A DNA stretch of 43,282 nt from Ignavibacteriaceae bacterium (GTDB lineage: Bacteria > Bacteroidota > Ignavibacteria > Ignavibacteriales > Ignavibacteriaceae), in contig JACZKK010000195.1 of NCBI GenBank assembly GCA_014860115.1, forward strand, positions 1 through 43,282, written 5' to 3'. Shown here in pieces: positions 1-43,282 of the stretch. The translations under genes and the position numbers were made by a program. How positions within the stretch are numbered: position 1 is the first letter of the stretch; every line of letters begins with the position of its first letter. A model generated the notes under the pieces. It was not told the origin of the DNA. It saw only the letters and a list, made by a program, of their open reading frames with translations, and searched no databases.

Positions 1-34
1 CCTGTTTTCTATTTTGTGAATAATTTCCGATTTC

Positions 35-1390
35 CTACAAAGAAAGTATATCATTATAAACTATAAATACCATCAGCAATAATAGCAGGACAAAGCCGGT
101 GTTGTTGATTGCGATTTTAACTTTAACGGGAATTTCTCTTCTTGCAATTGTTTCGATAATTATCATCAGCAGATGTCCGCCATCAAGAACAGGGAAGGGC
201 ATAATATTAATCAAAGCAAGACTTAGACTTAGAACCGCAAGAAAGAAAAGGAAACTTTCAATTCCGACATCGGCAGATTTTGCTGCTAGCTGTGCAATTC
301 GTACCGGTCCGCCAAAAGCTTTTCCAAATTCAACCTGACCGCCGATAACCTTGCCTGCAACACTGAATGTTACTTTGGTGAGATTTACGAGATCAACTCC
401 TGCAACATAAAATGATTCAAAGAATCCGAAAGTTTTATACTCCGATTTTCCTTCAAAAATATCGTTGATTGCTATTCCTATTTTTCCATCGCTCCCGGGA
501 GTAACTGGAATGTTTAGAGTTTCTGTTCCTCTGAGAACTTCAGCATTCAGCTCTACTCCTGCTTTCTGCGAGACTATTTCTATAAACTCAGCAGAGCTTC
601 CAAGCGGCTTTCCGTTCAACGCAACAATAATATCACCGGACAAAAGTCCGGCTTTTTCAGCAGGAGAATCTTTCATCACTTCAGCAACATAAGGTTTAAA
701 TCCATCTGGTGAAATTAATTCTCCCTGTTTTTCAATATCAGGAATCATTTTTCTTGAAGCGAATATATTTTCTTCAACGCCATTTCGTAATACTTTTACA
801 TTGAGATCTTCACCGATTGTGTTTATGTAGATTTCATTTCTGATGTCATCCCAGCTTACAACTACAGCACCGTTTATTGATTGGATAACATCGCCTTTCA
901 TAAATCCAATTGAATCCGCAGGGCTGTCAGTCTTAACATAACCGACAGTAGTTGTAAGTGTAACCGGTTTGCCTTTAAAGAAGTTTGCACCCCAAAAGAT
1001 TAAGACAGCAAGTAAAAGATTCATTAAAACTCCGGCAGTAATTACAAATGATTTCTGCCAGAAATTTTTTGAACGAAACTCGTAAGGCTGAGGTTCTTTA
1101 TTGGCAAATTCAGTATCAAAGCTTTCATCAACCATTCCCGCAATTTTCACATAGCCGCCGAGAGGAAGCATCGAAAGTCTGTAATCAGTATTTCCTTCAC
1201 CATCAAAATCTTTTGGCAGATTGCCAAATGTAAATCCGGTTTTTTTGTTATATCCGAAAAGTCTTTTACCAAATCCGATTGCGAAAACATCAACCCGCAT
1301 TCCGGTCATCTTTGCTGCGAGGAAATGTCCAAGCTCGTGTATAAAAACAAGTATTCCGATTGTAATCGCAAAATAAATTATATAATCCAT
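35..1390 (-). CDS. rseP: RIP metalloprotease RseP (site-2 protease)
   Basis: Membrane-embedded zinc protease that cleaves substrates inside the membrane; in model bacteria it acts on anti-sigma factors and remnant signal peptides. Seen: HELGH zinc motif at residues 18-22 in the first membrane segment, two PDZ-like domains (about residues 150-215 and 235-305), and a second catalytic motif LDGG near residue 405 within a C-terminal membrane helix. The 451-residue length fits the family. It lies downstream of dxr, the usual partner in many bacteria, but here a HEPN/nucleotidyltransferase pair is placed between them. The substrate is not visible from the window. Residues before the first PDZ include a short insertion rich in Gly/Asp. 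Confidence 0.95.
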   Translation of the reverse strand: MDYIIYFAITIGILVFIHELGHFLAAKMTGMRVDVFAIGFGKRLFGYNKKTGFTFGNLPKDFDGEGNTDYRLSMLPLGGYVKIAGMVDESFDTEFANKEPQPYEFRSKNFWQKSFVITAGVLMNLLLAVLIFWGANFFKGKPVTLTTTVGYVKTDSPADSIGFMKGDVIQSINGAVVVSWDDIRNEIYINTIGEDLNVKVLRNGVEENIFASRKMIPDIEKQGELISPDGFKPYVAEVMKDSPAEKAGLLSGDIIVALNGKPLGSSAEFIEIVSQKAGVELNAEVLRGTETLNIPVTPGSDGKIGIAINDIFEGKSEYKTFGFFESFYVAGVDLVNLTKVTFSVAGKVIGGQVEFGKAFGGPVRIAQLAAKSADVGIESFLFFLAVLSLSLALINIMPFPVLDGGHLLMIIIETIARREIPVKVKIAINNTGFVLLLLLMVFIVYNDILSL

Positions 1391-1462
1391 TAAGAAAGTA
1401 ACTCCTGTTTCTCAGTTAAAGTTTAATAAAAATGTTACTATGTAAAATTTTCTCATCATCAT

Positions 1463-1771
1463 TTAATAAATTTTTTCTCCGGTCGTAATAATATTCTTCA
1501 CCAACGGATTTCCATTGTCAATATCATTTTCTAAAAAAGGATGAGGCTCAATTCTCAGATCAAACTCACGTCGTATTTTCATTAGCTGGTTAAGCATACT
1601 TATTTCATCCTGCATTTTCTTCAGAAACAATGCAACATCAAAATCACTATCAATATTATCTGTACCTTTAACAGTCGAGCCAAATAAGTACGCCTGTGCA
1701 ACAGGAATACGATTAGAAATTAAAGCGTTGACGTAAGCTTTTAATATTTCTGTAATTTTTTCTTTATCCAT
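1463..1771 (-). CDS. MNT-type nucleotidyltransferase (antitoxin-like)
   Basis: Small nucleotidyltransferase of the pol-beta superfamily, 102 residues. Seen: the signature GS at residues 31-32 followed by the acidic pair D43/D45 (SDFD), and a further acidic stretch around D71-E75 followed by PHPF, as in MNT proteins. Known for the family: such proteins pair with a HEPN partner and can neutralise it by adding AMP to it. The start overlaps the end of the upstream HEPN gene by 8 bases, so the two are translated together. Enzyme activity is inferred only from motifs. Confidence 0.85.
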   Translation of the reverse strand: MDKEKITEILKAYVNALISNRIPVAQAYLFGSTVKGTDNIDSDFDVALFLKKMQDEISMLNQLMKIRREFDLRIEPHPFLENDIDNGNPLVKNIITTGEKIY

Positions 1772-2135
1772 TTCCTGAACTCTTCGATTTTATCAATATA
1801 TTCTTTGGCAAACTCAGCCGTGCATTTTTTCTAAATTCTTTCTTGTAATCCTCATATCTTACACTAATATTAAATCCGGTGACTTCATCCAGAAAATCTT
1901 TCTGTTCATCAGTTAAACTTAAATTTGCTCTATCAGCAAGTCTTAGCAAATCGTGTATCTGAGGATAATGTTCATCTCTATGTTTTATATAATATGCTTT
2001 TAATAATTTCTCAATAACAAGGTGACCAATAAATAGCGACCAGTCATAATTTTTAGAATTAAAAAGATTATTCATTGTAACAGCATTACTGTCAGAAGAT
2101 TCAATCCAGTAGCTTATATTCTCTTCTTTAGTCAT
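1764..2135 (-). CDS. HEPN domain protein (toxin-like partner of MNT)
   Basis: All-helical 123-residue HEPN-domain protein. Seen: N-terminal YWIESS-type helix, a central helix with HLVIEKLLKAYYI, and the segment HYPQIHDLL that is typical of the PF05168-like HEPN branch. It overlaps the MNT gene by 8 bases, the usual order for a HEPN-MNT module. Known: some HEPN partners are ribonucleases with an Rx4-6H motif; a clean copy of that motif is not seen here (only R followed by H at +3 and +8), so the toxin role is uncertain. The pair is placed between dxr and rseP. Confidence 0.8.
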   Translation of the reverse strand: MTKEENISYWIESSDSNAVTMNNLFNSKNYDWSLFIGHLVIEKLLKAYYIKHRDEHYPQIHDLLRLADRANLSLTDEQKDFLDEVTGFNISVRYEDYKKEFRKNARLSLPKNILIKSKSSGNG

Positions 2136-2154
2136 TGAAACTAGCAGCTAAATA

Positions 2155-3297
2155 TTAGATGATCTGGTTTACATATTCTCTGGTGACTTTGTCACATTCA
2201 AATATCGTTCCCAAATTGGGTGATAAATTATTCTCAACTTTATCCAAAGCTTTATTTATTAACAAGGGAATATGTGAGAACTTTATTTCTTTAAGTAAAA
2301 ATTTACTGACAGCTACCTCATTTGCCGCATTCAAAATACAGGGAGCTGTTCCTCCAGTATTCAGAGCATCGAATGCGAGTTTCAAACATTCAAATTTGTT
2401 TAAATCAGGCTCATAAAAAGTTAAAGAACCAATTGCCGGCAAATCTGTTCTATCAAAATTATTCCGAACTCTTTCTGGAAAAGTGAGTGCATATTGAATC
2501 GGCAGCTTCATATCCGGCAGTCCAAGCTGTGCTTTTATTGAACCATCGACAAATTGAACCATCGAATGAATAATTGACTGCGGATGAATCACAACTTCAA
2601 TTTTTTCTGCCGGCAATCCGAATAACCAATGTGCTTCAATAACTTCAAGTCCCTTATTCATCATTGTGGCAGAATCAATTGTAATCTTGCTGCCCATTTT
2701 CCAGTTTGGGTGATTTAATGCTTCATCTACAGTTGCAGTTTCAAAAAACGATTTATCTTTATCACGAAAAGGTCCGCCGGAAGCAGTAAGTATTAACTTT
2801 TCAACTACCTCTAAATTTTCACCGACAAGACATTGATAAATTGCACTATGTTCGGAATCAACTGGGATTATCTCAGCACTATTTTCAAGAACAAGCTTTG
2901 TAACAATTTCTCCTGCTACGACGAGAGTTTCTTTGTTTGCCAGTGCAATTCGTTTACCGCGTTTTATTGCTTCAAGAGTTGGAGCTAAACCAGCAAACCC
3001 AACCATCGCTCCCATGAAAATATCATATTCAGTTTCAACAGCTGCTTTTATTAATCCATCTTCACCAATCAACAACTCGCAACCTTTTGGAATCTTTCCG
3101 GAGATTTTTTTTGCTGCACTTTCATCTCGTACAACAACTACTTTTGGATTGAACTCTCTGATCTGTTCAAGGAGTAATTGGGTGTTTGAGTTTACAGTCA
3201 GGCCCGCTACTTCAAAATCGTATTTCAGATTGCTGATAACATTCAGGCAATTAACACCAATTGATCCGGTAGAACCAAGTACAAAAACCTTTTTCAT
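2155..3297 (-). CDS. dxr: 1-deoxy-D-xylulose 5-phosphate reductoisomerase
   Basis: Second enzyme of the MEP isoprenoid pathway: converts DXP to MEP using NADPH and a divalent metal. Seen: N-terminal NADPH-binding GSTGSIG at residues 8-14, the central PVDSEHSA segment with acidic metal-site residues, LTASGGPF, and the HPNWKMG block. The length of 380 residues is normal. IspG of the same pathway is encoded at 17.1-19.1 kb, so the organism uses the MEP route. First gene of a minus-strand unit continuing into HEPN, MNT and rseP; 19 bases separate it from the HEPN start. Confidence 0.96.
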   Translation of the reverse strand: MKKVFVLGSTGSIGVNCLNVISNLKYDFEVAGLTVNSNTQLLLEQIREFNPKVVVVRDESAAKKISGKIPKGCELLIGEDGLIKAAVETEYDIFMGAMVGFAGLAPTLEAIKRGKRIALANKETLVVAGEIVTKLVLENSAEIIPVDSEHSAIYQCLVGENLEVVEKLILTASGGPFRDKDKSFFETATVDEALNHPNWKMGSKITIDSATMMNKGLEVIEAHWLFGLPAEKIEVVIHPQSIIHSMVQFVDGSIKAQLGLPDMKLPIQYALTFPERVRNNFDRTDLPAIGSLTFYEPDLNKFECLKLAFDALNTGGTAPCILNAANEVAVSKFLLKEIKFSHIPLLINKALDKVENNLSPNLGTIFECDKVTREYVNQII

Positions 3298-3404
3298 TGG
3301 CGGTAAAAATACTGAAAAACCTTCTAAAGATTAAGCTCTCAGACAATACCTCCATTTGATGGATGAAATGCATAATTGCTTGAAACATAAACCTTAAATT
3401 GACC

Positions 3405-3433
3405 TTGAAAGCGGCTAATAAATTCTTATTTTG
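3405..3433 (+). promoter_or_regulatory. candidate Bacteroidota-type promoter
   Basis: TTG at 3405-3407, 19-base spacer, then TATTTTG at 3427-3433, one base short of the TAnnTTTG consensus. It ends 8 bases before the chosen ATG at 3441, giving a very short or absent leader. Pattern match only. Confidence 0.35.
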
Positions 3434-3440
3434 CATCAGT

Positions 3441-5285
3441 ATGAAAATGAAAATTGCACCATTAATTCTGGTTTTGCTGATATTCTCTGTTCATGCTCAG
3501 CAGAGAAATGAGCAGAAGTTTTCGCTTGCACAAAGCTATGAACAAATTGGAGATTACAAATCCGCAGTAAAGCTTTATGAAGAATTGTATCAGTCAGATG
3601 GGGCAAACGCGATGTATATTAATGCACTCTATCGGACTTACACTCAATTAAAAAACTATGCTGCACTCGTAAATATTCTTGATGAAAGAATTAAGCAAAA
3701 ACCAGATGATATTGAAGCGTACGGAATGCTTGGATCGACTTATTACTTAATGGGTAATGAGGAGAAAGCAGTTGAAGTGTGGAATAAACCATTTCAGTCT
3801 GGTAATATTAACCCAGTATTTTACAGAGTGGTTGGGAACTTTGTTTTAGAAAGAAGAGCTTTCGAAATAGCAATCGATTTATATGAACAGGGAAAGAAAG
3901 CATCTGAGGATAAAGTTTTATATGCATTTGATCTTGCGCGGCTTTATTCACTAACAATGCAGTTTGAAAAAGCAGCACAGGAGTACTGCTACATTCTTTC
4001 AAATCAACCTTCACAGCAGCAGATTGTTGAGTCTAACGTTTTTCAGAATGTGAACAGACCGGGCGCACTTGATGCAACTATAAAAGTAATTGAGGACTGT
4101 GCCGAAAAAAACAATCTCAGCTTTTCATTTTTACTTGCAAGATTGTATTCAGAAAAAAAATCATATCAGAAAGCTTATGAAATTTATCTTTATATAGATG
4201 AAGTTCAGTCGAGTAAAGGAAGAGACTTGTATAATTTTGGAAGACAGATGTTTTCCGAAAAAGAGTACAAGCTAGCCGCTGATATTTTCAAAAAAATCAC
4301 AGACGATTATCCTGATTCACCGGTTAACTCGCAGGCATCACTCGGCTATGCCCGCTCACTTGAAGCCTCGCTTCTTGAAGATTATGAAAAAACACTTCCA
4401 TTGTGGAAACCGTATTTTCCATTAAAGAAATTTGAGTCTGAAGAAACTGAAAAAGTATTAAGTGCATTTAATGCAATCATTAATCTCTTTAAACATTCAG
4501 AACCTGCTTATGAAAGTATGCTCAGGATCGCAGTAATCCAATTTTATCTTTTGAATAATTATGAGGAAGCGAGAAGACTTCTGGAGACGATTGTAAAAGA
4601 AGCGCCTTTGTCAAAAAATTCAGCGGAGGCTTATCTCGAACTAGGAAATATTGCCTTAATTGACGGGAAGCTTGATGAAGCAGAAAAAGATTTTTCATCA
4701 ATATTGAAGCTTCTAAGTGCCAGCGAGGAACAGAAGAACAAAGCAATTTATAAGCTGGGAAAAGTAAATTTCTATCAGGGAAATTTTGATGAGGCAAAGA
4801 AGAATTTATCAAAAGTGCTTGGCAACCTGAAAGATAATTCGGCAAATGATGCCATTGAACTCACTTTATTATTGAACCCGCAGATGAATGATTCGTCTAA
4901 CCTGTTGATTTACGCTCAGGCCGAATTTCTTGCGGAACAGAAAAAGTTTGATGATGCAGCAGCCAGTTATAATAAATTAGCGGAGAATCAGCAGGCATTT
5001 GTATTGCGTTCAATATCAGCGATAAATTATGGCGAGATGTTGATTGCAGTAGATAATTATAATGAAGCAATCTCCGTTCTTGAGAACGTGTCCGCCGAAG
5101 GTGAAAAAAATATTTATGCTGACAAAGCAGTATATTTGCTCGGAAAAATCAATCAGTATGGAATAAAAAATTTCAGCAAGGCGGAAGAATATTATCAGAG
5201 ACTTTTAGCTGACTATCCAAAATCAATTTATACTGATGATGCAAGAGCACAGATTTTATTTTTGCAGAATAAACCGGAAACTTAA
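3441..5285 (+). CDS. exported tetratricopeptide repeat protein
   Basis: Protein of 614 residues made of repeated TPR-like helical hairpins. Seen: a signal peptide at residues 1-20 (MKMKIAPLIL..VHAQ), then many units of the pattern YxxGdYxxAxxxYexL through to the C-terminus. TPR arrays hold protein-protein contacts; the partner is not known. The start at 3441 was chosen over one 14 codons upstream because it places the lysines and hydrophobic core of a signal peptide at the N-terminus. The stop codon abuts the clpX start with no spacing, so the two genes are likely cotranscribed, although no functional link is known. Confidence 0.85.
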   Translation: MKMKIAPLILVLLIFSVHAQQRNEQKFSLAQSYEQIGDYKSAVKLYEELYQSDGANAMYINALYRTYTQLKNYAALVNILDERIKQKPDDIEAYGMLGSTYYLMGNEEKAVEVWNKPFQSGNINPVFYRVVGNFVLERRAFEIAIDLYEQGKKASEDKVLYAFDLARLYSLTMQFEKAAQEYCYILSNQPSQQQIVESNVFQNVNRPGALDATIKVIEDCAEKNNLSFSFLLARLYSEKKSYQKAYEIYLYIDEVQSSKGRDLYNFGRQMFSEKEYKLAADIFKKITDDYPDSPVNSQASLGYARSLEASLLEDYEKTLPLWKPYFPLKKFESEETEKVLSAFNAIINLFKHSEPAYESMLRIAVIQFYLLNNYEEARRLLETIVKEAPLSKNSAEAYLELGNIALIDGKLDEAEKDFSSILKLLSASEEQKNKAIYKLGKVNFYQGNFDEAKKNLSKVLGNLKDNSANDAIELTLLLNPQMNDSSNLLIYAQAEFLAEQKKFDDAAASYNKLAENQQAFVLRSISAINYGEMLIAVDNYNEAISVLENVSAEGEKNIYADKAVYLLGKINQYGIKNFSKAEEYYQRLLADYPKSIYTDDARAQILFLQNKPET

Positions 5286-6536
5286 ATGAATAAAAAACAG
5301 GGACAGAAAATTGTTAAATGCTCTTTCTGCGGAAGGGAAGGACAAGAAGTTGGTGGAATGATTGCCGGACCGGATGTTTATATATGTGATATCTGTATTG
5401 CAAGCAGTGTTGATATCCTGAAAAATAATCTCGCAGCATATCAGAATTCTAATCGCAAAGAAAAATATAATCACACACCTGAATCAATAAAGCAACAGCT
5501 TGATGAATATGTAATCGGACAGGATCGTGCAAAGAAAGTTCTCTCGGTTGCCGTTTACAATCATTATAAAAGAATCAGTATGCGTTCAACATTTTTTGAG
5601 TTGGAAGATGTTGAAATTGAAAAAAGTAATATTATGTTGATTGGTCCAACGGGCGTTGGCAAAACGCTGCTTGCACAAACTCTCGCAAAAATTCTTGACG
5701 TTCCTTTTGCAATTGCTGATGCTACCACATTAACAGAAGCTGGATATGTTGGTGATGATGTTGAAACGGTTCTCGTTCATCTTCTGCAAGCAGCAGATTA
5801 TAATCTTGATAGAGCACAAAAAGGAATCGTTTACATTGATGAGATAGATAAGATTGCAAGAAAGAGCGAAAGCACATCAATCACTCGTGATGTATCCGGT
5901 GAAGGAGTTCAGCAGGCACTTCTCAAAATTCTAGAGGGAACTGTTGCCGGAGTTCCACCGAAAGGCGGAAGAAAACATCCTGAGCAGAGCCTGATAAATG
6001 TTAACACAAAAAACATTCTCTTCATCCTCGGTGGTGCTTTTGATGGGATTGATAAAATCATTGCCACTCGCATAAACAAAAATAAAATGGGTTTTGCAAG
6101 GGATATAAAAGATAATGAGCAGGATGAAGAACTGCTGAAATTTATTCAGCCAGAAGATTTACTCAAGTTTGGATTAATACCTGAACTTATTGGAAGAATT
6201 CCGATTGTTGCCCCTCTTCATCAGCTTAATGAAGTTGCAATGAAAAGCATTTTGACGGATCCGAAGAATGCTATTCTGAAACAGTATAAAAAGTTACTTT
6301 TGATGGAAGGCGTTGAGCTTGAGTTCGATAAATTTTCGCTGAATGCTATTGTTGAAAAAGCGATGATCAAGAAAACGGGTGCACGGGCACTTAGATCAAT
6401 CGTCGAAGATTTTATGCTTGATATTATGTATGAACTTCCCAATATGAAAGATGTTGAGAAGTGTGTAATTACAAAAGACGTAGTTGATAAAGGTAAAGAA
6501 CCAATATACATTAAGGCGGAGAAGAAGTCAGCTTGA
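5286..6536 (+). CDS. clpX: ATP-dependent Clp protease ATP-binding subunit ClpX
   Basis: AAA+ unfoldase that feeds tagged proteins to ClpP in the cytoplasm. Seen: N-terminal zinc-binding domain with C12/C15 and C34/C37, Walker A GPTGVGKT at residues 120-127, GYVG pore loop, Walker B with D185/E186 (IDEIDK), an RKH pore-loop motif, and the C-terminal small domain with KKTGARALR. The length of 416 residues is normal. clpP is not in the window; in many genomes it lies upstream of clpX, where an exported TPR gene sits here instead. Confidence 0.97.
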
Positions 6537-6547
6537 AAAATTGTTTT

Positions 6548-6570
6548 ATTGTTAAATTGTTATTAACAAT
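6548..6570. repeat. AT-rich inverted repeat after clpX
   Basis: Perfect 8-base arms ATTGTTAA / TTAACAAT around a 7-base loop, between the clpX stop and the next gene. No T tract follows on the plus strand, so terminator activity is doubtful. Confidence 0.3.
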
Positions 6571-6606
6571 ATAGCTATATAGCAATTGAACAATGGATTT
6601 GACATT

Positions 6607-7872
6607 ATGAAGAAAAGAATACTTACCCCATTAATTTTCAGCATACTGTTTTTAATAACAGCCTTCCCTCAATCCAAAATCCTCATCAATATGGATTTGA
6701 ACCAGACTGACCACCTGAAAGCTTACGGTATAACTTACCGTGCATTGACAAAAGGATACAAAGCTGACTGGCTTCTTAATTATAAGGGCGGTTCTTTTCT
6801 TATTGATTACAGCGATGAGCTTGCGGCAGAATGCAGATTGAATAACGTATCATTTGAAACAATAACTCTTTCTCAGGCAACTGAGATTTATTCTTTTGTG
6901 CAGAGTGAAGAAAACAATATGGATGTGGTGAGACTTGAGAAAGCTCCAAAGGTTGCAGTTTATGTTCCGCCGGGTTTTCAGCCGTGGGATGATGCTGTCA
7001 CACTTGTACTCGAATACGCCCAAGTTCCTTATGATAAAATCTGGAATGATGAAATTCTTAAGGGTGATTTAGATAAGTATGACTGGCTTCATCTGCATCA
7101 CGAAGATTTTAGCGGGCAGTACGGAAAATTTTATGCAAGCTTCGCCAATGCACAGTGGTACATAGATCAGCAGCTTCTGTATGAGCAGGATGCAAAGAAG
7201 AATGGATTCAAAAAAGTTTCAGAGATGATGAAAACCGTTGCGATTGATATTAAGAACTATGTCGGCAAAGGCGGTTTTCTTTTTGCGATGTGTTCTGCAA
7301 CTGATTCATATGACATTGCTCTCTCTGCAGTGAATGTTGATATTTGCGAGCAGATGTATGACGGCGATGCTGCCGATCCGGGATCACAGCAAAAAATTAA
7401 TTATGATAACACACTTGCTTTTACAAATTTCAAGCTGGAAATGAATCCTTATGTTTATGAGTACAGTGATATTGATATTCAGCCGATTGAAGTAGGAAAT
7501 TTTGAGAACGATTACTTCACTCTGTTTGAGTTCTCTGCAAAGTACGATCCTGTTCCGACAATGCTTACACAATGTCATGCAAATATTATTAGAGGATTTA
7601 TGGGACAGACTTCGATGTTCCGCAGAAGCACGATAAAAAATTCTGTAATTATTCTTGGTCAAAGACAGGGAACAGACCAGGTAAAATATATTCAGGGAAA
7701 TTACGGAAGGGGATCATTTGCATTTTACGGCGGGCACGATCCCGAAGATTATCAGCACGCTGTTGGAGATCCACCAACTGATTTAAGTCTTTATAAGAAC
7801 TCACCAGGATACAGACTAATATTAAACAACATTCTTTTTCCTGCAGCTACAAAGAAGAAGCAGAAGACATAA
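6607..7872 (+). CDS. secreted GATase-like protein (often named asparagine synthetase B)
   Basis: A 421-residue protein with a signal peptide (MKKRILTPLI..AFPQS). It resembles a Bacteroidota family that databases label asparagine synthetase B, but no N-terminal nucleophile Cys or AsnB ATP-binding motif is visible, so I do not accept that name. What is seen: a segment beginning KVAVYVPPG, then YDWLHLHHEDF, a candidate nucleophile in FAMCSATDS, and a late GGHDPEDYQHA histidine motif. The order is reminiscent of class I glutamine-amidotransferase-like folds. The role is unknown. The start at 6607 was chosen for the signal peptide; an upstream TTG would add seven non-signal-like residues. Confidence 0.7.
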   Translation: MKKRILTPLIFSILFLITAFPQSKILINMDLNQTDHLKAYGITYRALTKGYKADWLLNYKGGSFLIDYSDELAAECRLNNVSFETITLSQATEIYSFVQSEENNMDVVRLEKAPKVAVYVPPGFQPWDDAVTLVLEYAQVPYDKIWNDEILKGDLDKYDWLHLHHEDFSGQYGKFYASFANAQWYIDQQLLYEQDAKKNGFKKVSEMMKTVAIDIKNYVGKGGFLFAMCSATDSYDIALSAVNVDICEQMYDGDAADPGSQQKINYDNTLAFTNFKLEMNPYVYEYSDIDIQPIEVGNFENDYFTLFEFSAKYDPVPTMLTQCHANIIRGFMGQTSMFRRSTIKNSVIILGQRQGTDQVKYIQGNYGRGSFAFYGGHDPEDYQHAVGDPPTDLSLYKNSPGYRLILNNILFPAATKKKQKT

Positions 7873-7942
7873 ATTTCCATCCTCGCATTTATCATTTTAA
7901 TTTTTTAAGTTTCAACTAAGTGTAATTTTAGTGGAGCAAAAA

Positions 7943-10039
7943 ATGCAAACCCTTAAAATATCTCTCCTGGTTTTTATACTATCAATTACTATATCTGCAC
8001 AAGATGGATGGTTCTGGCAAAATCCACTACCACAAGGGAATACATTATACTCCATATTTTTTATCGATGCAAATACTGGTTGGGCTGTAGGTGAAGCAGG
8101 TACTATTCTCAAAACGACAAATAATGGAGTAACTTGGGATATTCAAAAGAGTGGTGTTCAATCAGAATTATATTCTGTTTTCTTCTTAGACTATAATCTA
8201 GGATGGATAGCTGGCTGGAGCGGAATAATCCTTAAAACAACTGATGGTGGGACAAATTGGATACGTCAATTTAGTAATCCACCTAGTGAAAATCTTCATT
8301 CGGTTATGTTTATAGATCAAAATAATGGTTGGATTGTAGGCGATAACGGAAAAATTTTAAAAACAACAAATGGTGGAGATGATTGGACAAACAAACAAAG
8401 CCAGACAAGCAATGATCTGCATGCAGTTTACTTCGCTAATTCAATTGAAGGTTGGATTTGTGGTTTTGACGGAACCATTTTAAAATCTACAGATAGCGGC
8501 GAAAATTGGTCAATTAAAATGACCAATACTAATAATAATTTTCGTTCTCTTTTCTTCATTGATCAATTTACAGGTTGGTCTGTGGGATACGGTCCGATTA
8601 TTAAAACCACGGATGGTGGCGAAAGTTGGGAGTTATTGCAATTCGGACAAAATGAGGTACTATTTACTGTTTACTTCATCGATCAAAATGTAGGTTGGAC
8701 AGCGGGTTCAAATAGTGAAATTTTCAAAACGACCGACGGGGGATCAAACTGGACCCTACAGGCAGACTTTGGGGCAAATAACTTTTATTCAATTTATTTT
8801 GAAGATGATTCCGATGGTTGGATTGTGGGGTGGAATGGGAGAATATTCAATACAAAGAATGGAGGTAATGATTGGCTTTCATTATCTTATGGAGCAAATA
8901 ACAGATTGGAATCAATCGATTTTATTGATATTAACTACGGTTGGTGTGTAGGTTGGGAAGGAACAATCTTAAATACTACAAATGGGGGAACTACATGGAC
9001 ATCTCAAACAAGCGTAACTGGTCGTTATTTGTACTCTGTAAAATTTATCGACGAAAATAATGGCTTGACGGTAGGTGAATTCGGTACTATCCTTAAAACG
9101 ACCGATGGTGGTCAAAATTGGATAATGCAAAACAGTGGTTTATACTCCGACTTTAATTCGGTTTATTTTGTTAATCAAAATAACGGTTGGATAGCTGGTT
9201 CTGAAGGAACAATATTGAAAAGCACAGATGGTGGAGTCAATTGGATTTCAGAAATCACAGGAACAAACAATGATCTTCATTCTATTCACTTTGTTGACAA
9301 TAATTTAGGTTTAGCGGTGGGTGATTCCGGATTAATTTTAAGGACAGAGGATGGTGGAATAAATTGGATTCCACAATTAAGTCCAACTGATAAAAATTTG
9401 AAGTCTGTTTATTTTATAGATTCAGAAACAGGTTTTATAGTAGGTTTACAAGATGTAATATTAAAGACAGTTAATGGGGGTCTTACTTGGACTTTAAATA
9501 CAACCGATTCATTTTTAGATTTTTACGATGTCTATTTTGTTGATTTGTATCATGGCTGGATAGTCGGAAGAATCGGATCAATTTTTTATACGACAAATAG
9601 TGGGTCTGATTGGATATATCAGGTTAACCCAATTACAGGGACTGGAAAGAATCTTCGTTCAGTACATTTTCAAGATTCAAATATAGGTTGGATCGCCGGA
9701 TTTAGCGGTGTAATATTTAAAACCACAAACGGCGGTGTTACTTTTATAGAGCAGGAAACCGAGGAAACACAGTTCAATTCATTTCTTCTCTCCCAAAACT
9801 ACCCCAACCCGTTTAACCAAGGAACCAGTATGCAATACACAATAAACAGTAGGCAATTTGTTACGCTTAAAGTTTATGATGTTCTGGGAAACGAAATTGA
9901 AACACTTATTAATGAAGAAAAACCAACAGGCACTTATGAAATAACCTGGTATGCAGAAAATTTACCAAGCGGAATATATTTCTATCAACTTAAGACAGGC
10001 TATTTTGCTGAAACTAAGAAGATGATTCTGTTAAAATAG
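7943..10039 (+). CDS. Ycf48-like 14-repeat secreted protein with type IX sorting domain
   Basis: A 698-residue exported protein. Seen: a signal peptide (MQTLKISLLV..ITISAQ), then 14 consecutive repeats of about 41 residues with the pattern LxSVyFiDxNxGWxVGxxGtIlKTtdGGxnW, then a C-terminal sorting domain starting QNYPNPFN and ending KKMILLK. Known: such repeats form beta-propeller blades (Ycf48/BNR-like), and the C-terminal domain directs export by the type IX system with anchoring to the surface. Fourteen blades would fit two seven-bladed propellers (inference). The ATG at 7943 is preferred over a GTG at 7931 because GGAG at 7933-7936 lies at ribosome-binding distance. No ligand is suggested by the sequence. 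Confidence 0.88.
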   Translation: MQTLKISLLVFILSITISAQDGWFWQNPLPQGNTLYSIFFIDANTGWAVGEAGTILKTTNNGVTWDIQKSGVQSELYSVFFLDYNLGWIAGWSGIILKTTDGGTNWIRQFSNPPSENLHSVMFIDQNNGWIVGDNGKILKTTNGGDDWTNKQSQTSNDLHAVYFANSIEGWICGFDGTILKSTDSGENWSIKMTNTNNNFRSLFFIDQFTGWSVGYGPIIKTTDGGESWELLQFGQNEVLFTVYFIDQNVGWTAGSNSEIFKTTDGGSNWTLQADFGANNFYSIYFEDDSDGWIVGWNGRIFNTKNGGNDWLSLSYGANNRLESIDFIDINYGWCVGWEGTILNTTNGGTTWTSQTSVTGRYLYSVKFIDENNGLTVGEFGTILKTTDGGQNWIMQNSGLYSDFNSVYFVNQNNGWIAGSEGTILKSTDGGVNWISEITGTNNDLHSIHFVDNNLGLAVGDSGLILRTEDGGINWIPQLSPTDKNLKSVYFIDSETGFIVGLQDVILKTVNGGLTWTLNTTDSFLDFYDVYFVDLYHGWIVGRIGSIFYTTNSGSDWIYQVNPITGTGKNLRSVHFQDSNIGWIAGFSGVIFKTTNGGVTFIEQETEETQFNSFLLSQNYPNPFNQGTSMQYTINSRQFVTLKVYDVLGNEIETLINEEKPTGTYEITWYAENLPSGIYFYQLKTGYFAETKKMILLK

Positions 10040-10075
10040 TTATGTCATTTTAATTCATTTCAATAAATTATAAAT

Positions 10076-10102
10076 GCCATATCTTTGAGATGTGGCTTTT
10101 TT
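10076..10102 (+). terminator. Rho-independent terminator
   Basis: Stem GCCATATC / GATGTGGC (one G-T pair) with loop TTTGA, followed by six T. It lies 36 bases after the stop of the propeller gene and just before the FAH-family gene. Confidence 0.8.
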
Positions 10103-10120
10103 ATTTAATAGGATTTGTTT

Positions 10121-10777
10121 ATGAAATCAGCACGAATTAAAAACTCAAAAGAAGAATATGCAATTGGCAAAATAGTCTGCGTTGGCAGGAACTATGCAGA
10201 GCACGCAAAAGAACTCGGCAACGAGATACCGGACAAGCCGGTATTATTTCTTAAGCCTGCATCTGCACTAATTTATTCCAGCGGAGAAATCATTCATCCG
10301 GAATATGGAAACGAACTTCACCACGAAGTTGAGCTTGTGCTGCTGATTGGAGGGACAGTAAGAAAAGCTGACAAAGCTCAGTCAGAAAAAGCAATTATTG
10401 GATACGGAGTAGGACTTGATATGACTTTGCGCGATGTTCAAGATGGGCTGAAGAAGAAAGGTCACCCATGGACACTTGCAAAGTGTTTTGATACTTCAGC
10501 AGCTATTTCAGATTTCGTTTTGAAAAAAGATTATCGGATTAAACCTGATGAGAAACTTGAGTTGAAAGTAAATGGTGTAATCAAGCAAAATGACACTTTG
10601 AAAAGTATGATTTTTAATCCCGCAGAAATTGTGGAATATATTTCTTCAATAATGACTCTTGAAAAGGGGGATTTAATTTTTACAGGAACACCGGCAGGTG
10701 TTAGCAGAGTTAATAGGGGTGATAAGTTAGAAGCTAAGCTTGGAGAGATTACGTCGCTTTCCTGCTTTATAATTTAA
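10121..10777 (+). CDS. fumarylacetoacetate hydrolase family protein
   Basis: A 218-residue protein of the FAH superfamily (FAHD1 / hydratase-isomerase type), acting on C-C bonds of diketo or oxaloacetate-like acids with a divalent metal. Seen: CVGRNYAEHAKELGN near the N-terminus, KPASAL, the metal-binding HHEVELVL (E-x-E), GYGVGLDMTLRD, KCFDTSA, and the C-terminal GDLIFTGTPAG. The start at 10121 was chosen over an upstream TTG at 10115 because it is an ATG with an AGGA-like element 7 bases before it. The exact substrate cannot be told from sequence alone. Confidence 0.9.
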   Translation: MKSARIKNSKEEYAIGKIVCVGRNYAEHAKELGNEIPDKPVLFLKPASALIYSSGEIIHPEYGNELHHEVELVLLIGGTVRKADKAQSEKAIIGYGVGLDMTLRDVQDGLKKKGHPWTLAKCFDTSAAISDFVLKKDYRIKPDEKLELKVNGVIKQNDTLKSMIFNPAEIVEYISSIMTLEKGDLIFTGTPAGVSRVNRGDKLEAKLGEITSLSCFII

Positions 10778-10779
10778 TA

Positions 10780-10906
10780 AATAGCCACGACCTTTAGGTC
10801 GTGGAGCAGAGTCAGAAAAAACGAATTGGCTTTAGCCAAATAAAGTTTGGGCTAAAGCCCTTTGTATTTATTATTCCTTTTCGCCGAACTAAAGTTCGGG
10901 GCTATT
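10780..10906. repeat. composite REP-like block of four palindromes
   Basis: Intergenic block between convergent genes containing four perfect hairpins, all with a TTTA or TAAA tetraloop: 10785-10804 (arm CCACGACC), 10826-10839 (TTGGC), 10849-10860 (GGGC), 10884-10899 (CCGAAC). The block is bounded by inverted heptamers AATAGCC at 10780 and GGCTATT ending at 10906. It may also act as a two-way terminator for the flanking convergent genes. The relation to REP elements mobilised by Y1 transposases is inference; no transposase gene is in the window. Confidence 0.75.
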
Positions 10907-10915
10907 AAAAACCAA

Positions 10916-11497
10916 TTATCTGTTCAATTCCTTCAAAGATCCTTTAATTAACTCTTCCAAGCTGCAATTCGGAAGTTCAGAAAGAATTTTATTGACTGCT
11001 TTTTCAGATGAAGCAAGATTATAACCTAATGTAGAGAGGGCAGCAACAGCTTCTTTCTGCAGGCTTGGTTTCGCTGGAACTAATCCTTCTTCTTTTATAT
11101 CTCTTACCTTATTCTTCAGTTCAAGAATTAATCTCTCGGCAGTTTTTCTTCCTATTCCCGGAACAGCAATCATTCTTTCAACATTGCTTGTGATAATTGC
11201 CTGCTTTAGATCGTCAGTTGAAATGCCGGATAAGAGACTCAACGCAGATTTTGGTCCAACTCCCGAAATTGAAATCAATAACTCAAACATTTCTTTCTCT
11301 GCTTCAGAATAAAATCCAAATAGAGTGATTGAATCCTCTTTGACGTGAGTGTGAATAAAAAGGGAAACTACTTCCTTTCCACTAATTCTTTCAAATGTGT
11401 TGATTGAAATTCTGATTTCGTACCCAACTCCATTTACATCCAATAGGATTAAAGTTGGTTTAGCCGAAATTATTTTTCCTGTAAGATAGCCGATCAT
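10916..11497 (-). CDS. ruvA: Holliday junction branch migration protein RuvA
   Basis: Tetrameric DNA-binding subunit that holds the four-way junction while RuvB drives migration. Seen: N-terminal OB-fold (MIGYLTGKII..NGVGYEI), two helix-hairpin-helix motifs (LISISGVGPKSAL and MIAVPGIGRKTAE), and a C-terminal three-helix domain that contacts RuvB. The length of 193 residues is normal. Its start overlaps the ruvC stop by 4 bases, so it is translationally coupled. ruvB is not next to it in this window. Confidence 0.96.
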   Translation of the reverse strand: MIGYLTGKIISAKPTLILLDVNGVGYEIRISINTFERISGKEVVSLFIHTHVKEDSITLFGFYSEAEKEMFELLISISGVGPKSALSLLSGISTDDLKQAIITSNVERMIAVPGIGRKTAERLILELKNKVRDIKEEGLVPAKPSLQKEAVAALSTLGYNLASSEKAVNKILSELPNCSLEELIKGSLKELNR

Positions 11498-12033
11498 TTA
11501 ATTACCCGATTTGGATTCGCTTCAATAAATTCTTTCCAGCTTTTACTTTTTTTATAAGTTGGTGCTTTCATTCTGAATGCGTGACACAGTGCAATTGCAA
11601 GAGCATCGCTTTCGTCGGGTTTAAATTTAATCTTCTTTGAGTTTAGAATTGTCATCACCATATAATTTACCTGCTGCTTGGATGCAGCTCCTTTACCAAC
11701 AACTGCCTTTTTTACTTCACGTGGCGAATACTCACTGGCAGGAACTTTATTATGAATAGCAGCAAGAAGCGAAACCCCCCGTGCATAACCAATCTTCATC
11801 ACTGATTGAACATTCTTTCCATAGAAAGCAGTTTCAATTGCAAACTCATCAGGTTTGTAAATCTTGAGCAGCTTATCGAGTTCTGCGTAGATAACTTCAA
11901 TCTTTTCAGATAGTGATTTAGTGGAAGAAAGCTTAATTACTCCGTGTGAAATTCTTCTGAACTTATTATTGGTGTATTCAATAATTCCGTAGCCGGTTAC
12001 AATAGTGCCCGGATCAACACCGAGTATAATCAT
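11494..12033 (-). CDS. ruvC: Holliday junction resolvase RuvC
   Basis: Dimeric RNase-H-fold nuclease that cuts Holliday junctions. Seen: catalytic acidic residues D7 (GVDPGT), E67 (AIET), D140 and D143 (PDESDALAIA). The length is 179 residues, with a short basic C-terminal extension. It overlaps ruvA by 4 bases and follows yebC by 24 bases; the yebC-ruvC-ruvA order is common in bacteria. Confidence 0.96.
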   Translation of the reverse strand: MIILGVDPGTIVTGYGIIEYTNNKFRRISHGVIKLSSTKSLSEKIEVIYAELDKLLKIYKPDEFAIETAFYGKNVQSVMKIGYARGVSLLAAIHNKVPASEYSPREVKKAVVGKGAASKQQVNYMVMTILNSKKIKFKPDESDALAIALCHAFRMKAPTYKKSKSWKEFIEANPNRVIK

Positions 12034-12057
12034 TATTATTTAGTTTGAAATTATAAA

Positions 12058-12804
12058 TCAAGATTGCTGCTTGAGAAACTCTTCATCAAAGTCAGCATTA
12101 GAATAAACGTTTTGAACATCATCGCAGTCTTCAAGACCCTCAATCAACTTCATCATCTTCTCAGCATTTTCACCTGCTATATTAACTGTGTTCTTAGCAA
12201 TCCATTGAAGCGAAGCATTATCCATCGTCAGTTTTTTTTCTGCAAGTGCTTTTCGTACGGGCTCAAAAGATTCAAGATCAGTTTGTATTTCAAAATATTC
12301 ATCTTCAGTACGCATATCTTCAGCACCGGCGTTCAATGCTAATTCCATAATATCATCTTCTGACTTACCTTGCTTCGGTAAAGCGATTATTCCTTTTTTC
12401 TCAAACATCCACGCAACTGAACCGCTTTCACCCATATTTCCGCTGTGCCTGCTGAAAATATGTCTTACCTCTGCAACGGTTCTATTTTTATTATCGGTTG
12501 CAACTTCAACTAGTAGTGCAATTCCTCCCGGACCGTAACCTTCATAAGTAAGTTCGCTGATAGTTGTTCCCTCAAGTTCACCAGTGCCTTTTTTAATTGC
12601 TCGCTCGATGTTATCAGCGGGCATATTTGCAGCCTTTGCGTTGTCAATTGCCAGCCTGAGTCTCGGATTTCCTGCAGGATCTCCGCCACCTTCGCGAGCA
12701 GCGATTGTTAATTCCTTAATTAATTTTGTGAAGAGTTTTCCTCTCTTTGCATCTAATGCTCCTTTTTTTCTTCTGATGGTTGCCCATTTTGAATGCCCCG
12801 ACAT
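12058..12804 (-). CDS. YebC/PmpR family protein
   Basis: A 248-residue cytoplasmic protein of the TACO1/YebC family. Known roles in other bacteria: DNA-binding regulator, or translation factor that relieves stalling on proline-rich stretches. Seen: N-terminal [22 protein letters not shown], the [14 protein letters not shown] block, [10 protein letters not shown], and HGG-like [18 protein letters not shown] strong ribosome-binding site (AGGAGA) lies 7 bases before the ATG. It sits between recJ and ruvC in a repair unit. Confidence 0.95.
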
Positions 12805-12817
12805 TAAAATATCTCCT

Positions 12818-14530
12818 TCAAGTTTTTGCTTTGATGTCTTTTAATTTTAGTTGCGGAAAAATTCTGCTGTCACGAATAGTTTTATCGACTGAAAAAATAA
12901 TATCTAGCTCAACATTATTTTGTTTAATCATATCATAGTGGTCACCCATATTGAACCCTATAGCATCGAACACTTTATCAGTTCCACTTTGCTTAAAGTT
13001 AGCCACAAGATGATTGTTCCCTACTATCCTCGGGACACTAGCTATGTGAACACTTTCACTTAAAAACACGGGTCTCAAATTACCCGGTCCAAATGGAGAA
13101 AATTGTTCAAGTATTCTTAAAAATTTTGGTGTTATTTCTGAAAATCTGATTTTGGAATCAATGGAAATTTCTTCTGATAGATCTTCACTGGTTATTGATG
13201 ACTTTAGCACATCATTAAGCCTTATTCTGAACTCATCAACTTTATCTACATCAAGGGCGAGTCCTGCTGCGGCCTGATGACCGCCAAAGTGAAGAAGTAA
13301 GTCATCACATTTTTGAAGAGCTTCATAAATATTAAATCCATTGATGCTTCTTGCTGAACCTTTTGCTATTCCGTCAATGGTTGTTAAAAGAACAGATGGG
13401 CGATAATATTTTTCAACAAGCCGTGAAGCAACAATTCCGATTACACCGGGATGCCAGTGTTCATTGTGCAGAACGATTGCAAGTTCCTCATCCAGATCTA
13501 TTTGAGAATCAACAAGCTCTTTAGCTGCCTCAAAAGTATCCACGTCAATTTTTCTTCTTTCATAATTTTCTGTCTCGAGCACTTCAGCTAACTTAAGCGC
13601 ATCTTTTTTATTTGTTGCGATGAGCAGATTTACTGCACGTTCTGCATCGCCTAAACGTCCGACAGCATTTATTCGGGGTGCGAGTGTAAAAACGATTTGT
13701 CCGGAAGTTAATTGACCAGTTTGAAGTCTACCCATTTCAATCAATGCTTCAATTCCTGGACGAGGATTTAAGTTGACCTGATTTAATCCTTCGTTTACAA
13801 GGATTCTGTTTTCATCTATAAGGGGGACAATGTCTGCAGCACCTGCAAGAGCAACAAGGTCCAGATACTTTAGAGGAAGTCCACGCTTGCCAATTCTTTC
13901 GCACAAGCCTTGTGCAAGTTTAAAAGCAACACCCGCTCCGGAAAGATATTTAAAGGGATAACTGCAGCCAGGTTTTAATGGATCGAGTACGGCGAAAGCT
14001 TTTGGAATATCTTCTTTTGGTTGATGATGATCGCAAATGATAACATCTATACCAAGTTGATTTGCATAATCCGTTTCTGTAATTGCAGTGATTCCGCAAT
14101 CAACTGCAATCATCAACTGAGTTCCTTTTTCTTTTACAATGTCGATTGCAGCAGTTGAAAGCCCATACCCTTCTTCCAGTCTTCTCGGAATATAGAATTC
14201 TACATTAGCATCGAGCTCTTTCAGAAACATATAAAGAAGAGCAGTCGCACACGTTCCATCGACATCATAGTCTCCGTAAATACAAATCTTTTGATTTTCA
14301 GTAAGTGCTGTAATTACTCTCGTGGTTGCAGATTCCATTTCATCCATAAGGAATGGATCGTGAATAGAATCTAGGGAAGGACGGAAGAATTGTTTGGCCT
14401 GGTTAAAGGTTTTAATATCTCTCAGAACCAGCAGCCTTGCCAGTATGGGTGAGATGTTAAGTGAATCCGTAAGCCTTTGAACAGACAGCTCATCGGACAC
14501 ATCTTTTATTTTCCAGTGTCTTCTTCCCAT
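12818..14530 (-). CDS. recJ: single-stranded-DNA-specific exonuclease RecJ
   Basis: 5'-3' single-strand exonuclease of the DHH family, used in recombination and mismatch repair. Seen: motif [25 protein letters not shown] (the DHH signature), AGVAFKLAQ, then DHHA1-type [12 protein letters not shown], and a C-terminal OB-like domain. The ATG at 14530 is chosen, giving 570 residues. The open frame continues 28 codons upstream but there it runs through the 3' end of the RNase P RNA and encodes nothing RecJ-like. No clear ribosome-binding site precedes the chosen ATG. The gene begins about 30 bases after the 3' end of rnpB. Confidence 0.93.
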
Positions 14531-14561
14531 AGGATTTTTCAATCTTTTGGAAGAACAAATA

Positions 14562-14960
14562 AAAAGTTCAGACCTGTAAGCCGAGTTCTGTATCCGGCGG
14601 TTGCCGGATGGCAATCATTTATCTGGCTCTACCATTACTGATAGAATCTAGCGATCTACCCGGAAACCTCCAGAGCGAACAACTCTGATCCTTAAATGAA
14701 TAAGGAACGGTTTCCCTATTTGACCTTGCTTCGGGTGTGGTTTGCCGTGCCTCCATTGTTACCAATGGAGCGGTGGGCTTTTACCCCGCCTTTTCACCCT
14801 TACCCCGATAAATCGGGGCGGTTTCTTTTCTGTGGCACTTTCAGTGGTCATAAAATTTCTCTTACGACCCCCGGGTGTTACCCGGCACCCTGTTCTATGA
14901 AGCTCGGACTTTCCTCCCACCGTAATTATTAATAGTGAGCGATTGCCCGGACTGAACTAT
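14562..14960 (-). ncRNA. rnpB: RNase P RNA, bacterial type
   Basis: Catalytic RNA that trims the 5' leader of tRNA precursors. Reading the minus strand: P1 arm GTTCAG near 14957 pairs with CTGAAC at 14571-14566; then GGGAGGAAAGTCCGAGCTTC, ACAGGGTGCCGGGTAAC, TAAGGGTGAAAAGGCGGGGT, GGCACGGCAAACC, CCCGAAGCAAGGTCAAATAG, and near the 3' end ACAGAACTCGGCTTAC. These are the conserved cores of type A RNase P RNA in the right order. A T-rich stretch follows the 3' P1 arm. Ends are set from P1 pairing and may be off by about 10 bases. This explains the 560-base stretch without a protein gene. Confidence 0.95.
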
Positions 14961-15039
14961 TTTATTTTTCTTCAAAACTTTTTTAGACAATTAAAGAATC
15001 CGAAATTATTACCGAACCCTTATTATTAATTAATTGAGA

Positions 15040-15047
15040 CAAATATA
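15040..15047 (-). promoter_or_regulatory. candidate -7 element upstream of rnpB
   Basis: TATATTTG on the minus strand matches the TAnnTTTG consensus exactly. It lies about 80 bases upstream of the RNase P RNA 5' end. No good -33 TTG is seen at the right distance. Confidence 0.4.
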
Positions 15048-15094
15048 CAAAATTGATTACCGGAAATCATTACTAACCCTTTGATTAAGGAAGC

Positions 15095-15820
15095 CTATTT
15101 ATTTGCATCTTCGGCAATTTCAGAAGAAACCAGAATTCTTCCACAGTATTCGCAGAAGAAAAGCCGGTTATTCCTACGGATCTCAAGCTGCCTCTGAGAG
15201 GGCACAATATTATGGCATCCAGAACAGGCTGACCTTTTAATAGTAGCCACAGCCAGACCTTTTTTAGCCTTTCTTATTCTCATATAGGCTGAAAGATCGT
15301 TCTTCTTTACTTCACTCTCAAACTTTTTTCTTTCTTCTGCTAGCTTTGACTCTTCTCGTTCGTTTGCCTTAATGATTTCTTTTAAGTCAGCCTCTTTTTC
15401 TTTCAGTTCTTTTTTGAGCTCATCAAGTCTTGGATTTATTTCTTCAATTTCTTGCGTGAGTATTTTGCTTCGGTCTGCAAGCGAATTATTCTCGGCTTCA
15501 AGCTTATTTACCTGTCCTTCGGTGTGATCGATTTCCTTGGTAAGAGCATCGTACTCTTTGTTGTTTCTTACCTGGTAAAGCTGCGCTTTAAATTTTTTCT
15601 GATTTTCTTTGAGCTTTTCGATTTCATCTTCGTTTTCATCTCTTTTCTTCAAAGAATCTTTTTGCTCTTTTTCTTTAGCCTCAACGTCTCCGATGAAACT
15701 TTTGATTTTTTCTTCAAGCTCTCTTACCATATTTGGCAAGTCGCCTCTCAGTTCTTCGAGTTCGTCTAATTGATCATCAATTTTTTGCAGCTGATAAAGA
15801 ATTTTTAATCTGTTATACAA
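15095..15820 (-). CDS. coiled-coil protein with C-terminal zinc ribbon
   Basis: A 241-residue protein: long charged coiled coil over residues 10-180 (rich in E, K and heptad leucines), then a C4 zinc ribbon with C199/C202 and C223/C226. This is the zf-RING_7 / CdsZ-like family found in many bacteria, with a proposed role in RNA or ribosome-related processes that is not settled. It starts 2 bases after the nif3-like stop, a frequent pairing in bacterial genomes, so the two are probably cotranscribed. Confidence 0.88.
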   Translation of the reverse strand: MYNRLKILYQLQKIDDQLDELEELRGDLPNMVRELEEKIKSFIGDVEAKEKEQKDSLKKRDENEDEIEKLKENQKKFKAQLYQVRNNKEYDALTKEIDHTEGQVNKLEAENNSLADRSKILTQEIEEINPRLDELKKELKEKEADLKEIIKANEREESKLAEERKKFESEVKKNDLSAYMRIRKAKKGLAVATIKRSACSGCHNIVPSQRQLEIRRNNRLFFCEYCGRILVSSEIAEDANK

Positions 15821-15822
15821 TT

Positions 15823-16947
15823 TTAATTAGCTCCTGATTTGTTATAAAAAACTATCGGGTTAGTAGAACCCTTAAACTTTAATACTTTAATTTTATTATT
15901 TTCATTTAGAAATGATTCCAGACGTTTCTTAATTTCATCAAGGATTGGTGCTTCCGTTTCATAATGTCCGGCATCGATTAATAATATTTTTCCTTCGGCA
16001 TCCTGGAATGTGTGATATTTTAAATCGGCAGTGATAAACGCATCAGCATTTAGTTTTATGGCTTCATCAACAAGATCACCGCACGATCCGCCGCAAACGG
16101 CTACGGTTTTTATTTTTTTCTTTTTACTATTTGTATACCGCAATGTTGAAGTTTTTAATTTGGACGAAACAAAACCAAGAAAGTCATTCGTATCCCTTGA
16201 ATCAGAAAGTTCACCGATAGCACCAATTCCATAATTGGCATTATCGTTTTTTAGGGGAAAGACATCATAAGCGACTTCTTCATACGGATGTACTTTCTTC
16301 ATTGCATTGAGCACTTGATTCAACTTCCATTTGTCAACAATAACTTCAAGCTTTACTTCTTCAACAAATTCAACAACACCTTTTTTTCCAATTGCAGGAT
16401 TACTTTCATTTAATCCTTTGAATGTTCCGGTTCCCGGTGTTCTAAAACTGCAATGTGAGTATTCACCAATTAATCCGCCACCTGATTGATGAATTGCTTC
16501 AGCAACTTTGTTAACGTGTGATTCAGGAACAAACACTGCAAGCTTAATCTGGTTCTCAGAAAGGTTTTTTAAAAACCTAATGTTCTTAAGTGATAATTTT
16601 TTTGCCAGCTGATAACTAACTCCGTGTTTCGTAAAATCAAGATTTGTATGTGCAGAGTAGAGAGTAATATTATATTTAATCAGCCTCTCGATCATCTTTG
16701 CTCTGGAACTTTTTGAGAAGTCAAGATCTTTTAAGGGGTAGTATAAAAGTGGATGGTGAGTGATAATCAAATTACAATTTTCTTTTATTGCGGTTTTAAT
16801 TACTTCTTCTTTCAGATCAAGACTAAGTAATACATTTTTAATTTTAATTTCCGGGTCACCAACCTGTAGTCCAACATTATCTTTGTTCCAGGCAATTCCT
16901 TTTGGTGCCCATTCCTCCAGATATTTAATTATCTCTTTTACAGTCAT
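15823..16947 (-). CDS. Nif3-like dinuclear metal centre protein
   Basis: A 374-residue protein of the NIF3/YqfO (GTP cyclohydrolase I type 2-like) family with a di-metal site; the reaction is uncertain. Seen: N-terminal WAPKGIAWNKDNVGLQVGD, metal ligands in ITHHPLLY and SAHTNLDFTKHG, and C-terminal DAGHYETE. The middle (about residues 130-235) is the PII-like insertion of the longer subfamily. The ATG at 16947 is chosen: the 12 upstream in-frame codons are encoded by a terminator hairpin and read as low-complexity Phe/Lys. It starts only a few bases after that hairpin's T tract. Confidence 0.93.
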   Translation of the reverse strand: MTVKEIIKYLEEWAPKGIAWNKDNVGLQVGDPEIKIKNVLLSLDLKEEVIKTAIKENCNLIITHHPLLYYPLKDLDFSKSSRAKMIERLIKYNITLYSAHTNLDFTKHGVSYQLAKKLSLKNIRFLKNLSENQIKLAVFVPESHVNKVAEAIHQSGGGLIGEYSHCSFRTPGTGTFKGLNESNPAIGKKGVVEFVEEVKLEVIVDKWKLNQVLNAMKKVHPYEEVAYDVFPLKNDNANYGIGAIGELSDSRDTNDFLGFVSSKLKTSTLRYTNSKKKKIKTVAVCGGSCGDLVDEAIKLNADAFITADLKYHTFQDAEGKILLIDAGHYETEAPILDEIKKRLESFLNENNKIKVLKFKGSTNPIVFYNKSGAN

Positions 16948-16950
16948 TTC

Positions 16951-16986
16951 AAAAAAAAATGCACTTCTCTTTTTGAAGTGCATTTT
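16951..16986 (-). terminator. strong hairpin terminator or attenuator before nif3
   Basis: 12-base perfect arms (16956-16967 and 16975-16986, core TGCACTTC) with a 7-base loop, followed on the minus strand by an uninterrupted T run. It lies 3 bases before the nif3-like ATG and 14 bases after a 24-codon ORF, so it could end that short transcript or act as an attenuator for the nif3-zinc ribbon pair. Confidence 0.8.
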
Positions 16987-16999
16987 CCTAATTTTTTAA

Positions 17000-17074
17000 C
17001 TACCCCGGGATTTTGTTATCCCTTATTTCAACAATATCAAGGTATTTTAAGTTTTGCTTTTTTTTTGGTCTCAT
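17000..17074 (-). CDS. possible 24-residue small protein or leader peptide
   Basis: ATG to TAG ORF encoding a 24-residue, Lys-rich peptide (MRPKKKQNLK... ending DNKIPG). I do not recognise it. Support is contextual: a well-formed promoter (TTG, 20-base spacer, TATATTTTG) ends 9 bases upstream of the ATG, and a 12-bp hairpin with a T run follows 14 bases after the stop. No ribosome-binding site is obvious, so translation is uncertain. It could be a small protein gene, a leader peptide for nif3, or part of a small RNA. Confidence 0.4.
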   Translation of the reverse strand: MRPKKKQNLKYLDIVEIRDNKIPG

Positions 17075-17083
17075 TTTAAGTGT

Positions 17084-17115
17084 CAAAATATAATTGAAAA
17101 AGTTCTAAGTAACAA
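17084..17115 (-). promoter_or_regulatory. promoter for the 24-codon ORF / nif3 leader
   Basis: Minus strand: TTG at 17115-17113, a 20-base spacer, then TATATTTTG at 17092-17084 (TAnnTTTG with one extra T). It lies just after the ispG stop, giving the downstream genes their own start. Confidence 0.5.
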
Positions 17116-17128
17116 CTTGCAAAAATCC

Positions 17129-19126
17129 TCAGAAAATGTCATTTCCTGCTGGTTCTGACCAATTTCCGTCTTCTCTGATTAAGTCAATCAGTTCATCAAC
17201 TGCCTGAGAAGACGGAACACTTCGCTTAACAATATCTTTTCCTTTATACAAGGTTATCTTATCAACACCGCTACCAACATAACCATAATCTGCATCGGCC
17301 ATTTCACCGGGACCATTCACTATACAACCCATAATTGCAATCTTTACTCCTTTGAGATGTTCCGTGCGTTTTCTAATCATCTCTGTTGTTTCCTGTAAAT
17401 CGAATAGTGTTCTACCGCATGAGGGACAGGCTATGTATTCTGTTTTTGATATTCGTGTTCGTGTTGCCTGCAGGATACCGAAGAGAGTGCGGTTGATATA
17501 TTTTTCTTTTAATTCTTTTACAAATGTCCGTTTACTGATTTTTTCAGAATCTGATTTTTCTGTTTCGGTTGTAAGCCAGACACCATCTCCCAAACCATCA
17601 ATAAGTAGTGCCCCAAAATCGGTTGAGGAATAAAGGCGAACTTCATCAAGTGAAAGCTTTTGGTAATCTCTTTTTATGATGACAGGATTTTTAATCTCTC
17701 GATTTATTAACTCAAAGAAAAGTCTTCGCTGCTCGGCCATTCCATGTTCGTTTTCTGTTTCGATAATAAGGACTAATCTATTATCAGATTTTATTTTGTT
17801 TGAAAGCTCTTCTCCAAGATCACTTAATTTGAATCTTAAAAAGTTTAATTGATCGGAAAAACTTCTACTTCTTAAATATTCATCTTTATTAAAGAGAGGA
17901 AATCTCAATTTTTTAGAATCAAGATTCTCCCATTGATCGCAGTCGATTATGAGTTTAAGATTTTCCGGCAACGTGAAGGGGATATCTTGCTTTCCCAGAT
18001 AAATTATATCTGCGGCGGCATCGGCTAAAAACCATTTATCGGAGGGTTCATCATATCTGTAGCCAATGTCCGTAAGATCTTTTTGAGTTGAAATATTTCT
18101 TGAACTATAGTCAGCTATTACGACGGGAACATTACTTCCACCGATTCCTGACACCTCAAAGGTTTCTCTTCTCTTGTACGTAATCGGATCAATTGGAATT
18201 TCAGATATAAGTTTAATCGGTGTATGATTTTGTCTACTCTTGTATCTATCTGCCAATGAGATTGCAACCGGGGCTTCATACTCAGGATCTTCGGTGAGCG
18301 AAACTCTTATCGTATCTCCAATTCCATCTTCGAGTAGTGCACCGATTCCAACCGCTGATTTTATTCTACCATCTTCACCTCCACCAGCTTCAGTTACACC
18401 AAGATGGATTGGATAGTTCATTCCTTCATCTTCCATTTTCTGAATCAATAATCTGTAAGCCTGAACCATCACTTGCGGATTGCTTGCCTTCATTGAAAGA
18501 ACGATACTGTGATAATCTAGGGCCTCACAAATTCTTACAAACTCTAAAGCAGATTCAACCATTCCTAACGGAGTATCGCCAAAGCGATTCATTATTCTGT
18601 CAGAAAGAGAACCGTGGTTTGTTCCAATCCTCATTGCGGTTCCGCACTCTTTGCAGATTTTTACCAGCGGAGTAAACCTTTCTTTTATTCTATCGAGTTC
18701 TTCCAGGTATTCCTGGTCGGTGTATTCGAACTGCTCAAACTTTTTCTTATCAACATAATTACCCGGATTGATTCTAACTTTCTCGACAATTCGTGCAGCA
18801 AGTTCAGCAGCATTTGGTGTGAAGTGAATATCTGCAATCAATGGAACATTATATCCGCGGGCTCTCAATTCTTTTTTTATATTTTCAAGATTTTTTGCTT
18901 CGTTTATACTTGGTGCGGTGATGCGTACATATTCACATCCTGCTTCGACCATTCTTATAGTTTGCTCAACTGTTGCAATTGTGTTCATCGTGTCGGTGAT
19001 TGTCATCGACTGAATGCGGATAGGATTGTTTCCGCCAAGAGGAACATCTCCAATTTTCACTTCTCTTGTTTTATATCGCGAGTATTCGGTTAAACTGTTG
19101 CAATATTTTTTTATTGTTTGGATCAT
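17129..19126 (-). CDS. ispG: 4-hydroxy-3-methylbut-2-enyl diphosphate synthase, long form
   Basis: Iron-sulfur enzyme of the MEP pathway that reduces MEcPP to HMBPP. Seen: N-terminal TIM-barrel half with IQSMTITDT, TAPSINEA, DIHFTPNAA and VRINPGN; a middle insert of roughly 270 residues (about 280-550); and the C-terminal [4Fe-4S] domain with C567, C570 (CPSC) and C601 (MGCIVNGPGEM). At 665 residues it is the long three-domain type found in Bacteroidota, Chlamydiae and plants, against about 370 in E. coli. It follows the DJ-1/PfpI gene by 12 bases. Confidence 0.95.
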   Translation of the reverse strand: MIQTIKKYCNSLTEYSRYKTREVKIGDVPLGGNNPIRIQSMTITDTMNTIATVEQTIRMVEAGCEYVRITAPSINEAKNLENIKKELRARGYNVPLIADIHFTPNAAELAARIVEKVRINPGNYVDKKKFEQFEYTDQEYLEELDRIKERFTPLVKICKECGTAMRIGTNHGSLSDRIMNRFGDTPLGMVESALEFVRICEALDYHSIVLSMKASNPQVMVQAYRLLIQKMEDEGMNYPIHLGVTEAGGGEDGRIKSAVGIGALLEDGIGDTIRVSLTEDPEYEAPVAISLADRYKSRQNHTPIKLISEIPIDPITYKRRETFEVSGIGGSNVPVVIADYSSRNISTQKDLTDIGYRYDEPSDKWFLADAAADIIYLGKQDIPFTLPENLKLIIDCDQWENLDSKKLRFPLFNKDEYLRSRSFSDQLNFLRFKLSDLGEELSNKIKSDNRLVLIIETENEHGMAEQRRLFFELINREIKNPVIIKRDYQKLSLDEVRLYSSTDFGALLIDGLGDGVWLTTETEKSDSEKISKRTFVKELKEKYINRTLFGILQATRTRISKTEYIACPSCGRTLFDLQETTEMIRKRTEHLKGVKIAIMGCIVNGPGEMADADYGYVGSGVDKITLYKGKDIVKRSVPSSQAVDELIDLIREDGNWSEPAGNDIF

Positions 19127-19138
19127 ATTTCGTAAAAA

Positions 19139-19660
19139 TCATTTAGTAAGATGAAGAATAGCTTCAGCAAACTGCAAAGCCGAACAGGCATCATTTGCTG
19201 TTACTACAGTTCCATCAACAATTACTTTCTTTTCTTGATAATCAATTCCAGCGTTAATTAGTTCCATTTTGTCTTCGGAATAGCAAGTAGCTTTTTTATT
19301 TTGCAGAATTCCTGCTTTTGCAAGAATTATCGGTGAAGAGCAAATTGCGGCTACAACCTTTTTAGAGTCGAAGAATTCTTTAATGATTTTGTGCAGCGTT
19401 TCATTTTTCCAGTAGGCTTTGCAGCCGGTTCCACCTATTAAAATGAATGCAGCAAAATTATTGGTGTTCACGTTAAAAAAACTAGTATCTGATTTCACTT
19501 TCATTCCTTTACTGCCAGAGCAAACCGAATGGTCATCCGACGTGATAAAAATTTGTTTGCCGGCTTTCAACAATCTTTTCCTGACGATTGTAAATTCTTC
19601 TTCATTAAAATCTATTTTGGGGAGAAAAATCAGAAAGCTATTTTGTGTTGGATTTATCAT
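19139..19660 (-). CDS. DJ-1/PfpI family protein
   Basis: A 173-residue protein of the DJ-1/PfpI class I GATase-like superfamily, which includes protein/methylglyoxal deglycases, chaperones and proteases. Seen: AAFILIGGTGCKAYW, then the nucleophile-elbow AAICSSPIILAKAGIL with the conserved Cys, and TANDACSALQFAEAIL at the C-terminus. The start at 19660 is preferred, with AGAAGA just upstream; the upstream ATG at 19684 lies inside the promoter -7 element. Likely cotranscribed with ispG. The specific activity is not predictable. Confidence 0.87.
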   Translation of the reverse strand: MINPTQNSFLIFLPKIDFNEEEFTIVRKRLLKAGKQIFITSDDHSVCSGSKGMKVKSDTSFFNVNTNNFAAFILIGGTGCKAYWKNETLHKIIKEFFDSKKVVAAICSSPIILAKAGILQNKKATCYSEDKMELINAGIDYQEKKVIVDGTVVTANDACSALQFAEAILHLTK

Positions 19661-19681
19661 TCTTCTATTCAAATTTGCATA

Positions 19682-19689
19682 CAAATATA
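19682..19689 (-). promoter_or_regulatory. -7 element of the DJ-1/ispG promoter
   Basis: TATATTTG on the minus strand, an exact TAnnTTTG match, 22 bases before the chosen start at 19660. The expected -33 region is T-rich but has no clean TTG. Confidence 0.45.
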
Positions 19690-19782
19690 TGAAATATGAT
19701 TCGCTGTGAAAAAGTTAGCATTCTATACTTAACAAATGATGAAAATAACGATTATATTTACCATTGAATTGCTCAAACAAAT

Positions 19783-21657
19783 ATGCGAATCGCCGAATCA
19801 AAAATAGAAGAAATACGTAACTCGATTGATATTGTGGATGTGATATCACAGCACGTTCAACTTCGAAAGCGAGGGAAAAACTTCATTGGGCTTTGTCCAT
19901 TTCATTCAGAAAAAACTCCCTCGTTTACTGTAAGTGAAGACAAACAGATATTTCACTGCTTTGGTTGTCATACCGGCGGAAATGTTTTTAAGTTTTTAAC
20001 CGAGTTTCATAAGATATCTTTTGTCGAAGCTGTTCAGGAACTTGCAGAGCAGCAGGGAATTACAATTGAGTTTGATAAAGCCGAATACACTGAACAGCAA
20101 TCCGAGCAAGAAGTTCTTTATGATATCAACACAGAAGCAGCAAGATACTTTTTAAATAATCTTTTAAACGATGATGAAGGGGAATTTGCGAGAAAATATC
20201 TTCACGGAAGAAATATCAAAACACAAACACTTCGTTCATTTGGATTGGGTTATGCTTTAAAAGGCTGGGAAAATTTTATAAACTTTGCCAAGAGCAGAAA
20301 CTTAAATATTGATAAATGTGTTCAACTTGGTTTGATTGGCAAAAATTCTGAAGGAAAGTTATATGACAAGCTTCCAGGAAGATTAATATTTCCAATCTTC
20401 TCGCCGAATGGCAGAGTGATTGCTTTTGCCGGAAGAGTTCTTGATGCAAAAGATACCGGCGCAAAATACATAAACTCACCTGAATCACTCATCTATATTA
20501 AAGGAAGAATTCTCTACGGACTTTCATTTGCCAAAGATGATATCCGCCGCCTTGATAAAGCGATAATTGTTGAAGGTTATATGGATTTGATTTCACTTTA
20601 CCAAAGCGGAATAAAAAATGTGGTTGCAGTTTCAGGCACTGCTTTGACGGATGACCAGGTTCAGCTTTTATCGAGATACACAAAAAATGTTGTGCTTCTG
20701 TTCGATGCTGATGTTGCGGGAATTAAAGCTTCAATGAGAAGCATAGAGATTTTATTGAAAAGAGATATGGAAGTAAAAATTGTTTCTTTGCCGAAAGGAG
20801 AAGACCCTGATTCTTACGTTAACAAATATGGTAAAGAAGAATTTGAGGAGCTTATCAAAAGAGCCGAAAACTTTTTAGAATACGAAAGTAAGCACTATGA
20901 ATCACAGGGAAAGTTTGAAGATCCCTCAACTGCGGCAGAAGCAATAAGAGAGTTAGTTAAACCAGTAGCTTTGATAAATGATGAGTTAAAGAGAAATCTT
21001 CTTATAAGAAGCATTGCTCAAAAATTTAACCTCAGAGAAAAGTTGATTGAATCGGAACTCGATAAACAAATAAAACAAGTCAAAAGATTTGAGAAAACTG
21101 ATGTAAAGGTATTTCAAAATAGAAAAGCCGAAGAAACTACAGCAACACTTATTGATGCGGTTCCCGAAATTTCGCCGGTTCTTTACAATCTTGAAAGGGA
21201 AATTATAAAATTACTATTTGAAGCCGATAGACCGGTAGCAGAGTTAATATTTAACTATCTGCATCCTGAGGATTTTTCTAATACTTTAAATCGTGAACTA
21301 TTTGAAAGAGTAAAAGATGAGTTTGAGAATGAAGATAATTTCACAACAAGTGGTTTGGTGGGTGTCCTCAATGATGAGAGAAAAGAAACTTACGTTCGTG
21401 AACTTACATTTGATAAATATTCCGTCAGCAGCAGTTGGGAAGACAGGTTCCCGAGCATAACTGCAGAAATAACGATGATGAGATTTGCGAAAGATACTGT
21501 GGTGAAATTCGTTATGGAAAGAATAGAAAAAAGAATTCAATCCAATCGCAGAGAAATTGAACTGAGCGACAACGAAAAAAAACATCTGGAACTGATGAAA
21601 GCAAACAACGAACTTGAGCAGGAAAAGAAAAGAATCAGGGAAGAATTAGGCGAATAA
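19783..21657 (+). CDS. dnaG: DNA primase DnaG
   Basis: Synthesises RNA primers at the replication fork. Seen: N-terminal CHC2 zinc finger with C38, H41, C59 and C62; RNA polymerase core with SPNGRVIAFAGRVL; Toprim domain with IVEGYMDLISL (about residue 265) and LLFDADVAGIKA (about 305) followed by EDPDSYV; and a C-terminal helicase-interaction region ending in a charged helix. The length of 624 residues is normal. It is divergent from the DJ-1 gene; rpoD and rpsU, frequent partners, are not next to it. Confidence 0.96.
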   Translation: MRIAESKIEEIRNSIDIVDVISQHVQLRKRGKNFIGLCPFHSEKTPSFTVSEDKQIFHCFGCHTGGNVFKFLTEFHKISFVEAVQELAEQQGITIEFDKAEYTEQQSEQEVLYDINTEAARYFLNNLLNDDEGEFARKYLHGRNIKTQTLRSFGLGYALKGWENFINFAKSRNLNIDKCVQLGLIGKNSEGKLYDKLPGRLIFPIFSPNGRVIAFAGRVLDAKDTGAKYINSPESLIYIKGRILYGLSFAKDDIRRLDKAIIVEGYMDLISLYQSGIKNVVAVSGTALTDDQVQLLSRYTKNVVLLFDADVAGIKASMRSIEILLKRDMEVKIVSLPKGEDPDSYVNKYGKEEFEELIKRAENFLEYESKHYESQGKFEDPSTAAEAIRELVKPVALINDELKRNLLIRSIAQKFNLREKLIESELDKQIKQVKRFEKTDVKVFQNRKAEETTATLIDAVPEISPVLYNLEREIIKLLFEADRPVAELIFNYLHPEDFSNTLNRELFERVKDEFENEDNFTTSGLVGVLNDERKETYVRELTFDKYSVSSSWEDRFPSITAEITMMRFAKDTVVKFVMERIEKRIQSNRREIELSDNEKKHLELMKANNELEQEKKRIREELGE

Positions 21658-21672
21658 AAAAGTAATTAAAAT

Positions 21673-22404
21673 TTATTTTCCCAATCCTTCAACCAACTCA
21701 CGCCTTATCAAATCAGCGTGAGATGAATTAATCGTATAAACATTCAGGTTTATTTTGTATCCACCCTCAGCAGAAGAAATGATTTCAATTGCTGGCTCCT
21801 TGCCCGAAAGATACCAGGGGGAATTGTAAATTCTTTTTCTTATTGATTCTCTAAGTGATTTTGTTTCCGAATCTTCATTCAAATGCAAAGTAATTAAATG
21901 ACTTTCATATTTTTCATCGGGCGAGAGTTTGCTGAAATAATCGCCACTGATTTTATTGTAGGGAACTCTAACTGCTTCTCCTTCATCGGTTTCAAATTCA
22001 AGATATCTTAAGGTTGTCTTAATAATTTTCCCGCTTTTATTGTTAAGACGGATCATTTTATTTAACTCAAAATAATTTTCACTCTTAAGAATAATACCGG
22101 CAACAAAATCTCTGCCCCAGAACCATCCCAATAATCCTAATAAAATAATAGTAATCGTTGATGTAATTACCGGCAGCAAATCCGTATCTCCAAAGATGCT
22201 GTAAATAATCCAGAAAATTATTGTTGCTGCAAGTGCCAGATCGAGTATTGGAAGAATTTTTTTCAGGAAGACATAAGATCTTCTGAAAGGCTTAACATAG
22301 CTTATAAACTTTACGAGAATTCTTATCAGAAAATATACTGCGAAAACAAAAGCAAGGAATTCAATTGTTGAGAAAAACGGAAGTCTAAATGCGCCCGGCA
22401 TCAT
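21673..22404 (-). CDS. MscS-like mechanosensitive channel domain protein
   Basis: A 243-residue membrane protein. Seen: about three hydrophobic segments (residues 8-30, 48-70, 76-96), then the MscS core with WFWGRDFVAGIILKSE, a beta domain with MIRLNNKSGKIIKTTLRYLEFET and VRVPYNKIS, and a C-terminal alpha/beta domain. This order matches MscS-type channels that release ions on hypo-osmotic shock. The pore helix is less Gly/Ala-rich than in E. coli MscS, so gating may differ. Its ATG overlaps the stop of the giant permease-ATPase gene by 4 bases, pointing to joint production and a shared ion or volume task (inference). Confidence 0.78.
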   Translation of the reverse strand: MMPGAFRLPFFSTIEFLAFVFAVYFLIRILVKFISYVKPFRRSYVFLKKILPILDLALAATIIFWIIYSIFGDTDLLPVITSTITIILLGLLGWFWGRDFVAGIILKSENYFELNKMIRLNNKSGKIIKTTLRYLEFETDEGEAVRVPYNKISGDYFSKLSPDEKYESHLITLHLNEDSETKSLRESIRKRIYNSPWYLSGKEPAIEIISSAEGGYKINLNVYTINSSHADLIRRELVEGLGK

Positions 22405-25400
22405 ATTATAACCATCCTCTCTTTAAGCAATTTTGTTAAATATGGTTCCAGGAAGAAGTTGATACCATAAACACCCGGAGACTTTTCGAGAATAATTCCT
22501 GATCGAAGAAGCGCTTTTACCATATCATCACATTTTTGGTCGCTAACATTCATCAGTTGTTTAAGTGTTTCTGTGGAAATTCTTCTGTGCAGTAAAATCT
22601 GAGAAATATATATCAGCCAATCATCGTCAAGATTGTGCAGAGCTGAAGTATCAGGCACAACAGGGTGTTTAATCGTTACCGTGTTGCTTTCTACTTTTGT
22701 TATGTTGGCAATCCAGGCATTCAATGCAATTCCAACATTTCCATTCGAGTAATTAAAATAATCATCAAACAAACCAGCGAGTTTTATTTCTCCCAGCTCT
22801 TCATCAAGTTTATTACCGAGTTTAAATTTTATCCCGCTTGAATCATGCCGCAAAAGAATTATTTCTTTAAGTGCCTCAGAATCGAAAGGTTCACATTGGA
22901 TAGTTGAAATAAATAAATCATCCAGCTTATTTATTGTATTCATCAGTCTGAATGAATGAATATTACAGTTAACAATAAACAAAATTTTATTTGAATGATC
23001 ACGGATGAGTTTTGCAATCGCATCAATTACTTCAAATCCTTTTTCACTTCGTTCCCACCATAACTCGAGATCATTTATAATTATTGTGCTGTTTTGAGGA
23101 AGAGCAGTAATAATTTCCTCAATAGAGCCGTGAATGTTTGTTGATTTTTTCAACATTTGTTCGAACACATTCAGTTGAGCTGAAGTTGCGCCGGGTGATT
23201 TAAGTGAGAAGATACGATCTGTTCTAAAATATTTTGAAGCGATCATTCTCGATAATGTAGTTTTCCCAGAGTTTCTTTCGCCAAGAATTAACAAGCCACC
23301 AAAATATCCGGCTTTGTAATTTCTAATCGCAGTGGCTGCACTTGCAAATTCACTGTTCATTCCAACCCTAAAGTCACTGCTTACACGTGATGTTCCGCTG
23401 AAAAGCTTTTTATAGTAATATGGAATGAGTGAATAAACTGCAGGATTCGGACTGATTGAATTGACGAGCCTTAACACCGGATCAATTACAGAAATATCTT
23501 TTTCTTCAAATGTTTTTTGTCTTCGTGCAAACAACCTGCCTTTACTTTTGCCATAGATCAGATTGACAATTACGATGCGAAATGTTTTTGAGATTTTATC
23601 AGAAAATTCGGATAAGCCGCTCAATACTTTTCTACCTTCCTTATGCCTGATACTTTGTCCGAGTTCAGTAGAAGCTTTCAGGATTGAGTAAGAACTTAAT
23701 GGCTCAGCAGTGAAAATAAAATCCTTTTCTATTTTCTCCTTGATGTCAATCTCAAGATTTAAAATGATCTGGTTTTCTTTATTAATTTTTCTTTCGAATT
23801 CCATTACAGAGGTTTCGAGAACCTGCTTCTTTCGGTTTTGATCCATCAAATCATCTTCAAGAGTACCGATTGAAAAGTTAGTCAGGTTTACAATATCCTT
23901 GACGTTTTCACTAACATCAATTAAGGATTCACCGACGTCATTAATTTTATTTTGAATTGATTCTATAAAATTAGTTTGGATCAAATGCTCTGCAAGCCTT
24001 CTGTACTGGACAACTGATGGTTCTGCTTCTTTGAATATCCGCTCTTCGGCAGCAATAAAAAATTCCGCAGAAGGAATTTCAACTTTCTCCGGTAGGTCGG
24101 AATAAAGTTCCCGTGCATCCTCAAAGTCTTCCTCAACTTGTTTTGATATTTCAGCGGAAGGATTGGTTACGGTTAAAAACTCAAACGAATTAATTTTTCC
24201 CTCTTTAATTTTTAATTCATCAGCTTGTAGACTTTCAATTTCCGTGTAATAATTATCTCTCAGGTAAGTAGAAATATTTTGTGATATATCGGATTGAATA
24301 GACTTCAATCTTCCTTTAAGCCAGAGGGAATTGATTGTTAAACTGAAGTTCTCGATAAAATATTTGTAGTTCTTATTCCAGATATAAGAAAAACCATCGA
24401 GGTATTCTATCTTGCTTCGAAATGATTTTATTGTTTTAAGTTTTCGTTCTATCTCAAAATTAACTGTTGGTTTTTCTGTCAATTCATTCATCTCAGAAAG
24501 ATGTTCGCGCCAATCATTTAACAGTTTATTTTTTAAGCTGCGATTAAGTGCTGTCAGTTGGTTTTCAATTTTATCAAATCTCTCCAAAACATCTTTTTGT
24601 TCCTTTTCAATTAAGCTAACCGACATTTCATTTTTTGTGTTGAGATTTAATAACCGGTCCAGACTATCATTTAATGAATCAATTAATGATTTACTCTCGG
24701 AAAAGAAGGAAAGCGTTCCCAAACCATATTCATTTAAAATTTCTGATGAACTGACTTCACTTTGGTTCTTCAAATAATATTGAAGCAGCTGCCGGTATTT
24801 TATTTCAATTGTGATTGGCTTTTTTGTAAACCTTGCTCGGATCTTTTTTCTAAGCTTGAATATTTTAACCAGAAGACTTTCGTTTTCCTTTGCCTTCAAG
24901 TCTTCTTTATAAAAATGAACAACAAGATCTTTAGACTGCCGATCTATTAAGTCCGAAAGCCTGGTTTTAAAGGACTCAATTGAATCTTTAAAAATATTTT
25001 CGAATGATTCGTCCAGTTCTGCACGGTATTCATCCGAAATTCTATTGATCTGAAAGAGAAGATCATTTAATGATTTGTTCAGCAACCTTGTGAACCGTGG
25101 TTTATCAGTTTCTTCAACAGCTCTTAGCATAACATCAAATTGTCTTTCAGCTATATTTCGCAGCGAACTCAGTAATTCGTTGTGCTTTTCTGAAACCTGA
25201 TTAATTGAATCTTCACAAAACGAGGAAGTAATTTTTATTATTTCCTGATCGAGTTTTTCCCAATTACCTGCAATTACTTCGTTACGCGTAACTGGTAAAG
25301 CAGGCAGAGATTTGTTTTCTGCAAATGATATTTCTTTTTCAGTTTCAACTATCCTTGAGATACCAATATCAATCTTTTCAAAAAAGGATGATGAATGAAT

Positions 25401-27527
25401 TAACATTACGGAGCCGAAGTTGTCCATAAAGGAATTCATTTTCTCGATGTATGCTACCGGCGTGCTCTTCGTTTCATCAGATAATCCGAGTATTGTTAAA
25501 TCTGTTTGAGCCGATTCACTCCGAATAATTTCTGTGGGTGATTTTCTTTCAATTCCGTTATTAATAATTTTTATCTCGGCATCAATTCGGTATTGATCCA
25601 ATACCTGCTGTGTATTTTTATATATTTTATCAGGGCTTGCACCATCTTCAACGATGAATAAAATTCTAATGTGTGCTTCTTTCCAGCTTGAATTTGATTT
25701 AATGAACCGGAGTATTGTTAATGCGAATGAAAAATTATTTCCAAGACCTTTCCACCAGAGATCAATCGTTTTATATTCTCCAAATTCTTTTTCTTTATCG
25801 TAATCCAGAAAGATTACGTTGTAATCAAGCCTGTCTAAATCTTTTATAAGTTTTGCAAAATCTTCGGCGTGTTTTGAATCTCTTGCCCAACCCATTAAAA
25901 CAGTATTTGGTTCGATGCCTGTAAATCCATAGACTCTTGTAATTGCTTCAATACCTTTGAAAATATTTTTGCAAGTAAGACGTTTAGAGAAAATTCCTTT
26001 TTCTGGCAAATCAAGGTTTTCATCGTCATTACTTAACACACTTGAAAACAGCATTTCGGAATTTGGTTCTTCGACTAAATCAAAATTTGAAATTACTCCA
26101 AGCTTACCAGAAATGGCTTTGCTGATTTCCACGAGATGTGGTCTTTTCTGAAATCCACCGCTGAATAAAATAATATTTGGTCTCCAGTTTCTTACTGCAC
26201 GAATCCTTCCTCGCAGCTTAGTTAGACCAGTCCTGACCATTGAAGCCCAAATACCTTCCCATGTGTCCCCGGTTTCGAGTGTAAGTTCTTTTCTTTTCAA
26301 ATAGATGAATAAAGCTCCGAGTATTATAGTTGCACCAACCATTGCAATAAAATCAAGCTGTAGCATTACTATAAAGCACGCAGCAGATCCTATAAGACTT
26401 ACTATTCCAGGAACTTTAAATTCAGGATGGAAATCCGAGCTTGCCCATTTTTCAATTGCACAACTTAAGTTTAGGAATCCGTATGTAGTGATGAAGAACA
26501 TTGAAACAATTCTGGCGATAACATCCAGATCGCCAATTAGTATTCCTGCTTCAGCAATTACAAATGTGAGAAGAAGTGCATTACGCGGTTCATTTGATTC
26601 TCCGAATCCCTTACCAAAAAACTTTGGAGTAATTTTATCAACGGAAGTTGCCTGTAAAATTCTCGGTGCACCGAGTATGCTTCCGAGTGCTGATGAAAGC
26701 GTAGCACCCCAGATTCCTGCAATCACCAATTCAGGTATCCAGGAAATTTTCAGAAGAGCATTCGGATCGTTAACCAATAAATCTGAACTAACAGAAGTTG
26801 AAAAGAAAAATGCCAAAGCGATATAAACTACTAATCCAATTGCAATAGCTGCAATCGTACCGCCAGGTATTGATTTTTTAGGATCGCGAAGATCGCCTGA
26901 CATTGATACACCAGCTTCAAATCCTGTGACAGCTGGAAAAAATATTCCGAACAAAACTATAAACGGTGCAGCGGTTACGATTGGCGAAAACATAGTTTCG
27001 CTGGGGACAAAATCATGTTTCCCTAAAACAATTGAAATAAGTGACAGACCGATTGCGGTCATAATTATATATTGGGTTTTTATTGCAAGTGAAGTGCTGA
27101 TAAAAGTAATAATAGTTACAGCAATGAGAATAATTGTACCCGTCAACCTTATTGTATTCTTATCTACTGGAAAATTCCAATAGCTCAAAAAGCTTTCGGC
27201 AAAACCTATCAGGTATAAGCTTACGCTGAAAGACAATCCAACAAAAAGAGCTAAACCAAGTGTGCCACCAATCGGCAAACCCAAACTGCGAGAGATCATG
27301 AAATATGTTCCACCAGCTTTTACTTTTTTATCAGTAGCAATTGAAGAAACACTTAAACCGGTTGTAACAGAAATCAGGTGTGCAAGAAGAATTATTCCGA
27401 TAGTCATGTAAAGACCAGCCTGACCAGCAATCCAGGGAAGTCTTAAGTACATTATTACGCCGAGGATGGTTAAGATGGATGGAGTAAATACACCACCGAA
27501 GGTTCCGAACTTTTTTGATTTAGCCAT
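22401..27527 (-). CDS. cation-chloride-cotransporter-type permease fused to a P-loop ATPase
   Basis: A 1708-residue multidomain protein. Residues 1-415: APC-fold transporter with about 12 membrane segments; FGTFGGVFTPSILTILGVIM and FFPAVTGFEAGVSMSGDLRDP resemble SLC12/CCC transporters. Residues about 445-725: cytosolic CCC-like C-domain starting NWRPNIILFSGG, with DLWWKGLG and IRILFIVEDGA. Residues about 740-1330: long charged, coiled-coil-rich helical region. Residues about 1380-1600: P-loop ATPase with Walker A GERNSGKT (1416-1423), Walker B TIIINDLELWW (D1486) and a late SNGNVGIALNAW helix like those in ORC/STAND-type AAA proteins. Residues about 1620-1708: winged-helix-like tail. CCC proteins move Na/K with Cl; the ATPase part is not a known component of that family. 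The frame is intact across all domains, and the MscS-like gene is coupled to it. Confidence 0.85.
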   Translation of the reverse strand: MAKSKKFGTFGGVFTPSILTILGVIMYLRLPWIAGQAGLYMTIGIILLAHLISVTTGLSVSSIATDKKVKAGGTYFMISRSLGLPIGGTLGLALFVGLSFSVSLYLIGFAESFLSYWNFPVDKNTIRLTGTIILIAVTIITFISTSLAIKTQYIIMTAIGLSLISIVLGKHDFVPSETMFSPIVTAAPFIVLFGIFFPAVTGFEAGVSMSGDLRDPKKSIPGGTIAAIAIGLVVYIALAFFFSTSVSSDLLVNDPNALLKISWIPELVIAGIWGATLSSALGSILGAPRILQATSVDKITPKFFGKGFGESNEPRNALLLTFVIAEAGILIGDLDVIARIVSMFFITTYGFLNLSCAIEKWASSDFHPEFKVPGIVSLIGSAACFIVMLQLDFIAMVGATIILGALFIYLKRKELTLETGDTWEGIWASMVRTGLTKLRGRIRAVRNWRPNIILFSGGFQKRPHLVEISKAISGKLGVISNFDLVEEPNSEMLFSSVLSNDDENLDLPEKGIFSKRLTCKNIFKGIEAITRVYGFTGIEPNTVLMGWARDSKHAEDFAKLIKDLDRLDYNVIFLDYDKEKEFGEYKTIDLWWKGLGNNFSFALTILRFIKSNSSWKEAHIRILFIVEDGASPDKIYKNTQQVLDQYRIDAEIKIINNGIERKSPTEIIRSESAQTDLTILGLSDETKSTPVAYIEKMNSFMDNFGSVMLIHSSSFFEKIDIGISRIVETEKEISFAENKSLPALPVTRNEVIAGNWEKLDQEIIKITSSFCEDSINQVSEKHNELLSSLRNIAERQFDVMLRAVEETDKPRFTRLLNKSLNDLLFQINRISDEYRAELDESFENIFKDSIESFKTRLSDLIDRQSKDLVVHFYKEDLKAKENESLLVKIFKLRKKIRARFTKKPITIEIKYRQLLQYYLKNQSEVSSSEILNEYGLGTLSFFSESKSLIDSLNDSLDRLLNLNTKNEMSVSLIEKEQKDVLERFDKIENQLTALNRSLKNKLLNDWREHLSEMNELTEKPTVNFEIERKLKTIKSFRSKIEYLDGFSYIWNKNYKYFIENFSLTINSLWLKGRLKSIQSDISQNISTYLRDNYYTEIESLQADELKIKEGKINSFEFLTVTNPSAEISKQVEEDFEDARELYSDLPEKVEIPSAEFFIAAEERIFKEAEPSVVQYRRLAEHLIQTNFIESIQNKINDVGESLIDVSENVKDIVNLTNFSIGTLEDDLMDQNRKKQVLETSVMEFERKINKENQIILNLEIDIKEKIEKDFIFTAEPLSSYSILKASTELGQSIRHKEGRKVLSGLSEFSDKISKTFRIVIVNLIYGKSKGRLFARRQKTFEEKDISVIDPVLRLVNSISPNPAVYSLIPYYYKKLFSGTSRVSSDFRVGMNSEFASAATAIRNYKAGYFGGLLILGERNSGKTTLSRMIASKYFRTDRIFSLKSPGATSAQLNVFEQMLKKSTNIHGSIEEIITALPQNSTIIINDLELWWERSEKGFEVIDAIAKLIRDHSNKILFIVNCNIHSFRLMNTINKLDDLFISTIQCEPFDSEALKEIILLRHDSSGIKFKLGNKLDEELGEIKLAGLFDDYFNYSNGNVGIALNAWIANITKVESNTVTIKHPVVPDTSALHNLDDDWLIYISQILLHRRISTETLKQLMNVSDQKCDDMVKALLRSGIILEKSPGVYGINFFLEPYLTKLLKERMVII

Positions 27528-27657
27528 TAATATCTATATAAATGTTGGTTATAATTTAACGATTTTCATGGGTAAATGTTTGAATAGTTTATGTTATTCA
27601 TTTACTAAGTTTCACTAAAAGGGGATGTTTGATTAACTTCATCCTCAAAATTTAATT

Positions 27658-27692
27658 TTTCACGTTCTACATTTCACTTTTGACATCTGACA
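27658..27692. repeat. degenerate 7-bp periodic tract
   Basis: Five adjacent heptamers of related form: TTTCACG, TTCTACA, TTTCACT, TTTGACA, TCTGACA. The tract lies 32 bases upstream of the ferredoxin ATG. The period equals that of the repeats around the next gene, although the word differs. No inverted partner is found nearby. Confidence 0.5.
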
Positions 27693-27724
27693 CTAAATAC
27701 CGACAGGCAAAAACAGGCAAGCTA

Positions 27725-27916
27725 ATGATAGAAATTGTTCCGGATAAATGTGACTTCTGCGGTTGCTGTGTAGGCGTTTGTCCCGAAGATGCAATAGAAA
27801 TGAAAGAAGCTGAAATTTTTATAATCGATCCGCGATGTACTAATTGTGCAAAGTGTGTGTGGAGTTGCCCGATCGAAGTAATCAAGTTTAATAGAGAAGG
27901 AGTACTTTTGAAATGA
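27725..27916 (+). CDS. 2[4Fe-4S] ferredoxin
   Basis: A 63-residue electron carrier. Seen: two complete cluster motifs, CDFCGCCVGVCP and CTNCAKCVWSCP, in the classic bacterial ferredoxin arrangement. The ATG at 27725 starts MIEIVPDKC, the usual short N-terminus; the 15 upstream in-frame codons fall in a repeat tract and are not counted. It probably feeds electrons to the geranylgeranyl-reductase-type flavoprotein 510 bases downstream, with which such ferredoxins are often paired; a four-helix-bundle gene now lies between. The stop codon overlaps the first base of an inverted repeat. Confidence 0.92.
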   Translation: MIEIVPDKCDFCGCCVGVCPEDAIEMKEAEIFIIDPRCTNCAKCVWSCPIEVIKFNREGVLLK

Positions 27917-27939
27917 GTCCTCAGTCTGCATTCCACAGT
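27916..27939 (+). repeat. left inverted repeat of the four-helix-bundle cassette
   Basis: 24 bases starting AGTCCTCAGTCTGC. The reverse complement reads as heptamers ACTGTGG, AATGCAG, ACTGAGG, ACT and matches the right copy at 19 of 24 positions by hand count. Confidence 0.75.
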
Positions 27940-27964
27940 CTTCAATTTAAATTATATAAAATAA

Positions 27965-28327
27965 ATGAGCACGTTTAGAGATTTAAAAGTATATCAAAAA
28001 GCATTTAAACTTGCGATGGATATTTTCAAGTTAACTAAATCCTTTCCGGATGAGGAAAAGTTTGGTTTGATTTCGCAAATAAGAAGATCATCACGAAGTG
28101 TTTGTGCTTCGATCGCTGAAGCCTATAGAAAGAGAAAATATCCCGCTCATTTTATTTCTAAAACTACAGATGCAGATATGGAAAACTCAGAAACACAAGT
28201 TTGGTTAGATTTTTCGCTTAGCTGCAAATTTATCGATCGTGAGACTTATGATGATTTTGTGAAGCGATCCGAAGAAGTAGGTAAGATGTTAAACCATATG
28301 ATTGAAAATCCAGAGAAATATATATAA
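27965..28327 (+). CDS. four helix bundle protein (23S rRNA intervening-sequence type)
   Basis: A 120-residue all-helical protein of the S23/IVP family. Seen: FRDLKVYQKAFKLAMDIF at the N-terminus, the signature LISQIRRSSRSVCASIAEAYRK, and the C-terminal helix EEVGKMLNHMIE. Known: these proteins were first described within insertions in 23S rRNA genes and are scattered in Bacteroidota; related Avd proteins help retroelement-driven variation. The function here is unknown. Close inverted repeats on both sides mark it as a separate unit. No reverse transcriptase is in the window. Confidence 0.9.
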   Translation: MSTFRDLKVYQKAFKLAMDIFKLTKSFPDEEKFGLISQIRRSSRSVCASIAEAYRKRKYPAHFISKTTDADMENSETQVWLDFSLSCKFIDRETYDDFVKRSEEVGKMLNHMIENPEKYI

Positions 28328-28348
28328 ATGTTGAAAACGATTCTATTA

Positions 28349-28372
28349 ATTGCGGACTGCCAACTGAGGACT
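28349..28372 (+). repeat. right inverted repeat of the four-helix-bundle cassette
   Basis: 24 bases reading ATTGCGG, ACTGCCA, ACTGAGG, ACT; the heptad pattern continues to 28381 (CTG, ACTTC). It is inverted with respect to the copy at 27916-27939. Confidence 0.75.
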
Positions 28373-28425
28373 GCTGACTTCTTTATTAAAATAGTAAACT
28401 TAAGTAACACTGAAAGTCTGATAAA

Positions 28426-29592
28426 CTGAACAAAGAATATGACATAATAGTAGTTGGAGCGGGACCAGCAGGAAGTATGGCCGCACGTTTTGCTGCTGAA
28501 CAGGGTGTTTCTGTTTTAATGTTAGAGAAAGACAGAGATGTTGGATATCCCGTTCGTTGCGGTGAAGCAATAAGTAAAGTCGGAGTTGAAGAATTTATTC
28601 CCTCCGATGATAAATGGATTGCTGCAAAGATCAGTAAGTTTTCATTTAATGCACCAGACGGAACAGAGGTAATTCTTGATTTTGGAGAAGCCGGCTACGT
28701 ATTAGAGCGAAGAATATTTGATTACGAACTTGCCAGAACTGCTGCAGATGCCGGAACAGAAATACTAACCAGAGCTTATGTGAATGATTTACTGTTCGAT
28801 GCTGGAAGAGTTTGCGGTGTCAAGTATGAATACAATGGCGAACAAAAAGAAGTAAAAGCAAAAGTTGTAATTGCTGCCGATGGAGTTGAGTCGCGTGTTG
28901 GCAGATGGGCTAAATTGGAAACTCACATTGATTTTCGCGATATGGAAAGCGCTGTTCAGATTACTGCTGCAAATATTCCAGTGGATCAAAACACTCTATA
29001 TTTTTATTTCGGAGAAGCTGTTGCGCCAAATGGATATTTTTGGGTTTTTCCGAAGGGACATAACAAGGCAAATATTGGTTTAGGTGTAAGCGGATTAATC
29101 GGCAAGAAAAAATCTGCTCAGTCATTTCTTGATGACTTTATGAATAAGCATTATCCTAATGCACCGGTACTTACAAAAATTGCAGGCGGTGTTCCGTGTT
29201 CAATAACTTTGAAGAAAATATCAGCTCCGGGAATAATGCTGGTTGGTGATGCTGCCCGGCAAGTTAATCCTTTAAGTGGTGGAGGAATTGCTTCTGGAAT
29301 GATTGGCGGAAAAATTGCCGGAACGATTGCAGCCGAAGCAATAGAAATAAATAAGTTAGAACATATCTTAACTTACGACAAAGCCTGGGCAGACAGACTT
29401 GGCAAGCGTCACGAAACATTTAACAGAATCAAAGAAGGTATCTACAATTTTTCAGATGATAAGTTTAATAATATTGCACACTCCTTCAACAAAGTTCCTT
29501 ATGAAAAAAGAACTCTTGGCAGATTGTTTACAACAGCCTTAATTAATCAACCATCATTGCTTGTTGATATAGCAAAAGTTTTTGTGATTTAA
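28426..29592 (+). CDS. geranylgeranyl reductase family FAD-dependent oxidoreductase
   Basis: A 388-residue flavoprotein that saturates isoprenoid chains (quinones, lipids or pigments in various organisms). Seen: FAD dinucleotide-binding VVGAGPAGSMAA, VRCGEAIS, the GYFWVFPKG substrate-cavity motif, and the second FAD motif VGDAARQVNPLSGGGI. The first ATG (28477) falls inside the FAD-binding loop and cannot be the start. The open frame extends back to a stop at 28411 and holds no ATG, GTG or TTG before 28477; CTG at 28426 gives the expected short N-terminus (LNKEYDIIVVG), so I place the start there. Electrons probably come from the upstream ferredoxin. Confidence 0.85.
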   Translation: MNKEYDIIVVGAGPAGSMAARFAAEQGVSVLMLEKDRDVGYPVRCGEAISKVGVEEFIPSDDKWIAAKISKFSFNAPDGTEVILDFGEAGYVLERRIFDYELARTAADAGTEILTRAYVNDLLFDAGRVCGVKYEYNGEQKEVKAKVVIAADGVESRVGRWAKLETHIDFRDMESAVQITAANIPVDQNTLYFYFGEAVAPNGYFWVFPKGHNKANIGLGVSGLIGKKKSAQSFLDDFMNKHYPNAPVLTKIAGGVPCSITLKKISAPGIMLVGDAARQVNPLSGGGIASGMIGGKIAGTIAAEAIEINKLEHILTYDKAWADRLGKRHETFNRIKEGIYNFSDDKFNNIAHSFNKVPYEKRTLGRLFTTALINQPSLLVDIAKVFVI

Positions 29593-31868
29593 AACATCGC
29601 ACTGATTCCCACTGATGGAAGAATTCCAATCGTTTCATTAAACTCAGGTTCTTGTGTGCGCTGATTCCATCTGACACCAGTTATATTTTTCCGATTATAG
29701 ATATTCTGAATATCAACATAAGTTATCAGAGTCCAACCGCTGAAAAACCATCTTTTATCAACGCGAACATCAAGGCTGTGGTTTACTGGAAATCGAAATG
29801 TGTTAATCTGTGCAACACTTTGTGTTCCATCTGAATTATATGGAGTGTAAGGTTTTCCAGTTGAGTAGCGGAATTTGGTTGCGACTTCCCATTCTTCATT
29901 TATTTTATATCCGCCGCTTATATTGAAAATCCATGTCTGGTCATAACTGCCGATTCTTTCAACTTTGTCCAATGCAGTAAAGTTTGCTTCGCTGTATGTT
30001 AAACTCAGAATTCCATAGTAGGGTGTATCAGAAAGTTTTTTCTGAAGAGAAACTTCAAATCCTTTTGCCAAACCGGTTCCTTGCGAGTTTAACGGATCGA
30101 GACCGAACGAGGCAAAGTTTTCATCCGAGCCGGAAAAACCAGCACCTGTGTTTGCCATAATAAGATAGGTTCTTCGGAGACTTGTTGGATAATTAAAATA
30201 ATCTTTAACAAATCCTTCGACTCTGAATAATGCATCAGCAGAAAAATATTGATCAACTCCAAGTACATATTGATTTACACGGATGTTTTTTAATTCGAGA
30301 TTCATTTCATTGCCGACCAGCCAGATGTAAGATGGTGCCTGGTGATAAACCCCCGTACTGAATGTTAATGAAGTTAAATCTGTTAACCGGTACGAAGCAG
30401 AAAAACGAGGACTGAAAAATGTTTTCGTTTTTATCGGACTGAAATAATCTGCACGTACTCCGAGATTCAAATTGAGTTTATCAAATAACAAAAAACTTAA
30501 GTTAGTATATGCAGCAAGTTTGTTATAATTCTCATTTGCATTAATATCTGTGGTTGGAATACTGTCACCAAAAGTGCTAACAAATTCAGGAACAAAAATA
30601 TCGGTCTCAAAATCAATTAGCTTTGCAGAAAGACCAGCATTTAGCTCTGTAATTTTAGTTAGCTTGTACGTCAGATCAGCTTTGAGTGTATTTTCTTTTT
30701 CAAGTGAATTATTGATGAAAATCGGATTCAGCAAGGAATCATTTTGCTGAGTATTGTAATCAACATAATTCCTGTTCAAGGTTAAGTTGATGAAACCACT
30801 ATTAAACAGATGACGATAAGACAATCCTGTTGCATATTGTGTCTGATCACTTCCAAGTATTCTCGAGTTATCATAACGCTGATCTTCTGTATCATTAAAA
30901 TATTTTACGTTATCGAAAGCGGCTATCAAAAGAAACGAAATAGAGTTTCTATTATCGAGCTTCCAATCGTACTTGGCAAAACCATCATAGTATTCAGGAA
31001 CGAATGAAAAGTCAGCAGCTTTAAAGATAAAATCAAGGTAGCTTCTTCTTGCTGAAACTATAAATGTTGAGCTGCTCGTTACAGGTCCTTCAAGATCGAG
31101 TCCAAATTGTGTGGCGGAAATTGTTCCTTTACCGCCGATTTCATCTTTTCTTCCCTCGCGAAGATCAATGGTTAAGACAGAAGAAAGCTTATCTCCATTC
31201 AAAACAGAGAAACCGCCGGTTGAGAAAGTTGTTCCACTTACAAAATCAAGATTTACATAACTAAGTGGTCCACCCGTTGCACCTTGCGTTCCGAAGTGAT
31301 TAATATTCTGAACAGGAATTCCATCAATCAAATATAAATTTTCTGAGGGACCGCCGCCGCGAACGATTAGATCATTTCTTCCGGGATCTGCCTGTGCAAC
31401 GCCGGGCAAAACAGAAACAGCTCTTATCACATCTTCAAATCCACCGGCGCTTCTTCTTATTTCCTCATTACTGAAACTTTTGATGCTTCCAACTTCAATT
31501 GGATTTCTAAGGAAGTAATCACTTTGAACAACCACACCTTCAAGTTCAATGGCCGTAACTGTTAACTCAAAGTTAACTATTGCCGGCCTGCCGGGCATAA
31601 CACTTACATCAGTTTTCGTCACGCTGTTATATCCAATTACAGAAGCACGAACCTGGTAGACGTTAGGAGGAATGTTAATAATTGAGAACTCACCCTGAGC
31701 ATTTGTGGCCGCTCCTAAGTCCGTTCCAATAATAATTACATTTGCACCAATCAATGGTTCGTTGGTAAACTTGTCAATTACTTTGCCATAAACAGAACCT
31801 GCTGCATCCTGAGTATAAGCTGATAATTGAGCGAATAAAAGGAGAATCCCCAGATAAATGTATTTCAT
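29589..31868 (-). CDS. TonB-dependent receptor with carboxypeptidase-like N-terminal domain
   Basis: A 759-residue outer-membrane receptor. Seen: signal peptide (MKYIYLGILL..LSAYTQ), a CarboxypepD_reg-like beta domain (about 25-105; GSVYGKVIDKFTNEPLIGANVII), a plug domain (about 120-230; VSVLPGVAQADPGRNDLIVRGGGPSENLYLIDGIPV), and a long beta-barrel to the C-terminus. There is no SusD partner beside it, so it is not a typical polysaccharide locus; the substrate is unknown. The ATG at 31868 is chosen over an upstream TTG at 31877. It ends convergently on the flavoprotein gene with a 4-base overlap. Confidence 0.9.
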   Translation of the reverse strand: MKYIYLGILLLFAQLSAYTQDAAGSVYGKVIDKFTNEPLIGANVIIIGTDLGAATNAQGEFSIINIPPNVYQVRASVIGYNSVTKTDVSVMPGRPAIVNFELTVTAIELEGVVVQSDYFLRNPIEVGSIKSFSNEEIRRSAGGFEDVIRAVSVLPGVAQADPGRNDLIVRGGGPSENLYLIDGIPVQNINHFGTQGATGGPLSYVNLDFVSGTTFSTGGFSVLNGDKLSSVLTIDLREGRKDEIGGKGTISATQFGLDLEGPVTSSSTFIVSARRSYLDFIFKAADFSFVPEYYDGFAKYDWKLDNRNSISFLLIAAFDNVKYFNDTEDQRYDNSRILGSDQTQYATGLSYRHLFNSGFINLTLNRNYVDYNTQQNDSLLNPIFINNSLEKENTLKADLTYKLTKITELNAGLSAKLIDFETDIFVPEFVSTFGDSIPTTDINANENYNKLAAYTNLSFLLFDKLNLNLGVRADYFSPIKTKTFFSPRFSASYRLTDLTSLTFSTGVYHQAPSYIWLVGNEMNLELKNIRVNQYVLGVDQYFSADALFRVEGFVKDYFNYPTSLRRTYLIMANTGAGFSGSDENFASFGLDPLNSQGTGLAKGFEVSLQKKLSDTPYYGILSLTYSEANFTALDKVERIGSYDQTWIFNISGGYKINEEWEVATKFRYSTGKPYTPYNSDGTQSVAQINTFRFPVNHSLDVRVDKRWFFSGWTLITYVDIQNIYNRKNITGVRWNQRTQEPEFNETIGILPSVGISAMF

Positions 31869-31910
31869 AAAATTCAATCCAATCGAAAAAATTTATTTAA
31901 ACAACACTCA

Positions 31911-31918
31911 CAAACATA
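31911..31918 (-). promoter_or_regulatory. -7 element for the TonB receptor
   Basis: TATGTTTG on the minus strand, an exact TAnnTTTG match, about 43 bases upstream of the ATG. No clear -33 TTG at 19-20 bases. Confidence 0.4.
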
Positions 31919-32030
31919 TTAAAGTTCTGTAATCGAATGATATTTCTCTTATAAGTGGCAATTATTTTTTATAATTTATACCTGTATTTTTCTGAAGATA
32001 GTTCACCAGAGTTTAAACATTGAAAGTTAA

Positions 32031-33515
32031 ATGAAAGACCCTCTCAATTTTAGTATTGATGAAGCTGTAAACAGTTTTAGCGGAATCTGTTTCTGGCAGG
32101 AGGAAACGGAAATCGTTAACTCAGATATTCTATATTCAGAAAGTGTTTTGGGAGTTACAGGGTTCCTTGGCTCTGAAATTAAAGAGCTTAAAGACGGATG
32201 GTTATCCCTTGTAAGAAAAGAGGACAGAGCTTTTTATAAAAGGAAATTAGATGAGTTTGATAAAAAATCTGAAGAAAACATTCTTAAGTTTAAGTATAAA
32301 ATAATTAAGAAGGATGGAACGGTAATTTCAGTTTCTGAAAATATAACAGCAACCCGCGATTATAATGGAAAAGTAATAAAAAGATTCGGGCTAGTACTTG
32401 ATATCAGCGATTTTACCCTTGCACTTGAAAAACTCGCAAAGAAAAATGAAGAGCTTGAACAGCTTAATGTATCAAAAGATGATTTTATATCAATACTCTC
32501 CCACGACTTAAGAGCACCATTTACTAGTATTCTTGGTTTTGCAGAAATCCTTCTTAATGAAACATCGTTATCTGAAAAGGATAAAATGGAATACTTGAAA
32601 TACATTTACGACTCTTCCCATAATCAGCTGCAGCTCATCAATTATATGTTAGATTGGTCCCGGCTTCAAACTGGGAGATTAAAAATTGAACCACATAAGA
32701 TTCATGCACAAAGTCTTGTTTACAATTGTATATCATATCTGACTGGTGTAACTGTCAGGAAGAATATTACTGTTTCTGTAAATATCTCGGAAGCGTTATA
32801 TATTGAGGCAGATGAAAGGCTTGCAAATCAGGCTATCATTAGTCTATTGAGTAATGCCGTCAAATTTTCGAACGAAGACGATTCAGTGGAAGTAAGTGCA
32901 AATATTTACAACAACCAATTTGTTGAATTTATAGTAAAGGATAACGGTGTCGGTATTTCAGAAACAAACAGGGAAAAACTTTTTAACATAGGAAAACTTT
33001 TTACTACAGAGGGAACAAAAGGAGAAAAGGGCAGTGGACTGGGACTTGCAGTTACTAAACAGATAGTTGAAAAGCATGGAGGACAGATTTGGTTTTACTC
33101 AGTTGAAGGTAAAGGAAGTGAATTTCACTTTACAATTCCTGCTGCCACAATTACTTTGCTTCTTGTAATTGATGACAAAGAAGAATTGCGTTTACTGGAG
33201 TCCGATATAAAAAAACATTATCAAAACTTTGCTGTTCTGACTGCTGAAAACTCATTTGAAGCCCTTGGAATAATTTCTGCTAAGTTACCATCATTAATAA
33301 TTTTGGAACACAGCTTACCTCTGATGAACGGATTACAGTTTGTGAATATGGTTCGTAAAGAGAACAAAAATATATTAATTCCGTTTATAGCAATCATCGA
33401 TTCAGATTCTGAGACCACATTGAAATCTTATCAGGAAATAGGTGTTAGAACGATTAAACAAAGACCATTATTTACAGATCAGCTTAAAGAGAAAATTGAA
33501 TTAGTAATTTATTGA
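32031..33515 (+). CDS. PAS sensor hybrid histidine kinase with degenerate receiver
   Basis: A 494-residue cytoplasmic sensor kinase (no membrane segment seen). Domains: PAS about 15-130 (ending GLVLDISDF), short coiled linker, HisKA with phospho-acceptor H158 (ILSHDLRAP), HATPase about 250-370 with N box (SLLSNAVKFS), DNGVGIS and GSGLGLAV, then a receiver-like domain about 375-494. The receiver keeps the acidic pair (VIDDKEE), but the phosphorylation-site Asp is replaced by Glu426 (LIILEHSLP), so it should not be phosphorylated normally. No response regulator gene is adjacent, so the output partner is unknown. Confidence 0.9.
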   Translation: MKDPLNFSIDEAVNSFSGICFWQEETEIVNSDILYSESVLGVTGFLGSEIKELKDGWLSLVRKEDRAFYKRKLDEFDKKSEENILKFKYKIIKKDGTVISVSENITATRDYNGKVIKRFGLVLDISDFTLALEKLAKKNEELEQLNVSKDDFISILSHDLRAPFTSILGFAEILLNETSLSEKDKMEYLKYIYDSSHNQLQLINYMLDWSRLQTGRLKIEPHKIHAQSLVYNCISYLTGVTVRKNITVSVNISEALYIEADERLANQAIISLLSNAVKFSNEDDSVEVSANIYNNQFVEFIVKDNGVGISETNREKLFNIGKLFTTEGTKGEKGSGLGLAVTKQIVEKHGGQIWFYSVEGKGSEFHFTIPAATITLLLVIDDKEELRLLESDIKKHYQNFAVLTAENSFEALGIISAKLPSLIILEHSLPLMNGLQFVNMVRKENKNILIPFIAIIDSDSETTLKSYQEIGVRTIKQRPLFTDQLKEKIELVIY

Positions 33516-33576
33516 TCGATCAGGTGTTTATTTGACGAAGAGATATATTTTATAATTTTATTGTAAAAAAATCATT

Positions 33577-34572
33577 TTGATAAACCAATCCGAATTAAAT
33601 ACTCTTTCGAAGAATGACAAGATAGATCATTTTCTTTTGATCAGAAGGATTGATTTACGCAACACAAGAAGTGGAAGTGACTTTCTTTCGACTGAACTTG
33701 GCGACAAAACAGCAGCTATAAATGCAAACGTCTGGGAGGGATTCGCCGAACTTGCTGCAAGGGGAAAAGTCGGTGACGTTGTAAAGGTTGCAGGCACTGT
33801 TGAAGAGTATCAGGGAGCATTACAAATCAGAGTTACATCTATTCATCTTGCCAAGGGATCTGATGGTGTCAGTCCAAGAGATTTTCTACCTGAATCGAAG
33901 CGTAACCTTAATGAGATGAAAGAAGAGTTCAATCAACGGATAAAAAATATTTCAAATAAATTGCTTAAAAAACTCCTCACACAGATTTTTACAGAAGAGA
34001 GATTTGAACAGTTTTGTCTTGCACCTGCTGGTAAATCCTGGCATCATGCTTACATTCATGGTTTGCTTGAACATACACTCGAGATAATTAAAATCTGTGA
34101 ACTTATGTGTGAATTTCATCCTGAACTAAATAAAGATCTTATTCTATCGGGAGCTATGCTTCACGATATGGGTAAGATTGAAGAATTATCTTACGACTCA
34201 GCATTTGAGTATACTGACAAAGGTAAGCTCATTGGACATATTGTAATCGCATCAAATATAATTCGGGATGAAATAAAAAAGATTACTAACTTTCCAGCAG
34301 AGTTGGAAAATAATCTTATTCACTTAATTCTAAGTCATCAGGGAAAGCTTGAACACGCATCACCCGTTGTCCCAAAAACTGCGGAAGCAATTGCACTATA
34401 TCAGGCAGATGAACTTAGTGCAAAGGTTAATGCTTATAAAGGTGCAATTGAAGCAGAGTTAAAACCTGATTCTAACTGGACAAAGTTTATTCATTTAGCT
34501 GATACCGATCTTCACAAGTTTTCCTTAATGGAAAATAAAGAAGAGAAATCAAAAAAATCTTTGTTCGATTAA
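33577..34572 (+). CDS. YhaM-like 3'-5' exonuclease (OB fold + HD domain)
   Basis: A 331-residue protein with an N-terminal OB-fold (about 15-95; KTAAINANVWEGF..VKVAGTVEEYQGALQIRV) and a C-terminal HD phosphohydrolase domain with H196/D197 (SGAMLHDMGKIEE) and earlier HHAYIHGLLEHTLEI. This is the arrangement of YhaM, a 3'-5' exoribonuclease. The start is a TTG at 33577: an in-frame stop lies shortly upstream and no ATG occurs before the OB fold. No ribosome-binding site is clear. It is followed by a TPR gene 13 bases downstream. Confidence 0.87.
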   Translation: MINQSELNTLSKNDKIDHFLLIRRIDLRNTRSGSDFLSTELGDKTAAINANVWEGFAELAARGKVGDVVKVAGTVEEYQGALQIRVTSIHLAKGSDGVSPRDFLPESKRNLNEMKEEFNQRIKNISNKLLKKLLTQIFTEERFEQFCLAPAGKSWHHAYIHGLLEHTLEIIKICELMCEFHPELNKDLILSGAMLHDMGKIEELSYDSAFEYTDKGKLIGHIVIASNIIRDEIKKITNFPAELENNLIHLILSHQGKLEHASPVVPKTAEAIALYQADELSAKVNAYKGAIEAELKPDSNWTKFIHLADTDLHKFSLMENKEEKSKKSLFD

Positions 34573-34585
34573 ACAAAGGAGAGAT

Positions 34586-35371
34586 ATGAAAATTTCTACA
34601 TTTTTTCTTGCGACTATTTTTTCTGTCATTGTCATCAGCAATCTTTTTCCCCAGACGGTTGAGGATTTAATTCAGGAAGGAGATAAATACAACACAGAAT
34701 TCAATCATCAAAAATCTTTAGAGGCTTATCAAAAGGCAGATAAGCTTTCGCCTGCAAACTGGGAAGTTCTCTGGAGAATAAGCAGAGCAATAGTGGATAT
34801 TGCCAATAAAATGCCCGAAGAAACTGATGAGCAAAAAGATGCAAAGTTTAACAAATATAAAAAGTCATTTGCATTTGCAGACAGCGCTGTTAAACTTGCT
34901 TCGGACCAGTCAGTTACCTATTTAAGAAGAGCAATAGTAAACGGAAGAATAGCCTTATTTCAAGGTGTCTTTTCTGCAATCGGAACAGTAGACGATGTTA
35001 AGTTAGATAGTGAAAGAGCAATTCAATTTAACAACGGCGGAAATTACGTTCAGGCACTTTCACATTATGTATTGGGTAGAACGCACGCAAAAGTTTGCGA
35101 AAAATCTTACCTGCTAAGACTTCCGCTTGGACTGGGCTGGGGTGATATGGAAGTCGCAATAAGAGAACTTCAAAATGCCATCAAGCTAAAACCCAACTTC
35201 CGAATGTTTCACCTTGAACTAGCTAAAGCTTATATCGAAGAAGATGAATATGAGTTAGCAAAAGAAAATTTACTTCTTGTTGAAAAAGCCCCAGTCGTTT
35301 TAGAAGATGATGAGGAATATTTAAAAGAAGCAAAGAAATTATTGGTCGAAGTAAAAAAAGAACTTGAGTGA
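34586..35371 (+). CDS. exported TPR protein
   Basis: A 261-residue protein with a signal peptide (MKISTFFLAT..NLFPQT) and TPR-like helical repeats (HQKSLEAYQKADKLSPANWE near the start; MEVAIRELQNAIKLKPNFRM and YELAKENLLLVEKAP near the end). The middle contains YLRRAIVNGRIALFQGVFSAIG. It resembles Bacteroidota regulators-of-microtubule-dynamics-like TPR proteins (weak inference). A good ribosome-binding site (AAAGGAGA) precedes the ATG. The stop overlaps the sirtuin start by 4 bases (GTGA). Confidence 0.8.
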   Translation: MKISTFFLATIFSVIVISNLFPQTVEDLIQEGDKYNTEFNHQKSLEAYQKADKLSPANWEVLWRISRAIVDIANKMPEETDEQKDAKFNKYKKSFAFADSAVKLASDQSVTYLRRAIVNGRIALFQGVFSAIGTVDDVKLDSERAIQFNNGGNYVQALSHYVLGRTHAKVCEKSYLLRLPLGLGWGDMEVAIRELQNAIKLKPNFRMFHLELAKAYIEEDEYELAKENLLLVEKAPVVLEDDEEYLKEAKKLLVEVKKELE

Positions 35372-36111
35372 CTCAAATAGACAAAAGTCTGATTGATGCT
35401 CTGAGAAATGCTGAGTCAATTGTATTTTTCACTGGTGCGGGGATTTCTTCGGAGAGCGGAATAGCTACTTTCAGAGGAAAAGAAGGATTGTGGAATAAAT
35501 TCAAACCTGAAGAACTGGCTAACTTCGATGCGTTTATCAGAAACCCGGAACTTGTCTGGGAATGGTATAATTACAGAAGAAAAATTGTTCACGAAGCCCA
35601 ACCAAATGCAGCCCACCTTACTATTGCAGAAATGCAAAATCACTTTAAAGAAGTTACTGTTGTAACACAAAACGTTGATAACCTTCACCGCAGAGCAGGC
35701 AGTAAAAAAATTTTTGAGCTTCACGGAAACATAGAAAAAAATTTTTGCATCAACTGTAAAAAATTTCATAATAAAGAATTGGATTTCTCAAACGGTGTCC
35801 CGGAATGTGACTGCGGAGGTCTGATTCGTCCTGGCGTAGTTTGGTTTGGTGAATATCTTCCCGAGGATCAGTTTCGTGGAGGTGAACTTGCAGCAATGAA
35901 AGCAGATGTTTTCTTTGTTGTCGGAACTTCTGCTGTTGTTTATCCTGCTGCCGGATTGGTTTATACAGCTAGAGCCAGTGGTGCAACAATTGTTGAAATA
36001 AATATTGAGGAAACGGAGATATCCTCATCAGTAAATTATTCATATTTCGGAAAGGCGGGAGAAATACTTCCTAGAATTTTTGAGGAATATAAATTAAGAG
36101 CGGATTCTTAA
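35368..36111 (+). CDS. NAD-dependent protein deacylase, Sir2 family
   Basis: A 247-residue sirtuin of the CobB-like bacterial class: removes acyl groups from lysines using NAD. Seen: GAGISSESGIATFR (NAD site), TQNVDNLHRRAG, catalytic H119 (ELHGN), four zinc ligands C127/C130 and C147/C149, VVWFGE, and VGTSAVVYPA. The second zinc pair is CxC rather than the usual CxxC. It starts with GTG overlapping the upstream TPR gene stop, so it is translationally coupled. Confidence 0.94.
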   Translation: MTQIDKSLIDALRNAESIVFFTGAGISSESGIATFRGKEGLWNKFKPEELANFDAFIRNPELVWEWYNYRRKIVHEAQPNAAHLTIAEMQNHFKEVTVVTQNVDNLHRRAGSKKIFELHGNIEKNFCINCKKFHNKELDFSNGVPECDCGGLIRPGVVWFGEYLPEDQFRGGELAAMKADVFFVVGTSAVVYPAAGLVYTARASGATIVEINIEETEISSSVNYSYFGKAGEILPRIFEEYKLRADS

Positions 36112-36112
36112 G

Positions 36113-36565
36113 CTAATTCCTAATTTGAAGTCCCACAATTTTACAGAGGCGCTGTAATTCTTTTTTCTCTTCTTTATTCAGTATCTCGAAATGCTTTTTG
36201 ATTGATTTTGATATATGAGGTAGTGTTTCAAGAATTTTATTTTTTCCTTTTGAGGTAAGATGAATAATAAATTGACGCTTGTCTGTCTCTCCTCTTTTTC
36301 TCTGAACCAGCTCCCTTCGTTCAAGATTATTAATCACCATCGTAATATTGCCGCCGCTCTTCAAAATTTTTTTACCAATCTCTTTATGTTTCATTGGTCC
36401 GAGATGCAAGAGTGCATCTAAAACTCCAAACTGACTTTCTGTCAATCCATATTCACTTAACTCTAAATTAATTTTTGAACTCAATGACTCCGCGGAACGG
36501 ATTAATTTGATGTAGCTGTTCAGAGCTTCGATTTCTTTTTTAGAACCCTTAAAATTGCTGCCCAC
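36113..36565 (-). CDS. MarR family transcriptional regulator
   Basis: A 150-residue winged-helix regulator. Seen: N-terminal dimer helix, the DNA-binding helices with GLTESQFGVLDALLHLGPM and KHKEIGKKILKSGGNITMVINNLERR, and the wing LVQRKRGETDKRQFIIHLTSKG with the usual D-R-R/K pattern. It may control the small membrane-protein gene 9 bases upstream in the same direction, with which it is probably cotranscribed (inference). The ligand is unknown. Confidence 0.92.
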   Translation of the reverse strand: MGSNFKGSKKEIEALNSYIKLIRSAESLSSKINLELSEYGLTESQFGVLDALLHLGPMKHKEIGKKILKSGGNITMVINNLERRELVQRKRGETDKRQFIIHLTSKGKNKILETLPHISKSIKKHFEILNKEEKKELQRLCKIVGLQIRN

Positions 36566-36574
36566 TGAAATTTT

Positions 36575-36847
36575 CTACTTATTCTTTCCGGGTGTAATCA
36601 AACTAAGTACTGCTGTAAAAATAACAGCACCTATAATCGTCCAGAGAATGTTGTAGCTGGTTCCTCTAATCACGATTACAAAAGGATCGGGTAGTTGTAA
36701 TTCACGTGCGAGCCAGGTTCCGATAATTGCGCCAATAAACCCAACCACGATTGAAATGATACATCCGCCTCGGCTGAAACCTGATAATGAGCGCCCAATT
36801 GATCCTGCAATTCCAGCTATAATCAGAGAAATAAGAATGTCTATCAT
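36575..36847 (-). CDS. GlsB/YeaQ/YmgE family small membrane protein
   Basis: A 90-residue protein with three hydrophobic segments: an N-terminal helix with IIAGIAGSIGRSLSG, a central GGCIISIVVGFIGAIIGTWLA, and a C-terminal NILWTIIGAVIFTAVLSLI. This Gly-rich layout matches the transglycosylase-associated / stress-response family. Known only as stress-induced in other bacteria; the molecular role is unclear. First gene of a two-gene minus unit with the MarR regulator. Confidence 0.85.
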   Translation of the reverse strand: MIDILISLIIAGIAGSIGRSLSGFSRGGCIISIVVGFIGAIIGTWLARELQLPDPFVIVIRGTSYNILWTIIGAVIFTAVLSLITPGKNK

Positions 36848-36987
36848 TTTAACCTATTATTTATTAAATAATGACCAACGCAAACTAAATTTTATCGAAC
36901 TAAGAATCAATTATTTTTGTTGTAAACTGACGAAACCAGAATTTATTCTGTGTATCATACTCTCAAAGTAATATTATAGAAGTTTCA

Positions 36988-37941
36988 GTGGATAGAAGAA
37001 AATTTTTAAGAAGCAGTGCAATCGCAGCAGCAGGTTCGTTGATCCTGCCGCCTAAGCTTGTTAGAGGATTTAACAAATCACTTTCCGGCAGCAATATGAT
37101 TGAGCCTTCTTCAAGACCGAATTTAAATAGATGGAAAGATGATGAAATTAATATTGCATGGATTGGTCACGCCACGGTTCTAATTAATTTTTTTGGCAAA
37201 TATATTCTTACAGATCCTGTCTTCTTTGAAGCAGTTGGAGTTTATATTGAAGGATATATTCTTGGTCCGCGAAGAGCCAGTCTTCCTGCATTGATGCTCG
37301 AAGATATTCCAAAACCAGATTTCGTTTTGCTTTCGCATGCTCATATGGATCATATGGATTACAAAACTCTGAAAGCGTTAACTGAAAAATATCCAAACCA
37401 GCTTGATTGCATCGTAGCTTATAACACTAAAGATGTAATTGAAGATTTGAAATGGAAATCAATAAATGTAGTTGATTGGGATGAAAAAATCAGTTTGAAT
37501 GGAATTAACTTTAAAGGAATTGAAGTCCAGCATTTTGGCTGGCGCTATCCCGGAGAAAAAGAGAGGTCAACAGGAAGTTTCCATGATGGAAGAAGCTTTA
37601 ATGGTTTTATAATGGAGAGATTTGGTAAGAAGATTTTATTTGGTGGTGACACTACCTTCACTGACAAGTTTAAGAAGCATAGAGATGAAAATATTGATAT
37701 AGCAATTATGCCAATCGGTGCATATAAACCGTGGAGAAAATACCACTGCACTCCTGAAGAAGCTCTTGTAATGGCAGAATACCATCTTGGGGCAAAACAC
37801 TTTATTCCAATCCACACGAAAACATTCGACAGCGGTGAAATGATTCTTGAACCACTAAACTGGCTTGCCAAAACCAGCAAGAATTACAATATAAATGTAG
37901 GTCTCTGGGATATAGGGGAAACCTTCACATTAAAGGGTTAA
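36988..37941 (+). CDS. MBL-fold metallo-hydrolase with Tat signal
   Basis: A 317-residue metallo-beta-lactamase-fold enzyme of the UlaG / NAPE-phospholipase-D-like branch. Seen: twin-arginine signal DRRKFLRSSAIAAAGSLIL at residues 2-20, WIGHATVLIN, the metal motif H117-x-H119-x-D121-H122 (SHAHMDHMD), HFGWRYPG, FGGDTTFTD, and PIGAYKPWRKYHCTPEEAL near the C-terminus. It starts with GTG; the RR motif sits immediately after, which fits a Tat start. Predicted to be exported folded with metal bound. The substrate, perhaps a phospholipid or N-acyl ethanolamide, is inferred only from family resemblance. Confidence 0.88.
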   Translation: MDRRKFLRSSAIAAAGSLILPPKLVRGFNKSLSGSNMIEPSSRPNLNRWKDDEINIAWIGHATVLINFFGKYILTDPVFFEAVGVYIEGYILGPRRASLPALMLEDIPKPDFVLLSHAHMDHMDYKTLKALTEKYPNQLDCIVAYNTKDVIEDLKWKSINVVDWDEKISLNGINFKGIEVQHFGWRYPGEKERSTGSFHDGRSFNGFIMERFGKKILFGGDTTFTDKFKKHRDENIDIAIMPIGAYKPWRKYHCTPEEALVMAEYHLGAKHFIPIHTKTFDSGEMILEPLNWLAKTSKNYNINVGLWDIGETFTLKG

Positions 37942-37971
37942 CAAAGTATCCCCGATAATTTTTTTTGCATA

Positions 37972-38538
37972 ATGTCAAACTCTCATCAAATAATTCAAGT
38001 GTGCATCAAGGCAACTCAAGCGAATATCGAAAGAGCAAAGAAGTCATTCACTCATCTGTCTGTTTCTCAGCTTAATTGGAAATCTCATCCCGACTCCTGG
38101 AGTGTAGGTGAATGCTTATCGCATCTCGTTAATTCTAATGGCTTATATTTAAATAAAATTGAAAATATTTTAAACTCACTCCCTACCGGTTCTGAAAAAG
38201 ATTTTCCTTATAAGCAAAGTTTTATGGGTAAATTGATTGTAAGAGGTGTAGATCCCTCAAATGTTAAAAAGACTAAGACTTTCAAAGTTTTTTTCCCGGC
38301 ATCATCCAGCATTCAGAAAAATATTATTGATGGATATGTTAGCTCTTCGAAAAAATTTATTGAGCTCAATCAGAAAATGCTTTCGTTTGATTTGAGAAAG
38401 AATAAATTAAGCTCGCCGGTAAATAAGTTAATCAGATTAAATCTTGGCGATCCGCTGATAATAATTCCAAAGCATGATGAAAGACATCTTAACCAGGCTG
38501 AGAGAGTGATGAGTCAAAAAGATTTTCCAACAAGGTGA
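37972..38538 (+). CDS. DinB-like metal-binding four-helix protein
   Basis: A 188-residue protein of the DinB/YfiT superfamily, four-helix proteins that bind a metal through three His; some are thiol-dependent transferases. Seen: LNWKSHPDSWSVGECLSHLVNSN (WSxxE..xHL signature) and the C-terminal HDERHLNQAERV metal-site helix. It lies 30 bases after the metallo-hydrolase gene. The substrate is unknown. Confidence 0.85.
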   Translation: MSNSHQIIQVCIKATQANIERAKKSFTHLSVSQLNWKSHPDSWSVGECLSHLVNSNGLYLNKIENILNSLPTGSEKDFPYKQSFMGKLIVRGVDPSNVKKTKTFKVFFPASSSIQKNIIDGYVSSSKKFIELNQKMLSFDLRKNKLSSPVNKLIRLNLGDPLIIIPKHDERHLNQAERVMSQKDFPTR

Positions 38539-38544
38539 ATAGTA

Positions 38545-39078
38545 ATGAGTAAACTAAATCAAGGCTTCATTCAAATTTACACCGGTAACGGAAAAGGAAA
38601 ATCTACTGCAGCAATTGGCCAGGCAGTCCGTGCTGCTGGTTTTGGTTTGAAGACTTACATTGCCCAGTTTATGAAAGAATATCCATACAACGAATTAGTC
38701 AGTCTTAAACATCTTTCCGAATGGATATTGATTGAGCAATTCGGAGGTGATGAGTTCGTTTATAAAAAAGAGCTTCCCGGTAAAGAGGAATTAGCCAAAG
38801 CACGAAACGGATTGCAAACAGCCAGAGAAAAAATGTCAGGCGGCGAATATGATATCATAATTCTTGATGAAGCAATTGTTGCAATTTACTTTAAACTCAT
38901 TCGAGCAGAAGAACTATTTGAGTTCATTAAAATGAAACCAGAAAGTGTTGAATTGATTTTAACCGGAAGATATTGTCCAGAAGAGCTAATTGAATTAGCT
39001 GATCTTGTTACAGAAATGAAAGAAGTAAAACACTACTATCAGAAAGGAATTACTTCGAGAAGGGGAATTGAAAGCTGA
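38545..39078 (+). CDS. cobO: cob(I)yrinic acid a,c-diamide adenosyltransferase (CobO/BtuR type)
   Basis: Transfers the adenosyl group from ATP to cob(I)alamin or corrinoids, producing adenosylcobalamin. Seen: P-loop GNGKGKST at residues 14-21, YIAQFMK, DIIILDEAI (Walker B-like), LTGRYCPEELIELADLVTEM, and the KGITSRRGIE tail. At 177 residues it fits the CobA/CobO type. It follows the DinB-like gene by 6 bases. Other cobamide genes are absent here, so it may serve salvage or a nearby B12-dependent enzyme outside the window. Confidence 0.93.
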   Translation: MSKLNQGFIQIYTGNGKGKSTAAIGQAVRAAGFGLKTYIAQFMKEYPYNELVSLKHLSEWILIEQFGGDEFVYKKELPGKEELAKARNGLQTAREKMSGGEYDIIILDEAIVAIYFKLIRAEELFEFIKMKPESVELILTGRYCPEELIELADLVTEMKEVKHYYQKGITSRRGIES

Positions 39079-39163
39079 TTTCCTGTCCTGCATTTCTTAA
39101 TTGTTGACCTCACCTCCGCTATTACTATAATCTCAACTAAATGAAAAGAGAGATCTATTTTTC

Positions 39164-39189
39164 AAAATTCTTGTTTTTTGAAGAATTTT
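39164..39189. repeat. AT-rich hairpin upstream of the iron operon
   Basis: 9-base arms AAAATTCTT / AAGAATTTT with an 8-base T-rich loop, between cobO and the regulator promoter. It is not followed by a T run; it could weakly end cobO transcription. Confidence 0.3.
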
Positions 39190-39220
39190 AGAACAAATTT
39201 TAAAAAATAATTAATCTCCC

Positions 39221-39251
39221 TTGACTTTATTTTTAAGTGTGCTTAAATTTG
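39221..39251 (+). promoter_or_regulatory. promoter of the iron operon
   Basis: TTG at 39221-39223, a 20-base spacer, then an exact TAnnTTTG match (TAAATTTG) at 39244-39251. The ATG follows 16 bases later, giving a very short leader. Confidence 0.65.
39232..39247. promoter_or_regulatory. candidate operator for the DtxR-type regulator
   Basis: Perfect palindrome TTTAAG-TGTG-CTTAAA that overlaps the -7 element of the promoter. Position and symmetry fit a metal-repressor site that would block polymerase; autoregulation is inferred. Confidence 0.55.
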
Positions 39252-39267
39252 AGCCAGAAAGATTATT

Positions 39268-39927
39268 ATGAAAAGCATATCAAAAGAAGATTACTTAAGT
39301 GTAATTTATAAATCAGCAGACAGTAATGGAGAAATAAGGGCTAACCAGATTGCTGAGAATCTCAACATATCTGCAGCAGCAGTTACAGATATGCTTCGTA
39401 AACTTTCCAATGAAGGATTTGTAGAATACAAACGCTACAAAGGAACCAAGCTTACAAAAAGTGGTGAGGAATATGCGAGAAATATGGTCAGACGACACAG
39501 GATCTGGGAGTTGTTTTTGCACCAGATTGTTGGTTTGCCATGGGACAAAGTCCACAATGAAGCACATAATCTTGAGCATGGATCATCCGATGAATTAATT
39601 AATAAGTTGGAAGAAATGCTTGACTTCCCGGAATATGATCCACACGGGGATCCGATTCCAGATAAAAATGGTAAACTGCCAAAAGGTAGTTCAGGAGTGC
39701 CGCTTAGTACAATAGATCCCGGAAGGAAAGTTAAAGTGAATCGTGTTCATGACTTTGACAGCAGTTTCCTGAAATATATTTCCAAAATTGGAATTGAGTT
39801 AAATAAAGAAATAACTGTTGTGGATGCTATGGAATTTGATCATTCATTATTAGTCAAGATTGATAAAAAAGAAACGAGTATTAGCAGCAAAGTAGCTGCA
39901 AACATTTTTGTAACAGAGGTTAAATAA
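39268..39927 (+). CDS. DtxR/MntR family metal-dependent regulator
   Basis: A 219-residue iron- or manganese-responsive repressor. Seen: winged helix (about 5-65; IRANQIAENLNISAAAVTDMLRKL), a dimer/metal domain with D8, H77, E81, H96, H100, E103 and H104, the conserved [12 protein letters not shown], and a C-terminal SH3/FeoA-like domain. D8 matches the MntR-type ligand; the position held by Cys102 in DtxR is His100 here. It sits at the head of an operon with a DtxR-FeoA fusion and feoB, so it probably represses iron uptake when metal is plentiful. Confidence 0.92.
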   Translation: MKSISKEDYLSVIYKSADSNGEIRANQIAENLNISAAAVTDMLRKLSNEGFVEYKRYKGTKLTKSGEEYARNMVRRHRIWELFLHQIVGLPWDKVHNEAHNLEHGSSDELINKLEEMLDFPEYDPHGDPIPDKNGKLPKGSSGVPLSTIDPGRKVKVNRVHDFDSSFLKYISKIGIELNKEITVVDAMEFDHSLLVKIDKKETSISSKVAANIFVTEVK

Positions 39928-39936
39928 AAGATAACT

Positions 39937-40968
39937 ATGACAGATCCATTAATAACATTACTAATAGGCTCTGGAGTAATTCTGCTTGCCGTGGTCTCAT
40001 TCTTCCCGCAAAAAGGATTAGTTGCCCGGATGAAGCGAAGCAAAACAATATCCAAAAGAGTTTTGACTGAGGATGCTCTGAAGCATTTATATGACTGTGA
40101 ATATAGTGGAGTAAGCTGCACTTTGAACAGCGTTGCCGGAAAACTTTCAATCTCCGAGGATGAAGCAGCAGGATTAATAACGAAGCTTGAGGAAATGGGA
40201 TTGTTAACTTCACATCTGGAAACGCTTCAGCTATCGAGTGAAGGAAGATCATATGCACTAAGGATAATAAGATTTCACAGATTATGGGAAAAATATCTTG
40301 CAGATGAAACTGGTGTGGATGAATTGCAATGGCATCATTCTGCTGAAGAATTCGAACACAAGTTAACGCCTTTGGATGCCGATGCACTCGCTGCACAAAT
40401 TGGTAATCCTGTTTTTGATCCTCACGGTGATCCCATTCCTTCCAGTGATGGCATACTTCCGGATAAGAAAGGGAAACCACTTACTGATTTACAATTTGGA
40501 GAGTTTGCAAGCATCATTCATATCGAAGATGAACCGGATGCCATATATCAACAGCTTGTTGCCGAAGGATTATATCCTGGCATGCAGGTGAGGATGCTGG
40601 AATCTACTAAGGAAAGAGTGAGATTTACAGCGAACGGAGAAGAGTGTTTATTAGCTCCATTATTTGCGAAAAATATTACAGTATCCTCGATCAAATTTGA
40701 AAAAACTGTTGAAGGCAAATTCAAGAGTCTGTCTTCCTTAAAAACCGGTGAAAAAGGAAAGGTCCTTGGAATTTCTAAAGCGTTGAGAGGACAGCAGCGA
40801 AGAAGGTTGATGGATCTGGGAGTTGTTCCGGGGACAGAAATTATTGCTGAGTTGAAAAGTGCTTTTGGCGATCCGACTGCTTACAGAATTAAGGGAGCTT
40901 CAATTGCTCTTCGGAAAAAACTTGCTGATCGTATCTATCTGGTCTCAGAAAATGAAGGAATGAATTAA
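39937..40968 (+). CDS. membrane-anchored DtxR-like / FeoA fusion protein
   Basis: A 343-residue protein. Order: one N-terminal membrane segment (about 4-22), a DtxR-like winged helix (about 42-105), a metal/dimer domain with H114, E118, H133, E137, E140 and H141, [12 protein letters not shown], an SH3-like domain, and a C-terminal FeoA domain (about 258-335; [39 protein letters not shown]). FeoA normally is a small separate partner of FeoB. Fusing it to a membrane-tethered metal sensor suggests direct metal-dependent control of the transporter rather than classical DNA binding (inference). It ends 2 bases before feoB. Confidence 0.85.
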
Positions 40969-40970
40969 TT

Positions 40971-41771
40971 ATGAATCTGAATACAAATGCTTGTGAAACT
41001 TGCCCGGTTCATAATGCGGGAAATCTAAAAAGACTCGGCATTGATATGAGCACTTTTGATTTTGTGGTTGCTCTTGCAGGAAATCCGAATACCGGGAAAA
41101 GTACTGTATTCAATAATCTAACCGGATTGAAACAACACACTGGCAACTGGCCTGGTAAAACTGTTACCCGTGCTGAAGGTGGATTTGAATTTAACGGCAG
41201 CAAATACAAACTTGTTGATCTTCCGGGGACTTATTCACTTCTCTCAACCAGCACTGATGAAGAAGTCGCAAGAGATTTTATTCTTTTCGGTCAGCCTGAT
41301 GTTACTGTTGTAGTTGTTGATGCAACTCGTCTTGAGAGAAATCTGAATCTTGTTTTACAGATTTTAGAAATTACAGAGAGAGTGATTCTCTGTTTGAACC
41401 TTATGGATGAAGCAGAAAGACATCAGATTAAAATTGATGAAAGAATGCTTTCAAAAGATTTAGGTGTTCCTGTTATTCCTGCTGTTGCCCGTTATAACAA
41501 AGGAATGAATGAATTGCTCAATGCAATATATGAGGTTGCAACGGGAAAGTATATCTGCAAACCATATAGATTGAAAAGTAAATCAAGAGAATTAAATTTT
41601 GCTGTTGAGAAGCTAAGTAAAATGCTGCTTGAAGAATTCTCGAATCTCCCGAATGCAAAATGGGTTGCACTAAGATTGCTCGAAGGTGATCAAAGTATAA
41701 TTGATTCAATTAGAAATGGTGATTTAGGCAATATTAAAAAGCAAGAGCTAGTTGAATTATCAACGGCTTAA
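40971..41771 (+). CDS. feoB: FeoB N-terminal GTPase part (split gene)
   Basis: A 266-residue G-protein part of the ferrous iron transporter FeoB. Seen: Cys pair C8/C11 (CETCPVH), G1 GNPNTGKST (37-45), G2 Thr in PGKTVTR, G3 DLPGTYSL, G4 NLMD, and the helical GDI-like domain with [15 protein letters not shown]. It stops (TAA) at 41771, before the membrane domain. FeoB proteins of this type, as I know them, are single chains of about 600-700 residues; the membrane part begins at 42269. A GxxExxY gene with flanking repeats lies between. The two parts may still work together as separate polypeptides. Confidence 0.88.
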
Positions 41772-41785
41772 TTTAAAATTTATTA

Positions 41786-41811
41786 GCCACAAAGACACCA
41801 AGACACGAAGA
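41786..41811 (+). repeat. left inverted repeat of the GxxExxY cassette
   Basis: 26 bases whose reverse complement is three octamers of the form TCTTNGTG (N = C, G, T) plus GC. It ends 1 base before the ATG of the GxxExxY gene, and its AAGA end may serve as ribosome-binding site. Confidence 0.85.
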
Positions 41812-41812
41812 A

Positions 41813-42199
41813 ATGAATCCATTATCAGAAAAAGAAGAGAGAATCGGAAAAATAATTGTAAATGCTGCCTTTAAAGTTCATAAAGAATTAGGTCCTGGCT
41901 TACTTGAAAAGATTTATGAAATAGCTTTGACACATGAACTTCAGAAAGCAGGATTGGAAGTTAAGAGACAAGTTGAAATTCCAATTGTGTATGATGGGAT
42001 TAAATTCGATGAAGGATTAAGATTGGATTTGTTAGTTGAAGATTTAGTAATTGTAGAAACAAAAGCAATTGAGCAAGTCAATCCTGTTTGGATGGCACAA
42101 GTTCTTAGTCATCTAAAATTAACTAAAAGAAGGCTTGGTTATTTAATCAACTTTAACGTTCCACTAATTAAAGATGGAATTAAAAGATTAGTTTTATAA
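41813..42199 (+). CDS. GxxExxY family protein (PD-(D/E)XK-like)
   Basis: A 128-residue protein. Seen: the namesake motif G29-LL-E32-KI-Y35, then a PD-(D/E)XK-like site with D72 (RLDLLV) and E82-T-K84 (VIVETKA), and LTKRRLGYLINFNV near the end. The family is widespread and scattered in Bacteroidota and others, with nuclease-like motifs but no settled function. The ATG is 2 bases after the left repeat, and the stop is 1 base before the right repeat, so gene and repeats form one unit. Confidence 0.92.
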   Translation: MNPLSEKEERIGKIIVNAAFKVHKELGPGLLEKIYEIALTHELQKAGLEVKRQVEIPIVYDGIKFDEGLRLDLLVEDLVIVETKAIEQVNPVWMAQVLSHLKLTKRRLGYLINFNVPLIKDGIKRLVL

Positions 42200-42200
42200 A

Positions 42201-42226
42201 TCTTGGTGTCTTTGTGTCTTCGTGGC
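42201..42226 (+). repeat. right inverted repeat of the GxxExxY cassette
   Basis: 26 bases: three octamers TCTTNGTG with N = G, T, C, plus GC. It differs from the reverse complement of the left copy only at the three N positions, as if the octamers were rotated by one unit. Confidence 0.85.
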
Positions 42227-42238
42227 AAAAGATAAAAT

Positions 42239-42251
42239 CACTAAGACACGA
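42239..42251 (+). repeat. third partial octamer repeat
   Basis: CACTAAGA followed by CACGA, the same octamer family (CACNAAGA) in the orientation of the left copy, 12 bases after the right repeat and 17 bases before the second feoB start. Confidence 0.5.
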
Positions 42252-42268
42252 TAATGAAATGAAAAGCG

Positions 42269-43282
42269 ATGAATAAAGAAAAACAAAATAGCGAAGCAAT
42301 TCTTTCAACAGCGAATAACCTTCGCTGGGAAATTGGTGAGCATTTCCACGATACTTTAATGGAATCAATTTATTTAAATGCTTCTGATATTTCAAAACGT
42401 GCCGTAACTCTCCCTGCTGAAAAAGAAACAGTAAGTTGGGAAAAGACCGTTGATAAAATTTTAACAAGCCGTTACACAGGTATTCCGATTATGTTTCTCA
42501 TTCTTGGTGTGGTATTCTGGTTAACTATCGAAGGTGCAAATGTACCATCCGGATTGATTGCCTCTTTCCTTTTAGATACAATTCATCCGGCATTAAAAAG
42601 TTTATCTTCGTTCATTGGTATGCCGTTCTGGTTAGATGGTGTTTTGATAGATGGTGCATATCTTGCAATGGCCTGGGTTGTAAGTGTAATGCTTCCACCT
42701 ATGATGATATTCTTCCCGTTGTTTACATTACTGGAAGATTTTGGTTATTTGCCGCGCGTCTCATTTAATATGGATAATCTTTACAGAAGAGTTGGTGCAC
42801 ACGGCAAGCAGGCATTAACAATGGCAATGGGATTTGGATGCAATGCAGCAGGTGTGGTTGCAACGAGAGTAATTGACAGTCCAAGAGAAAGACTGATTGC
42901 AATCATCACAAATAATTTTTCTTTGTGTAATGGAAGATGGCCGACACAAATTCTTATTGCAACTATTTTTATCGGTGCAGCAGCTCCTGCTTATCTTGCC
43001 GGAATAGTATCGGCTGCTGCAGTTGTTTTTATTGCTGTACTTGGAATAGTTTTTAGTCTCTTGGTTTCGTGGGGATTATCAAAATCTGTTTTGAAAGGAG
43101 AAGCATCAGCTTTTAGTCTTGAATTACCACCTTACAGACCACCGAGAATTTTACGAACACTTTACACATCTCTGATTGACAGAACAATTTTTGTTCTTTG
43201 GCGTGCAATTGTTTTTGCAATACCGGCTGGAGTGGTTATCTGGATTGTTGGCAATGTAACAATAGGTAGCGAATCGCTTGCT
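42269..43282 (+). CDS. feoB: FeoB C-terminal membrane part (split gene, runs off window)
   Basis: 338 codons open to the window edge; no stop is reached. Seen: helical linker (LSTANNLRWEIGEHF), VDKILTSRYTGIPIM, then the polytopic membrane domain with VMLPPMMIFFPLFTLLEDFGYLPR, the gate motif GFGCNAAGVVATR and NNFSLCNGRWP. These match the FeoB variant with GCNAAG rather than GCNVPA. An in-frame TGA lies 9 bases before the ATG, so it is not read in continuity with upstream sequence. The ATG at 42269 has only a weak AAAAG element before it. It is the second part of the transporter interrupted by the GxxExxY cassette. Confidence 0.88.
   Translation, partial: MNKEKQNSEAILSTANNLRWEIGEHFHDTLMESIYLNASDISKRAVTLPAEKETVSWEKTVDKILTSRYTGIPIMFLILGVVFWLTIEGANVPSGLIASFLLDTIHPALKSLSSFIGMPFWLDGVLIDGAYLAMAWVVSVMLPPMMIFFPLFTLLEDFGYLPRVSFNMDNLYRRVGAHGKQALTMAMGFGCNAAGVVATRVIDSPRERLIAIITNNFSLCNGRWPTQILIATIFIGAAAPAYLAGIVSAAAVVFIAVLGIVFSLLVSWGLSKSVLKGEASAFSLELPPYRPPRILRTLYTSLIDRTIFVLWRAIVFAIPAGVVIWIVGNVTIGSESLA

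Follow-up and report, generated by a model that had tools for sequence, protein, structure and literature searches.

FeoB encoded as two conserved open reading frames in Ignavibacteriaceae and relatives, with an inverted-repeat-flanked GxxExxY gene at their junction

INTRODUCTION

One-chain FeoB proteins (TIGR00437; the E. coli/Vibrio type) contain a G domain, a helical domain, Gate and FeoB_C, with FeoA domains nearby. The locus described here has the same domains in the same order and also has FeoA domains close by, but it encodes two polypeptides, with the cut within the helical domain, and its FeoA domains are carried on a DtxR-type protein. Other departures from the usual chain boundaries have been reported, for example FeoA–FeoB fusions in Bacteroides fragilis (PMC8980893), and in split-Doa10 a polytopic membrane protein has been divided naturally, through gene fission (PMC3464245). 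For small genes in small inserts, two described systems are relevant: REP/REPIN elements with their RAYT genes (PMC3116915) and the intervening sequence of Coxiella 23S rRNA, a small insert with a small S23 ORF that has been called selfish (PMC4990558). These statements refer to the parts of the four papers that were accessible.

A paper on Feo evolution calls the mechanism of Feo unclear in its accessible part (PMC8749426), and its main text contains none of the words ‘split’, ‘DtxR’, ‘truncated’ and ‘Ignavibacteri’. In the literature searched, which leaves out most subscription papers and holds some papers in part, we found no description of a FeoB divided into two proteins, and none of GxxExxY elements with repeats (including the accessible parts of PMC10734462, PMC10353542 and PMC8934634; the last is one of two papers that use the name GxxExxY, and mentions it incidentally). 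The FeoB pair is known to annotation, as databases list its halves separately, and is undescribed as far as this literature goes.

RESULTS

The feo locus

The window, i.e. the whole stretch of DNA that was analysed, is an entire draft contig of 43,282 bases (G000:C41; G, C and L numbers refer to genomes, contigs and loci). Judging by the named genomes nearest to it, the source probably belongs to the Ignavibacteriaceae. Its feo features are as follows (basis in brackets).

39268..39927, + strand: DtxR/IdeR-type metal regulator with HTH, dimerisation and FeoA domains, first in the operon (Pfam)
39937..40968, + strand: protein with a hydrophobic N-terminal helix, a DtxR dimerisation domain and two FeoA domains (Pfam, conservation upstream of FeoB)
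40971..41771, + strand: FeoB GTPase half, with the G domain and the first part of the helical S/GDI domain (ORF, Pfam, alignment)
41785..41810, + strand: left arm of the cassette, GCCAC outermost, units of period 8 (inverted-repeat comparison)
41813..42199, + strand: GxxExxY gene, predicted PD-(D/E)XK nuclease with D72, E82 and K84 (Pfam, TIGR04256, alignment, structure model)
42201..42226, - strand: right arm of the cassette, the left arm inverted (inverted-repeat comparison)
42234..42251, + strand: degenerate extra copy of the left arm, located past the right arm and forming half of an R-loop-L palindrome (direct repeat)
42269..43282, + strand: FeoB membrane half with Gate and FeoB_C, 338 aa in the window (ORF, Pfam)

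An earlier note on this DNA had described a GTPase ORF ending with TAA at 41771, a membrane ORF from 42269 and a GxxExxY gene with inverted repeats between them, all of which we confirmed. The GTPase half is an ORF of 266 aa (stop codon TAA) that matches FeoB_N (PF02421, 2.6e-62) and, partially, FeoB_Cyto, and it aligns with the solved NFeoB structure 3k53 over residues 32–260. The membrane half starts with ATG and is open at the contig end; contig C150 extends it to 477 aa through an exact overlap of 141 nt. It matches Gate (PF07670, 1.7e-17), FeoB_C (PF07664, 5.1e-13) and positions 225–497 of TIGR00437, and a solved-structure search gave no relative of it at E ≤ 0.001. Neither half reaches the TIGR00437 equivalog cut-off of 315.65 bits: the GTPase half scores 217.9 and the membrane half, cut by the contig end, 163.1. 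The membrane half carries the motif GCNAAG..NNFSLCNGRWPT, which we take to depart from the canonical motif of one-chain FeoB. The same genome also encodes an intact FeoB paralogue of 669–680 aa. Beside the iron operon, the window has an ORF with a GNGKGKST motif (38545–39078), presumably resembling a cobalamin adenosyltransferase of the CobA type.

The best ungapped inverted repeat around the GxxExxY gene (128 aa) pairs 41785–41803 with 42201–42219 (19 nt, 95% complementary); over 24 nt the arms have three mismatched positions. These flanks score 22, and none of the 33 other genes of the window (ORFs of at least 100 aa) has flanks scoring 16 or more, so the repeat is not due to chance. Palindromic flanks, such as the one to which the extra left-arm copy belongs, are present in other GxxExxY cassettes too.

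Position of the break

In an alignment with canonical FeoB, the GTPase half stops after a helix of the cytosolic helical domain, and the membrane half opens just before the helix ANNLRWEIG, which corresponds to the stretch ADKRYNFI in a one-chain relative (L272). This places the cut within the cytosolic helical domain, which both chains would be needed to complete. The earlier note had put the cut in the linker between the soluble and membrane domains, which is not quite where it falls. It had also pointed to similar segments on the two sides of the junction (ELSTA and AILSTA) as a possible duplication made on insertion. The likeness is real; however, AILSTA is also found in a locus without a cassette (L012), and the membrane halves of other relatives open with equivalent segments (ILATA, ILSLA and similar), so the segments were not duplicated on insertion.

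Age and spread of the two-ORF FeoB

We analysed two sets of loci, which overlap, so that their counts are not independent: the best 30 loci of a homology search, the window's own included (L009–L038), and the 80 named loci that a genome scan yielded (L051–L130), 79 of them evaluable (L102, at a contig start, was left out). In all 30 loci of the first set the halves are separate ORFs, and the position of the break is constant. Two ORFs are found in 78 of the 79 evaluable named loci as well, and a single chain in one (Mariniphaga, L090, 744 aa), the only true one-chain case among six loci that carried an automatic ‘FUSED’ flag, which is raised by any overlap. Taking the nearest start codon, the halves overlap by 1–20 nt in 23 named loci, are 0–70 nt apart in 47 and lie farther apart in eight. 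Most relatives with a split feoB carry no cassette at the junction. The two FeoB halves are separate conserved ORFs of one gene cluster across the clade, and the split of feoB is older than the cassette. The claim of the earlier note that the GxxExxY gene had split feoB thus fails: in cassette-free relatives feoB likewise consists of two ORFs, and their ends are the same, which is the pattern the note itself had named as contradicting it.

The note had left a choice between a recent disruption and a working two-polypeptide FeoB. If the cassette had recently broken a one-chain feoB, the fragments would now be decaying or would have been rescued as two ORFs. Consistent with this, the cassette does separate the halves, there are one-chain members, L090 and G037, whose boundaries are the same, and in a near relative (L010 of G003) the GTPase half is spread over two reading frames, by a frameshift or a draft error. 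The split in cassette-free relatives, however, refutes it. Moreover, dN/dS against six relatives is 0.047–0.102 for the GTPase half and 0.047–0.125 for the membrane half (dS 0.77–3.03, partly saturated), so both halves are constrained; and the cassette has diverged at synonymous sites about as much as its host genes (own locus versus G033: pS 0.64 for the cassette, 0.69–0.70 for FeoB), which indicates that the insertion is old. We consider a recent break highly improbable. Conservation and constraint of both sequences favour a working two-polypeptide FeoB. As the window is a draft contig whose end truncates the gene, the two ORFs might also be a frameshift or an assembly artefact, but the architecture recurs in independent assemblies, including one-contig genomes and named isolates, which refutes this explanation and leaves it next to no chance.

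Among the matches listed beyond the best 30, there are at least five more frames of 475–489 aa and one of 734 aa. By record title, carriers include Maribacter, Arenibacter, Flagellimonas, Tenacibaculum, Melioribacter, Anaerolineales, Gemmatimonadaceae and Latescibacterota, among others. In a phylum sample of 61 genomes, 12 contain a member of the split-FeoB clade at 60% identity or more. In 11 of these 12 the frame is uncut by a contig end: nine of the frames have 471–497 aa and two are long, namely a single-chain FeoB of 723 aa that branches near the base of the split clade (G037) and a 781-aa frame that is probably a single-chain member too (G071). In a FastTree of 108 taxa, read for topology only (L051–L053 and ten duplicates of the relatives' loci were left out of the alignment, and two partial sequences were dropped from the tree), 12 intact FeoBs are separated from the split clade, L090 and G037, and the single chain of L090 is nested within the split clade. 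Given these single-chain members, nested (L090), near the base (G037) and probably also G071, split and fused forms appear to interchange.

Seven plasmid records have a match; in five Bacillota ones the pair is found at 44–46% identity. In the one Bacillota record that we inspected, the two ORFs overlap and are preceded by a FeoA gene. Five of the seven records label the pair ‘FeoB small GTPase domain-containing protein’ and ‘nucleoside recognition domain-containing protein’; as the latter label is the one given to the membrane half, name-based surveys can miss it.

Our preferred reading, which we consider very probable, is a two-subunit FeoB whose split predates the cassette, the GxxExxY gene and its arms being an independent element that settled in the junction later. 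The first gene would provide a soluble GTPase with most of the helical domain, and the second the membrane pore plus the final cytosolic helix. The two chains would meet by jointly completing the helical domain and, as in one-chain FeoB, the membrane subunit would be gated by GTP binding, here in the small subunit. The role of FeoA would fall to the DtxR-FeoA-FeoA protein encoded upstream.

The upstream DtxR-FeoA-FeoA gene

In 78 of the 80 named loci, the gene immediately preceding the GTPase half encodes a homologue of the 39937–40968 protein; a contig end truncates the other two loci. The homologue in L085 is just 31% identical, and that in L125 is cut. The N-terminus is hydrophobic in all 73 homologues tested (more than 38% identity, N-terminus in view). 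In many named loci a homologue of the DtxR-type regulator lies farther upstream, preceding the DtxR-FeoA-FeoA gene. From these sequences, we infer that the DtxR-FeoA-FeoA protein is membrane-anchored and replaces a free-standing FeoA, and we regard it as a candidate FeoA partner of the split FeoB. It is also a possible membrane-bound iron sensor.

The cassette at the feoB junction

We found a GxxExxY gene at the feoB junction in five loci: the window's own, G002, G033, L065 and G045. The genes of the first four, all from Ignavibacteriaceae, are related (82–88% identity), and the G002 copy is frameshifted. The gene of G045 is 43% identical to that of the window and closer to another GxxExxY type, and in L071, a close sister of G045, the junction has no cassette. 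No GxxExxY gene was found at the junction in 77 of the 79 named loci. Losses are indicated by remnants of the cassette: on inspection by eye, L057 retains part of the coding sequence, and L010 and L013 retain parts of the arms. The distant gene of G045, its cassette-free sister and the remnants together suggest at least two insertions and several losses at this site: a first insertion would have occurred in the ancestor of part of the Ignavibacteriaceae, with later loss or decay in several lines, and a second, separate one in G045. At the L010 junction (in G003), where the cassette has been lost, an unrelated G+C-rich palindrome (CCTGCCTACCGGACAGGCAGG) is found at the same spot.

Alternatively, the GxxExxY gene could be a stable functional member of the feo operon (e.g. 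an iron-linked regulator) rather than a mobile or selfish element, given that it has the same strand and junction in the four Ignavibacteriaceae loci and is under purifying selection (dN/dS 0.051 for own versus G033, 0.067 versus L065). Its absence from the junction in nearly all named loci argues against this, as do the frameshift in G002, the losses marked by remnants, and the relatives of the gene in the window's own genome, which sit among unrelated genes. We consider operon membership unlikely.

The GxxExxY protein

The GxxExxY protein of the window has a single Pfam match, PDDEXK_3 (PF13366; 3e-40, 137.7 bits versus a cut-off of 22), and also matches TIGR04256 (1e-41, 141.9 bits versus a cut-off of 35). 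D72 and K84 are invariant, and E82 is present in at least 90%, in an alignment of 76 proteins: that of the window and 75 of 81 intact ones (L048, the window's own, and L011, L131, L141, L158 and L206 were left out; seven genes with stops had been skipped in collecting intact proteins). The predicted structure has a pLDDT of 95.4. Its best match via structural comparison is SSO0001 (Z 9.7, rmsd 3.3, 98 aligned), which we take to be a Cas4-type nuclease; the next neighbours are restriction enzymes and Hjc resolvases, with Z scores below 8, weak when taken alone. Foldseek gave no match of the model at E ≤ 0.001, and a sequence search of solved structures found nothing. With both the catalytic residues and the fold present, the protein is a predicted PD-(D/E)XK nuclease.

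In three genomes (G106, G082 and G092) the GxxExxY domain is found within an open frame of 883 aa. In G106 (L327, 2289–4937) it forms the N-terminus of an in-frame fusion with a RecQ-type helicase (DEAD, Helicase_C, RQC and HRDC domains), which supports a role on DNA. A defence role is unsupported: in a PADLOC search, neither the GxxExxY gene nor an S23 gene of the window (see below) had a match at E ≤ 0.01. The family is found in 29 of the 61 genomes of the phylum sample. It is present on six of 72,556 plasmid records and on none of 50,697 phages, which rules it out as common plasmid or phage cargo.

Arms and orientation of the cassettes

We compared the left flank of each GxxExxY gene with its inverted right flank (match at a score of 16 or more), using flanks swapped between genes as controls. 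Matched inverted arms were found for 61 of 87 genes, versus 21 of 435 swapped pairs (88 genes were collected, including those with stops, and one with a short flank was dropped), and in a separate phylum-wide sample for 13 of 24 genes versus 8 of 480 swapped pairs. Read by eye, the arms are arrays of short units with a period of 8–9; a three-unit arm pattern was found at 8 of 269 loci. Flanks are self-palindromic (score of 14 or more) in 22 of 174 cases, versus 1 of 174 after shuffling. Where no shared flank was detected, arm likeness follows protein likeness (Mantel r 0.449, reached in 0 of 2000 permutations, n = 79). Among the 88 genes examined, 71 have both neighbours called (by crude ORF calls), and 63 of these are codirectional with both, compared with 18 of 33 genes in the window.

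Spacers of the window's own genome contain solitary palindromes with arms of the window's type (L040–L042, L044 and L045). Read by eye, their order is R-loop-L, which is the cassette order inside-out.

The window contains a second small gene flanked by inverted repeats, at 27965–28327 (S23/four-helix bundle, PF05635; arms 27916–27937 and 28351–28372). PF05635 has nine matches in this genome and 19 in G002. With 24 of 30 such genes used, 8 have flanks scoring 18 or more versus 3 of 120 swapped pairs, and 11 have flanks scoring 16 or more versus 8 of 120; the inverted-flank signal is weaker than that of GxxExxY genes.

Are the cassettes mobile?

Orthologous spacers were compared within the genus for three of the genome's four own cassettes (L049, on contig C69, was left out). 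The flanking genes are, by our reading of their protein sequences, alaS, radA, hemE, hemN, hutH and rmuC. The alaS–radA spacer is plain in G001, G002 and G004 and has a decayed copy in G003. In the hemE–hemN spacer, G002 and G004 have elements that lack the gene and differ in arm type, and G001 has nothing similar. In the hutH–rmuC spacer, G002 and G005 have gene-less elements, G003 the same cassette and G001 unrelated sequence.

Gene-less elements are also dispersed. The pattern AATRGNACRCNGAT has 17 sites in the window's genome and 35 in G002, with no control matches in either, few sites in G003–G005 (the controls have one match each in G003 and G004) and none in G001. Of 16 sites chosen, 15 are left-arm/right-arm elements of 63–119 nt, and the remaining one is reversed. 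In G002 (L302, C1:463700–465200), tandem gene-less elements with a repeated spacer of ∼26 nt surround a GxxExxY element with like arms, and for this reason the gene-less elements look like internal deletion derivatives.

Recent copying of gene-bearing cassettes within genomes was not found: in a comparison of copies from nine genomes, the most similar within-genome pair has 67% identity, which weakens the reading of active mobility. No target-site duplication was recognised at pairs of filled and empty sites, whose spacers are highly diverged, and the position of several cassettes is conserved across genera. These three observations, and the near absence of the family from plasmids and phages, would fit cassettes that are ordinary chromosomal genes with transcription or RNA-processing hairpins, spread by descent and ordinary recombination. 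This is a serious possibility, but one that we lean away from: orthologous sites within the genus are empty or gene-less, the arms are specific to their element (61/87 versus 21/435), arm type tracks protein similarity where no shared flanks were detected, and gene-less versions with matching ends are dispersed.

Tentatively, and with what we judge a nearly even chance of being right, we propose that GxxExxY genes encode the nucleases of small mobile elements that form a widespread class not described so far; judging from the sequence comparisons, the mobility of these elements may be rare or past. Such an element would consist of a nuclease of ∼125 aa between palindromic arms of 8–9 bp units, co-evolving with its own arm type. 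It would spread into operon spacers, codirectional with the host operon, shed gene-less versions, and could take over the site of an older element. The nuclease may cut the cruciform arms, after which recombination would copy the element in.

DISCUSSION

A natural two-chain FeoB allows GTPase and pore to be expressed, titrated and mutated apart, and split FeoB is present in named flavobacterial isolates. The GxxExxY cassettes, if mobile, would provide a function for a common orphan nuclease family and represent a new kind of bacterial element.

As in the FeoA–FeoB fusions (PMC8980893, in its accessible part), the boundaries of Feo chains are rearranged here; there, however, chains are joined, whereas here FeoB itself is divided. 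Split-Doa10, as far as the accessible part of its description goes, resembles split FeoB in being a polytopic membrane protein in two chains, but it is not a GTPase/pore pair. Doa10 is eukaryotic and unrelated in sequence to FeoB.

RAYTs are encoded by small genes flanked by palindromic repeats, and the protein is an HUH transposase. REPIN/RAYT systems and GxxExxY cassettes share a palindrome-flanked small gene and dispersed, paired gene-less derivatives. Unlike RAYT, the GxxExxY protein has a PD-(D/E)XK fold and no HUH (Y1) transposase domain (its only Pfam match is PDDEXK_3), and unlike those of REPINs, its arms are short-period arrays that change with protein type. The S23 intervening sequences resemble the cassettes in having a small ORF in a small insert, and the PF05635 genes found here also have inverted flanks; but S23 ORFs lie in rRNA and encode a four-helix bundle, whereas GxxExxY genes occupy spacers between protein genes and have a predicted nuclease fold.
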